A stretch of 64,000 nucleotides of DNA, from the NCBI GenBank assembly GCA_021029095.1, contig JAJOHG010000007.1, positions 992,001 through 1,056,000 on the forward strand. Direction: 5' to 3'. Both the position numbers and the translations under genes were made by a program. Positions 1-64,000 of the stretch are shown in pieces. The DNA is from Phellopilus nigrolimitatus (Eukaryota > Basidiomycota > Agaricomycetes > Hymenochaetales > Hymenochaetaceae). Position 1 is the stretch's first letter. Every line of letters begins with the position of its first letter. Below the pieces are notes generated by a model. The model was not told the origin of the DNA and did no database searches. It worked only from the letters and a program-made list of their open reading frames with translations.

Positions 1-760
1 CGTGGGCAACGAAGACGCTGACAAGCTCGCGCTCTTTGCAAGTCAGACGGCAAACTGCGCACATGTCGGTACGAGAGAATCGATCTTCAGCACATGGCCT
101 GCAGAATATATGATCTGATTCGCATTGTTGTTTCGTAAAAGCATATAGTACAAATAAAGTTAGCAACCACTCACTACATTTCGACGGCCGGACGAGCTCC
201 GTATCTGCGTTGAACAAGTTGAAGCAGATGAAACACTGCGGAAGCTGTATTGAGAGGGTCATAAGGCGTCGCGTGTTTAAGTTTCTTCAAGCCTTCAATG
301 GGTTCTAAAATCGAGACGAACGTTGTGGTCAACGCGGTCGGTTGACAACTTGAGTTCGACACGTATACGACGCGTCTGTCACAGTGTCTTACGTAATCCG
401 TTACGACACAAGTCACGCTTTCACCCGGCCGACGATATCTGCATTATGTAACCTACAGCAACCCTTCCTGCGGCATCAACGTAATTTTTGCATTGAGGAA
501 GCTTGACCAAATGCACTTTGGCTGCTTAATGCGATTGGAAGTGAAAGATATGTCAGGTGCGAAGCGTCTTGCATTGCTTGTATACCATCCGCTTCTATCC
601 TACATAGGACGCTTTAAATACGATATTAACACCAACAAAAGGAAATGACCGAGTTCATCAAAGCGTTACGCAGATGATACCAGGGAGTATAAAATGAGAC
701 TGCGACCAGGACTTGTCGAACCATCACGAACCAAATTTAATCGACAAGGTGGACATGGAA
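1..760. other. Intergenic, no gene recognised
   Basis: No family could be recognised here. A short open stretch on the minus strand (174-416, 80 codons) has no signature motif and may be an isolated exon or chance. The peroxidase gene that follows ends at 761, so part of this stretch is its 3' flank. Confidence 0.4.
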
Positions 761-2168
<1,408 letters not shown>

Positions 2169-3052
2169 TCTACTAGAGCAGCTTCCAAATGGATGGGCAC
2201 GCCTTGACTATCTCCTTGAGTTATACTTTCCAACAACCTAATCCATGATACATAGAGGTGTAAGGCTAGAGAATGAAAGGCTGATAGTCGTGATGCTGTG
2301 GCAGTGGCACGGATTTTGCATAAGACCAAGGTGGCTCTATTTGGTCAGTCTAATAGATAATGACGTGCATTTATATAAGTATTGAGAGTCCTGCGAGACA
2401 AGTTTCAAAGGATGATGTCCATCGTATAAGCTCGAGAGCGCACGCGTATGCTCCACAGAAAGAGTGGCCAGAGTTGAGCCAGGGTGTCAACAGCTGTAAG
2501 ACAACATCTTGGCTAGATTGCATCCATGGATAGAACCTGTATGTGCTCTGTATCGTTCTTGTTGTCGTTTTAGTCCGTCATGGAGAGCCAAAGTTTTGAT
2601 TAAGAAGCGGCCGCGGGCTCGGACCCTGGATTTTGAAAGCGTTTATGAACCCGCAGAGGAGGTAATAGAAGGCGACTAGAATACGTAGTCCCATATTTGT
2701 GGTCTCTGTCGGCCATCACGGATCAAGATTAGTGCACTTAGTCAGATCGGTAGACTCAGCTTGAACTATCCCACTCAGTTGATTGGCACTGACTGAATTC
2801 AAATTTCACGAAACAATCAATTAGTTGAAGATATAAGAAACCATAGTAGTTAAGAACTTTCTCATTATGTACCCAGAGGCAAAAATCAAGACGAAACTGT
2901 ACTAAGCGAATTGTGAGTCTGTTAGTGAAGACCCAAATCAATAAATTACCGCTACCTCAGTCGATTCCGAATACACATGAAAGGGCTATAAGATATAGCA
3001 ACATATGTTTGCTGATGTATATAAAGGAATGTATATTGATCTTCGGGTGCAT
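2169..3052. other. Intergenic between two minus-strand genes
   Basis: Promoter side of the peroxidase at 761-2168 and 3' flank of the DUF6534 gene. A TATATAA-like sequence lies near 2371 on the minus strand, about 205 bases before the peroxidase ATG. Unlike the two downstream paralogues, no TATAAAG box is visible about 80 bases from the ATG. No gene seen. Confidence 0.4.
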
Positions 3053-4983
3053 CTACACCTGAGCATCCGAGAGGTTCCGCTTGGCTTCATACATGCGGTC
3101 CTCCAACTTGCCGTTGTTAGCGAACTGATTCTTTACATATGAGTTGTCAAGTAAATTGACAATGAGTCGTTAGGTTAGAACTATCAGAATGGCGTGCTCA
3201 CCTTCGCCCCTGTGCTATCGTCCATCGTGACCGTATTGACCTTGATTGCGAGCCTGTCCAGGCCGCCCATTTCGCTATCAGTGGTGCCGGTAAAGCGCGT
3301 TTTTGCGCCACTCCTGAAGGATCGCAGCGCGGAAAGCGGAATCGACTGGGAGCCTTCAGTAGTAGTTTCACCAGCCAGGTTGTTGCGCACGCTCTTCCGT
3401 GAATTCAGCCTGAAAATATGCGAGCAACCATCTCTTTCGTTGAATATAGGAAGCGAGATGGGAGGAAAGGGAGAGACGCACGTCGCGAAAAGGGAGTTTG
3501 CGTATACTTCGTGAACCAGGTTTAAAATGAGGTGTGTGCGGATGTCAGAGACGTTGCTAGACTGCACAGTAACCAATGGGAGGTTCGGACGTACGCTTGC
3601 TAACGAACATGTAGAATGCGATGTATATAAGCGTATTCTGATAGACGCAGAGCTGAAGCAAATTTTCCAGTCAGCCGACCCCAATTCAGACATCGTCTAT
3701 TTGCGATGGGTACGCACAAAAATGACTGACAGGACCGCCGACATACTCGTTACGAGACCCGTGTTGATCGAGAAGAAGATGAGCCGGTTGATGGTCGATT
3801 CAGAGCGCTGGAAGCCCGTGCGTACGCGATTGAGATAGAAAATGAGCGCTGCTGCGACGGCAAGGTCGGATGCCGCAACCAAGCTGTCGACGGTGACCGA
3901 AAGCCACCAAATCGCCAGAACGTCCTCGAAGGTCTCATATTGAACTCTGGTTAAAATGTTTAGAATGGGAGTTCATAGATGAGCAGGCCAAGCAAGCACA
4001 GGTGAGTGGGCGGTGGTGGAACATACCCTCGTCCAAAGAACGCTACGCAGGAAAACGCTCAGAGGTATGAAGCAAACCCAGCTTTACAAATACGACGCAC
4101 CTAAAACTGCGGCAAACTCGGCGATGACTGCAATCATAATGGCAGACACCAGAAGTACGTTTCCGCTGCTGACTGTTTCTTGTGAGACCAATAACATGTT
4201 GGACTTTCAAATAAAAAGGATGGAATGCGTACGCTTCCAGATACGATACACGAGGAAACTCTGGACCAGCAAACAGCAGAAACCCTGAAAACAACTTCAT
4301 GAAAAAGACAAGCAAGCTCGAAGCAGTCCCCTTACACTGACGAGGACCATGTACTTCATTAAATGTTTCGAAATTTAAATCCTATTTGGAGGAAAGAAAC
4401 TCGCATAGCGTACCTCAAGAGTCGGCTCGAGATGGGAAAGATACAGCACGTTCGCATATTGGGTGATCAAGTAAACATATGACGAGTGCGTAATCAGAGC
4501 CTGGTGGATAGTATCGAGTGCCCAGACGACGATAACCTGTAGACCAGTTCCTCAGCGAGCGTTTATCAAGACAATATGTATAAAAGAGCGCACGAGGAAT
4601 TTCATCCACCAATTGTCCTTTGGGTACATCTGCTCGCGCAAATTTAAATGATATAAGCTCGTAGTTCTGTTTGAAGATTAAGCAGGAAAACGCACGTTAA
4701 AGTAGTAATACACCTGCACTGTCCCAGCTCCCCACAGGCTTGAAGATGCACAATCGACTCGAAAGATCAGATACACGAGCTTCAAGGGACTCACCCCATA
4801 CATATTCTGTGGTATCCTCGCGTCAGAAACGTATCTTCACGAAAATTCTGCCGGAAAACTTACACGACCCCGATGTACAGAGCACCGAGCTAAGCATAAA
4901 AGAGAATTAACCAACTGACTTTCGTAGAACGCAAGTTCTCTTACCGTATTGTCCAATGCGGGTAATGCAGGTGTCGTGCTCAT
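3053..4983 (-). CDS. DUF6534 multi-pass membrane protein, many introns
   Basis: Putative integral membrane protein of a family abundant in mushrooms; function unknown. Exons 1-6 read clearly: 4945-4983 (MSTTPALPALDNT), 4864-4889, a 12-nt microexon 4795-4806, 4696-4738, 4594-4629 and 4414-4536. Together they give the family core LGALYIGVV, VQVYYYFN, MYPKDNWWMKFL, then VWALDTIHQALITH and YVYLITQYAN. Further exons encode LLVQSFLVYRIWK (near 4250), AIMIAVIAEFAAV (near 4130), the block DLAVAAALIFYLNRVRTGF with INRLIFFSINTGL (about 3720-3940), NTLIYIAFYM (near 3640) and YANSLFATLNSRKSVRN (about 3390-3510). A final 26-codon exon, 3053-3130, follows a GTGAGC donor at 3201 and ends SDAQV. The exon joining LEPTLE to LLVQSF (about 4260-4410) could not be settled. 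No lesion seen in the parts read. Confidence 0.75.
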
Positions 4984-6067
4984 GGCTAACTACGCTGGGT
5001 GGCACTCTGAGCGAAAGCAAGCCCCTCAACGTGAGGTCAAAGACCTCGAGTGCGTTACGTGGTGTTTTTCAGGAACAAAGGTCCATAACATATAGCTCTT
5101 GTACGATCGCCAGCTCATGTCAACAGAACGGCTGCCCCGAGCTGGGGTGAAAGCCGATCAGATTGATCAGACTTCGAAAGCGTTTCACAGAAGGTGATGT
5201 GATGTTCGTAACACGGAAGCTCTGTCAATTTAGGCGCGCCGACCTTTCCATGGCGGCGGCTGGCTAACTACAGGCCTACCCAATTAGCAAAACAAGGTTA
5301 TACCTCGTGTTGACCTCGTAGCCACTACCGAGCGTCATATATCCGAAAGCAAGGAATAAGCATGGAGAGGCCTCCTTTTCAATGTTCAGTCGATCGCTGA
5401 TTGGAAAGGAAGAACGGGGTAATAAATATCGGTCCTGATTAGGTAGATTTATTCGAAGATCTACCGGGGCCAAACTCAGCTGACCTAGGGTCAATTAGAG
5501 TGCGCTTGCAGTCAAGATCAAGTCGATGCAAAAAGAAGGGCGGTAAATTGCTTTTCGATATTCGAGAAAAGAGCCGAAAGCACGCACAATTCTCCAGTCC
5601 AAATTCGGCTTATAAGACATTCAAACGTCAAGGCACACGAGGCAACATTTGGGTTCACTAACCCGGATATGTAATTTAAAAAAAAATTGCGCTAGCAAAC
5701 CTTCCGAAGAGAAAACTCTGAACCCGCCTACGATACCTCACTTAGAGTTGTCCAAGGGTGGTTTTGATCCATTGAAAGCATACCAATTCCTTCCTGACTC
5801 TACTACTTACTCCGAGGAAAAGGTTGGGCGTGTATAAACTAATAAAGTACATGTACATGAAAACTACCAATTACAATACAGCTGGTTTTTCTGATGTGCT
5901 GTGTAAACAAGAAACTAAGTCATAGGAGACGTTTATTCTACAATGGTTTACAAATAGAGATACAAAATTGGTTGCTCAAGAGGTTCCATCCATGAAATAC
6001 CAATCCAGATTTCTCAGAAATAAAAACACCAATAATGATACGAAACGACATGACCTGGACAACGTCA
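4984..6067. other. Intergenic, no gene recognised
   Basis: Upstream of the DUF6534 gene and downstream of the 1169-residue membrane protein. Contains only short open stretches without family motifs and an A-rich run near 5680. It should hold the DUF6534 promoter, but no convincing TATA box was fixed. Confidence 0.4.
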
Positions 6068-9000
6068 TTACCTTCCGTTTGCAATCCTAGAAGAGTCGAA
6101 GACTTTCTCCCCGCTTGACGGTTTGGCTTTCTCATTGGAATTATCACCCCTTCGGATACGGTCATCCGCCACGCCAATGTTCGAAGCTGACGGGAAGATT
6201 CGCCCACGATCGAGAACGACTAGTTCGCCGCGGGCAGAGTTCTCTGCACACGGAGTTCGATCGTTGGAATGAATCTGGAAGCGAGTCGTTGCAGGGTTGG
6301 GTATGGGTTTTGCTTGTTCGTTCTCCTCCCAGGCTCCGAAAGAGGGCAAGATCTAAGAGACAAAACATCATCACACCAGTCTCAGCATTGTTCTATATAT
6401 TCATTAATTCAATCGCTTACCATCGTGCGATGCCCCGAATGTCCGGGCGTACCGGTGCTGGGACGTTCCGATATTCCTTCTAAACCATGTGTCGGGAGAG
6501 GCGGTGGGTCCTCAAAGCGCCCCTCGAAGACCGCGCGCAGGTGGTTGAACCGTGGTGTAAGGGACTCGTGGCACCAGTCGACACGGCGTCCGATCATGCT
6601 ACTTCCCATTGATGACGTCGAATCGGTTGACAGCCGGTGCATCGAGCTTGCGGAAGGCGTGGGCGACAGTAGCGATAGGACCGCAGCCGACTTGTTGTGA
6701 GGCGTGGTTGCGCAGCGGGCGATATAGGATACAGCTGAGGTAGAAGCTGACACAAAACCCTTGCTAGATGCTTGCCCTTGAGCACTAGATAGACTTCGAC
6801 GCGAACTAGAGCGGGCGTCGTCAAGAGTAACTTCGTTAGATGGAAATGTCGCAAAGAGAATTGTCGCTGAACTTGGTATCGAGAATGAAGGCAGTACTGA
6901 GGTGAAGTCGGGAGAGCTCATCGATGAATTGTGCGTCTGCTCGTCTCTGAGAGCAGGGGAAGAAGTACTCTTTTTAACCGAAAGAGGTCGGATGGAGTGA
7001 GCTGAGCTAGGCACGTCTCTTGCCGTTGAATGTCCATTACGGACTGGTTGATTGCTCAAACCAAATCCAAGTTCGTCTTTGTGTTGACTTTCAGGCTTCA
7101 ACGCTACACTGCGCGCTCGGAGCGCCCTTACGTGCATGCCAACGCGTACCCGAGCCGGAGGTGGTGCGTTATCCTTCTTCTCACTGTTTCTTCCCCTTTG
7201 CACGCCATCTCGAGCAAACTCAGCGTCAGCATCTTGGTCATTCTCGCACTGCGCTCGAGTCTCCGAATAATATTTAGATTGACCTTCCATTGTCCTGTTG
7301 CCCTTGCTTGCGCCCTGACTTGCGCTTCGGCTCCTGCTGCGACCTACCCGACAGTCCCCGTCTTTGTCAACGTCGACATGAGCGAGGCGAAGAATCGAAG
7401 GTGACGCATTCAAACTTCCAAGCCATGTCTCGTAAGACTCCGTGTCGACGTGCGCCGTATCCTCGCGCGTCATCACATCCCTTGATTGCGCGTCCGGAGC
7501 TGCAGGTGCAGGTTGCTCTTGCTCAGACACTTTCTGAGCCGTATTTTTAGCCGAGACTTTAGTCTTCGTTAGAGAAGTTGGAAGTGGCGGTGCAAATGAA
7601 GGCGGTCTCGCCTCTCCGGGTTCGACGGTTTCGGCCAAATATGCGATGAGCGAGTCGAACGACTCCGAGCCGAGTGAGCGCATCGCGTGTAGCTCGCTTT
7701 TCGTAGAATCGTCGATGGTTCCCGCGCCGAGACCTTGGCGCTTGGACAGATTGGACTGTTTTGACGACACGGAGCGAGTCAAGGGCGAGCGAGGCGCAGA
7801 AATGTCAGCAACGATCGCCGCACAGTCAAGACTGGAAGGACCGTAGTCACTGTCCTTTAAAGACGAAAGTTCAGCTAAAGCAGCAGAATTCACAGACGTG
7901 GGCTTGTTTGCGACAAGAATGGTGTGAGCAGTGGGCGTTCGACGCCTCGCGCCGCCAGCTTTGAGTTTTTCTTCAACTTTTTTCGCAGTTGAGTTTATTT
8001 CCTCACTAGCAATTGTACGACTCTGAGTATCGTGAACTGTAGACGGAACGGCACGAGTCTGCTCATTTGCAACTCGAGGTTTGACTTTGGGCTTCATGGT
8101 CCTGCTTTCGAGTACGATCTCCTTCGTTCTTTCGACACGTTCCTCCGCAGTCGTACCTCTGAGCGTATTGCACGATTCAGACTTGATAGTTGAACCACTG
8201 ATCGTATACGCTAGCCTCACATCCTCTTCGGGGGAATGTGTAGCACTCTTCGCCGGCGGTGCGTCTCTGGAAGTACCGATTCTCACGTCTGACTGTGAGC
8301 ACGAGGTATGAGAGGACGTTGAGAGAGTTGCTGGTAGTCTTTCCCCACCCAGGTCTGCGGACGATGATTTCGCGGATAACGAGGGAGTCCTCCGAGCAGC
8401 CAAGTCGACAGTAGATATACCCAGTCCAGAGATCGGACGATGGCTCTTCTTGCTATCGTTTCTTGCTGTTCCTACTCCGCTAGTACTGAGGTTTGAGATT
8501 GCATAGGGGGTATTAGACGGCGGAGCACCACTTGCCGGTGGTAACGCTGATCTAGTGGCTGGAATCCGAGAAACTTGATTTGAAGTCTCCTGTGCAAGAT
8601 GGATTTGTATACGCGGAACGTCGACTGGACAAAGACGCTCGGGCACGAGCCGGGTGGGGACAGCAGACGGTGTAATAACAGGCATGACGCGCGACCTCCG
8701 GCTGTATGCCGGTGCGCAGTAGGTCTGCGGAGCAAATTGGGGAAGAGGAGGGGCAGCACGAACTGGTGTCGGCGCATGTATTCTGGGCAGTGCTGCCACG
8801 GCGGCTGGCGCTCCGTTGTCGCTGATGCCTCTGCTCCAACTACCGGGGACGTTGCCTCTCCTTCCTTCCCTGTCCTTCTTGCTTGCGGTCGTGTCTGTGC
8901 TAGGTACGCCGTGCGTGCCAGTCACGAACGCGAGGCTTGGCAGAGCAGGGCGCCATGTTGGGCTCGGTGGACTGAATTCGAAAACAGGGATTGGCGACGC

Positions 9001-9645
9001 CCCTTGCTCCTTTGGCGGATCTCCAGCAAATTCGGTTGTATTTGGCCATCGTCTCTGCTTTTCCAAGTCCGCATTTGTTCCTTCAGCTGCTATCTCGATC
9101 CGTCGTCTCTTTTCGCTTCTCCGGTGTACGCAGCAATAAAGCAGAATAGATATAGCCAAGAACAAGAGGATGACACCGCCAGTCACTGCGGAAAGCAGAG
9201 GGGTGGAGAGTTTCTCCGGAGTAGCGTGTTTCGCAGCAGTAGTATGAGAGGGGATTTGCATATGAGCGAGAGTTGTAGACAAAAGCCGTTCGGGTGGCAC
9301 GTGGTCTAAAGAGAAGTAATGAGGGGAGGCTGAAAGAGATCGTGATTGCGCAAGCCTTGTCGGTGCTGGAATGTTGAATAACATTTCGGGAGATGGCTGC
9401 ATAGAATTGTAGAGTATGAGCATCCAAGGCGCCTGACGCGGACATGAATAACTCACAGCTACAATGCGGCGTACGGAGAAGGCACCAGTAATTCTAAAGG
9501 TATTTGCATCCAAGGAAAATACCGAATAGTTCTCTAATCCCAGCAGTTGGCGCGAGAGCGGGGCGCGTACCCCGGGTGGCAAAACAAGTAACGCAAACGT
9601 TACTGTAGCAAGAAGAGTGAAGATCGGCCTGAATAGGCATGTCAT
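6068..9645 (-). CDS. Large single-pass membrane protein, Ser/Pro-rich cytoplasmic tail
   Basis: Unrecognised protein of 1169 residues in two exons, 6421-9645 and 6068-6352, split by a 68-nt intron (donor GTAAGC, acceptor TTAG). The N-terminus is a hydrophobic signal-like segment (residues 5-28). A single transmembrane helix spans residues 151-172 (LLSAVTGGVILLFLAISILL), followed directly by a basic stop-transfer stretch (HRRSEKRRR). The remaining roughly 990 residues are low complexity, rich in Ser, Pro, Thr and Ala. This suggests a type I membrane protein with a short outer domain and a long disordered inner tail, a layout seen in fungal wall or polarity sensors; that role is inference only. 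The second exon continues in frame for 95 codons to TAA. An additional intron in the first 450 bases cannot be excluded. The gene is divergent from SPC3. Confidence 0.75.
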
Positions 9646-10478
9646 TTCCAGAGATGTATTGAGTTGGAGCTTAGGTTCGTGAGATGAGAGGAGTCTGACA
9701 GAGAATGGAGAGAAAAGAATGTGAACCGAGTGCAGACGCGTCGCGCATTTTGGCCATTTCAGTGACGATATGTCACGTGATTTTCTGCGCGCACCAATAC
9801 AGACAGGTCATTACAGTATCGAGTCGACATTCATAGTCAGGCTTTGAGTCGAGTACGGGCATATGCAGTGAAGTAGGATGGTTTAAGTTTTGCCTATGCT
9901 TCGCAGAACGGCTTCGATATGAATGCAGCTTTGATAGTTTTGTTTCTTTTATTTGAAGAACAGACGAGAAGGCCGATTTTGGGGTCTGAAAGCGGTCCAA
10001 TGACGTTCAAACCGATGAGAGCCATTTTTTGAGTTTCATTCCAACGTCGAATGGCGAACTAGGCCCATGTATCATCAGGAATATCCGAAATCAAGTAATT
10101 TCGGTAGCCAGAGATCTTTCAGGTGACCTTTGGAGTATGGGACACAGGCTTTCTCTGCTCGTCAGGCAGGTATTTTTCATGCTCTTCGCCTGACACAATT
10201 GCTGGACAGAATGCGTATGAGATGAAAGTGGTGTGAGATGGAGATGAAGAGACAAGCGGAAAAAAAAGGATAAAGCACCGTGACGCGTCTGTTTGTGTCT
10301 GTGTACGACTTGCCTGAGTGGGATGTACGTGTCCTCGACGGTTTGTGCGGACGTACCTGCCATCGCTATCCTTGTCCTCGCGTCGCCATCGCAAAACGCG
10401 CCCTCGTCTCTGGACAATCTTTCTGTAACCCATTCTTAGTCTGCAACGTGCTGAGGACGCTCGAAAAGAAAAATCAAA
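9646..10478. promoter_or_regulatory. Divergent promoter region with TCACGTGA and ACGCGT sites
   Basis: An 833-bp shared upstream region between the membrane-protein gene (minus) and SPC3 (plus). A perfect palindrome TCACGTGA at 9773-9780 is a bHLH/E-box type site. GACGCGTC at 9735-9742 contains the MluI-cell-cycle-box core ACGCGT, and another ACGCGT lies near 10283. That these sites are used is inference from known fungal motifs. Confidence 0.35.
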
Positions 10479-11271
10479 ATGCATAGTGCCTACCAGCGTT
10501 TCAACAATATTACCGCGCTACTCTCGACGTGTCTCCTCACGTTGGTTGGCGCAATCTCCCTTTCGTCATTACTGTTCAATGCAGACCCGAAGGGCACACT
10601 TGGGGTTGGAAACATTAAGATGTGAGTATCGGACCTGATTTTATGAGCTAAACTGATTCCTTGTGCGGGTGGCCTGCAGATACACCGGCAGGAACGATCA
10701 TTTCCGCACGCGGGACCACGAGTTCAGCTTCCTGAAGTTCAACGTCAGTGCAGGTATGTTTGTTTCATCTACCCATAGATCAAACACGCTCAATACTGTT
10801 TTCCATGCGTGCCACGCAGATCTGACTCCGCTCTTCGACTGGAATACAAAACAGCTCTTCCTCTACCTCGGCGCAGAATTCACGAGCGCAGACGGGACAC
10901 AGAACGAGGTCGTCATCTGGGACCGCATCGTCCGCCGGAAGGAGGATGCTGTAATTAACGTCAACGGGAAGTCAAAATACATACTGAGAGACATGGCAAA
11001 AACTTTCGAGTGCGTTCGATTTCTTGCATTTAATACCACTTAGCCTCCTCTTTTCCGGTAGACGTGCCGAGTTCCTCATTCTCCTTGGCATATTCTCCTG
11101 TTATACTGAATAAGGATTTGCTGACCTGTCCCCTCCCGTAGACACGCATCGCCTGCACACTACACGCTCAAATACAACGTGATGCCGTACGTCGGTGTAC
11201 TCACTTATGGCGAAGCCGCACGCACAGAGGATCCTGTACCTTTCCCCGCCGCGGAACGTCGCGTCTCGTAA
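10479..11271 (+). CDS. SPC3: Signal peptidase complex subunit 3 (SPC22/23 family)
   Basis: Subunit of the ER signal peptidase complex, which removes signal peptides from secreted proteins. Four exons, 10479-10621, 10680-10753, 10820-11009 and 11142-11271, join in frame to 178 residues, the normal size for this family. The N-terminus MHSAYQRFNNITALL leads into one transmembrane segment (about residues 12-32). The lumenal domain shows IYTGRNDHF, LTPLFDWNTKQLF, EVVIWDRIV and HYTLKYNVMPYVG, all typical of SPC3. Introns are 58, 66 and 132 nt with GT-AG ends. The ATG was chosen because it opens the conserved N-terminus with A at -3. Divergent from the large membrane protein. No lesion seen. Confidence 0.92.
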
Positions 11272-14200
11272 CACATCAAAAACGTATTCCACACGTTTTA
11301 CTCTGAACTTCTTCCTTGTAATATGGTATGCACTTTTCTGCAAATCGATGATCCGGTGTGCTATGTTATTCCTCCATCGCTCCTTGTCTCTTGGTCACCT
11401 GTTCGCAAGTGGGACTGACCCGGAACGAAAGGAGTCATCCGTGTCCGAAGACACGATGTGAAGCTTGTGATCATCTCTAGGAAAACTCTGACGCCGTAAT
11501 TTGGTGATCATAATCGTGCGTTCGGCGATTGGATCCAACCCGATATGCTATGGTCGTCAAAATGTTTAGTTGTCATGTGCCTTTCGTCCAATCTGGTCAC
11601 TATCAGACTGTTTTTAGAAGAAAGACACAGACCTCTTTTCTTTGTCGGGGTTTTTGGGAATAAACGAAATCCAGTCACAGACCAGTCGTCAAGAACAAAA
11701 TGCATACCTCAACGGAGCTGGCCATCCTCCGCACCAAGCCCACGTCCCTACCTACCGTATGTCAGAAACGCACATATTGCGCCCGTTATCGACCCAATAA
11801 CGCTCGGGTTGCAAGACATCTAGATTCGAACTGCTGGGGTTCACCTTGCTTGCACTGCACAGTGCGCCTCCGACTTCTAACTATTTAAATTCTTATTAGC
11901 CCCGAAGCTCAGGCGGTCGATAGAGCCTGAAATTGTGTCCATTTTACTGTCCTGAAACTCTGTCGGGCTTTCTGACGACTGCGAGTTTATCCTATCTTAT
12001 GCTAATAGATTCGGCAGCTCCTACCACTATTCAAGAAGAACCCAAAACTGCTACTGGTTTATGAGTCGCGTATGCTTTTTTAAGAGCCAAATCTGGCAAC
12101 CTTGTCGTCTTTTGTTATCAACCACTACACTATACGCTCCCAAGCACGTTGTTTCAGCTGTTCCAGTCGAGCTGCCTTGTGACACGTGGATCCTGCTTTC
12201 CCACTTAAACTGGTGCTCGTTGGGTTCTTTGTCATGAATATATAAACGCCCATAACTTCCCACTCGGCCTTACAAGGTCTTACGTCCTTTTTGGTCTTAG
12301 CGCATATCCGTCACATCTAAACCCATGGAAACCGCGTTTCACAGCTCAAGCTTATCGGAGGGAGAATGCCTATTCTATAGGATCAACACTGAAGTACGCT
12401 TCTGCGTACAACTCGTCGCATATCGCACTTTACATAACTGTGCACTGATCAAGAAAACCTTGAATACCTGAACAAAAAAAGCAAAGGCTTGTTCAACTTC
12501 TGTAGAGATCACTTGTCAGATGACAAGGCGCACAGTTCAACGTATGCACTATAGGCCCGAAGGAAGTTGAAGCTCAAATAAACAATCATTCAAATTCTTC
12601 CTGCCTCGCCCTAACCCCGTTGCTTTCGACAGCGAATATGATTTTGCTTGCCTCAGGGAAGCGCACGGATTACATATTCGCGAGCACTTCTAAATTTCTT
12701 TCCGGGGGTTCTCTAATAGCGTGTCTGGCCGTGTCTGGCCGCATTCCTTGCTTCTTTCGGCGTAACTTTCCGAGATCGCTCGCGTGTATTGCACTCAGTT
12801 GATGTCATCTCGCTCTTATGACTGTTCCGTTGCGTTGAGGTCCATGCACATGGGCTCTCGGAACCATTTGCTTTTCATCGCGTAGCTCTTACATATTCCC
12901 CTTTGTCAAGCCTGACGCGTCGAGTGCTGCCTATAGAGTTCTGATAACTCCGGCCCATGAGCTGGTAACCAGTTATTACTTCGATCTGTCACTTATGATT
13001 CGCATTTTAAGTCCGGGCGTAAATCTATTTACTACGAAGGCACGTCTGTCACAACTCGAATCACTGATTAGGTAGGCTATGTTTTAGCCTTCTTGTGGCT
13101 TGGCCTTTCGCCGAGCTGACACAACCGCGTCATAGCTGTCCTTCGGTATGTACATTACCGATGTGTCCATTAACGTGTCTGCTTACCGTCGTTCCTTTCA
13201 TCTCCACAGTTCGCTTTCCTGAGATTTGCGATTACGCGTAACACAGAACTCCTCTCGGGGTCTTTGAGTCAAATGAAGGATGTGTTGCATGCTAGCTCGG
13301 CTGTCGCCTTGAATGCCTGCGTGCGTGCCATCTTATTCCCAGGAGTTTCATCTGGCGAAGACATACAATGGACGCCCGGAGATCAATGTCTATTAAGAAT
13401 TTTTTAGTCAAGTTCTTCGTCACGGCAGGTGCGAAAACTTAGTTGTCCGGCGGCTTCAGTGCGCGCTACTGCTACATCTATTCCTCTTGAATCATCGGAC
13501 CCCGATTGTCATACTGATTATTTTTTCTTTTGTTGTCAGGAGTCTTAAAATACCTCTGGAAATGAAACTCATTTCGGGCGGGTCCGTCCGGTTCCGTCAT
13601 ATATAATGACTTCAAATTGTCAATGTCCGGGTCTCTGAGAATTTCTCTGAAGATTCCATACCAAGGACTTTTCATACTACGCTTCTCTTACTCTTTGCAT
13701 ACTGTTTCAAATGGTGCGACAGAAGGGGGCGTTCCGCTATGAGCGCTCATGAGTGCTGGTCGTTCATTGGGGTCTACGACGTCCGGTGGGCTCAAACACG
13801 GTGCGTCCTCTTACGCAAATGAAATAAGTATGTACTCTGACTGTCTTCTCTTCTGTTCACCCAAGCAGCTATAATCGATTACTGAACGATCTCTGCATCA
13901 CGCGTAGATGTGTATTAAGCTGCGAAGACGTACGTGTAATTTCATTAAACTTCCCGAGCGCGACACTATCCTCGGAGATTACAGTGCGTTTCCTATCTTA
14001 CAGGACCTGAGGTCAGCATCCTTGTACGTGGAAACAGAGCACACCACTTCGTCGCTGTCCTGGCGACTTTCAACGCGAGCGCTCGCGATAGCCTTCGATA
14101 CCCGCTCACTGCGCGCTGCTACGATGTTATCTCCTTATCCCGCGAGCTGCCATGCTTGTATGAAGCTCTGATTTGTACATTCATTTTTGATTTTGATTTT

Positions 14201-16700
14201 TTGCCACTATATTCACTCGAAATTGTTACCTTGCTGACTCAGTTTGGCTTCGTATACTAGTTTCATCTTGCTTCAAGAGCTCAAGGCAACAAATCGTCAC
14301 AAGTGCATCAAACGCAGCTATTCTACTCCACACTCTGGCTTCTTTATTTGCGTCCATACCCTGGCCCGGTGCCACGATGTCTCCGACTCGATGAACACCG
14401 TATAGATGCCCGACGTTGTTTACCCGCCGTAATGGCTTAACTAACTCCCGCGTGCGTACTCACGGAACGTAAATCGCATCTTTTTGACACAGTGCGCTTC
14501 GAGGCGTTCGCCTTACGGGAGATTTGAAATAGGATTGCTTATCTGGCAGCCTGCAGAGTGCGCGTCGCGATTACGACACGGGTGTTCTTTTTCTCCGCAA
14601 ACAAGCTGTGGTTGTAAATGTCCCTGGTTCTCGCGAAGACTCGCCTGCGTGCTTGGCTCTTTATAAGCCGCATATCAGAATCAAATGCCAGCCGCACCGT
14701 GTCGCTTCTTCCCTTTTTTGACATCAGCGAGTGATTTATACCAGTTCTGCTCGCTGAGTGTTCCTGCCATCCCGTAGAACTGACAAGTGCTCAAGCTGCA
14801 GCCTGAGGTTCCCCCTGGGTTTTCTTGGAAGCAGCACGCTCGATCTGGCCGTGGGTCGGCGCAGGTGCTGAAATGGTGAGTTTCTCGCATCTCATACACA
14901 GAGCTCTAACCTTGTCAAAACCTACAAGGATACCCGCGCTGCTCCGGATCCGCACGCGGAAACTGAAGACGTCCGGACGTTCTTCGTTGACGAGAAGACG
15001 CAGGGTATATACGTGTCTCGGCGACTTGCACGCAACTGCCTCACTCACGCTTGGAAGAAGAAGCGCAAAAGACCAATTATGGCGCACCCCGTTTACAGAC
15101 CAAGGTTCTCTTCTTGGTTCTGGCCCTGCGTTTCTTCTTCGAGTTCTGCAGTTCAGTTCGCGGGATGTTCGAGGCTGGGCTGCAATGCTTTACCCGGTTC
15201 GGGCGGTATTGTCAACGGAGCGTGGGTCTGCCGCGCGCAGATTGTCTTGCGGCCTGGGACGCGGTAGCTACTTATGTGGCTAAACCACTTGTCGGAGATC
15301 GGAGACTGTTCTGCCGCCGGGTGTTGTTCGCGCGGATGCGTCTGTATGAGAGGACGTGCTCGAAGACACGGACGCGTTCTGCGTATCATGATTGGGGCGG
15401 GCGATGTCACGGGCGAAGGCGGACAATGATGGACGTGTAGATTCCCGGGCGTACATGTGTGTCGATCTTCCGTGGAAATCTGACCGAGGGCGCGTGCCGT
15501 CCCGAGTTTTGCGACGCTTCATGGTGCGGAAGCAAATCTTGCAAATAAATCTCAAGGGGCATAGAGAAAAAGAGGGTGTGCGCAGCAGTAAGAGACGATC
15601 GATCGATCGGCACGGCGGTGTGCCTTGCTCTTATAAACAAAACGTGCATCTCATATCACTCGGGTCTCCCGATGACTGAGGCCTGTACAGTAATATATTA
15701 AGAGCTTGTCAGCAGTGTGAGGATGAGAAACCAGTGCAGTAGACCAAATTTCTTACTTCAAAAATAGGCCTTCTTCTCAGCTCCGCGTGTTCCTGACCAT
15801 CGTCGTTGCTTGAATGTCGTTGCTTGAATTAGGGGCGATCTACCACAGCTAGTCAGGCAGCTGTCCTAATGAGCGACTCGGACGCATCAAAAGCTGTGCA
15901 TATAAAACCACAAAGTGGGCGCAATTGGCGCGAGAGCGCCGACGCGCTAGCACACTTATCTCGCAATCAATCTTACTCGACGGAAGAGAATTAGGGGAAG
16001 GCCGACTTTCTGGAGTGTGTGCTTTGGGAAAGGGGCGAGCTAAAAAGGAGCGCGCGACGAGCTTTGTCCTTTCTTGTATTTTTTAGCGGTTCCGATGATG
16101 CGAGCTAGCTAGGCGGGTTTTGTCTAGATCAAGGCACGCATGTGTACTTATCGACAGCTAGACGTTCATTTCGCTGCAATTGAGTGCCGGGGACAACGGC
16201 GTTGTCGACTTGCGAAAAAAGAGATATACTTGTATGCGAAAAGTTGGAAAAGGCTTGAGCTCTACGTTTCTTCGAAGGAATGGAGGAGGGGTTGTAAAAC
16301 TGCCGGTGGACTTCGCGGACTTCATAGGCCTTCATTTGCGCATATGTACGGTTGTTTCTGGATCGATGTCACGCCATGTTCATCCATGATAAGGAGAAGG
16401 CGAAGGCAGGCGAAAACGAAGGCGACGCAGATCGCCGAGAGCACAACTGGAAATTAGACTAGGCGCTTGTGAGCCCTGTTGTCGGCGAAAGCGTGACTTG
16501 TGACGGACCACGGAAGCAAATTTATTATATACGGGTATTGTAGCGGATATAGTAGGCAAACTTAGGTAAGGGATCTAGTTGTGGGAAATGTAATGAAATT
16601 GCCGATTATGTACAATAAGGTGTAATAGAACGGGTATATACATTAGAACTAAGTTAGGCGAGAGATAGCCTGCAGTATGGCTCGCTAAGCTTTTCCCAAA
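11272..16700. other. Gene-poor region, no recognisable gene
   Basis: About 5.4 kb with no open frame carrying a family signature. 11272-11500 is probably SPC3 3' flank. 12300-14700 has scattered short frames and pyrimidine-rich plus-strand sequence but no clear repeats. 14800-15560 is more GC-rich with overlapping open frames on both strands (for example 14825-15283 and 15051-15440 plus, 14791-15087 minus), none of which I recognise. A non-coding transcript, a decayed gene or an orphan gene are all possible. Confidence 0.35.
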
Positions 16701-17709
16701 TCTCGGGTAAGCCTCCGCTAAGTATGTATGTCCTCTCGCTTTTCCAGCCGGCCCTTCTTCCCGTTCTCCTCACTTACATCCTCTCCATCGTCTTCCCCTT
16801 TGACTGCTTTCTGTCCCAGCTCTTGATTCTCGCAAACTCTTCCACGAACAGGAGCCTAGGACGTAAAGAAGTGGACCGTGCTAGGCCAGAACACAGCGAA
16901 CTCACGAGCTCGCGCTATATATCGAGGTGGACGAGGGTCCGCCCCGACGTGCCCGACGCGCTGCTGGACCTCTGCTCTGGACCCTTTTTGTTTCTGCTTT
17001 AGGTGAGAGCTTTCCTGTTTCATTATTCGATTTTGGAATTTAACTTGCGCGTCGCCAGTGTCGCGAGCGTGCTTCGAGTCTAAACCGCTGCTCACGGGCG
17101 ATCGCACCACACGCCACTTATTCGTGTCGCTCCTGCTTCAGCGAGCACTGTGTCACCTCGCTCGCGTTTCGGATCACAGATCAGCAGCGACCGTATATTC
17201 TATCTTGTGTAATCGGAAATTATAAGGTCTTAGCTTCGTTTTCGGTACGTTTTATTCTGCATATTCGTTACAACCGTGTTCTTCGCCATCTGATATCCCC
17301 CCGACTTAGATCTTGGCTCACCCAAGCGCTATTTTATCTCACTTATCTGTGCCAGTGTCTGTGCCCAGTCAGTGCGCTAGTCATTCCATGTGCAGACTAA
17401 TTGTTCCGTTTCTGATCTTGTTTTATTCCGCTTTCTCTCGTTTAGGTGTCCAGGAGACCAGGCAGGGCGCCGCGCAAGTTTGGCGCAGGAACGCTCCTAG
17501 CCCTGCTTTTTCCATATATCCTCTAATTCGCAGTCGCTCGATTCGCGATTGATTTTTCTGTTCTGTTCTGAATTTGGTTTTGCCTAAACGCGTGCTGGTT
17601 ACCTCTCTCGGTCTCGGGCCCCATCACGCTAGTCAGCTAGGCAATTCCCCCCAACCATCATTACCCGATACGCACACCCAATAAATAAACGGCATTTCAG
17701 CAGCGCAAG
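16701..17709 (+). promoter_or_regulatory. Probable promoter and 5' leader of the Zn2Cys6 regulator
   Basis: The stretch before the regulator ATG at 17710 is pyrimidine-rich on the plus strand (for example 16730-16830 and 17310-17460), as often seen near fungal transcription starts. It contains short upstream open frames beginning at 16724 and 17313. A long leader with upstream ORFs would fit a regulator under translational control, but this is inference; no TATA box was identified. Confidence 0.3.
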
Positions 17710-20700
17710 ATGTACGTGTACGACGATCATCCATTTCAGCCCCCTATCCCTTCATCGCCTGCCTCTGCGTCTACGGGCGCTGCGTATCTGGGGCTCTCGT
17801 ACCCGTCGTTCAATCCCGTGTACGACGCGCCATTCTACGCTCAAGGATCCGTCCCGACGTCATCCTCGTCCTCGTCGCTGGCTGCGGCCCTCGAGTTCCC
17901 CCAACCAGACAAGAGCCAGTCCGAGCCGGTGGATCGAACGAGGCCGATTCCGGCTCTCCCGCGCGGCGGGCCACCGGAGAACCTGAATCTGGAAGCGGGC
18001 GCGAATTTTGATCCAAATTTGGGCAGAACTGTCGAACGAACTCGAGATAACATGCCAAACATTCCTCGGGAGCATGTAAATCCAAGCTCAAAGCAAAATC
18101 CTCATTTTCCAGACTCGGAATACCATTTGCAATCTCAGTTTCACCCTCTTCCTCATCAATCTCAACCTCATCCCCAATCCCAACCGCAGCCCCAGGCGCC
18201 TCTCCCTCCACACACCCACCACTTTCCGCCAGATGCCACCAGCGTCTTCCAGTCCTTTGACTCCTGGCCGCCCAGCGCCGACGCGTTCACGGCGGACAGC
18301 AGTCTGCACGGCTTTCACGGCTCTTTCAGCGGAGGTGGCGCGCCCGACTTTTCCGGCGAGCCCTTCGCATTCTTCCCGAACGACCCCGCGGCATACTACA
18401 GCGAGCCGCTGCCCGCGCACCTGTTCGCAGACGGCGTGCCCGGCGGGTGGGGCGGAGACGCGGGCATGGGCTTTGGCGAGGCGTGCTTCGACTTCAGCGG
18501 CGCGGCCGCATGGGAGCCGCCGCCGGCAGCATTCGTCGGGCAGGCGCCGATGCCGGTGCTACAAGGGCACGGGCAGCACGAGCAGAGTATGCAGGTCGCG
18601 TCCATGGCCCCGCCTTCTGCGCCGGCCCTCGGACATGCCGGCGGAGGCAACGGCTCCAATGCGCAATTTGCTTCCGCCTCTGCCGCGCGGCCCGACGCAG
18701 GCTTGGCACGCGATCGATCGCGATCGCTATCTGTTTCCGTTGGCGCGCCCGTTGTCGGGGCGTTTGGGAGCGATTACTTCCACGCGTCGGCGCACCAGCA
18801 CCAGCACCAGCACCAGCACCAGCAGCTTCAGGAGCTTCAGCACCAGCACCAGCAACACCAGCAGCATGCGCCCGGCGGGCCATCTGCGGAGGTGCTTGGG
18901 TTTGAGTACTCGCCTCACTCGCAGGCTAGTCTGAATCACATGTACGCCGCTGATCATGGAATACGCTCGACGGGTGCGGACGGGGACCGGGATCTGCGGC
19001 GGCCGGCGAGCTTGGGAGCTGACGAGCATCGAGAGGTGTGTATTATTACATTTTTGTTTTATTTTGTTTTATTTCTATCATTAGAAACATCTCGGCATAC
19101 ATCTTTGATTTTTCTCTGATTGTTCTCTTGATTGTAACTATAGGATGCATTTGTTGCACCTTCCACATCCTGGCCAGCTTCAAGCCAACCGATCTATAGT
19201 CAACCATACTCCGTACAATCAGAGCCCGCACTGTCAGCAGATGTACAATCTACATTCGCACCCCAACAAGAACATGTGCATCATAATGCACAACACAATG
19301 CAGCCATGCCCCCGCCCCCTCTGCCGGCACGTGCAAGGATTCATGCACGTGCGAATTCTGGAAAGGATACGACGCATTCCCCGCTTGTACGCCGGCATAC
19401 AGTGGCTGCGTCATCGAGTTCAGATACTATCGTCCCCTCACCGACGCCTCCCACCCAAGCACCAATTAGGTCCCAGTCATCAGGTGCAGAAGTCGTGCCT
19501 GCGCGAAGACCGACGAACACCATGCTCACAACCCACATGAACGACGCGCTCTGGTCGCAGTCGCAGCAGTTCAATCGCCTCGCGCTGGTCGAGACGTTCC
19601 GGCAACGGCACGGCCGCGAGCCCCCGCCCGAGATGCGCATCCTCGAGACGAGCGCAATCGAGCGCAGCCTCGTTGGCGAGAACGCCTTGCGGCGGGCCAT
19701 GGAAAGGGAGCGGGCCGAGAGGGCCGATAAGGAGGACAAGGGCGAACAGGAGGGCGCGGGGGAAGAAGGAGGCGGGAATGGAAGCGTAGGACCGACGGCG
19801 CTAGAGGATATGAGCGACGAAGAATTCTTCCAACGGGGTCCTGATCCGAACTGGGTTCCTGCGCGTTCGGGTGCGGAACTTGAGCTGGAGGCGGCTCTGG
19901 AAGAAAGCGCGAGAGCGAATCCCGCACTTGGCGCGGTGCACGTGCGCGCTCACTCTCACGTACCATTGGTCTCGCCCATCTCACCAAATACTCCCGATGA
20001 GATAACCACGCCGCGCGAGAGCTTCTTTCCCGCACACGCAGCGCACGCGTATCCTCCCGTCCCCGGCACGCCTCAGACTGAGTACAACCAAGCATATAGA
20101 TCCCCTATAACGCCAACGTCGCCCTCTCGCGCCTCTTTTCTCTTACAGAAGATCGTGCCGCTCCTGCGCCACGACGGGCACCTCGCTCAGCACGTCTCCG
20201 GCCTCGGCGGCGCGCACGGCGAGGCATACGATGGGCGTTCGTACCTCCCGGATGACGCCGAGCCAGACCCGAACCATGTCCCGCCCGCGCCTCCCGGCGC
20301 ACGCATCGGCGATCATCCCTTGCTCAAAGCTTACCGCCCGCACCCGCTCGCCATACGCGGAGAGACATGGCACACGGTGGTCAACCCGGCCCCCGAGCGG
20401 CCAACTGGCGCCCATGAGAAAGGTCCAATGCCGGGCAACAGTAGGAAGTCGGAAGGGCCGGACGAGAATGCGCGTCCGAGCTCCGCCATGAGGCGGCGCG
20501 AGGAAGCAGGCGTGAAGAAGGAAGAGAAAGGCGAAGGATGGGGCTTCGTCGAGGGCGGCTCGCATGGACCAGGTCTCGGTCTCGGTCTTCCAATCTCCGC
20601 GGAAGACGATGGCGGATGCGCAGATGGGTCAGGCAGCCGGAGCGCAGGTCCGTTGGCGCGCTTAAAGCTGACGACGGACAAGAAATCGCCGCCAAAGATG

Positions 20701-21665
20701 GCCTGCCTCTTCTGTCGAAACCGGAAGATCGCGTGCGGCATTGGCAAAGGCGAAGACAAGACGTGCAAGTTCGTATTGGTTTCACGCCATTTTCTTTTCT
20801 TTATCTGCGAACTACGCTCATATTCGTTGTTCAATCTACAGCCAATGCTCCCGCCGCAATCTCCGCTGCATCTTCCCGACGGAGTCGCGCCGCGGGATGC
20901 GTACCCGTAAGGGGCGCTCGGCGCACACCGTAGATGGCGTCGACGAAGCTGTCAAGGACACTACCGAAATTGATGAACCCGACTTCGAAGAGTTTGGGGA
21001 TGGTTCGTCGTCATCCTCTGCAGCTGGCCCTTCTGGGTCGCGTTCGCGGAGGGTAGTGAAGAATAAGAAGAAAGAAATGAAAGCGAAAGTAAGGAGAAAG
21101 AAGGTTGATGTGAAGGGGAAGGGGAAGGAGAAGGCGGGTCCAGAGGAAGATGAGGAATACGAGAGAGACGAGGATGAAGATGGGGACGTCGAGATGGGCG
21201 ATGGTGGAGGAGATCCAGCGGCCATGCGAGTCGATCGAAGTCTGGAGTACGCGGACAACCCACTTGCTTCGCTTGCGGCAGAGATGCGGCACCAGCGGCC
21301 GCGCCCCCAGCAGCCACCCTCATCCTCATCCTCATCATACTCCTCACCAATGCATACTACCTCCTCGGCTGCTGCACATGCGACTCTTGAAGCGGGCTCC
21401 TCGATGCTGGCTCCTGGATCTCTGCTGGGTCTCCCTCCCCAGCCCGGGCCTTCAGACGTTTCGTCCATGGCGGGGGCGGAATATTCGGCCACGCAGGTAT
21501 CGGGGCTTTCGCGTGGCCCATTCACTACTAGTCCGCTGAGCCGACGTAAGCAAGGAAGGGGTGGCGGTGGCAGAGGCCAGTGAGTGTTCTCTTGCATTCG
21601 GATCCCTGTCTCATTTACTTAATTGCGGCGTCTCCTTTGCAAACAGGCGTCACGACCCTTCCTAG
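17710..21665 (+). CDS. Zn2Cys6 transcription factor with C-terminal zinc cluster
   Basis: Nuclear DNA-binding regulator. Exons 17710-19035, 19144-20768 and 20842-21579 join in frame; a short last exon 21647-21665 (ending RHDPS) follows a GTGAGT donor, giving 1235 residues. Without that last splice the protein stops at 21583, a few residues shorter. The fungal binuclear cluster is complete but split by the intron at 20769-20841: CLFCRNRKIAC (Cys 963, 966, 973), then Cys 983, 986 and 993 in CNQCSRRNLRC, i.e. CX2CX6CX9CX2CX6C. A basic and acidic stretch follows (KNKKKEMKAKVRRKK, then a Glu/Asp run). The N-terminal 960 residues are Pro/Ser/His/Gln-rich, with a HQHQ repeat near residues 358-384, and look like a disordered activation region. 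Most Zn2Cys6 factors carry the cluster near the N-terminus. Targets unknown. Confidence 0.85.
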
Positions 21666-23690
21666 TCTTCTCCCAATAGTTGTTCACACTGTCTATGGGA
21701 TCTTTTATGATTTATGTGCCCATCTGCTCCTCTTTATTTGCGCACTGTGTATTTCTGGGTCCAATTTCGTGTCTTTCTTTCCCCGCGTCTGGTCTTGCTA
21801 TCCGTTACGTCTAATCAAGTACAGTGTAGCCGTTTGGTTCTTATAACTCGTCTTCTCCATGCAACGCTGCGTGTATATTATTTTTTCCCTTTTCTTTCTC
21901 TTTCATCTGCACATGTTATGCCTCGCACACCACGCACTATGACTCATCCATCGTTATCATTGTACTTCGCAGCAACTCACTGGGAGATCCTGCACCTGCT
22001 TTCGATTCGCTACTTATATCGCTTTGATTTTGCACCTACTAATTGTCATGTTTTTTTCATTATGTCCCTTTGTATAAAGGGGGTTTTTTTTCTTCTTTTC
22101 TGGCAAAGTATCTGCTCGTGGACTTCGATTTGTCAGTGTCGTGAACCAAAAGATGCAGGAACAACTGGAAGCTGAAGACTATGAGGATCCTATTTAGTGA
22201 TTTTGCAACTGCATTTGTGAGCACTATCCAAATAGTTATAATTTTTATAAGTGCCCCTTGTTTTGATGCGAAAATGCAGGCGTTGGAACGCTCAGTTCAC
22301 CGAGCTCTGTCTAGGGTTTCGGGGTTGTCTGCAAAATCCACATGTCCTCTTTTTCTCTCTTCGTTCGACACCATATATATTAGAAATACAGACATCTCTA
22401 TCAGCACTACATGTATACGTCGCTACATGAGTATTTTCATAAAGCACGGAAACAGTTTGAGCAAGATAAAGTCGAAGCACCCGCTTTTCGTGCATATTGC
22501 AAGAATTATGTAAGTCAGCGTAGAGTATACTACGGAACAGCAGACTTGGACTCACCGCTGAAAGATCTTCTGGCCTGATCAGGTGACAGACCAGCTGCTT
22601 TATCGATCATTTCCACCTGGAAGAGCTGGATACCTCGTCATCTTCGAGGCTGGAATCCACACCAGCATCGCAAGGCATTCTCTCAATGCTTCCTGGGGGC
22701 TGAAGCTGGAAATAAAGGAATTTAGTCTCATTTTATTGTCGCATTGCAGCCAATATTTCAGGAAACAACCGAGGGGTTTACGTACCTCTTCAGCGACATA
22801 ACCCCCATCCACCGTCGATTTCTGCATGTCCACCCAACTCTGATGCCATAGACCTTGACAATCCACTTTTTCTCGAGAACGCGGTAAAGAGGCTCAATCC
22901 CTTCAATGTGCCGTTTTGGACGAGCACATCCTTGTGAGGGCGTCGACCTTCGAGACGAAGTGTTTTTGCGGCTCTATGCTGCTTACGTATACTTCCTCTT
23001 CGTATTCGTGAGAAAACCCTGGGTGAGTGCCCGTGACCAAATCACTCCAATCCATCTCAACTGTCGACGACTCGTGCAGCTTGATGAATCTTCACCACGG
23101 ACGGAAGAGAGAGATCTTCCAAATACTCGATCTGCTAACCCCCATCTAGGCGGACAGGTGCTTCGGTAATACCGGCTGCGGTCGTGCATCGAAGCAATAT
23201 GTACCAATGGATGTTTCTGCTCACTGAGAAGTTGGGTCTGGCTATGAACACGACTGCGTACTATTTGCATTCTTCCCCGCCTGGAACAGATTTTGGACCC
23301 ATATGTTCCGGAAGAACGACTGTCCGGGATTGTTCCAAGCGGTCTGCACCTAATGCAACGCAGCTCAGATTTTTGTCCAAGCAGGCAATCAAAAGGAGCG
23401 TGTGATCAATCTGTTTATTCGAAGTCCGTGGCATTTATAGCAGGTTCGTGAACTTTTTGGAACACATTAACCCTCATGCGCTCCTTCCTCGAAAAAAAAA
23501 AAAATCCGCCGCGCTTACTTCCATGTTGGATTTCTAGCTTCTGAACGAACTAATTAGAACGTGCCGTCCGCGTATGTGATAGTCAGGACTAGAGCTTGGA
23601 ACTCCTGACTGTAGCTCCTGGTCCCACGGAGCCCCACATCTGATAGGCGAAGCAGCTGTACTGGCGCGCTACGGTACATTCAAAGTCTTA
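21666..23690. other. Intergenic; possible decayed gene on the minus strand at 22580-23170
   Basis: 21666-22500 is T-rich 3' flank of the regulator. At about 22580-23170 the minus strand shows protein-like segments in shifting frames, for example IEYLEDLSLPSVVKIHQAAR, HEYEEEVYVSSIEPQKHFVS, LYRVLEKKWIVKVYG and VDGGYVAEEVRKPLG. This suggests a multi-exon gene or a frameshifted relic, but I do not recognise the family. A 13-base A run lies near 23500. Confidence 0.3.
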
Positions 23691-23693
23691 ATT

Positions 23694-23740
23694 TGACGTC
23701 ACTGCGGGGCTCGAATAGCCCCACGGGCACTCATATAAAT
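23694..23740 (+). promoter_or_regulatory. CRE-like palindrome and TATA box of first paralogue
   Basis: TGACGTCA at 23694-23701 is a perfect bZIP/CREB-type palindrome. TATAAAT at 23734-23740 starts 33 bases after it ends. The gene at 23887 follows. The second paralogue has the same pair at matching spacing. Confidence 0.6.
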
Positions 23741-23886
23741 TGCCTGCTTGACATGTTCGTTCTATCAAAGCTCTTCCTACATCCCATCCTCTTCTCATCA
23801 CAGTAAGTTGGCTCTCGATGCGCGTTATGATGTTTCGCTAAAAGCTGTACACAGAATCTATACTCGTCTCCTCACGATCTTCTACA

Positions 23887-24563
23887 ATGCCCCTGTTTGG
23901 ATCCCGCAACAGCGATGACGTCGCGGTAGAGCCCGTCGAAGAGCCAGCCTTGAAATCCGTCGAGAAAAGCGACGCCCGCAGGCTGTCCTTCTTCTCACGG
24001 CATCAGCGCCCGCTGTCCCCGGACAGCACGGCCTCGCTCGACGGCTACAATGAAGAAGAGCACGTCGACCACACGGGTTGGAAAGCCGGCTTGTTCGGGC
24101 GGCACCGCTCGAGCTCGTCTTCAGACGATTCGATGTCCACAGCGCGCAACAGCACGCCGACTGTCCCCGGGTCCGGCGCGAGCGCCGGTGCCAGCTCCAA
24201 CAAGAACCGAAGTTTTTTCGATGTGCACACACGCGGCGGTAGCCGCCTGCACCGCAGTGGCTCTCCTCTTGCGAACGACCCGGCCAGCCTAGGCGCGCGC
24301 CAGAAGGTCAGCGACGCGGAGAAGGCCGAGCGGCAGGCGGACTGTGCACTTGGGGAAGCGCGGACGGCGGTCCGTGAGGCCCGGCAGCATGTGAAGAATC
24401 TTGAGCACGAAGCCGAAGAAGAGTATGTTTTCTGTCGGTTGCTTTACGTGCTGGGCGAGCTAATTTGCCTTTGTGTTCGTGTAGCGCGCGTCTCGCAAAG
24501 CTCAAGCAGCAAGAAGCGAAGATTGTCAGCAAGTCTGCGAAGGGACTCGGCAGGCACGGGTAG
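23887..24563 (+). CDS. Small Ser-rich protein with C-terminal coiled coil, paralogue 1
   Basis: Unrecognised protein of 204 residues from exons 23887-24422 and 24485-24563 (intron donor GTATGT). Residues 1-130 are Ser/Arg-rich and probably disordered (LSFFSRHQRPLSPDS, YNEEEHVDHTGWKAG, LFGRHRSSSSSDD). Residues 140-204 form a charged helical stretch (LGARQKVSDAEKAERQAD, EARTAVREARQHVKNLE) that continues across the intron into LAKLKQQEAKIV and ends KGLGRHG. A GTAAGT in the leader (about 23802) and an acceptor-like CAG about 50 bases later suggest a 5' UTR intron. The gene at 25225 has the same exon layout, the same C-terminus and a similar promoter, so the two are a tandem duplicate pair. Function unknown. 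Confidence 0.7.
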
Positions 24564-25038
24564 ACCAGCGTGTTACCCGCTCGTCTTCCATCTATGTCGA
24601 CTCCTTTGAGCATGATACCCATACATACCGCCTCCGTCCTTATCGAAATCTGCAATTGGAATTGGATCTCTCGTACTGTAAATGTGTTCTCTTGGTTTCT
24701 TTGTTGTGTCTTTTCGCAAATGTTTACAATACGTTCCGCACAAATATAATTCTTCGGATAATCGTTGGCCCGGGTATTCAGGATAAATATGGCAGGTAGG
24801 TTACCTTATTTGGTAATCACTTCAAAATTTGATATTTTTCTTCTTCGACAGAGCTCCAACCTCGCTGCGTGTAGATTTTCATCTCAGATTTCAGCTGAAA
24901 CATACTATTCAGTTGAATGTTGGTCTCTCACGTATATGGTACCGCCTGGACTAGAGCTCAAGCGGAACACCCCGCCTAGAACCGCCGCGCCCCACACTCG
25001 ATGGTGCATGAGACGGGTTAAGCTCAAAGCCTTAAGTT

Positions 25039-25086
25039 TGACGTCACTGTGGGGCCGGAGAAAATCGCATGCATACTCATATAAAT
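25039..25086 (+). promoter_or_regulatory. CRE-like palindrome and TATA box of second paralogue
   Basis: TGACGTCA at 25039-25046 and TATAAAT at 25080-25086, 34 bases apart, match the arrangement upstream of the first paralogue. Flanking words (CAAAG, TTTGACGTCACTG, GGGGC, CTCTTCCTACATCC, CACAGTAAGT) are shared too. Confidence 0.6.
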
Positions 25087-25224
25087 GATTGGAATGACAA
25101 ACTTTTCTCAAAACTCTTCCTACATCCCCCCTCCTTGCCACAGTAAGTCGATCAGATTCCTATTAGGTAAGCATTTTTATGTCTCACTAATAGTTATTTA
25201 CAGAATCTCATACGATCCTTTATA

Positions 25225-25939
25225 ATGTCTCTCTTTGGATTCGTTAACCGCGACGAATCGGCGCCAAAGACCACCACACCACCAAGCGAGAGCGCCGCTG
25301 GCCCGAGCACCTCTGACCCGAGCACCTCTGGCCCGAGCATCGCCGCGGCGGGCCCCGCTCGCAGGAGAACGCTCTTCTCGCGGCGCCACCGCTCGCTGTC
25401 GCCAACGAGGAGCGCCATGCACGAGAGCTATAATGAAGAGCACGCCGGGAAATTGGGCTGGCGCAGCGGCGGCTTCTTCGCGCGGCACCGCGCGCGCTTC
25501 TCGTCCTCGGACGGCTCGTCGTCCACTCCGCGCAACAGCCCGCCCTCCGGCCCCGGTTCCAATCCCAATTCAGGCTCTGGGTCTGGGTCGGGCTCGGGCT
25601 CCGGGTCCAGTGCGAATGCGCGCAGCGGCAGCCGCCTGCGCCCGAGCAGCTCCCCGCTCGCGCAGGACCCCGCCAGTGTGGATGCGCGCCAGAAGGTAAA
25701 GGACGCCGAGGCGGCGGAGCGCGAGGCGGACAAAGCGCTGAAGTTAGCACGCACAGCGGTCCGGGAGGCACGGCTGGTCGTAAAGAATCTCGCGCGGGCG
25801 GCTACAGAAGAGTATGTCCATTGTCGCTTTTCTTAGCGACGAGCTGACATGTTCTTGTAGCGCGCGTCTCGCGACGCTCAGGCAGGCAGAAGCGAAGATA
25901 GTTAGCGAGGCTGCGAAGGGGCTCGGCAGACATGGGTAG
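25225..25939 (+). CDS. Small Ser-rich protein with C-terminal coiled coil, paralogue 2
   Basis: Tandem duplicate of the gene at 23887. Exons 25225-25811 and 25861-25939 give 221 residues. Shared landmarks are MSLFG at the start (MPLFG in the first copy), RRTLFSRRHRSLSP, SYNEEHAGKLGW, FARHRARFSSSDGSSSTPRNS, the helical stretch DARQKVKDAEAAEREADKAL with ARTAVREARLVVKNL, and the last exon ending KGLGRHG. It differs by an added PST-rich repeat near residues 27-40 and a Gly-Ser run (about residues 111-130). The second exon is 79 nt in both copies. The helical C-terminus is better conserved than the N-terminus, which suggests that it is the working part. Function unknown. Confidence 0.7.
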
Positions 25940-26673
25940 ACCGGTGATGTTTTCCATGAATTATACCCAGTACGGCTCCACTGTCTGATCTGCAGCCAGA
26001 GTTAGCCCGTTTCCCCTTATTGTTTTGGTCTCCTTTTCGTCATGTGTCTCTGGTACGTATATTTTCCTTGCATGATTTTTAGCTTTCCAATACGAATGAT
26101 CGACTACCCCGAAGCTCATCGATCGCGCGAAGAGACAATACCTTGGCGGTTTCTTCACTGCACCATCTTAATAAAAAGTGTCAAAAAGGTAGCGATCGAC
26201 CTACCGACTCCGAATCGAATTCCAGCTAACGAATTCAGCGGGACACGAACGGGGCTTCAAGGTTCTATGAATTCTAGAATTCAGTTCGAGTTTGGTCTTG
26301 GGTCTTCGGTCTTCGTACCACGGTATCAGATCTAGAACAAGTATGACCAACGGCCCGTGAAGGCTAAATCTACTCGGGCTTTTCGTTCGAAGACGAACCA
26401 AAATCGAAAAGAAATAGCAGGAGATCATAGTCTTCAGAACAGCGATGGTCCTCAATTTAAATGCACCTCCAGTGTTCAAATGTATATCAGTTATCCTCCA
26501 GTACAAACAAATATATAAATTACAACGATACGACCCAAGAAAGCAAAGATATAATTAGTTATATATATATGTCCGCAACACTTAGGCCAGTGGTAGGCAT
26601 TAGAAGAGAAGATTTCCCCATAAATAGTATGAAGTATGGATTTCCTGCGGCAAATGATGGTTCGCACAAGAGT
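25940..26673. other. Intergenic between convergent genes
   Basis: Shared 3' flanks of the coiled-coil gene (plus) and the peroxidase (minus). Contains a short TA-rich run near 26558-26570. No gene recognised. Confidence 0.4.
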
Positions 26674-28025
26674 TTAACAGTCGCTCGCGTTGAGGTCTCC
26701 GTTGGGGCAACCCGGGATCTGTGTGGCTTGTCCGGCTAGGAGTAAAGGGGTTAGATTACGACGTCGTCAGAATGAACAAGACAGGAATATTACTCACGAT
26801 CGACGCTGAGGGTAGGGAAGGCGCTTGAGCAGGCCTGCTGGACTTCCGACGAGTTCGTGCCTGCAGGGAAGCTGGTCATAGCAAATAGAATAAGATTAGG
26901 ATATGCAACGAAAAGAAAAGACAGGAAATGCTCACGTCGCGTGCTGGGCAGCAGGTGCGGGCGGGTCTGCGAGGACCTCAGTGCAGTCTACAAGCTTACT
27001 GGTGTCTTGTCCGATATTTGAGAGCTTCTTCATCGCCGTCTGGAAGTTCGACATCATGAGATTCTGGTTGTCAACCATGCTTTGCCACTCGCACGCAGTT
27101 CTCTGTGAACAAATCGTAAGTTTTTTTTTGGTCGGATGCGACGAAATAATGCTCGGCAGACTAACCGAATCGCGCGACAACGAAAAGTCGGACTGGAGGC
27201 GCATCTCGCCCTCCGCGGCAAGCGCCGAGTCCACCTCAGCGCCGACCGTGTTGTTGACGCCGAAGGGAACGGCGGTGCCCGCGAGAAGCACCTCGAGGAA
27301 AAACTGCGTGTCGAACGTGAACGGCGTGCTGTCGAAGGGGACGGCCGTGTGGCCCGCGACGAGCGTGTCCGAGCGCGCGATGGTGTGCGACGAAAGCAGG
27401 TGGATAACCTCGTCGGACGAGAAACCGACGTCCGCAAAGCGTGCGAGGATGCTGTCGACGCTGTCCTGCGGCTGCGACACGGACCCGTCGTCGGCGGGGA
27501 TCGTTGCATTCGGGCGCCCGGCAAGGAACTGCAGCTTCGGCGCGCCGGGGCAGTTCGTGAGGCCGACGGCGGAGGCAAACTGGATGAGATCGCCGGCGGT
27601 GACGTTGTGGGTCTGGAGGAACGGGTTGAGGTCGTCCACGCCGGAGTCGGTGCCGGCGTTGGCGACGTAGTTGGTCTCGATGTCTTGGAAGATTATGATG
27701 GAGCCGTCCGCGCCGTTGCCCTTGAGCGCGCCAGATTGCGAGAAGCCGACGCCATCGTGGAATGTCAGACGGAGCACCTCGTGCACTTCTTCGCCGCACT
27801 GGTTGTCGAAGAGCTGGCTCTGTAAGTCGTCGCGGAGCGCGAAGAACACGCAGCACTGTACAAAGGTTCATTCAGTCATAGGTTAAGGAATGCAGTCAGA
27901 AAATAAAGACCCACGGCTTCGTTGGTAGCAGTGTTCTTGCCATCGGGGCAAGTGACTCGCTTATAGTTGGCAGCGCTGGCAAGAGCAGCAAGAGCGACAG
28001 TAACAAAAGTGAGTTTGAAGACCAT
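26674..28025 (-). CDS. Manganese peroxidase, tandem copy 1 (five exons, 367 aa)
   Basis: Secreted class II peroxidase (EC 1.11.1.13) predicted to make Mn(III) for lignin oxidation. Exons 27915-28025, 27166-27855, 26936-27102, 26798-26871 and 26674-26735 join in frame to 367 residues. The signal peptide ends near ASAANYKR, then VTCPDG. Distal site GEEVHEVLRLTFHD keeps both Mn-binding Glu, the distal Arg and the distal His; proximal site SSHTIARSD keeps His and the third Mn ligand Asp. The position five before the proximal His is His, so no versatile-peroxidase Trp. The tail ends CPNGDLNASDC, a short C-terminus. The third intron (27103-27165) is an in-frame multiple of three, so its retention would not break the frame. 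Almost the same sequence as the next gene, with identical exon lengths, so a recent tandem duplicate. Confidence 0.93.
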
Positions 28026-28560
28026 GCTGGAAGAGTTATAATGACTGTGTTTGTTAGAATGAAGAGGACTCGATGATATTGAAAATGAGGTCGTCTCTGA
28101 GGCGCCTTTATACCTTTGCTACATGCTTGTTTTACGAGTCATAGCCAATGACGAAGAACGGAATGAAAAAGAAAAGATCATGATTGCTTTCCCAACGATG
28201 TGACCGTCGTTTCAGCGCATGCTGTCCACTCAGATCACAGCAAGAGCGTAATGCGACGCAAGGCAAGCGACATACGGCCTCCCTTCGCCAATTCTAAAAC
28301 ATGACGCGTGAAAGAAACACAGGAGGATAAGGTAATATAACCCATACCTGGAATGTTTCACACCCACAAACATGGAGACGATCATTGTCCATGAGCGCGG
28401 TAACTGCACGTTCGAGTGCCGAGTTCCGTGTTCCTGGTGGGATATGATGGGATTCCGAAGACAGGCACGGTGCTTAAGTGGCGCGGGTACGATATTGACT
28501 CGCGGCATAGCACCAGTGGGAGCATGTCGACCAAATAAACGGGAATTCTCATGAAGGCCA
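28026..28560 (-). promoter_or_regulatory. Peroxidase promoter, duplicated block copy 1
   Basis: TATAAAG on the minus strand at 28106-28112, about 80 bases before the ATG, next to GGCGCC. The block up to about 28560 resembles 30790-31226 upstream of the next peroxidase: shared words include GCGACATACG, ACGCGTGAAAGA and AATTCTCATGAA. Similarity appears to stop near 28560. Confidence 0.6.
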
Positions 28561-29436
28561 TGAAAAAGCCAGGCCGCAGCATCGGACGCTCCTGCGGTGT
28601 CCAGAAAACGGCCCCGAACGATCGCAGTATCGCATACGTATTATTGGCACGGGTAAGTCCGCCGCCTTGTAATTTGTGTGTGCAGATGCTTCATCTGACG
28701 CGCCCGAAAGATGAAAAGGCTGTTTTTAATGTAAGACCAGTGCAGCCGCCCATCAACCGACGTCAACAGCACGATTTATATTGCACGGCATCGCAGTGAT
28801 GTTCGCACCTTTCTTCATGCTTGCGCAGGGGTAAATCAGGGACATCACAGAAGTCCAGGAGACATCATATACTAGCCTTGGATAGCTTAGAAAGTACAAG
28901 TGAGCAAGAATTCTGAGTTAGAGTAAGACGTCGAACTTGAATTTTAGACGGTGGGATCGTCTGCAGATCCATCATCTTATGTAATCACATCTAGCTATGG
29001 CTTCTTGGGCTTAGTCTTGTCAAACGGCTTGTGCAGGATAAAAGATACTGAAGGAGAACATTACTACGGGAGCATAAAATTTCCTCCAGTGAGAAATCGA
29101 CGCGAATCCGAATACGAACGGTGGTTGACCACATTCTTCAGCAGGCCAGTAACAATTAGAAAATAAGTTGATCAAGAGGATCAGAGCATTGCAAATAACA
29201 CTTTTTCACATCTCGTTCGAGTCCGCGTTGCATTGTAGGCTCGCCTCTAAGTCACTGGAAACCCAACAAAAACCCCGTTGTATCGTCTAGCCAGCAGCTG
29301 TATTCAATAAACTCTAGTGGAAGCAAACATGCGTATATGAGTATAGCTTTTCGCGCGATCTAAGGAGCTGCACATTTGTTCCTATAAATAATATAAAGGA
29401 TACCACTCTGACTGCGAGTTTTTCGTTCGTGCAAAG
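28561..29436. other. Intergenic between tandem peroxidases
   Basis: No gene recognised. A short open frame at 28951-29166 (plus) shows no family motif. The right end is the 3' flank of the second tandem peroxidase. Confidence 0.4.
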
Positions 29437-30789
29437 TTAGCAGTCGCTAGCGTCGAGGTCTCCGTTGGGGCAGCCCGGGATCTGTGTGGCTTGTCCGGCT
29501 AGAAGTAGAGAAGTTAGAGTAAATAGAGGCGAAAAGGGCACAGTGGAAGAATACTCACCATTGACGCTGAGCGTGGGGAAGGCGCTTGAGCAAACCTGCT
29601 GGAGGTCCGATTGGCTCGTGCCCGCAGGGAAGCTTATAATAATAAATAAATAAAATCAGAAGATGAGACGGAAAAAATAAAAAGACGGAAAGCCCTCACG
29701 TAGCCTGCTGAGCAGCAGGTGGAAGTGGGAAGGGGAGGACCTCAGTGCAGTCTACAAGCTTACTGGTGTCCTGTCCGATGTTTGAGAGCTTCTTCATCGC
29801 CGTCTGGAAGTTCGACATCATGAGACTCTGATTGTCAACCATGCTCTGCCACTCGCACGCAGTCCTCTACGAGCAGATCGTCAGTTTTGTTTCGGTCGGA
29901 TGCGATGAAATAATGCGCGGCAGACTAACCGAATCGCGCGACAACGCAAAGTCAGACTGGAGGCGCATCTCGCCCTCTGAGGCAAGCGGCGAGTCTACTT
30001 CAGCGCCGACCGTGTTGTTGACACCGAAGGGAACGGCGGTGCCTGCGAGAAGCATTTCGAGGAAGATCTGCGTGTCGAACGTGAATGGCGTGCTGTCGAA
30101 AGGGACAGCTGTGTGGCCCGCGACGAGCGTGTCCGATCGCGCGACGGTGTGCGACGCAAGCAAGTGAATGACCTCGTCGGACGAGATGCCTACGTCCGCA
30201 AAGCGTGCAAGGATGCTGTCGACACTGTCCTGCGGCTGCGGCACGGTCCCGTCGTCGGCGGGGATCGTTGCATTCGGGCGTCCGGCGAGGAATTGCAATT
30301 GCGGCGCGCCAGGACAGTTTGTGAGGCCGACCGCGGCGGCGAACTGGATGAGGTCGCCAGCAGAGACGCTGTGGTTCTGGAGGAACGGAGCAAGTGCATC
30401 CACGCCATCGTCGGTGCCTGCATTTTCGACGTAGTTGGTCTCGATGTCCTTGAAAAGGATGATCGAGCCGTCGGCGCCATTGCCCTTGAACGCGCCGGAC
30501 TGCGAAAACCCGACGCCATCGTGGAATGTCAGACGGAGCGACTCGTGCACATCTTCGCCGCACTGTTTATTGAAAAGATTGTTCTGCAAATCGTCGCGGA
30601 GCGCGAAAAACACGCAGCACTGTACAAGATCGGTATAGATTTGAATATACGACCGCAGTCTAAGGAATAGAGACGTACAGCTTCGTTCGTGCAAGTGTTC
30701 ACGCCATCAGGGCAAGTGACTCGCTTGTAGTTGGCAGCGCTGGCGAGAGCGACAAGAGCGACAGTTATGAAAGTGAGCTTAAAGAGCAT
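29437..30789 (-). CDS. Manganese peroxidase, tandem copy 2 (five exons, 367 aa)
   Basis: Sister of the gene at 26674. Exons 30679-30789, 29930-30619, 29700-29866, 29559-29632 and 29437-29498 have the same lengths as in the sister (111, 690, 167, 74 and 62 nt) and give 367 residues. Signal peptide [18 protein letters not shown], then NYKR and VTCPDG. Distal site [14 protein letters not shown] with both Mn-binding Glu, Arg and His; proximal site ASHTVARSD with His and Asp. Position five before the proximal His is His. Intron 29867-29929 is 63 nt and open in frame, as in the sister. The C-terminus ends NGDLDASDC. Intact, with its own TATAAAG promoter. Mn(II) is the likely substrate, inferred from the conserved triad. 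Confidence 0.93.
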
Positions 30790-31226
30790 GCCGGATGAAT
30801 TTTGATAACTGTGCTGATCAGTTTGGAGAGGACTCGATGTGATGAAAGTCAGTCGTCTTGGAGGCGCCTTTATATCTTTTGTTTCATACCCGCCCTGCGA
30901 AACAACGAGTAAAAAGCCTAATGATTATTGCATTCCAATAATGTCCCTGTCGCCGCAACGCACGTCGCCCGCTCTGACTCTGGAAGAGCGCAACGCAATG
31001 CAGAGCGAGCGACATACGATCTTCTTCGCCATTTTAAAAATAATTTAGAACATAACGCGTGAAAGAGCGCAAGAGATCGACTTGACGTTTCCAAAACCTG
31101 GGACGTTTCACACCCATAGAGACGGGGACGATCGTTATCCGCGAGCACGGAAGTCCGATGTAAGGCACAGTACTTAGATTCTCGCCGCAACAGTGGGAGC
31201 GCATTGCCCGAGCAATTGCAATTCTC
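30790..31226 (-). promoter_or_regulatory. Peroxidase promoter, duplicated block copy 2
   Basis: TATAAAG on the minus strand at 30868-30874, about 80 bases before the ATG, beside GGCGCC. Matches the block upstream of the other tandem peroxidase; the shared part ends near 31226, where remains of a third peroxidase begin. Confidence 0.6.
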
Positions 31227-31229
31227 ATG

Positions 31230-32010
31230 AACGAGGTCGGGATAGCTTTTCAAACTCGACGGGCTCCCCGACGTTCTGGACGATGGTTGACAGTTTCATC
31301 ATTGCGTTGCGAAAGGCGTTCTTTATCAGGTGCTAGTTGGCGACCACGCCATGCCACCCGCACGACGTGCGCGAATCGCGCGTCAACGAAAATTTGGCTC
31401 ATAGCAGTTTTCGCCCAAAGGATCGGTGAGTTAGCTTCCGCAACGTCGGTGTTGCCAAGTGATACCTGAACGTCGGTACCCTCGGCAGGAGCAACTCGAG
31501 GAAGAATTGCATGTCGAAAGCTAACGGGAACGTCGAACGGCACGACATGAAGGTCCGTGACGAGCGTGTCCGAACGAGCGACGACAAACAACGGCAAAGG
31601 GTATGACCTACGACGAGTCGGCCCCACGTTTGTGAAGCGCGAGAAAATAGCGTCGACGCTGTCCGCATAAGCGGAGAGGACCGTGTCGTATCTCGGGCGT
31701 CCGGAAATGCACTGCAGTTCCGGAGCATCGGAGCAGCATTCCCAGCACGCTCGTGAATTGGACGCGGTCGTCGGAGGAGACGAGCAAGGGATAACGTGTC
31801 CTCCTCGATACCTTCTGTGGTGCCTTCACGCCGGCGAAGTTGGGTTCGATGTCTGAGAAAAGAATGATAGGGCCCTCCGAGTCGGTACCCCTAAAAACGA
31901 TGGCCGCCGCTTGAGTCGTGAATCGTCGGGCGAAAGGCCTCACGCACGTCTGCGTCGCACTCCTTTTCGGAAAGTGTTTTCTTGCAGATCGTCACTCCGA
32001 AGAATACCCG
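31230..32010 (-). pseudogene. Decayed class II peroxidase
   Basis: Remains of a third tandem peroxidase. In shifting frames the minus strand shows a degraded distal region (ECDADVREAFRPTIHD, where TFHD has become TIHD), GPIILFSDIEPNFAGV (compare [14 protein letters not shown]), [18 protein letters not shown] and HVVPFDVP, then WRGRQLAPDKE near the end. At least three frame changes are needed to follow the family pattern, and the ASH motif with the proximal His is lost. Not expected to make an active enzyme. It ends where the duplicated promoter block of the intact neighbour begins. Confidence 0.8.
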
Positions 32011-32165
32011 GCACTATATTGGATTTAAGAAGTTGCAGACCTATTATGGGGTCGTAGCAGAAGAATGCCTGTCCGATTAAGTAGACTTCTTCCGGTCTCG
32101 GCAGCATCGAACAAGTAAACACTTTTTATACTTAAGTCCACGGCAAATTCTGAGAATAAACAGTA

Positions 32166-32499
32166 GGGCTCCGTACCGCATACGGAAACGGGCCCCGTAT
32201 CGAACAGAAGAGGGCGAGAATATGGGTCGTATTATACGTCCTGTATCAGTTATACGGTCCTGGTGGGGTGCTATCATTCGTTTTCGAGAAATAGGAGTAT
32301 CTGACTTATAAGATGAACTCGTTCAGCTTTATTATTACTTTTAGCTTCGAAGAAAACGACTTACCCGTGTATTGCAAGCGCGTCGAGTTGAAAATACATC
32401 CAGACGCGATCTGTATCGTAATACTCCCTCAGCGTCACGTTTAGAGACATACGGGTCGTACGCGGAGTCGGGCTATACGGCCGATTCGGTGCGGAGCCC
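32166..32499. mobile_element. MITE-like element, copy 1 (334 bp)
   Basis: Starts with GGGCTCCGTACCG after a TA (32164-32165) and ends with CGGTGCGGAGCCC. The right flank is CA rather than TA, so the target duplication has decayed. The interior is rich in CGTA/TACGG words. A better preserved copy lies at 56617-57050. Not expected to encode protein. Confidence 0.7.
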
Positions 32500-33271
32500 C
32501 AATAACAAAAGGCTTCAGTCGCTTATGTCATCGGATACTGACTAAGCTCGATGGCTGCAAAGCCGAAATGCCTCCGCACGTTCTGGCCAGGCACTCACGG
32601 AAAGGGAAAGGCTACATAGGGATGCGATAGCGCATCGCGAAGCTATCCCGTGAGCGTCTGCGCAGCCACTGCTTTTGCAGGCCTCCTCTGGAGTAGATCT
32701 GTTACAAGTGAAATAGTACTCACGCAGGCTAACCCGTGAAGCCCGCACGATGCATTACCGTTTCAAAGCCACTGTCAATCCACGCTGACCCGCGGTCGTG
32801 GAAGAGGGTTTGAAAGGCTGCATAGTGGTACCTTTGCAGTCTCGTCGCCGGTTTTCTGGACATGCCGACTTCTCCAGGCACTGACCCGTTATAAGTTGCC
32901 ATCCTTCTCGCGACTCTCGCAGATCGAAGCCGAGCGCTGTGAGAAATATATTTGGAGTGGGCGTTGAGTTCAACAAAAGTTCATTATTGAGACTGCAGAT
33001 CATGTTCTCAAGGCGACGAAGGTATCGAATTTGAATAACCGTGTGTCGTGAAGAGTAATTGTCATGCAGTAGGCTCTGAGCAAAACTGTTATACATAACA
33101 CTTAGCGGAAATACAATGTTTCTCAAGACATACAAAGTACCTGTGCCACGGTAAGCTAGTTAGACACGCACTTGAATCGGAATTGGCACCTGGAACAAGC
33201 CACTGATAACTTGTATAGCTTCGCTTTTTTTGGTTTGTCGTCCTGGCGACCCGCGGTATAATTGGTCGGTT
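32500..33271. other. Intergenic, no gene recognised
   Basis: Short open frames only. This is the 3' flank of the BTB gene at 33272. No signature seen. Confidence 0.4.
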
Positions 33272-34177
33272 TTAGATAGTGCAAGGAAAATTAGCACTTC
33301 GAAATACTTCATCGACGCGCCCGATGAAATAAGCTTTGTTTAGGATGAGCTTGCTGCAGTTCTGACACCTAAACTCCCATAGCTTCAACTCCTTCGTCCA
33401 GAACGACGCCTGGCGCAATTCAGTTCCGACCAACGACGTTTCGAGATACGCGATGACATAGCTCCGCATCGCATCCCAGCACCGCAGAAAGCGGTCACCC
33501 TTCGTCCCGTCGTCCTCGCTAGAGCAGCTGCACTCCCACTGGTACACGATGAAGTGCTTGTCGTCCCGGTTCTTCAGATCAAAACAGTTGAGGATAGCGG
33601 CCTTACGCGCCGCGTGGAGCGCGAGCAGGTTGCAGAGATCCGTGGAGTCAAGCATGCGCAGTATCGAGAAGTTCTCCGTGCGCAGAAGAGGCGCAGCAAG
33701 TGTGCCCGTCGACGCGAAGCGCGCCTCGGCGGTCCACTTCCAGCGACACGCGAGCACGTAGAGCGAGAGCGACTGCGTGCGAAGCGTATCCGTGTTCATC
33801 ACGACCGCACGCACAGCAGCGAGTGCACGTGGCATGTCGTACTTGTCGGCCGCTTCTGTGAGCGCCCAAGCGAAGTCGTAGTCCGGGAGTGAAGGCAGGC
33901 GCGCACTGCCCGCATCCGAGCCCTCCACCGATGCGTAGTAAGTGGGATAAACAAGATCGAGGAGGCATGCAACGACCTCGCTTTCTTCTGAAAGCGGGAT
34001 GGCGTCGTCCGGCATCTCGCTCGGGTCGCGCGGAACTTCAAGCATCTGGCGAAAGAAACCTGACGAGAGCTTGAGCATAATCGAGTGAACGCGGAACTTC
34101 ACGTCGTCCGAAGTGCGCAAGACGACGTCGCCGTCAGGATAAGCATAGGCCGGATGGCATTCTTTTTCTCTGGACAT
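33272..34177 (-). CDS. BTB/POZ domain protein, single exon, 301 aa
   Basis: Intronless BTB protein of a family expanded in Agaricomycetes. The BTB fold is visible at residues 12-150: YPDGDVVLRTSDDVKFRVHS, then MLKLSSGFFRQML, IPLSEESEVVACLLDLVYP and WALTEAADKYDMPRALAAVR. A second half holds SLSLYVLACRWKW, LCNLLALHAARKAAIL and a Cys-containing region (WECSCSSEDD, CQNCSKLILNKAYF). BTB domains often form dimers and join cullin-3 ligases, but nothing here shows a cullin partner. The ATG opens the usual N-terminus. Related broken BTB copies lie at about 36.8-37.6, 40.6-41.0 and 56.3-57.3 kb, so this looks like the intact local member. Confidence 0.85.
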   Translation of the reverse strand: MSREKECHPAYAYPDGDVVLRTSDDVKFRVHSIMLKLSSGFFRQMLEVPRDPSEMPDDAIPLSEESEVVACLLDLVYPTYYASVEGSDAGSARLPSLPDYDFAWALTEAADKYDMPRALAAVRAVVMNTDTLRTQSLSLYVLACRWKWTAEARFASTGTLAAPLLRTENFSILRMLDSTDLCNLLALHAARKAAILNCFDLKNRDDKHFIVYQWECSCSSEDDGTKGDRFLRCWDAMRSYVIAYLETSLVGTELRQASFWTKELKLWEFRCQNCSKLILNKAYFIGRVDEVFRSANFPCTI

Positions 34178-35089
34178 TTGTTTTTCTGGGAGAACTCTTC
34201 AGTAAACCTCAGCGTGGTAGTTCGGCTAGATTTGCACGGGCCGAGTGCTTACGTATAAATGTGTCACGTGCGACAATAAATATGCTCACCTTCCGGAGTC
34301 CCTCCTGACGACTGTCTTACTGCTGTCCTAGGGCATGGTCTGCATGATTTAACACTAAAAACTGAAAAAGTCTCCAGCGCCAATTGCCGTTCATCATACT
34401 GGCACTGCGCTCGTTCAATTGCGTTTTCATAACCTCAATATCCAAGTCTAGCATGTGCTCGGTGACCATTCTGAAGTTCGACTCCCGAGAGGGGCGAATA
34501 GTAGATGGACAGCGCAATTGGGTGTTGTAACTGGACCTGCAGCATCACGATCAGATCGCCATAACGGCGCTCTAAATCAGATCATCTGTCTTTTATTTGA
34601 TGCTTCATATCTTCTGCAGTGTATCAGAAAAGGCACTGGCAGTGGCAGGATGCCTATATATCCGAGGATTAGTCACTTCTTGGCTTATACTGAGTCACAG
34701 ACCGCAATGTGTTACTGAAAATCGAGGCTCACATTATAGGTTATTGATACCATAACTTGCGACAAGGCTACTCCATACTCATCTCTATTCTGGTCTTAGT
34801 ACGTGGTCTTCTAATGCGTGCTCATAACAAAAAGCGCTGCCTGATTCTACGATCAAGGATTGAAGCTGTCTAACTACGATCAACACGGATTCCCATATAT
34901 ATAAGTCATCTGCGTCGCATTCCAGGGCATTCAAGGCTTTCAATTCAACCCACTCTGCAGTGCACTCGGGGACTCGCGTTACAGCGAAAATTTCCCATTC
35001 TATCAAGTAAACCGACCGTTCCTCTGTCCTCATTCATGACTACTTTTTTTCAAATTTCCCCGCACTTAGACACTCTGCCTCACTGTAAG
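34178..35089. other. Intergenic with small conserved fragment of block A
   Basis: Promoter side of the BTB gene (CACGTG near 34265). At 34317-34517 (minus) a short open frame contains TEHMLDLDIEV, matching TEHTLDLDIEV at about 42977 (plus) and KHTLNLNIE near 59715 (plus). The fragment keeps the same position and relative orientation beside each of the three DUF6533 copies. Its gene is unknown. Confidence 0.45.
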
Positions 35090-36560
35090 ACTGTTTTCGA
35101 TGGGTGAAATTTAAAGTCGGTGAAGACCAACTTGTTATCATTGGCAGGTGCTTTATTTACAGCATTTTCCTACAACCTCCGTACGTGCATCGCAATAAGA
35201 CAGTCTTCACCTCAATAACGTTGTTCATATATACAGTATTGACTCTCGACGATGAGGTAAGTAATAAATGGTCATTAATACGCGTCATAGAGTTCTGAAT
35301 AAATGCTCCGACAGGTTGAATTTGTCTGGGTGAATACTAGGTTCCAATTGAGAACGTAGAAGCTTTCTTAAATTCTCCCGGCTACAGAAGAAGAAATGGA
35401 ATACAGGTTCTCTCCTCTACATCCTGGTATTTCATGTCTATCTACCACCGTGATCTATCCGTCTCTGACCATGAGCATGTTTTCAAGACAAGATACTTGC
35501 CAGTTTTCTGCCTCGGGTATGAGCAAAAGTTCATTTTTTACATGAGAAACGATGGCTCATCCTCGTGCTCAAACATAACAGCTATAGTCTATCCCGAGGT
35601 ATTTATTTGCATTTGGCGCCGAATCTTGGCTTTTAATCCCATTCTACTGTGCAGACGTTACAGGCACAACACCATCTAATCGTAGTTAAATTCACGATTT
35701 CATTGCGATATGATCCGGATCTAATATTCTCATAAAATATATTTAGAGGGTATTTTCGACGAAACACTGATACCGGCGCCTGCTTATTACATTGGCACCA
35801 TTGTGCTCTTCTCTTCGATGTGTAAGTTACATTCTGACTTCGTAGATGTCCCTAAATATACTGAACCAGTTTTAGTTTTGCTGCAACTTCGTGTTGCTGC
35901 AATCTACAACAACAGAAAATTGCTAGTGATAGTATTTTATGTTATAGATGCCTCGGCTCTGGGATCCTTCTTATTTTTAGACATCATTTTTAAAAGTGAG
36001 TCTTTCCAATTCATTTGCAGAGGTAGGACGATCTCACAGAAATAAGGATCTATCGAGATTATTTGGATCCCATTTATTATTCTTGAGGGAATATCCTTCG
36101 TGCTCTGCTCGTGCAAGTCTTTGAAAGACTGCAGGAGCTCATACAAAACCCAAATAAAGTGGTCTCCGATCCTCAAACTTGTCGTGCGCGACAACCTCGT
36201 ATATTTTGCTCTGTAAGTAATATGTATATTTTCTCTCTCCCATTCAGCTTGACAACCACGGCATTCTCTTCAGCGTGTTGATAGTTTATGCCATCGGATT
36301 TGGACTTGCCGTGTCAGATCCTATCTTTACATTACCGGTGGGTTAGCCATTATTTATCCGCCGAAGTACCTCTCAGATTGAAGAGAATCTGAAAACAGGA
36401 CTACTGGTTAATCCTCAACGTGCATTTCTTGGCTTCCGTGGCTATCTCGGGTGTTGTCGCTCCTATGCTATACATACGCTTGAAGAAGAGTTGTTTCATT
36501 CAGCCAGAGTACGAACTTCCGACCATCAATTCGGCCTTCTTGGCACATGTGGTAACCAGG
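35090..36560 (+). pseudogene. DUF6533-like membrane protein, copy A, broken
   Basis: Multi-pass membrane family of mushrooms, function unknown. Visible pieces: TVLTLDDEV (near 35230), VEFVW, KKKWNTGSLLYIL, then in another frame WYFMSIYHRD and KTRYLPVFCLGYE, YIGTIVLFSS, LLQLRVAAIYNNRK, VIVFYVIDASALG, an in-frame TAA after TISQK (near 36044), IWIPFIILEGISF, YKTQIKWSPILK, DNLVYFAL and LDNHGILFSVLIVYA. The stop and the frame change make an intact product unlikely. Close to inverted copy B (41080-42520). Boundaries approximate. Confidence 0.65.
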
Positions 36561-36839
36561 TACAGCTTTCCCTAGCTCTCTTGTACGATAGGAGAGGACC
36601 TGATTGTACTGTGCGTTGTCTGCAGATCGGACGTTTCGTCTCTGTAAGCCACAATATTGGTGAAGGAGTTGCCAAATTTCAGGCAAAGTGTGAGCGTTAA
36701 TAGAGCAGTGTACTCGGTACCAGGGGAGTCTGAGCATCATAAAAAGATAATATGTAAGGCCACAAGAGTGAAAATATATATTGAAGCCGCGGGTATGTGG
36801 CATTTCTGCCCAACACGTAACTTGAAGGAGGTCTGTACA

Positions 36840-37590
36840 CGAGCTTCAGATTATGTAATTATGAAAAGGCTCGAGCAACCTGCGAAAGTGAGACATCGAT
36901 TCACCACTTGATCGAAACCGCACTTCTGTTATCTGCTTGATACTTGTCTTTTGTGACAAGACAGTTAACGATCGTGCTATGCGCAGCGCGAGCAGGTTGC
37001 TAAGGTCCTGGAACGTACGCATTCTCCGTATGAATGGAACAAGCAAAATTAAGGCACGGAAATCGTGGAATACATGTTATTTGAACGTCGCACAATCCTT
37101 TTAAGCTACAGTGGGTCGAGCATTGACTATCACACAGCTTTTTTTATAGAGAATTCCTGGGGATTTCCAGCGTTTCTTTAGACGCAATTTGCGGATGTCA
37201 TGCCATTTGAAGCTGCACGCGACCGCGTATAGTTCCATAGGCTGACAGATCTTGTTGAATTTGCTGGCTTTATGCCTGTGCACGACGATGATCTGCAACA
37301 TCTCGAGCGCACGAGGCACCTCGCCTTGTATTCCGCGCCGTCCGCACATCACGTATAACGAGACCAATATCTAGAAAATCTGGTTTGGGAAGTGTTGCCG
37401 CGAGAGTATACCAAAAGCGCAGCAAACGTTTCTTCGTCTTCCTATATCGATACTGATGCATCGCAGGTGAGTCTAAATCCTGGTAGAATAAGCTATATTC
37501 TTCTCTGGGAGACTCCATTGTGAAACGTAGCAAGCAGAGTCGTTGCGAGTAATTGGCGGAAGTAGTAAAGCAGAGGCTTGGTAAGCGAAT
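36840..37590 (-). pseudogene. BTB protein relic, block A
   Basis: Minus-strand remains of a BTB gene lying tail-to-tail with DUF6533 copy A. Recognisable pieces in different frames are GEVPRALEMLQIIVVHRHKA (compare DMPRALAAVRAVV in the intact gene), QPMELYAVACSFKWHDIRK (compare SLSLYVLACRWKW), and RMRTFQDLSNLLALRIARSL (compare LRMLDSTDLCNLLALHAARK). The N-terminal BTB core is largely missing. Confidence 0.6.
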
Positions 37591-37720
37591 GATCACGCAC
37601 GCCAGTCACGTGGTTTCCGGTAGACGTGTCGACCGTGTCCATCGTTCGCGTTTGCTCAGGCTCTCGTCCTCCCGCTGGCACTTGTTAATGAACCCCTTTG
37701 AAAGCTCCGTATCTTTAGAA

Positions 37721-38755
<1,035 letters not shown>

Positions 38756-39186
38756 TTTTCATTTTTGTATGGTATTTATTGTGTTTATATTTGCATCGAG
38801 TAATACAGTTATCTTTCTGGATATCAAAGATTGAATGTCGTTCACTTTATACTCTCCATTCCATGGAAAATACTATTGTCGGTCTTTTGATGTTCACTCT
38901 CGCCTCTAATCTCACATCTTTCTCCGACACAAAGTGAAGGCACATCGAGCCGACAAACCGCATGGATTCACGAACTCTGCAGGGACCTGTAAGTGTCCTG
39001 TGCGTTACAAATGAGGAGATATGTATTATCACTGGAAACAGCGGACAGCATAAAATACGAGAATAAAAGCGAATACATACAGACGTCGAAAGCAGACAAC
39101 ACAAACACAGTGACCATTTTTTTGACAGTTTAGAAATAGAAATGAGCAAGATCAAGAAATACAAGAGTTGTACGTTTCGTCAGGGA
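38756..39186. other. Convergent 3' flanks
   Basis: Lies between the stop codons of DPM1 (plus) and the acidic protein gene (minus). AT-rich, consistent with two 3' untranslated regions. No gene seen. Confidence 0.5.
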
Positions 39187-40349
39187 TCACAATTCGCCGT
39201 CCAGATCCATATCCATCGGCTCACCCGGGTCTTCTTGATCCATGCCGACTTGGAACCCGTTTGGGGGGATCGCCATGTTTCCAGCGTCGACGTTGATCTC
39301 CTCAACGTGCACCCCATCTCCTTGCTCAGCCTGCTCCGACTCCTTCGACGGAGGAGTATCTGGGGGAGCGAAGAAGTTCGTGGGCGGGGGACGGAAGAGA
39401 ACGAGCGCACCCTTCTCTTTCTCGGAGCGCATTTGCGGGGGCTTGTACGGGAAATTCGCCTGGCGCTTGATGTGGTCGAGCAGCATAGACGAGATGCTGT
39501 AGTCCGCATTCGAGTCCGCGTGCTCTGCCGCCTCAGGGTGCGGCTCAGCCTCGGACTTGTACTCGTCCTCCGCCTCGGCGACGGCTTCGTCGAGGTCGGT
39601 GATGACTATCCCTGCGCAGCCGTCAGCATAGACTAAGTAGAGACAGAATACACTCGCGACTCACTGTCTTTCTCGCGCTCGTACCACGCCGGTTCCGCGC
39701 CCTTCATGCGCACCTCTGTCAACGCCGGCGTCTGGCTGGGCGGCGGTGGCGACACCGGCGGCGCGCGCCTGTTGAACACGGGTGACACGGGCTCCTCGAC
39801 CGCGTACTCGCTGAGCACGGTATCCTGAGGGGTAGGGCTCATGCTACTAGACGTGTACGCATACGACGTGTCAGACGCGTTCGACGGCGCCTGCGCGATC
39901 ACTGCGGGGAACACCATGCCTGGGAAGGGGGCGCTTTCGCTCGTAAAGTCGAGTTCGGCGTCCATCGTCTGCGGCTCCGTCTGCAGCTGCAGCCCGTTTG
40001 TGCGCGTGCCAGGTTCGATGTGCATGCGCGCCATGCGCCGCTCGATCTCGTCGTAACGCCGGCGCTTATTACGCAGACCGTGCTCGTGCGCCTCGCGTTC
40101 CCCTGCTCCCCTCTCATCCCCGCCGAGTCCCTCCTCTCGCCTCGAGTATCCTCCCGCGCTTTCGGGAGGCGGTGTGGGGTAGATCGTTGCGGGCGCGTCG
40201 TACTCGCCGTCGAGATCAAGGGTGTTAGCGTGGGGAAACGCGGACGCCGTCTCGCCCTCCTCCGACGAATCTGAATGTTTCCGTTTGAGCGATGCCGACG
40301 CGAACCAGGGGTGGCGGAGCGGGTCGGACGCTGTCCAGGTCGACATCAT
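39187..40349 (-). CDS. Unrecognised acidic, Pro-rich protein (369 aa)
   Basis: Two exons, 39665-40349 and 39187-39611, with a 53-nt intron (donor GTGAGT, acceptor GCGCAG), give 369 residues in one frame. The start MMSTWTASDPLRHPWFASAS is followed by a basic KRKHSDSSEEGE, a stretch with a nuclear-signal-like NKRRR (about residue 95), a Ser/Pro-rich middle (VSPPPPSQTPA) and, after the splice, an acidic part (IVITDLDEAVAEAEDEYKSE), HIKRQANFPYKPPQM, and a very acidic tail ending DMDLDGEL. Probably nuclear and largely disordered. I do not recognise the family. Convergent with DPM1. No lesion seen. Confidence 0.7.
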
Positions 40350-40639
40350 CGAGCTGGCTGTTGCACGTCTCCGACGATTTCGACAAGAAAACGCTTTTTC
40401 AGAAAGGCACGGGAGATGTAGTATTCTTAACTAGAAGTGTGTTGAGAATAAAAAGGGGTGGGGAGTCTGCGGAAATAAATAAATGACGATGTGTATAAGC
40501 GGTCTGGGACGTAGAGTCTGCTAGAAAGCTCCATGCTGCTCGACATTCGCGGAATATATCCCAACGCCGAAATGCCACACATTCCCACGAATTCATTGCT
40601 CATTGACTCCTTACTTTTTTAAGACCTCGAGCTCTCATC

Positions 40640-41010
40640 ATGTCGGATGTACAGAAATTCTACCAGGCGTCCTCTTGTCCAGATGGCGACATCATTCCTC
40701 TCACGACATCAATATCCATGTTTACTCTTGTGTTGAAACCTGGTAGGGCTTTTTTAGCCCATTCCACCAGTAGAACCCAGCCGGACTTATCGCATTCCTA
40801 CTCGAGGTCATCTACCCATCTAGCGCTTCTCTGCCATCGCTTCCGAATTATGAAGCCGCTTGGAAGGTGGCGCTTGCTGCAGACAAGTACGATATGGCAT
40901 TTTACAATCCATCGTATCGAAGACAAAGTCTTTTCGCAAGAACTAGGTTGCACTTTACAGCCTCGCGCATCGGTGGAATTGGGCGGACCTAGAGAAGGCA
41001 GCGTCCACTG
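40640..41010 (+). pseudogene. BTB protein relic, block B
   Basis: Starts with ATG and the BTB-like MSDVQKFYQASSCPDGDIIP, then falls out of frame. LLEVIYPS, LPSLPNYEAAWKVALAADKY and DMAFYN follow in a second frame (compare LPDYDFAWALTEAADKYDM in the intact BTB gene). Lies tail-to-tail with DUF6533 copy B, as in blocks A and C. Not expected to be functional. Confidence 0.7.
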
Positions 41011-41079
41011 AGACATTTGGGACGAGCCTTAACGAGAAAAAAATCAAATGCATTCCATCCTGCGCGGATATTATAGATT

Positions 41080-42520
41080 GCCATACCTGGTCACCACCTG
41101 TGCCTGGAAGGGTGTATCAATGGATCGAAGCTGACGCTCTGGCTGACCGAGACAACTCTTCTTCAAGTGTACGTATAACATAGGGGCGACAAGACCCGAT
41201 AGCGCCACGGAAGCCAAGAAATGCACGTTAAGCACAGACCAGTAGTAATGCTTTCAGATTCACTTTAATTTGAAGGGTTATTTGGTGGAGCAGTATAAAG
41301 CTAACCCACCTGGTTAGTAAAGACACGACTTGATACGGCAAACCCAATTCCGAGGGCATAACCTATCAATACGCTGAAGGACAGGTCGTGGCCGTCAAGT
41401 TGGAAGGGAAAAAGGAAGTATTTATATTACTTACAGAGCAAAATATACGAGGTTGTCGTGCACAATAATCTTGAGGATTGGCGACCACTTGATTTGGGTT
41501 TTGTATGAACTCCTGTAGTTCTTCCAAGACTTGCACGAGCAAAGCATGAAGGATATAATCTCGAGAAGAATGAATGGAACCCATACATTCGCGGTGAATT
41601 CTAATTGCTGTGAGATCGTCGTACCTCTGCAAACAATTTGAAAAGATTCACCTTTTAAAAAGACGTCTAAAAATATGAAGAAGCCCAGAGCCAAAGTATC
41701 TATAACATAAAATACTATCACTAGCGATTTTCTGTTGTTGTAGATTGCAGCAACACGAAGTTGCAGCAATACTGAAAATGGCTCAGAATAATTAGGGAAT
41801 TCTACGAAGTCAAGATGTAACTTACACATCGAAGAGAAGAGCACAATGATGCCAATGTAATAAGCAGGCGCCGGTATCAATATAGGCCTAAAATTATCTG
41901 CTAAATGCATTCCATGAGCAAATGAGATCCGGATCATATCGTAATGAAATCGTGAGGATAACTACGATAAAATGGTGTTGTGCCTGTAACGTCTGCACAG
42001 TAGAATGGGGTTAAAAGCCAAGATTTAGCGCCAAATGTAAATAAATATCCTCGGGATAGACTATAGCTGTTATGTTTGACACAAGGATGAGACATCGTTT
42101 CTCATATACAAAATGAACTTATACTCATACCTGAGGCAGAAAACTGGCAAGTATCTTGTCTTAAAAATAGTCTCGTACTTAAAAACGGATAGAGCACGAT
42201 AGTAGATAAACACGAAATACCAGGATATAGATGAGAGAACCTGCGTTCCATTTCTTCTTCTGTAACCAGGAGAACGTGTAAGGGATCTTCTACTTTTTGT
42301 TGTCGCATAGCTTACCCAAACAAATTCAACCTGTTGGAGCATGTATCCAAAACTCTATCCCGCGTATTAATGACCATTTATTACTAACTTCATCATCGAG
42401 AGTCAATACTGTATATATGAACAACGTTATTGAAAGGAAAATTATCTCAGTGGAATACACGTACGGAGGTTGTAGGAAAATGCCGTAAGGAAAGCACCTG
42501 CCAGTGACGACAAGTTAGGC
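41080..42520 (-). pseudogene. DUF6533-like membrane protein, copy B, best preserved
   Basis: Inverted counterpart of copy A and closely similar to copy C. Minus-strand pieces: TVLTLDDE (near 42410), VEFVW, KKKWNAGSLIYIL, then in another frame WYFVFIYYRALSVF and KTRYLPVFCLRYE, and an open stretch from 41937 to 41431 with YYIGIIVLFSS, LLQLRVAAIYNNRK, VIVFYVIDTLALGFFIFLDV, VWVPFILLEIISF and YKTQIKWSPILK. It lacks the in-frame stop seen after TISQ in A and near the same place in C. The frame change between LIYIL and WYF is shared by all three copies, so either it is an old lesion or I have missed an intron. A live gene cannot be excluded. Confidence 0.55.
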
Positions 42521-43161
42521 TTCACTGTTCCCGAGCGTCTATCGGAAACCGGTCTTACAGGGCAGCAGAGTGTCGTATCGCGGGATAGGAACAGTCATAT
42601 GTTGGACGGCAGATACAGTAAATCGGAGCTGATTGTGTAGTGAGTTTCCAAGGGCACATAGGACTGGGTCGATTGGAGACCTTTTCACAGCCTGGGACGC
42701 GGCGCAGATGCTGATTTAGTCCGTCTTATATATGTTGTAAGTCGCACTCGATTACGAACATTCCAAGGTCGAAGACGTTACATAAATGGCTAAAGAGTCT
42801 GCCAGGGAGTGGAGCGCTCAGGCTGTAAAAGACATAAAGCATCAAACCCTGAGACAGAGCGCTGTTATGAGTGTCTGTACGCAAAGGACTCGGCAATCGC
42901 ATCTAACCGTAATGCTGCGGAATTACTTTCGACACTGGAATGTGCTGTACATGTTTCGCCAATCGCTCGATATTACAGAGCACACGCTAGACCTGGATAT
43001 CGAAGTAATAAACAAAATGCCAACAGCAGTGCGAATCGTGATCATAAAACCCCTGATTCCTAGCTCATTTTTGAAAAACACTTTTTGGTGGTATGCGACT
43101 GATAAACACCATAAAGCTTTCGATCAGACAAATCCCGACCAAACAAGATACTCACGACTCT
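42521..43161. other. Block B flank with conserved small fragment
   Basis: Contains TEHTLDLDIEV in a plus-strand frame near 42977 and a stretch near 42800-42850 (GGAGCGCTCAGGCTG, AAAGCATCAAACC) repeated at 59525-59575 beside copy C. No complete gene recognised. The right end is the 3' flank of the TenA-like gene. Confidence 0.45.
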
Positions 43162-44187
43162 TTACTTCCGGGAATTCTGCAAGAGCTCTTCTCCGATCTC
43201 AGGCCAAAAGTCGATCTCGAGCTCAACGACCCTATCCCAGATTACCTCTGCACGTGTCCACAATTCCGATCCACGTTCGATGCCGAGGCTGTCCACAACC
43301 ACGCGACAATCGTCTACGAACTTGATGAACTCGTTATTCGTCCAATTTCCCACAAATTCGTTTATGGCGAGTTCCGCATTTCCGTCTTGTGATGATGATT
43401 TGTTATGAGGACCAGAACCTACGAAAGTCCATGCATCGAGATAGACCTGCATTTAAATATCAGTACTAGGGGTAAGTGTCCATGAACATGTATACGCTGA
43501 GCTCGCCTTCTCCATTGCCCACAGAAAGATCAGTCCCTCTTCGAGAGAACCCCAATTCGCCACGCGCGCCAACTCCGCCGTGTACGCTCTTGTCGCTGAT
43601 CGCTCTTTCCAGCTTTCCAAGTCAAGCCCAAATTTCTCTGCCGCATTCAAGAAGAAACCCGCCTCCCGCACGACATTCTGCAGGGAGAACGTAAGAAGAG
43701 CGAGTACGCGCTGATTCCTCGCCTCCTGCGTACTCCTTATGCCGTGATGAGCGGCGAAGGGGATCTTGGCGATGAGTCCGCCGATAAATCGTGGGTAAGC
43801 ATGTGCAGCATAGATGCGGTCTTGAGAGAGCCAGAGAGCGAGTAGGCTGCTATCAAGCTTGCGGCTGCGTGCCGCCAGGAGGAAAGGGTGTTGCACCGCG
43901 GCACTGTACGGCTTTGTAGTCTCTTTGGAGATCAGATGTTCCGTTAGAGATGTCTATGGCGTTCAAAGTGTACATTTAATAAATACCACACAAACTTACC
44001 TTTTTCGCACACTTCTTGCTTTTTCGCACACTTCAACTTTTCCGCAAACTTTCAACTTTTCCGCACATTACAAGACTTTTCACACACATTCATTTTATTG
44101 CGCATTCATATTTCAAAAAGCACAAATATACAAAAAAAAAAAAAATGCACACACACAACATTGGTAGATATACTATGTAATGGCATA

Positions 44188-45760
44188 TTAAATTGACTTG
44201 TTGCGCTCCTTGTCGTGGAAGAAGTCTGAGACGAGCTTCACGAAGGTTGGAGACAGCTGCGCCGTGTCCAGGCCATAGTAGTCCAGCGGCAGAAGCATCA
44301 CCGGCGCAGCTTGCGCAGAGTACATCGATTCTGGCTGCGGGCCTGCCGACACCATCGCCGCAATGAATGCTGGGTCCTCCGCAATGCCCGTTGTACTGCG
44401 GGGGAGTGGGGGCGTGTGCGTCAATGAAGAAAGAGATGGAGCGAAAAGTTGAGACGAAGCAGCATCAGCAACGCCCAGCAGTCGGTCAACACACAATTGA
44501 TCGACCTCCTCAACACTGGAGCCGTCCTCCGACGCACTTGGAGCTCGACCGGCTCCAGGGAAGCTGCCTGGCGCTGGGCCGCCAGGGAGGCCACCCGCAT
44601 CTGGGAAGCCGCCCGCACCAGGCGCTCCACCCGCACCTGCAGATTGGTAGAACTTCTGCATGATCGGCCTGCGATGCCCTCGAGCTCCTTCTGCTACTCC
44701 TCATACTCCTTTGATGCCTCCTGCGAGTTGTCGAGCCACGAGATCGCCTCATTCACTGCGGTCTCGAGGTGCGTTTTGTCGCTTGTCCTTCACCTTCTCA
44801 TCCATGATTGAGTTGCGCAGGTTGTACGCATAGGACTCAGGCCATTCTTGGCGGTGATGCGTGAAGCTGCTTCCTCACCCCCAGTTATGAGGGAAATAGT
44901 CAGAATTCCATGTCATAAAATAGATATTTGCTTACCATTGCACTTCTCGGCATCGCTGACCATACGCTCGATCCCCTCCTTCATGAGACGACCCTTGTCG
45001 TTGGTGATCGCGATGCGGTTCGACTTTCCGTTCTTCTTGTCAAGGCGGACAAGTTGAGGATACTGTTGGTGTCGATGTCGAAGGTGACCTCAACCTGAGG
45101 AACACCATGCAGCGCAGGTGGGACTAGAACTTGCGGAAGAGGTTGTTATCCTTCGTGCATGCACACTCGCCCTCGAAGACCTGGATAAGGACACCGGGCT
45201 GGTTGTGGTGAACGTTAAGAAGATTTCGGACAACTTCTTCGGGAAAACCGTGTTGCACTTGATGAGCGCGATGACACCGCCGGCGGCCTCGATACTGAGC
45301 GACAGCGGTGCAACATCGAGGAGAAGGAGGTCCTGAGTCTTCTTGGAAGTGTCACCAGCGGGGATGGCAGCTTGGATGGCCGTCACCGGCTTCCTCTTTA
45401 CAGCGGAGGTGTTTCCCTGCTGGGAGCAAGCAAGAGAAGGGTGAATCAAAAAGCAAAATGAGGGGAGGACGGTGAGAACACACCTCAATCCATTCTTAAA
45501 GCCACGGGAAACATTCTTGAGGTGGCGCATGCGGCCCGAGCCCCTCGTCTTGCGGCGCTTCGCCTTCAGACCCCACTCGAACGACCAGATCTTTACAGAC
45601 GGGTACACGCACTGCGCGTAGGCAAGAACAAAAAAAGGTGGGATGCAGCACCGTACGTGACGACCTTGTCGGGGTTGATGGACTTGTTGGACTCCTTGCC
45701 GTTGAAGAAGTCTGAGACGAGCTTCACGATACGGGGGATTCGGATGATGAGGTGTGGACG
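44188..45760 (-). pseudogene. Captured cytosolic Hsp70 3' half, broken and interrupted
   Basis: Pieces of an SSA-type Hsp70 in family order on the minus strand: [20 protein letters not shown] with KVVTYGAA (about 45640-45730), [20 protein letters not shown] and [14 protein letters not shown] (about 45260-45400), [10 protein letters not shown] (near 45080), the lid region with AVNEAISWLDNSQEASKEY (near 44720), and the tail IMQKFYQSAGAGG through SSVEEVD (44500-44660). The stop after EEVD has become CAA (44497-44499). A second partial copy, [18 protein letters not shown], ends at 44188. Several frameshifts. The normal protein is the cytosolic chaperone; this copy cannot make it. Confidence 0.85.
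45395..45625 (-). pseudogene. Captured ribosomal protein eL37 fragment inside Hsp70
   Basis: Minus-strand [20 protein letters not shown], then [19 protein letters not shown], an intron with GTGTGT donor (about 45425-45485), then GNTSAVKRK match the C-terminal half of 60S ribosomal protein eL37, including its basic RNA-binding tail. It sits exactly between the Hsp70 segments ending YGAA and starting QAAIPAGD, which adjoin in a normal Hsp70. The retained intron shows DNA-level capture. Confidence 0.8.
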
Positions 45761-46025
45761 ACGTGGAGGAAAAATGTCAAATGACATCCAAATTGAGCAC
45801 GCATGGCTCGGCAACTTCTGGAAGTGTTACCAAGCAACTTTGGCGCATTTTTGTTTCTTTTGTTTCTCGTTCAACTATCTTGAAATTCTCTATGTATTGG
45901 CTTTGCATGTATCTATTGCCTCAGAATTTTATACCTGCTTGATCATCCTAGATTTCATACTTCAAAAGCAATAAGTACATAATCTAAATCAATATTTTAG
46001 TCTATAACTTGAGAAAATACATGTA

Positions 46026-46320
46026 TTTAGAATGGCCTTAAATCAAGCCTGACAGCTTCCAAGCTTCAGATAATTAAAGTATAGCATGTCCCAGACCTAG
46101 GAAAATAGGTGTCCCTCAAAGTATTTTAGTTTAGAATGACCTTAAATGGAGTCTGACAGCTTCCAAACTTCAGGTAATTAAAGTATGGCATGTCCTGGAC
46201 CTGGGAAAATAGGTGTATCCCAAAGTATTTTATTTTAGAATGACCTTGAATCAAGACTGACAGCCCCCAAACTTCAGATAGTTAAAGTAAAGCACCTCTT
46301 GAGCCTGAAGAAATAGTTCT
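46026..46320. repeat. Three tandem copies of a 104-bp repeat
   Basis: Copies start at 46026, 46130 and 46234, each with TTTAGAATGRCCTT. Shared words are CTGACAGC, CTTCAGATAATTAAAGTA and GAAAATAGGTGT. The third copy is diverged and incomplete at its end. No coding signal. Confidence 0.8.
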
Positions 46321-46696
46321 TCTTTGAATACCTTTGCTTACAACAAGATCAGATTCGGATTTAGAGAGACACATAGTAAGTGTGGCTCGGAAGTAGTTAA
46401 TTACTGCAACCATTGGAGATGCTACAGGCCTACTAGTCGTGGGATCTCTTTGCAATGCTGCTATTCTCCTTATCACTCCCGTACAGCCATTCCAGCTTCC
46501 TTTTCCTGGTCTAGTAGACAAAAGTTGCCTGTTTCTGAGGCTCATCCTGTATGTCAGAATCAGCCTCATCTGTGCCATCCCCTATGATGTCCTCTGTGTC
46601 TAAAACTGAATCTCACTCTGTCCCAGACTCTAGAATTTGCATGCACTCAGCAACTATCTAGAATATTTCAATGCACATTAGTAAGAGAAAACATGT

Positions 46697-47118
46697 CACT
46701 GCAGGCATCCACTTAGAATCCCCTCATGGTGAGTCGATTAGATGTTTTATTTAATTGTGGCTTTCTTCACACATCATAGTTTAACACTTTTGGACACTTT
46801 TATCCAGATTGATTTTTAACTTCCTTAAGCCTTTCTCCGCACAGTTTAGTTAAACTTTCTTTTTGCCTTTGTCCACACAAAAAAGGCTTATCAAAGGGGT
46901 GCTTTGACGAAAACATGCCTTTGTTAAGCCTTTCTTGTGTGGACAAAGGTGAAAAGAAAGTTTAAGTATATCATTCAGAGAAAGGCATAAGAAAGTTAGA
47001 AAGTCATTTGGATAAAAGTGACCAAAAGTGTTAAACTATAATGTGTGGAGAAAGCCACAATTAAATAAAACAACTAATCTACTCACCATGGGGGGATTCT
47101 AAGTGGATGCCCGCAGTG
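46697..47118. mobile_element. Foldback (MITE-like) element nested in the 4.46-kb transposon
   Basis: Long inverted repeat: the left arm begins CACTGCAGGCATCC and the right arm ends GGATGCCCGCAGTG. Arms remain complementary for well over 100 bases (GAATCCCC, ATGGTGAGT, AATTGTGGCTTTCT, GTTTAACACTTTTGG, CCTTTGTCCACACA). TGT on both sides may be a 3-bp target duplication. No coding potential. Confidence 0.75.
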
Positions 47119-47507
47119 TGTAGAGATATGTTTAATTACCTTTTCTTGCCTGTTAACCTGGGTTTTTTTGCACTTCCTTGACTTGACCTGATGTTAGCAG
47201 CAGTCTAAGTCTTCTGGGCTTGCCTGTGCTGATCTCTCCAGAAATGCAATCATTGAGATGGAATATTAGAATGGAATATAAGCACCTTCTTATGTCTCCC
47301 TGGCTTCAACTTAGCTTTGTATTTGTCAAGGTCTAGCATGTTGACCTTTGCCTCAAGAAAATCAGCAGCACCTATTGTAGTGCATAAGCCAGCATCTTGC
47401 AATCCAAGGCAGGAAGCTCAGAAGAGAATATTGTCAGTATAATATCTAACCTAATATTGAGCACTTACCACATTCTCTGTCATGCAGAAGTCCCAGTCAT
47501 TGGGATA

Positions 47508-47878
47508 GGGCATAGCACAGGTTGACCTGTGGGTATTAGTGTTTTGCTAATAGCACAGCAAGTTCAGCTTTGATTTGAATGCTCTTACATGTGTTATGTG
47601 CGCACTATTTAATACTACAACATACAAAAACATGCATTTAGATTGGTCCATTATTGACAGCACTAAAAGCAAACAGGTCATTTAAGACCCATGCACAGGT
47701 TTTCATGACCCATTTGCCTCTAGTGCTGTCAATAATCCATCAATCAAAACATGTGTTTTTGTATGCTGTAGCATTCAACAGTATGCACATAACACCTGTA
47801 AGATCATTCAAAGTGAAGCTAAACTTGCTATGTTATTAGCAAAACACTAATACCCACAGGTCAACCTGTGCTATGCCC
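47508..47878. mobile_element. Foldback (MITE-like) element, 371 bp, TA-flanked
   Basis: Begins GGGCATAGCACAGGTTGACC and ends with its complement, flanked by TA on both sides (47506-47507, 47879-47880). Complementarity continues inward (CTGTGGGTATTAGTG, TTTTGCTAATA, GCACATAACAC). A TA target suggests a Tc1/mariner- or PIF-like origin, by inference only. Confidence 0.75.
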
Positions 47879-48539
47879 TACATGCAGCAGGAACTTCATT
47901 CACCCAGTCTGGCCCATGGCCCTCACCCCAGACACTCATCCAAAATTTAAGAACTGTTTAGAGCTCAGATTCTGCTGAAATATAAGGGACAAGGTCACCA
48001 ACAGTCATACACATGGTATCTGCTTATCCCATTGCAGTGGTGGGCCATGGGCAAATGCAATAGATAGCAAGGTACAGATGGCCAACTTATTTGTTAGCTG
48101 CTTACTAATCTACCCTATCTATCTGTAGCCCGGAAACAGTTTCTGCATGTTCATTGAAATTCCAACAGATTCTAATAAAGATATAACCCAGAGGACAACA
48201 GAGAGCAAGCACAGTGAGCATTCAGAGAGCAAGCACAGTGAGCATTCAGAGACGCGATGTGTCAGTGTGACACAATATATGTGACACAATGTGTCATGTG
48301 TGACATAAATAACTAGTTCGAAGCGTGAGAAATATTATTTGTAAATTAGCCGACAAAGTGCGCGGAAAAATCCAAAGTGTGCGTTTTTTGATTAAATGTA
48401 CACTTTGAACGCCATAGATGTCGGCATAGTTGTCAAGCTGCGAAAGAAAAGGATTATAATGATCGCCAACGCTTTCGGAAGGGTATCGGTTAGGCCCGAT
48501 TCAGAGTTTCGTCATGCCTTCGCGACGCACCTCAATTAT

Positions 48540-49590
48540 CACTTCAGGCACCCCCCTACAGAGGACCTATTAGATATAACTCTCCCCAAGAGGGTTTGGC
48601 CTATTAGGTCCCCTTTTTCAGTGGCATTCCCAAGGGGTGTGGGTTTTCCCAGAGGTCTGGATTTTCCCAATTTCGGGAATTCCCCAGACTGATCTCAGGG
48701 TCTCTGGGAAAACCCAGCCATGGGTAATCCCATAGCTTGTCACTGGCTGTCAGGGGGTCCTGGTTTGGGAATTCCCCAATAAATAGACCTAATAATAGCA
48801 GTTTTTTCTTTGCTGCATAGCATACATATACTGGATTCTACAGTACTAATTAGAGCCCAAACCACACTTTGAACTGGTCTGGGCCACCAGGGGTTTAGTA
48901 CAAACTGGGTCAGAGGCAGGTCAATTCAGGGGCCAGTCAGGACATAATTCCTCTGACAAAATACAGGAAGTTAAGCCACAATGTATATACAGGCTTCCTT
49001 TAACTGTGCATGTCAATATGCCATATCACAGGGATAATTTCTCTTTCTAAAACTCCTATGGTAAAGTTGCAGTCATATTGCACAGGCTCATTTTGAAATA
49101 GTATAAAAAAAACATGTTGGATTGCACAACTTATATCCTAAGATACAGATAACATTATCCTGACTGTACGGCACTATACAATTTTACTATGTGGTTATAT
49201 GTAGTTATATGAGGTATTTACAAGCTCGGGAACTCCCAGCATGGGTATTCCCAAGATTGGGAAATCCCAACACGGACATTCCCAAGATTGGGAACTCCCA
49301 AGACTGGGAACTCCCAGCATGGACATTCCCAAGATTGGGAACTCCCAAGACTGGGAACTCCCAGCATGGACATTCCCAAGACTGGGAACTCCCAGCATGG
49401 ACATTCCCAAGATTGGGAAATCCCAGCACGGACATTCCCAAGATTGGGAACTCCCAAGACTGGGAACTCCCAGCATGGACATTCCCAAGCTTGGGAACTC
49501 CCAAGACTGGGAACTCCCAAGTTTGGGAACTCCCAAGACTGGGAACTCCCAAGTTTGGGAGATCTCAGCTTGGGCATTCCCAAACTCAGG
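48540..49590 (+). repeat. Left inverted arm of the 7.6-kb element
   Basis: Inverted counterpart of 55215-56157. The outer ~690 bp is unique sequence with GGGAATTCCC palindromes; the inner part is a minisatellite. Length differs between arms only in the minisatellite. Confidence 0.88.
49229..49585. repeat. Minisatellite, ~15-16-bp units
   Basis: About 23 imperfect units of the type GGGAACTCCCAAGACT, GGGAACTCCCAGCAT or GGACATTCCCAAGATT. Each is near-palindromic (GGGAxxTCCC). Because the units avoid stop codons, several frames on both strands stay open; these are not genes. Confidence 0.85.
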
Positions 49591-50309
49591 ATTTCCCAGC
49601 TAGACAAAGCATACTTAGGATAAGTCTTTCACACCTTAAAATTCAATGCATTATAGTAAGACAATATTACAGGTGGGTATAGGAGCTGTACAAGATTACC
49701 TGGGTGCTAATTACCACATTTCCAGAATTTTACTTACCATGATAATTTCAAAGTTTCACTATATGGCTGCTGGGGCTGCAGCAGGTTCTAATCGGCAGTC
49801 CCGGCACTCCGGCATGACCCTGGCCTACTCCAAAAGTGGTTGGCAGTTGCGCACTGCCTGCCTTCTCTTGTTATAGGAATTATTTGTATTTGTAATATCA
49901 TTGCCCAACCTTCGCTGGCGGGTCGTAAAATCAGCCTAGACCAATTCAGGCACCCTGCGGACACCCCTGATTGATTGCATCCCTGCTTTTTTGGGCGGCT
50001 GGCCGACGCGATCCCAACGCGCATCACGTCGTTCCCCGACGCTCCCGCCGCGACAGCGAGCTTTGCTTTTTTTCCCTGTTTGCTTTTGTATTCGTTACCT
50101 ATCCATCCAGATCATAATACTACAAGAATTATTCATTTACGCTATACATTCTAAAAGGGGGCGGGAAGCGCTCGCTCACCCGCACGCCGCGTCGGGCCCT
50201 CGGGCCCGTTCATCCCTCCGCCTGCTGCATGTTGCCCTGTATCCCTGCGTATCATCCCGCATTTCTGCGCTCACTACCGACCGACTGCCCACGCTCCCTG
50301 ACCAACCCG

Positions 50310-51320
50310 CCGTCTCTTGCCATGGTCTTCGCGTACGGGTTGAGACGGAAAAGAACAAGCTTGTTGGTAAACGGGTTCTTGTGCTGCGTCCAGGGGCGCT
50401 TGTGGATCTTCGGTCTCGCGGGGCATACAATGGCCTGAATCTCCGAGCTGTTGATGAGGCATGTAATGTCGGGGTTCGCGATCTTGGCGGTTGAAAGGAA
50501 GTAGTCGTTCTTCTGGGCGGCGGCGGTGTCGAACGTGCCGAGACCTCGTCGAGGCGAGCAGACGCACTCTCGGTCCAGATGACAAAACACCCGAGATGAC
50601 CACCCGGCGCGAGCTAAAGGATATTGAGGCGCGTGACGTTGACGAGCTCGACGCCGGGGAGGATGCGGAACACTTTGACGATACCGTTGTCCTCGGAGTA
50701 GACGACAAGAGGGCCACGGCACTGGCGCTGGCGGCAGTTACGCAGCTTGCCCTTGCCCGCACGGAGGCTGCGGGAGGAGACCTTCTGCACGTCGGCGTAT
50801 GCACTGAGCGCGGTGAAAAGCGCGACGGCCTTGGTGAGCGACTCGGCGGTGGCGGCGACGACGAGGGGCACCTCCTCGACCTGCTCGATGCGGTGGCCGC
50901 GCGTGAGGAGCGCGGAGGAGGCGAGCGCGGTGACGACGGCGAAGCGGCACTGGTTCTGGTACCTTGACGTGCCAGCGGCGCCAGACCATGGTCGGCACGA
51001 ACATGCGCCCGCCGCGGCACATGTTGCCGAAGGCGGCCTGGCCGGAGCGGTGCGTGCCCGAGCCGCCGACGCGCGGGATACGCGCGACGGCGCGGCCCGT
51101 GCCCCAGGACTCGGCGCCGGTCTGGTAGCCGGCCTTCTCGCTCACTGCGTACGGCCGTCGGCTGGCGCTTGTTCTTCGCGATGCTCTCTGGAGTGATCAT
51201 CAGGAGTCGGCTCTTTCAATTGGAAAGGTCTTTGTGTAGAAAACGTACTGTGCACCTGCTGGACGACGTCGAGACGGATAGGCGCCGTCAGGACATCCGG
51301 AAAGAGCGACAACGAGCAGG
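50310..51320 (-). pseudogene. Captured ribosomal protein uL4 (RPL4), frameshifted, intron retained
   Basis: Near full-length copy of the 60S protein uL4. N-terminal VLTAPIRLDVVQQVH (near 51260) is followed by an intron, 51188-51248 (donor GTACGT, acceptor TCCAG), then [101 protein letters not shown]-like GTFDTAAAQKNDYFLS, TAKIANPDITCLINSSEIQ, RPWTQHKNPFTNKLVLFRLN and PYAKTM. A short insertion after QPTAV shifts frame before EKAGYQ, and several later shifts follow. The intron shows capture from genomic DNA, not mRNA. Not functional. Confidence 0.9.
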
Positions 51321-51449
51321 TGGCGACGATGCGCCGTTGCAATTCGCCGGCGTCGCGATACCGACGAGGTCGGACCTGTGTGCTCGTTCAACGAGCTGCA
51401 AATGATCCTGCGTGTAAGCGATCTGAGAAGCGGGTACGCGCGAGCATAC

Positions 51450-51560
51450 ATGTCGTCACGCTGAGCGCCACGGACGTGCCGCTGCAGTTCGTCGACGTCG
51501 CGATCCCGACGAACAAGGCGTGCTACGCGGTCGGCCTCGCACGCAAGAAGAGCAGAAAAG
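51450..51560 (+). pseudogene. Captured uS2 (RPSA/S0) fragment, plus strand
   Basis: Encodes SATDVPLQFVDVAIPTNKAC and YAVGLARKK, like the uS2 stretch that usually reads SPLxYVDVAIPTNNxxxHSIGL. A second short match, APLQFAGVAIPTR, lies just upstream at about 51328-51367. Too short to function. Confidence 0.65.
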
Positions 51561-51950
51561 GTAGTGAGGGGTCTGCGCGTGCATCCAATGGTATTGAAGC
51601 GTCGTTAAGGCCTTTCCCGCGCATTCTCAGTATGACGAGGCAGCGCGGATGTCGTCTGCTGGATTCGAAGCGTGCCGCGTTTGCACGCGAGACGTGTCGG
51701 CTGTGAGAGGGAGGCTGTGACAGAGGGAGACCGCAAGAGAGGGAGACCGAGAGAGAGAGAGAGAGACCGCGAAAAAGGGATACCGTGCGGGAGCGCCCTG
51801 CACTATGAGCGAGAGAGAGCGGCCACACAAGAGAAGACTGCGTGTCGTGTCTACACACAGGGACACGGCCGTGCGTGCTGCACAAGGCGCTGGCACGCCC
51901 TGGAGCGGTTCCGACCGCACAAAGGGGTCTGAAAAAGATATCAGAACATC

Positions 51951-52950
51951 ATTATAAGTAGAAAAAAAGTTTTTTGTACTTACCTGAGGGTTTTGCTGTG
52001 CTGTTGAGGCCGTGGACGTCGTTGTTGTCGTCGACAAGCGACATCAAGACGACATCCGCGACTTTCGGCACTTTCCGCGCGGTGTTCGTGGACTTGCTTC
52101 CGAGCACACCTTGTTTGATTTATACAACATCCAATACATTACCGTTGACCTTGAAATTTTTTGAGGGGCTAGATACATATTACTCCTACATAATAAAAAA
52201 GTTACAATAGGCCGATCTGTCTGGATGTCATCGGAGCAAGCATATACTTACGTCCTTTCCATGTAAAACCTTATTCTTTCAGTTTCACTAATTATTTTCT
52301 ACAGTTTGATCGAGTGGACGGATTGAGGCAGTTGTTGTTTTAAATAGAACTATGCGACTAGTATAAAATTGTCTGTGTGTCCGATGAGTTGTGGGAGAAG
52401 CAGAAATATGCTATCTCGAAAACAGTGTTTTGGAGCATGAACAGCGCGTAGATTATATTGTAAACTTGTCTTGCCTAACTCAAATACACACACTCTCACC
52501 CATTTCTTCTAAATTCCCAATCTAACACCTGGGAAACATTTATTTATATGTAAATATGTATGCCTCAAATTACCAGAATTTATTAACCTGAGGAAGAATT
52601 AAAATAAGACAAAAAACGGTCGTTTCGGACCTGAATTCACTAAAATGACTTGAAATCGTGCATGTTTTGACCCTTGAGTGCCAACGAGCACCGTGTTCAG
52701 CCTAACGTTTTTAATTTGAGCCAACCTTACTTATATCTACCGATATGCAAAGTTTGAGCTTTATAGATCGAAGTTTCTAATTTATAAAAATCTAAAACTT
52801 AGGGTGTTTTGGTATTGAGAGCACCTCACTGGTGTCGTTTCCGTTAAAACTTACAATATACCTGATCCTGGTGCTCCTAAAAACGTAAATGGATGCATTA
52901 TAGTGTAATATAAATATTAAATAATTTTTTAGCATTTTAATGCTGCGCCG
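51951..52950. other. AT-rich interior of the 7.6-kb element
   Basis: No gene recognised over about 1 kb apart from a GTAAGT donor-like site near 51980 (minus) that follows an open stretch (STTTTTSTASTAQQNPQ), possibly the end of another captured exon. The rest is AT-rich with no repeats noted. Confidence 0.4.
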
Positions 52951-53239
52951 AGTAGGCAGAAATGAATATACTTTTGTCCTTTCCTTCGAGCCACAACGTC
53001 GGCATCAGCGCGGCAAAGCATATTATTACTCGATTTGGAGCGCGGATCAGTGCCGACGATGACACGTCGTCTTTTGCCTCGACGTCGTCTCCGTCGTCGT
53101 CTCCCTCTGGCGTCCCACTGCTGCTCTGTATTGCTCGCTCACTCCCTGTATTCTTACATGACATACCCTGCTCGATCTCGGACACCTCAAATTTGCTATT
53201 GTGCGCCCGCATCGTCCTCCGCTGCTCGCCAGCCGCAAG

Positions 53240-53640
53240 GGCTTTCTTCTGTCAGTCTGGTGCCCCCGACTCGCCTCAGCCGTCGCAGGACGACAGCGCC
53301 TCGGGGACCTCGTACAAGCGTCCCAGGACAGACACGAGCGCCGACGAATGCAAGGAGGTGCGCGCGCCCACCGAACCACATCGCTGCCCAGAACTCCCGG
53401 GACAAGCGCAAGGCGCAGTACACCGCCATGGAGCGCCGCATCGCCGAGCTCAAGGAGAACAGGCTGCTCAGGGCGGGCACGCATACCTCTGACTCCCAGC
53501 AACGCGCGGATGACAGAAGACAGGAGGAGGAACTGGTGCACGAGAAGGCGCGCAAGAGGGAGAACGCAGGACTTAAAGAGAGGATGAAGTCCCTCGAGAA
53601 GGGCTGGGAGGCTGTAATGAAGGTCCTCACTAGTCAAGAG
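53240..53640 (+). pseudogene. Captured bZIP transcription factor fragment
   Basis: One frame gives SQDDSASGTSYKRPRTDTSA and DECKEVRA; after a small indel a second frame gives NHIAAQNSRDKRKAQYTAME, then RRIAELKENRLLRAG and EKARKRENAGLKERMKSLEK. The middle matches the bZIP basic region (N-x-I-A-A-Q-N-S-R-D-K-R-K) and the start of the leucine zipper. The frame break inside the basic region rules out an intact factor. Confidence 0.75.
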
Positions 53641-53935
53641 CTTCCGACACCTTCCACATATATGCTGGCTTTCCATCGAACGCATCGCCGTCTCCGTCTA
53701 ATTCGACGACCACTTTCCCCGTCCTCGTCCCTTGCTTTTTGACTTCCTCCGGGTCGCGGTAGAAGAGCATGTCCGTCCTCGCGTCGCAGCCGTCCTTCGT
53801 ACGCAGGACCGTGCCACGCAGGCGGAACACCTTGCAATACAGTAGCTACCGGATCAGGCCGATTGCGCGATGCGCCTTGTTGTTCGTCAGAATCGCGACG
53901 TCGACGATCCGCGGTGGCACGAACGCGTCCTCGCG
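53640..53935 (-). pseudogene. Captured uS2 (RPSA/S0) C-terminal fragment, minus strand
   Basis: Minus-strand RIVDVAILTNNKAHRAIGLI, then [28 protein letters not shown] match the uS2 run VDVAIPTNNKxxxxIGL, EVLRLRGT and FYRDPEE. An acidic stretch and a stop at 53630 follow. A stop after LIR and other changes make it non-functional. It overlaps the end of the captured bZIP piece on the other strand. Confidence 0.75.
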
Positions 53936-54179
53936 GGCCGGGGTGCAGTGCCGCTCGCGCGTGTGCGTTCGCGGTCTTTAGGGTGAGGGTTAGCGGCACG
54001 GAGGGGGAGTGCGCGCAGAAGAGGAACGTGTTGGGCGCGTTGGACGTGAGCGAGTGGATGGCGAAGCCCGGGGGCGCGGAGAGGGTGATGGAGGTATTTA
54101 TCGCGCTTTTGGTTTTGCGTTCAACTTGGTTTGGGACGGGAAGAGAGGGAGAGAGGGAGAGGGGGACGCACTGTTACTT

Positions 54180-54700
54180 GTCTTGAGGAGCAGCTCAGTC
54201 GCGCCCGAGCTCGCACTGCTTTCGCCGGCGTGCGACATGAAGGCGGACGGCGCAATGATCGCGTTTGACGTGACGAGCTTGAGCGGGGAAGACATGTGGT
54301 ACGAGTGTGCCGGCCTGCACGTCTACATTCTGATTTTTCTTTTCTCGTGAGCTACGTAGAACAACTAGGACCCGAGCAGACGAAAAGTGGACCTCTGCGG
54401 CGATGCGTGCGTTGCTCGTCTTCGGGTCGAGTGTGCCGAACGCGAGGCCCACCGCGAGTCCGAAGCGGAAGTTGCTGAAATGCTGAAATCCGTCTCGAGC
54501 TTCTTGTCCCCCCCCCCCCCCCCCCCCCCGCGCGTGGCGGGGAGGCGCAGGACGATGTTGAAGCGCAGCATGTCGTGCGGGCGCAGTGCGCGCCCCGCGT
54601 GCCAGTTGTGCGATGCCCACGCTGTGTTCTCATGCGGCGTGATCTCCGTTCTCGTCTTTCTTTCTTTCTTGTCTGTTTTCCGCACCTCGATTACTTCTCC
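54180..54700 (-). other. Unrecognised captured sequence with a long C run
   Basis: Protein-like minus-strand pieces in several frames (MSSPLKLVTSNAIIAPSAFM, FGLAVGLAFGTLDPKTSNAR, ASHNWHAGRALRPHDMLRF) suggest one more captured, broken gene that I cannot name. A C run of more than 20 bases lies at about 54510-54530. Confidence 0.4.
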
Positions 54701-55214
54701 CCCTCTAGTTATTTTTAAGTAAAAGTGTAGCCCCTCTTATACTCATGTATGATAGTTCATCTATAATATAGAAAACATTTGACACAAAAAAGGCCCGACA
54801 ATGAGAATAGTGAGTGTGTGGGTGGGCAACGGTGGGCGGCTATGGTAGTGCTATCTATAAGCGAGTGTAGGCGGGCGGCAGCGGTCATTAGGAATCACGC
54901 CAGATAATCTTAGCAAGGAACGTAAAAACAAATTAAGTTCTATCCTAGTCTATACTGAGAGGACAGCAGTAGTGCGCCGCAGTTGCATAGCCCTCCGCTT
55001 TCAGGATAGATCAGGGTCTGCCGAAGAGCTGAGTCGGAGGTGGCATCAACCCAGAAATTCCAAAAAAGGGCTCATATTGATTGCCTTAAGTAACCTAATC
55101 AATTTTTTATTTATCTTATTATAATATTCTAAGTTGTGAAAGGCTTGAGTTTTGCCAGCATTTCCAGTTTGTCTTTAATACCTTTTGACTGTCTGGGATG
55201 TCCTGTTTTGGGTA

Positions 55215-56157
55215 TTTCCTGAGCTTGGGAATGCCCAAGCTGGGAGTTCCCAATCTTGGGAATGTCCGTGCTGGGATTTCCCAATCTTGGGAATGTCCAT
55301 GCTGGGAGTTCCCAGTCTTGGGAATGTCCATGCTGGGAGTTCCCAGTCTTGGGAGTTCCCAATCTTGGGAATGTCCATGCTGGGAGTTCCCAGTCTTGGG
55401 AGTTCCCAATCTTGGGAATGTCCGTGTTGGGATTTCCCAATCTTGGGAATACCCATGCTGGGAGTTCCCGAGCTTGTAAATACCTCATATAACTACATAT
55501 AACCACATAGTAAAATTGTATAGTGCCGTACAGTCAGGATAATGTTATCTGTATCTTAGGATATAAGTTGTGCAATCCAACATGTTTTTTTTATACTATT
55601 TCAAAATGAGCCTGTGCAATATGACTGCAACTTTACCATAGGAGTTTTAGAAAGAGAAATTATCCCTGTGATATGGCATATTGACATGCACAGTTAAAGG
55701 AAGCCTGTATATACATTGTGGCTTAACTTCCTGTATTTTGTCAGAGGAATTATGTCCTGACTGGCCCCTGAATTGACCTGCCTCTGACCCAGTTTGTACT
55801 AAACCCCTGGTGGCCCAGACCAGTTCAAAGTGTGGTTTGGGCTCTAATTAGTACTGTAGAATCCAGTATATGTATGCTATGCAGCAAAGAAAAAACTGCT
55901 ATTATTAGGTCTATTTATTGGGGAATTCCCAAACCAGGACCCCCTGACAGCCAGTGACAAGCTATGGGATTACCCATGGCTGGGTTTTCCCAGAGACCCT
56001 GAGATCAGTCTGGGGAATTCCCGAAATTGGGAAAATCCAGACCTCTGGGAAAACCCACACCCCTTGGGAATGCCACTGAAAAAGGGGACCTAATAGGCCA
56101 AACCCTCTTGGGGAGAGTTATATCTAATAGGTCCTCTGTAGGGGGGTGCCTGAAGTG
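55215..56157 (-). repeat. Right inverted arm of the 7.6-kb element
   Basis: Inverted copy of 48540-49590. The minisatellite part (about 55215-55475) is about 90 bp shorter than in the left arm; the remaining ~685 bp matches almost base for base by eye. Confidence 0.88.
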
Positions 56158-56294
56158 CAATTATCGACCACTGTGTTCAAATCGACGTTTCATCGCAACG
56201 ACTCAATTGCCCATATACATAGGCGATAAGCTCGATGAAAGCTCATATTTCTCTTATGAAAAGCCTTGTACGCTCAGGAATCAGGATTCGCATG

Positions 56295-57290
56295 ATGGCA
56301 CATCCTGACCCAGATTACGACTTCGAAGGCGACATCGCGCTCCGGGCTGGGGATCGAGATTGCAAGCTAAGTACACTCATCCTTGCTTAACCCACTCTCT
56401 GGGTTCCTCCAGCAGACGTTAGAAATACTGAGATACCCATCTTGATTACATAACGCGGAAATGTCTTCTCGATGCTCCTGGGATTAATCTATCTTTCTTA
56501 GTCTGTAAAGCAAGCCCCTCACAATCCTTATAAATCTGCCAACGGTAGCAGAAGATTATGATATACATAATGTGTTGGAGACTCTCGGAATGCTTGCTGC
56601 CAGTAGCGTACATCTAGGGCTCCGCACCGGGTTACGACCGTATAGCACAGTCCCGTTTACGGATACGATCCGTACGTACACGGCCCGTATGAAGGTGAAC
56701 AGTGCCCACTTACGGTACGGATACGGTCCAAATACGGTACGGCCGTAATCCGTAATTTACGGTCTTGACATCCGTTTTCAAGCAGCTACGGACAATTCAC
56801 AATGCAGCAAGTTATTTATTTCAGCTATATTGGCACCTCATAATGTAAATTAACTCACTGCAAGCACCAGATACTCGAATCTCATGACATATAGCAGGGG
56901 CCGTATACGGCACTTGAAGTATCACATCATTACGGACACTGCCCGTAACTTACGATCCGTATTTTGAAAAATTTGAGGCGCTTACGATACGGTTACGGGA
57001 CCGTATACGGTACGGCCGTAAACCGTAATTACGGTTACGGTGCGGAGCCCTATTACAGTACATCAGGAAAGGCTCTTTTTCGAAAGTCTGAAATATTTGG
57101 AATGCCATGAAATTACTCGGAACTACTTAGGACTGTCAGAATATATTGACAGAAGTCTGGAAACTTCAAATGATCGCTTCACGTATTTTCCAAATGGTAT
57201 GACCCTCGACCTAATTTCTATCCGTTGCGACGACATGCAGCCAGTTAGGAAAAGCCGCAATGTATTCGTGTTATGCCAATTCTAGCAGCT
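56295..57290 (+). pseudogene. BTB protein relic, block C, split by a MITE
   Basis: Starts ATG with MAHPDPDYDFEGDIALRAGD, followed by KLSTLILAS (compare BTB FKVHSxxLxxxS), then frame changes, LPTVAEDYDIHNVLETLGM and LAASSVHL, which runs into the MITE at 56617. After the MITE a separate open frame (about 57050-57285, including YLECHEITRNYLGLSEYID) may be the C-terminal part, not proven. Tail-to-tail with DUF6533 copy C, as in the other blocks. Confidence 0.55.
56617..57050. mobile_element. MITE, 434 bp, TA target duplication
   Basis: Terminal inverted repeats GGGCTCCGCACCG at 56617 and its complement ending at 57050, flanked by TA on both sides (56615-56616, 57051-57052). The interior is full of CGTA/TACGG words, including the palindrome TACGGCCGTA twice. 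Second copy, with decayed ends, at 32166-32499. Confidence 0.85.
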
Positions 57291-57629
57291 ATCTAGCAGC
57301 GAAGACAGATGATCGGAATATGCAGAACAGTGACGAGTCTAATGCTCAAATCGAGTATCCAGGTCCACAGCATGAGGAATTGGACGAATGACTAACAGTA
57401 GATAAAGAATGGTGTCGGCAAGGAAGGGAACGAAAGAGTACTCCTGCAGGGGATCTAGGTGCAAATCAGCGAGAGGTGAGCGCATCAGTGGCATGCCGAT
57501 GCCAAAATATACAAGACCGACGACGAACGTTGGCAACATCGTTACTATGACTCACAGAGACGACACATACGTGCTACAGAAAACGCCCAGTACAATTAGG
57601 TCCTTTTCCATTGTACAAGGAAACTAGGG

Positions 57630-59060
57630 GGTCCTATACCTGGTTATCACCCGTGCCTGGAAGGGTGTATCAAACGATCGAGGCTGATACTCTGGCTGAC
57701 TGAGACAACTCTTCTTCAAGTGTACGTATAGCATAGGAGCGACAAGACCCGATAGCGCCACGGAAGCCACGAAATGCACGTTAAGCACAGACCAGTAGTC
57801 ATGCTTTCGGATCCATTTCAATCTGAGAGGCACGTCGGCGGATAAATAATGGCTAACCCACCGATGATGTAAAGATAGCACTTGACTCGGCAAGTCCAAT
57901 TCCGACGGCATACACTATCAACACGCTGAAGAGCAGGCCATGGTCGTCCAGTTGAAGAGGAAAGCAAAAATGATCAAACTACTCACAGAGCAAAGTACAT
58001 GAGGTTGTCGCGCACAATAATTTTCAAGATCGGCGACCATTTTATTTGAGTTTTGTAGGTCCTTCTGTAGGCTTTCCAAGATTTGTACGAGCAAAGCACG
58101 AAGGATATAGTCTCAAGAAGAATGAATGGGATCCAAATGGTCGTGGTAAATTCTGGTCGCTATGAGATTGCGTTACCCTTGTATACAATTTGAAAATATT
58201 CACCTTCCACCTGGACATCTAAAAATATAAAACCACCGAGAGCCAATACATCTAAAACACAGAGTACTACCACAAACACTTTCCTGTTATCATAGATCGC
58301 AGTGATACGAAGCTGTAGCAGGACTTGAAATTCCTCACAGTTTCAGTTGCCGCCTCCACAAAGTCAGGACTTAGCTTACCCATCGAGGAAAACAGCACAA
58401 TGGTGCCAATGTAATAAACGGGCTCTGGAGTCACTGGTACGGTATTCCAATCGTTTGCTAGATGTATTTCATGAGCTCAACTAGTTCGAATCATACCGTG
58501 GTTAAGTCATGAAGATAGCTACAATGAAATAATGCCGCGCCCGCAATATCTGTATAGTAGAAAGAGCTTAAAAGTCAGATTCATAGTCAAACGTGAATAA
58601 GTACCTTGGGATAGACCATAGCTATGTTGTCATGTTTGAGGATGAGAATGAGACATCGTTTTTCATGTACAAGATAAACTTATCCTCGTACCCAAGGCAA
58701 AAAACTGACAAGTATCTCGTCTAGAAGAAGCGATGTGGTCAGGGATGCATAAAGCACGGTGGTAAAGAAATATAAAATACCAAAATGTAGATGAGAGAAC
58801 CTGCGTTCAATTTCTTCTTCTGCAGTCACGAGAACGTGTAAGAGATCTTCAATGCCACGTGTGGTCATATAGCTTACCCAGACAAATTCAACCTATTGAT
58901 GGATGCATTTAGAACGTTACAAACGCGTATGATGTGGTCAAGACCGATTTTTGCATACCTCGTCGTCGAGCGTTAGCACTGCGTGTATGAATAATGTTAT
59001 TAGAATGGACGTTGCCTCAGTGGAATGATCGTACGGAGGTTGTAGGAAAATGCCGTAAAG
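57630..59060 (-). pseudogene. DUF6533-like membrane protein, copy C, broken
   Basis: Same order of pieces as copies A and B on the minus strand: AVLTLDDEV (near 58970), VEFVW, KKKLNAGSLIYIL, then WYFIFLYHRAL in another frame, YYIGTIVLFSSM, LLQLRITAIYDNRKVFVVVL, VLDVLALGGFIFLDVQVEGE, an in-frame TAG after NAIS (near 58160), WIPFILLETISFVLCS, YKTQIKWSPILK, DNLMYFAL and a last part DYWSVLNVHFVASVALSGL, VAPMLYVHLKKSC. The stretch 57640-57800 is almost identical to 41090-41250 in copy B. The stop makes it a probable pseudogene. Confidence 0.65.
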
Positions 59061-59875
59061 AAAGCACCTTCCAACGAAGGCTGGTTAGTCTTCGAGCATG
59101 CATTCATCGAAAGACAATCTTACAGGGTAGGAAAGTGTCATATCGAGGGGTAGGAGTGGTCATGGATGGGATGGTCGATACAGTAAAATGGGCGAGATGC
59201 CGTAGAACGAGCTTCCAAGCGCACAGGAGACTGAGTTGGACGAAGACCAACCTGGGTTGCTGTTCCAGTCCGTTTTATATACTGTACGTGAGAAGATGAT
59301 CAAGAAAAGGGAATTAGGCAGTGCTTTTCGTCATGACCCCCACATTGACATAAAACGGACAACTGCGCACCTCATATTGCTTGCTCCGGACATGCGTCTG
59401 GATTTTCGGGGGAAAGGATTGTGATACAACTGGCACTCGGGTACAAATAATTTATGTAACGTCAAGGTCGAAGACATTACTGGAGCGATTAAAAACCCGT
59501 GTGTATGGGCATCCTGCCAGGGACTGGAGCGCTCAGGCTGATAAGCCTGCAGAAGAAATAAAGCATCAAACCAAAATAGATGATCTCGGGTAAAGTGGTT
59601 TTTATGAATGTACGTACATGTACTAGGACTCGGCAAACTGCATCTGATCGTCGTGTTGCGAAATCAGTTCCGACACCCGACTGTGCTGTACCATCAGCTA
59701 AGCGGTCGAACTTCACAAAGCACACTCTAAACTTGAATATCGAAACATAATGAAGTACGAAAAATGCAAAATGAAAATGGCTATGCGATCCATGACGTAT
59801 ATAAGATTTGATTGCCCTCGCCTTGTACGGTATATCGCTGACCGGCCAAAGTATGTACACCGAGTATCAAGTAAC
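59061..59875. other. Block C flank, no complete gene
   Basis: Shares stretches with 42490-43030 upstream of copy B (TGTAGGAAAATGCCGTAA, GGAGCGCTCAGGCTG, ACTCGGCAA, GCTGTACC), so the duplicated block reaches at least 59760. KHTLNLNIE near 59715 is the third instance of the small conserved fragment. Confidence 0.5.
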
Positions 59876-61227
59876 TTATAACTGTTTTACTTCTTTCTTC
59901 AGCAACTTTATATGATCAGGACCGGACCTACAACATCCGCCGCTTACCACGCCTCCCCAAGCTCCAGATGCCTTTTCCCTCTTCACAATCGCAGCAAGAT
60001 TCTCTGCCCATGCACCTGGGGCTGGAGATTTAGTCTCGCCTTCCTCGATACCTGCGCTTACCCAGTTGTGGCTAGCGACGTCGTACGTGGCCCCTCCGTT
60101 TGGGTAAAGCACGACGAACGGTTTCTTGCCAATGCGAGGACGAGAGTCTTCGACAGCCACGCGTAGCCCGCTTACGATCGTGTCGAGGTCTGTGACATGC
60201 GTGCAGTTTATACCGATACCGTCCGGCGATGGAAATTCGACCGATATACGCTCAGGATCCTGACCATCCATATCGTTCTCGGCAAGCAGGGCGAGTACGA
60301 CGTCCTCGGCGCTAAGTCGCTCGCCTCCTGGCGAGGCCTCCTGTGGGAAGCAACCATTCGGCCACACGGTGCTAATCCACCACGGCTTCACCGCGAGCCC
60401 TCGTGCTCCAAGATACGAGGACAAGCGGCCCATTGCGCGCCTGATCGCGCGGATCTCACGTGCAAGTGGGACAGTTTCGAAAGCGATGGCGTCGATGAGC
60501 GGCCATACGCCGCCCTCGTCGCCCGCAGCATCGTCAACGAAGACCTTGAGCCGATCAAAGTGGAACTCCTCCAGCGCCTTCTCAGCGGCACGCTCGAGAG
60601 CACGGCGATCCTCGTCAGATTCGGCCCGGAAGGCGGTTGTGTTCTTTCCATCATGGGAATACTTTTGAGGTCCGTACGACGGGGGGTAAAATCCCTCAAA
60701 CTCCTGCATGGGCATCGGAGGTAGCGTCGCGCCGTATGGTCCAAGCCCCAGAACCACGCTGATTTTTCTCTGCCCATTTTTGTTCTTAACATCTGTCAGG
60801 AACTGCTCTTTTGCTTGGAATGCGAGGCGCACGGACTTGCGCATGAGTCGCGTCGCATCGGCGTCGGTATATCCGGCACGGCGAAATGTCTCGAATGCAC
60901 ATTGGTAGCTAGGCAGACAGGGAATGACTAACTCGGATTACATCTTCTGAAGGTAATTGCTTACGTAGATGTCATGATAAGATCTGCTCCGGCATCTAAG
61001 AATGCCAAATGCACCTTAACTGCGGCCTCAGGCTCGGTGTTTACGAGCGATGCAGACCATAAAGGCGTAGAGAGGTCTTTTCCGAAGTCATTTTCGAGGG
61101 TTGTTCCCTGCAACCAAAGAAAGCAAAATATCAATTTTCATCTTCGAAGATGGATTATGTATTCATGTCGACGCACGAAACCCCCGTCAAGGAGCAAGAT
61201 TCCGTCTTCCGGGAAAACGAACGTCAT
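59876..61227 (-). CDS. Homocysteine S-methyltransferase (MHT1/SAM4 type)
   Basis: Cytosolic zinc enzyme that transfers a methyl group from S-methylmethionine or S-adenosylmethionine to homocysteine to give methionine (EC 2.1.1.10). Exons 61177-61227, 60965-61107 and 59876-60908 join in frame to 408 residues. The N-terminus ILLLDGGFGTTLE spans the first splice. Then come FGKDLSTPLWSASLV, AHLDAGAD-like HLAFLDAGADLIMTSTYQC, LGPYGATLPP, DAIAFETVPL, KPWWISTVWPNG, GINCTHV (first zinc Cys) and GGVVSGGCCRSGPDHI (the zinc Cys pair GGCC). All three metal-binding Cys are present. Somewhat longer than the usual 325-390 residues because of inserts near residues 95-140. The ATG at 61227 has A at -3. No lesion seen. 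Confidence 0.92.
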
Positions 61228-61962
61228 GATTAACAATCAAGCTAAACTGATAGACTTTGCAAGCCACTAGATGTCGATCAATGTGTGGTCGATGTGCGCT
61301 CCCTGGCCTCGCACGAAGTAGAGCACCGCGATGCTCTAAATACTACCTCGACAGAGTGAGGATGTAACCTGATAGATATACAAGACTGAAGTACACCTGA
61401 AGACGCGAATAGTGCGTGAGTCGAAAACGAGCTCGGAAGAACTCGGGTAAATCAAGCTTCTTCAGCCACATTTCCTCTTTAGGGATGTAACTACTTTTGT
61501 CTAATTTTACGCGACCACAGTCCTCTTCCTCAACACCTACCATATCGTGCCCCTCTATACTCAGCTTGGAGAACATTCACCTACTTGGAGACATTGTATT
61601 CCACACTATCGTGATCTGGTGCTTTTCATTTGCAAAGATTGCTCAAAGCGGTGCGTCTATTGTTGTGATTACGCGATAATAGGGCACGGGTCTACATTTC
61701 CTGGACACGAACGCGAACACACGTTCCCGACCATTCTGCTTTGTTTTCTTTCTTGGTTATATTTCTTTGCCGTGACAAGAGCGGCATTGCAACAGTTTCA
61801 CACGCCGAGACGCGTTACGACGCGTCAACCATCGTCTAAAAGCGGGACGTAGGCCACGACGCCCTTGTCTTCCACCCACACTATCGAACGAAAGAACAGG
61901 TGTGTCGTCGTTTCTCCAGTTTGGACTTGCCTTTGGCTGAATGCTCAATAGTCTGTATCACA
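61228..61962. other. Divergent intergenic region
   Basis: Shared upstream region of the methyltransferase (minus) and the checkpoint kinase (plus). An open stretch at 61343-61576 (minus, 77 codons) has no family motif. ACGCGT occurs at 61811-61822 region (GACGCGTTACGACGCGTC), a doubled MluI-box-like sequence about 140 bases before the kinase ATG, which would fit cell-cycle control of a checkpoint gene; this is inference. Confidence 0.45.

Positions 61963-64000
<2,038 letters not shown>

Follow-up and report, generated by a model that had tools for sequence, protein, structure and literature searches.

The window, that is, the whole stretch of 64,000 nucleotides of Phellopilus nigrolimitatus DNA that was analysed, carries at positions 48540-56157 a 7.6-kb insertion bounded by CACTTCAGGCACC (at 48540) and its complement (at 56157), and this insertion is very probably a Pack-type DNA transposon, non-autonomous and moved by a transposase of the KDZ (Kyakuja-Dileera-Zisupton) superfamily acting in trans. 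An earlier, sequence-only reading had proposed exact complementary ends with a CAATTAT duplication, two inverted arms of about 1 kb and a cargo taken from uL4, uS2 in both orientations and bZIP, all of which were confirmed: a single CAATTAT is present on contig C320 from the same assembly, the arms are 100% complementary over 917 nt (99.5% when extended to 933 nt), and the cargo matches host genes at 81-91%. A fourth cargo source, a DUF7330-like gene, had been missed. The features are as follows (TIR, terminal inverted repeat; TSD, target site duplication).

48533-48539, no strand: left TSD, CAATTAT, compared with the empty site on C320
48540-49456, plus strand: left arm (TIR), starting CACTTCAGGCACCCCCCTACAGAGG; 917 nt, 100% complementary to the right arm
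49169-49600, plus strand: subterminal array of ~16-bp repeats with GGGA-N1-3-TCCC palindromes, a candidate transposase-binding region
50324-51300, minus strand: captured ribosomal protein uL4 piece, first intron kept, frame broken; 89% to the host gene (C113, L034), PF14374 at 4e-21
51328-51367, plus strand: captured ribosomal protein uS2 piece, 85% to host uS2 (L075)
51456-51538, plus strand: captured uS2 piece, 87% to host uS2
53200-53252, minus strand: captured uS2 piece, 87% to host uS2
53252-53731, plus strand: captured bZIP gene piece, 91% to the host gene at C112:1545545-1546030
53733-53929, minus strand: captured uS2 piece, 81% to host uS2 at C603:1063136-1063332
53917-54640, minus strand: captured DUF7330-like gene piece, 77% to C613, 76% to C2 and 75% to C17
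55193-55481, minus strand: right-end counterpart of the subterminal array
55241-56157, minus strand: right arm (TIR), complementary to the left arm
56158-56164, no strand: right TSD, CAATTAT, present as a single copy at the C320 empty site

For uL4, uS2 and bZIP, host counterparts are present in the genome at the identities listed, whereas the DUF7330-like piece has relatives only, at 75-77%. Two of the domain assignments are marginal, since the window bZIP piece matches PF07716 with an E-value of 1.5e-4 and 22.2 bits, just under the 22.3 cut-off, and the DUF7330-like host gene matches PF24016 (Pfam) with an E-value of 0.014, below the cut-off; DUF7330-like genes, like KDZ genes, are typical of Agaricomycetes. 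The expectation of an old, frameshifted cargo was borne out by the uL4 piece, which holds three frameshifting indels and one stop and in which the intron sequence is present; the piece is therefore derived from DNA. The lack of a transposase had also been anticipated, and among 21 of the 57 open reading frames of at least 70 aa in the element no transposase domain was found, nor did the window stretch give any PF18758 (KDZ) match. With TIRs, a target duplication, captured host coding DNA and no transposase of its own seen in those 21 frames, the insertion agrees with its earlier designation as a Pack-type non-autonomous element.

In the 56.4-Mb genome there are 74 exact copies of the 13-base end, against about 2 expected by base chance (an estimate). 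When one mismatch was allowed, 150 ends were found against 84 for a reversed control, so that many one-mismatch ends are due to chance and exact ends alone were used. Among the other convergent exact-end pairs, 22 of 27 were checked (0.9-68 kb; C290:12560, C567:74678, C612, C624 and C630 were left out), and perfect duplications flank 20 of them, of 7 bp in 17 and 8 bp in 3, with no matching duplication at C578 and C446. Parts of the window cargo are held by nine other complete elements, among which there are two diverged arm types; this rejects a one-off capture, and the copy numbers are lower bounds, given that the genome search scores the best candidates only. Three pairs of near-identical elements lie at different sites (C434/C567, 99.80%; C390/C533, 99.24%; C122/C24, 99.83%), from which it follows that the family moved recently, and the elements of 28-68 kb may have grown by nesting after insertion.

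The left arm sequence is found in many other places in the genome. In several elements the arms are closer to their own partner than to the arms of any other element, which points to homogenisation of the arms within the element in some lineages, a pattern that is absent from the outermost 250 nt. Near-identical arms had been taken as a mark of recent mobility or gene conversion; homogenisation fits these comparisons and recent mobility is supported by the copy pairs, whereas arm identity alone is no sign of a recent insertion, because the arms are most alike within the element in several elements. The GGGA-N1-3-TCCC palindrome, a motif picked after inspection of the window and scored in copies that are kin, occurs 209 times in the outer 1.7 kb of both ends of 12 elements, in contrast to none in 71 kb of the middle of those elements and none in the 56 kb of the window beyond the window element. 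Elements C12, C122 and C24 have just 4-5 such motifs apiece.

The cargo appears to have been acquired once, at least for uL4. The 3' junction of uL4 to non-uL4 sequence is identical in the 10 copies inspected (C179 among them), the BLAST match of the C566 uL4 stops at the same base, and the 5' limit is likewise common to C603, C168a, C578, C566, C137 and C12; C122 and C24 hold an internal 77-bp uL4 piece only, without the 3' junction. The common 3' junction therefore argues for a single uL4 capture that was multiplied afterwards. If the same host genes had instead been captured independently several times, the differing bZIP limits (host 1501-1988 in the C603 group versus host 1612-2552 in C12, C122 and C24) would be accounted for, as would some host-like states that the uL4 pieces of C390, C533, C90 and C622 share and that are absent from the six full copies; the shared junction and 5' limit speak against such repeated capture, which we consider unlikely. 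By uL4, C168a is the closest relative of C603, and a 470-bp DUF7330-like piece lies within the bZIP piece in C168a, C137 and C179 and not in C603; with this distribution the history of the cargo is not a simple tree. It is conceivable, though we advance it only tentatively, that the KDZ transposons act here as a gene-shuffling system, in which lineages with arms diverged to ~70% have exchanged a single captured patchwork of pieces from ribosomal and other genes, cargo and arms having separate histories, and in which the same-end relatives are units of 17 to 68 kb with perfect duplications.

Retention in many copies could suggest that the cargo is functional, as a chimeric protein or as a regulatory RNA against uL4/uS2, and is kept by selection, and the host frame of the C12 uL4 piece is free of stops, with one frameshifting indel. 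Against this, all 11 uL4 copies carry at least one frameshifting indel, and the private uL4 changes of the six full copies amount to 49 synonymous to 95 non-synonymous (34%; neutral expectation 29%), while the differences from host uL4 common to all six are 20 synonymous to 4 non-synonymous. The private changes look neutral and the cargo looks like a passenger, the coding pattern being that of uL4 only. A functional protein cargo is rejected on the frameshifts and on these neutral-looking changes, and a functional cargo in general is very unlikely.

With regard to the transposase, an autonomous partner with the same ends had been foreseen, and KDZ-bearing candidates were found. Of 73 PF18758 matches in the genome, the best eight comprise seven that lie between such end pairs and one on C625, 4 kb from one end. 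In C567 a CxC1 domain stands beside the KDZ domain, and in the long C168 element the best KDZ match holds an internal stop codon. The ends of C434, C567 and C625 are ~85% identical to the window arm over 255-260 bp; those of C434 and C567, whose TIRs are ~229 bp, resemble the window arms well over these outer 255-260 bp only. Contigs that have no exact end, C244 and C544 among them, also bear KDZ genes, which makes further KDZ elements with different ends probable. On C90 and C290, where a uL4-piece copy and a KDZ gene are 2.3 kb apart, there is a hint that this piece may also be carried by an element with a transposase of its own. Since the best eight matches lie in or near same-end elements, the missing partner is most likely KDZ and not Mutator-type, and the transposase that moved the window element most likely came from its larger, KDZ-bearing same-end relatives. 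In MULEs the target site duplication is typically ~9 bp, whereas it is 7 bp (17/22) or 8 bp (3/22) here, and the same-end elements contain KDZ genes; the kinship with Mutator and Pack-MULEs suggested earlier is therefore rejected. A Mutator-type Pack-MULE under the control of a MuDR-like transposase would match the classic look of long arms and a cargo of pieces captured from several genes (PMC6431247), and it is highly improbable for the reasons given. The CACT start recalls CACTA/EnSpm, for which CAC..GTG termini and a 3-bp TSD are described (PMC12730594); the termini fit, but it is rejected on the 7-8-bp duplications.

The insertion is real and polymorphic in view of the empty site that had been proposed as a search target and was found on C320, where the flanks are joined with a single CAATTAT (561/565 identical in the alignment read). 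C320 matches window positions 56158-64000 along their whole length at 98%, a collinearity that suggests the other haplotype and not a recent duplicate of the region. The search, which took in the window element and nine others (leaving out C567, C578 and the longer and shorter elements), gave for the nine others matches across the joined flank junction, scored as span and identity only: 100% for C122, 98% for C533 and C137, 98-99% in 39 matches for C179, which sits in a repeat, and 83-91% for C24, C12, C434, C390 and C168a, identities at which these sites are paralogous, not allelic. An assembly artefact joining unrelated contigs within the arms, one condition under which the earlier reading would have fallen, has virtually no probability for the window element, because on C320 the two flanks are rejoined exactly and the match to the window continues for 7.8 kb downstream, although at C578 the flanks mismatch each other (the left fits the C283 right flank and the right equals that of C566), so that misjoining or ectopic recombination does happen among these elements.

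Taken together, we propose that an element ended by CACTTCAGGCACC took up copies of pieces of uL4, uS2, bZIP and DUF7330-like genes from host DNA, as shown by the host counterparts, the retained uL4 intron and the common uL4 junction, possibly through templated repair of a break or gap. Once packed, the element multiplied by cut-and-paste, as shown by the presence of one cargo at many sites whose duplications differ, by the empty sites and by the near-identical copies. The transposase would be supplied through cross-mobilisation by larger elements such as C434, C567 and C625, which have the same ends and a KDZ domain (and CxC1 in C567); its recognition sites are probably the outer end together with the subterminal palindrome arrays, and it probably makes a 7- or 8-bp stagger. 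Conversion within the element may keep the two arms alike in some lineages, and the cargo would decay as a passenger. One assembly thus gives the whole chain, from empty site and intron-bearing host counterparts to multiplied cargo, recent pairs and same-end candidate transposases, which makes host-gene capture and spread by KDZ elements directly testable and shows that ribosomal-protein pieces in decay can have their origin in transposon cargo and not in old gene duplicates.

Pack-TYPE elements have inverted ends and a target duplication. Most work on gene packing by cut-and-paste transposons concerns plants, and no Pack-type KDZ element was found in a literature search limited to leading matches, with subscription papers largely outside it. 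Helitrons have neither TIRs nor TSDs. The Pack-TYPE elements of plants likewise carry captured coding DNA and are non-autonomous DNA transposons; here, in contrast, the host is a fungus, the candidate partner is KDZ, the same cargo stands at many sites and there are two diverged arm types (PMC8903248). Captured gene fragments in a mushroom are described for the Helitrons of Pleurotus ostreatus, which are rolling-circle elements (PMC4289320). A housekeeping gene multiplied by a fungal DNA transposon is also known from Pseudocercospora and relatives, where histone H3 was captured and amplified by a hAT element and inactivated by RIP; that case concerns hAT and one gene, whereas here the ends are KDZ-type and pieces of four genes are involved (PMC6710886). 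The fungal KDZ elements carrying TET/JBP resemble the present case in the uptake of a cellular gene, in CA..TG termini, in a 7-bp TSD and in cargo passed between transposon lineages; their cargo is a coding gene accompanied by the transposase, whereas here broken ribosomal and other gene pieces lie without transposase between long TIRs (PMC12730594). Published TSDs are 7 bp for Kyakuja, which has CA..TG termini and no TIRs, 8 bp for Zisupton and Dileera (PMC12730594) and 4-8 bp for Cryptococcus KDZ elements (PMC12810828), a range within which the 7 or 8 bp observed here fall; the termini are CA..TG, but the long TIRs do not agree with Kyakuja, and, carrying no PF18758 transposase, the window element is classed with the KDZ-bearing same-end elements solely as a non-autonomous relative. 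In Cryptococcus, KDZ1 is ~11 kb with 241-bp TIRs and 8-bp TSDs, KDZ2 and KDZ3 have 139- and 169-bp TIRs and 4-8-bp TSDs, and KDZ and CxC1 domains occur together (PMC12810828), which is matched by KDZ plus CxC1 in C567, by the 7-8-bp TSDs and by the TIR length in C434 and C567. The elements described here differ from KDZ1-3, for which the available part of the account describes no captured host genes (PMC12810828), in being non-autonomous relatives that have captured host genes and whose arms measure ~0.4 to 1.7 kb. If KDZ mobilisation is as proposed, the window element would be a Pack-type element of an unexpected superfamily.

The window element occupies positions 48540-56157, with CACTTCAGGCACC and its complement as termini, and every structural claim made for it by the sequence-only reading was borne out, namely the ends, the complementary arms (917 nt, 100% complementary) and the CAATTAT duplication on either side. 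The strongest evidence for its insertion is the empty site that the same reading had proposed to look for: on C320, another contig of the assembly, the flanks are joined around a single CAATTAT with 561 of 565 positions identical, and downstream of the element C320 and the window share 98% identity over 7.8 kb. Most simply, both haplotypes of this locus would be present in the assembly, one with the insertion and one from which it is absent. A second insertion of about 4.5 kb, likewise missing from C320, is present some 120 bp to the left of the element (window 43955-48415); its ends are TATGGCGTTCAAAGTGTACATTTAA, and its duplication, (A)GATGTC, is of 6-7 bp.

The left arm has at least 57 matches in the genome, a lower bound from the scoring of 40 out of 56 candidates. 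Copies of the exact 13-base end number 74 (150 with one mismatch permitted, against 84 for the reversed control). Another 27 convergent pairs of exact ends were read from the end list, and 22 of them, spanning 0.9 to 67.9 kb, were checked; perfect target duplications flank 20, of 7 bp in 17 and 8 bp in three. The window element is thus one of a family. The two checked pairs with no target duplication are on C578 and C446 (elements are named after their contigs). C578 looks recombined or misjoined, since its right flank is that of C566 and on the left it fits the right flank of C283; C566 and C283 are partial copies at contig ends. When the joined flanks of nine further elements were compared with the genome, a junction-spanning match was found elsewhere for all nine:

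C122: match on C614, 100%
C533: match on C106, 98%
C137: match on C279, 98%
C179: within a repeat, 39 rows at 98-99%
C24, C12, C434, C390 and C168a (one of the elements on C168): matches at 83-91%

At 83-91% identity, these last five sites are therefore paralogous, not allelic. Shorter elements of 1.2-4.7 kb were also observed, with perfect 7-bp duplications and with one end differing in subtype from the other (TTACCAAGG type versus CTATGGAAG or CTACAGTAG type), as if recombined:

C13:667443-669071
C224:356908-358536
C90:213992-215630
C168:304464-305634
C112:1806187-1810922

The partner with the same ends that had been predicted is most likely a KDZ (Kyakuja-Dileera-Zisupton) element. A genome search with PF18758 gave 73 matches, of which the best eight (C90, C555, C312, C13, C434, C567, C625 and C168) were systematically assigned to ends: seven lie between a pair of window-type ends, and the C625 match is 4 kb from one end. 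The match on C168 has one internal stop. Some of the other 65 are on contigs without an exact end, which makes further KDZ elements with other ends probable. C567 has a CxC1 domain ahead of its KDZ domain, a likeness to the active KDZ1-3 of Cryptococcus, in which both domains are present according to PMC12810828. Although C434 and C567 occupy separate sites and have different 8-bp duplications, their sequences are 99.80% identical over 16.7 kb, so this element moved recently; C312 and C555 are 99.81% identical over 3.7 kb around the KDZ match, with different 7-bp duplications. The ends of C434, C567 and C625 are about 85% identical to the window arm over the outer 255-260 bp. C567 also encodes, at L020:8762-9748 on the minus strand, a KOW-motif protein like SPT5 (PF00467, E 6e-7), and a Pfam scan of four other long open frames in this element gave no match; these may possibly be accessory genes. 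Five end pairs of 23-68 kb each have a perfect 7-bp duplication and an internal KDZ match:

C90:37567-105467, with a second KDZ match
C168:366907-399569, with a second KDZ match
C555:304757-334694, with a second KDZ match
C312:218486-246480
C13:547636-570460

The second matches make nested growth likely in the three pairs concerned.

The near-identical arms had been taken as a sign of recent mobility or gene conversion. Left and right arms of single elements were compared over the outer 830 nt (best match to any other element in brackets):

Window element: 100% (at most 96.4%)
C12: 100% (95.8%)
C137: 99.9% (92.9%)
C578: 99.4% (96.4%)
C168a: 97.2% (95.9%)
C179: 94.4% (95.9%)
C533 and C390, a near-identical pair: 97.5% and 98.6% (99.0%)
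C122 and C24: 69.8%

Since arms are not made anew in DNA transposition, identical arms would point to conversion inside the element in some lineages, and not to insertion age, a behaviour other than the one the sequence-only reading assumed. In the outermost 250 nt alone the contrast within versus between elements was not seen: there both arms of the window element are identical to the C168a right arm, and those of C434 and C567 match better across elements than within one.

Judging by host-gene matches, the cargo is a patchwork of four host genes, the uL4, uS2 (in both orientations) and bZIP pieces already recognized and, as a fourth source, a DUF7330-like gene:

50324-51300: uL4 piece, 89% to the host gene on C113
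53252-53731: bZIP piece, 91% to C112
53917-54640: DUF7330-like piece, 75-77% to C613, C2 and C17

uS2 is represented by four pieces, and the host gene lies about 15 kb past the element on the same contig (C603:1062743-1063332). The uL4 match includes the first intron, of some 60 nt to judge by its GT..AG boundaries and the reading frame of uL4, and the template of the piece was therefore DNA and not spliced RNA. The DUF7330-like Pfam match is below cut-off, and the C613, C2 and C17 genes are relatives of the donor, not proven donors.

Scored in the same way, C168a, C137, C179, C122 and C24 contain pieces of all four genes, C578 of uL4, uS2 and the DUF7330-like gene, C12 of uL4, uS2 and bZIP, C390 and C533 of uL4 and uS2, and C434 and C567 of none of the four. 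The uL4 piece ends at host position 2427 (2429 in C390, C533 and C90), and the same non-uL4 sequence adjoins it in all ten copies inspected (window, C390, C533, C90, C622, C12, C168a, C137, C578 and C179); the 5' limit is also common to six copies, and uL4 was therefore captured once and then multiplied. Arms of diverged types now accompany the piece: the arms of C12, C122 and C24 are about 71% identical to the window arms over 431 nt, and C12 matches the window element at 83% in the uL4 region versus 71% in the arms, which exchange between lineages or faster arm change would explain. The bZIP limits differ between the two groups, so that a second bZIP capture is conceivable. By uL4 the window element groups next to C168a; a 470-bp DUF7330-like piece within the bZIP piece of C168a, C137 and C179 is absent from it, through what may be either loss or replacement. 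At two places (C90:95487-99065 and C290:101194-104772) a KDZ match and a uL4 piece lie 2.3 kb apart in the same layout, perhaps as parts of a transposase-bearing element that carries the captured piece. Short cargo pieces also occur in another repeat set (C212:126505-129069, C24:446636-449201, C9:32613-35124 and C603:946599-946717), with no exact end and no adjacent arm match among the matches listed.

By its pattern of substitution the cargo appears to be a passenger. Private uL4 changes in six full copies comprise 49 synonymous and 95 non-synonymous (34% synonymous; 29% expected without selection), and none of the 11 uL4 copies compared is free of frameshifting indels. The differences from the host common to all six copies (20 synonymous, 4 non-synonymous) therefore accumulated mainly in a functional gene, the simplest candidate being the host gene following capture. 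With four partial copies added, the common differences drop to 4 and 1 and the states are mosaic, which makes some exchange possible, either between copies or with the host gene.

A set of 12 elements (the window element and 11 others) was compared for palindromes of the form GGGA-N1-3-TCCC. Their outer 1.7 kb contain 209 in all, with four or five each in C12, C122 and C24; none was found in 71 kb of the middles of these elements or in 56 kb of the window outside the element. The motif is a candidate binding site, a lead and not proof, because the copies are related and its choice followed inspection of the window.

Among the literature matches listed, from which subscription papers mostly fell outside, there was no Pack-type KDZ element. 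PMC12730594 describes KDZ elements with TET/JBP, which show that genes are acquired by this superfamily and that cargo crosses transposon lineages. Plant Pack-TYPE elements, like the histone-H3 hAT found in Dothideomycetes, behave in a comparable way by means of other transposases.
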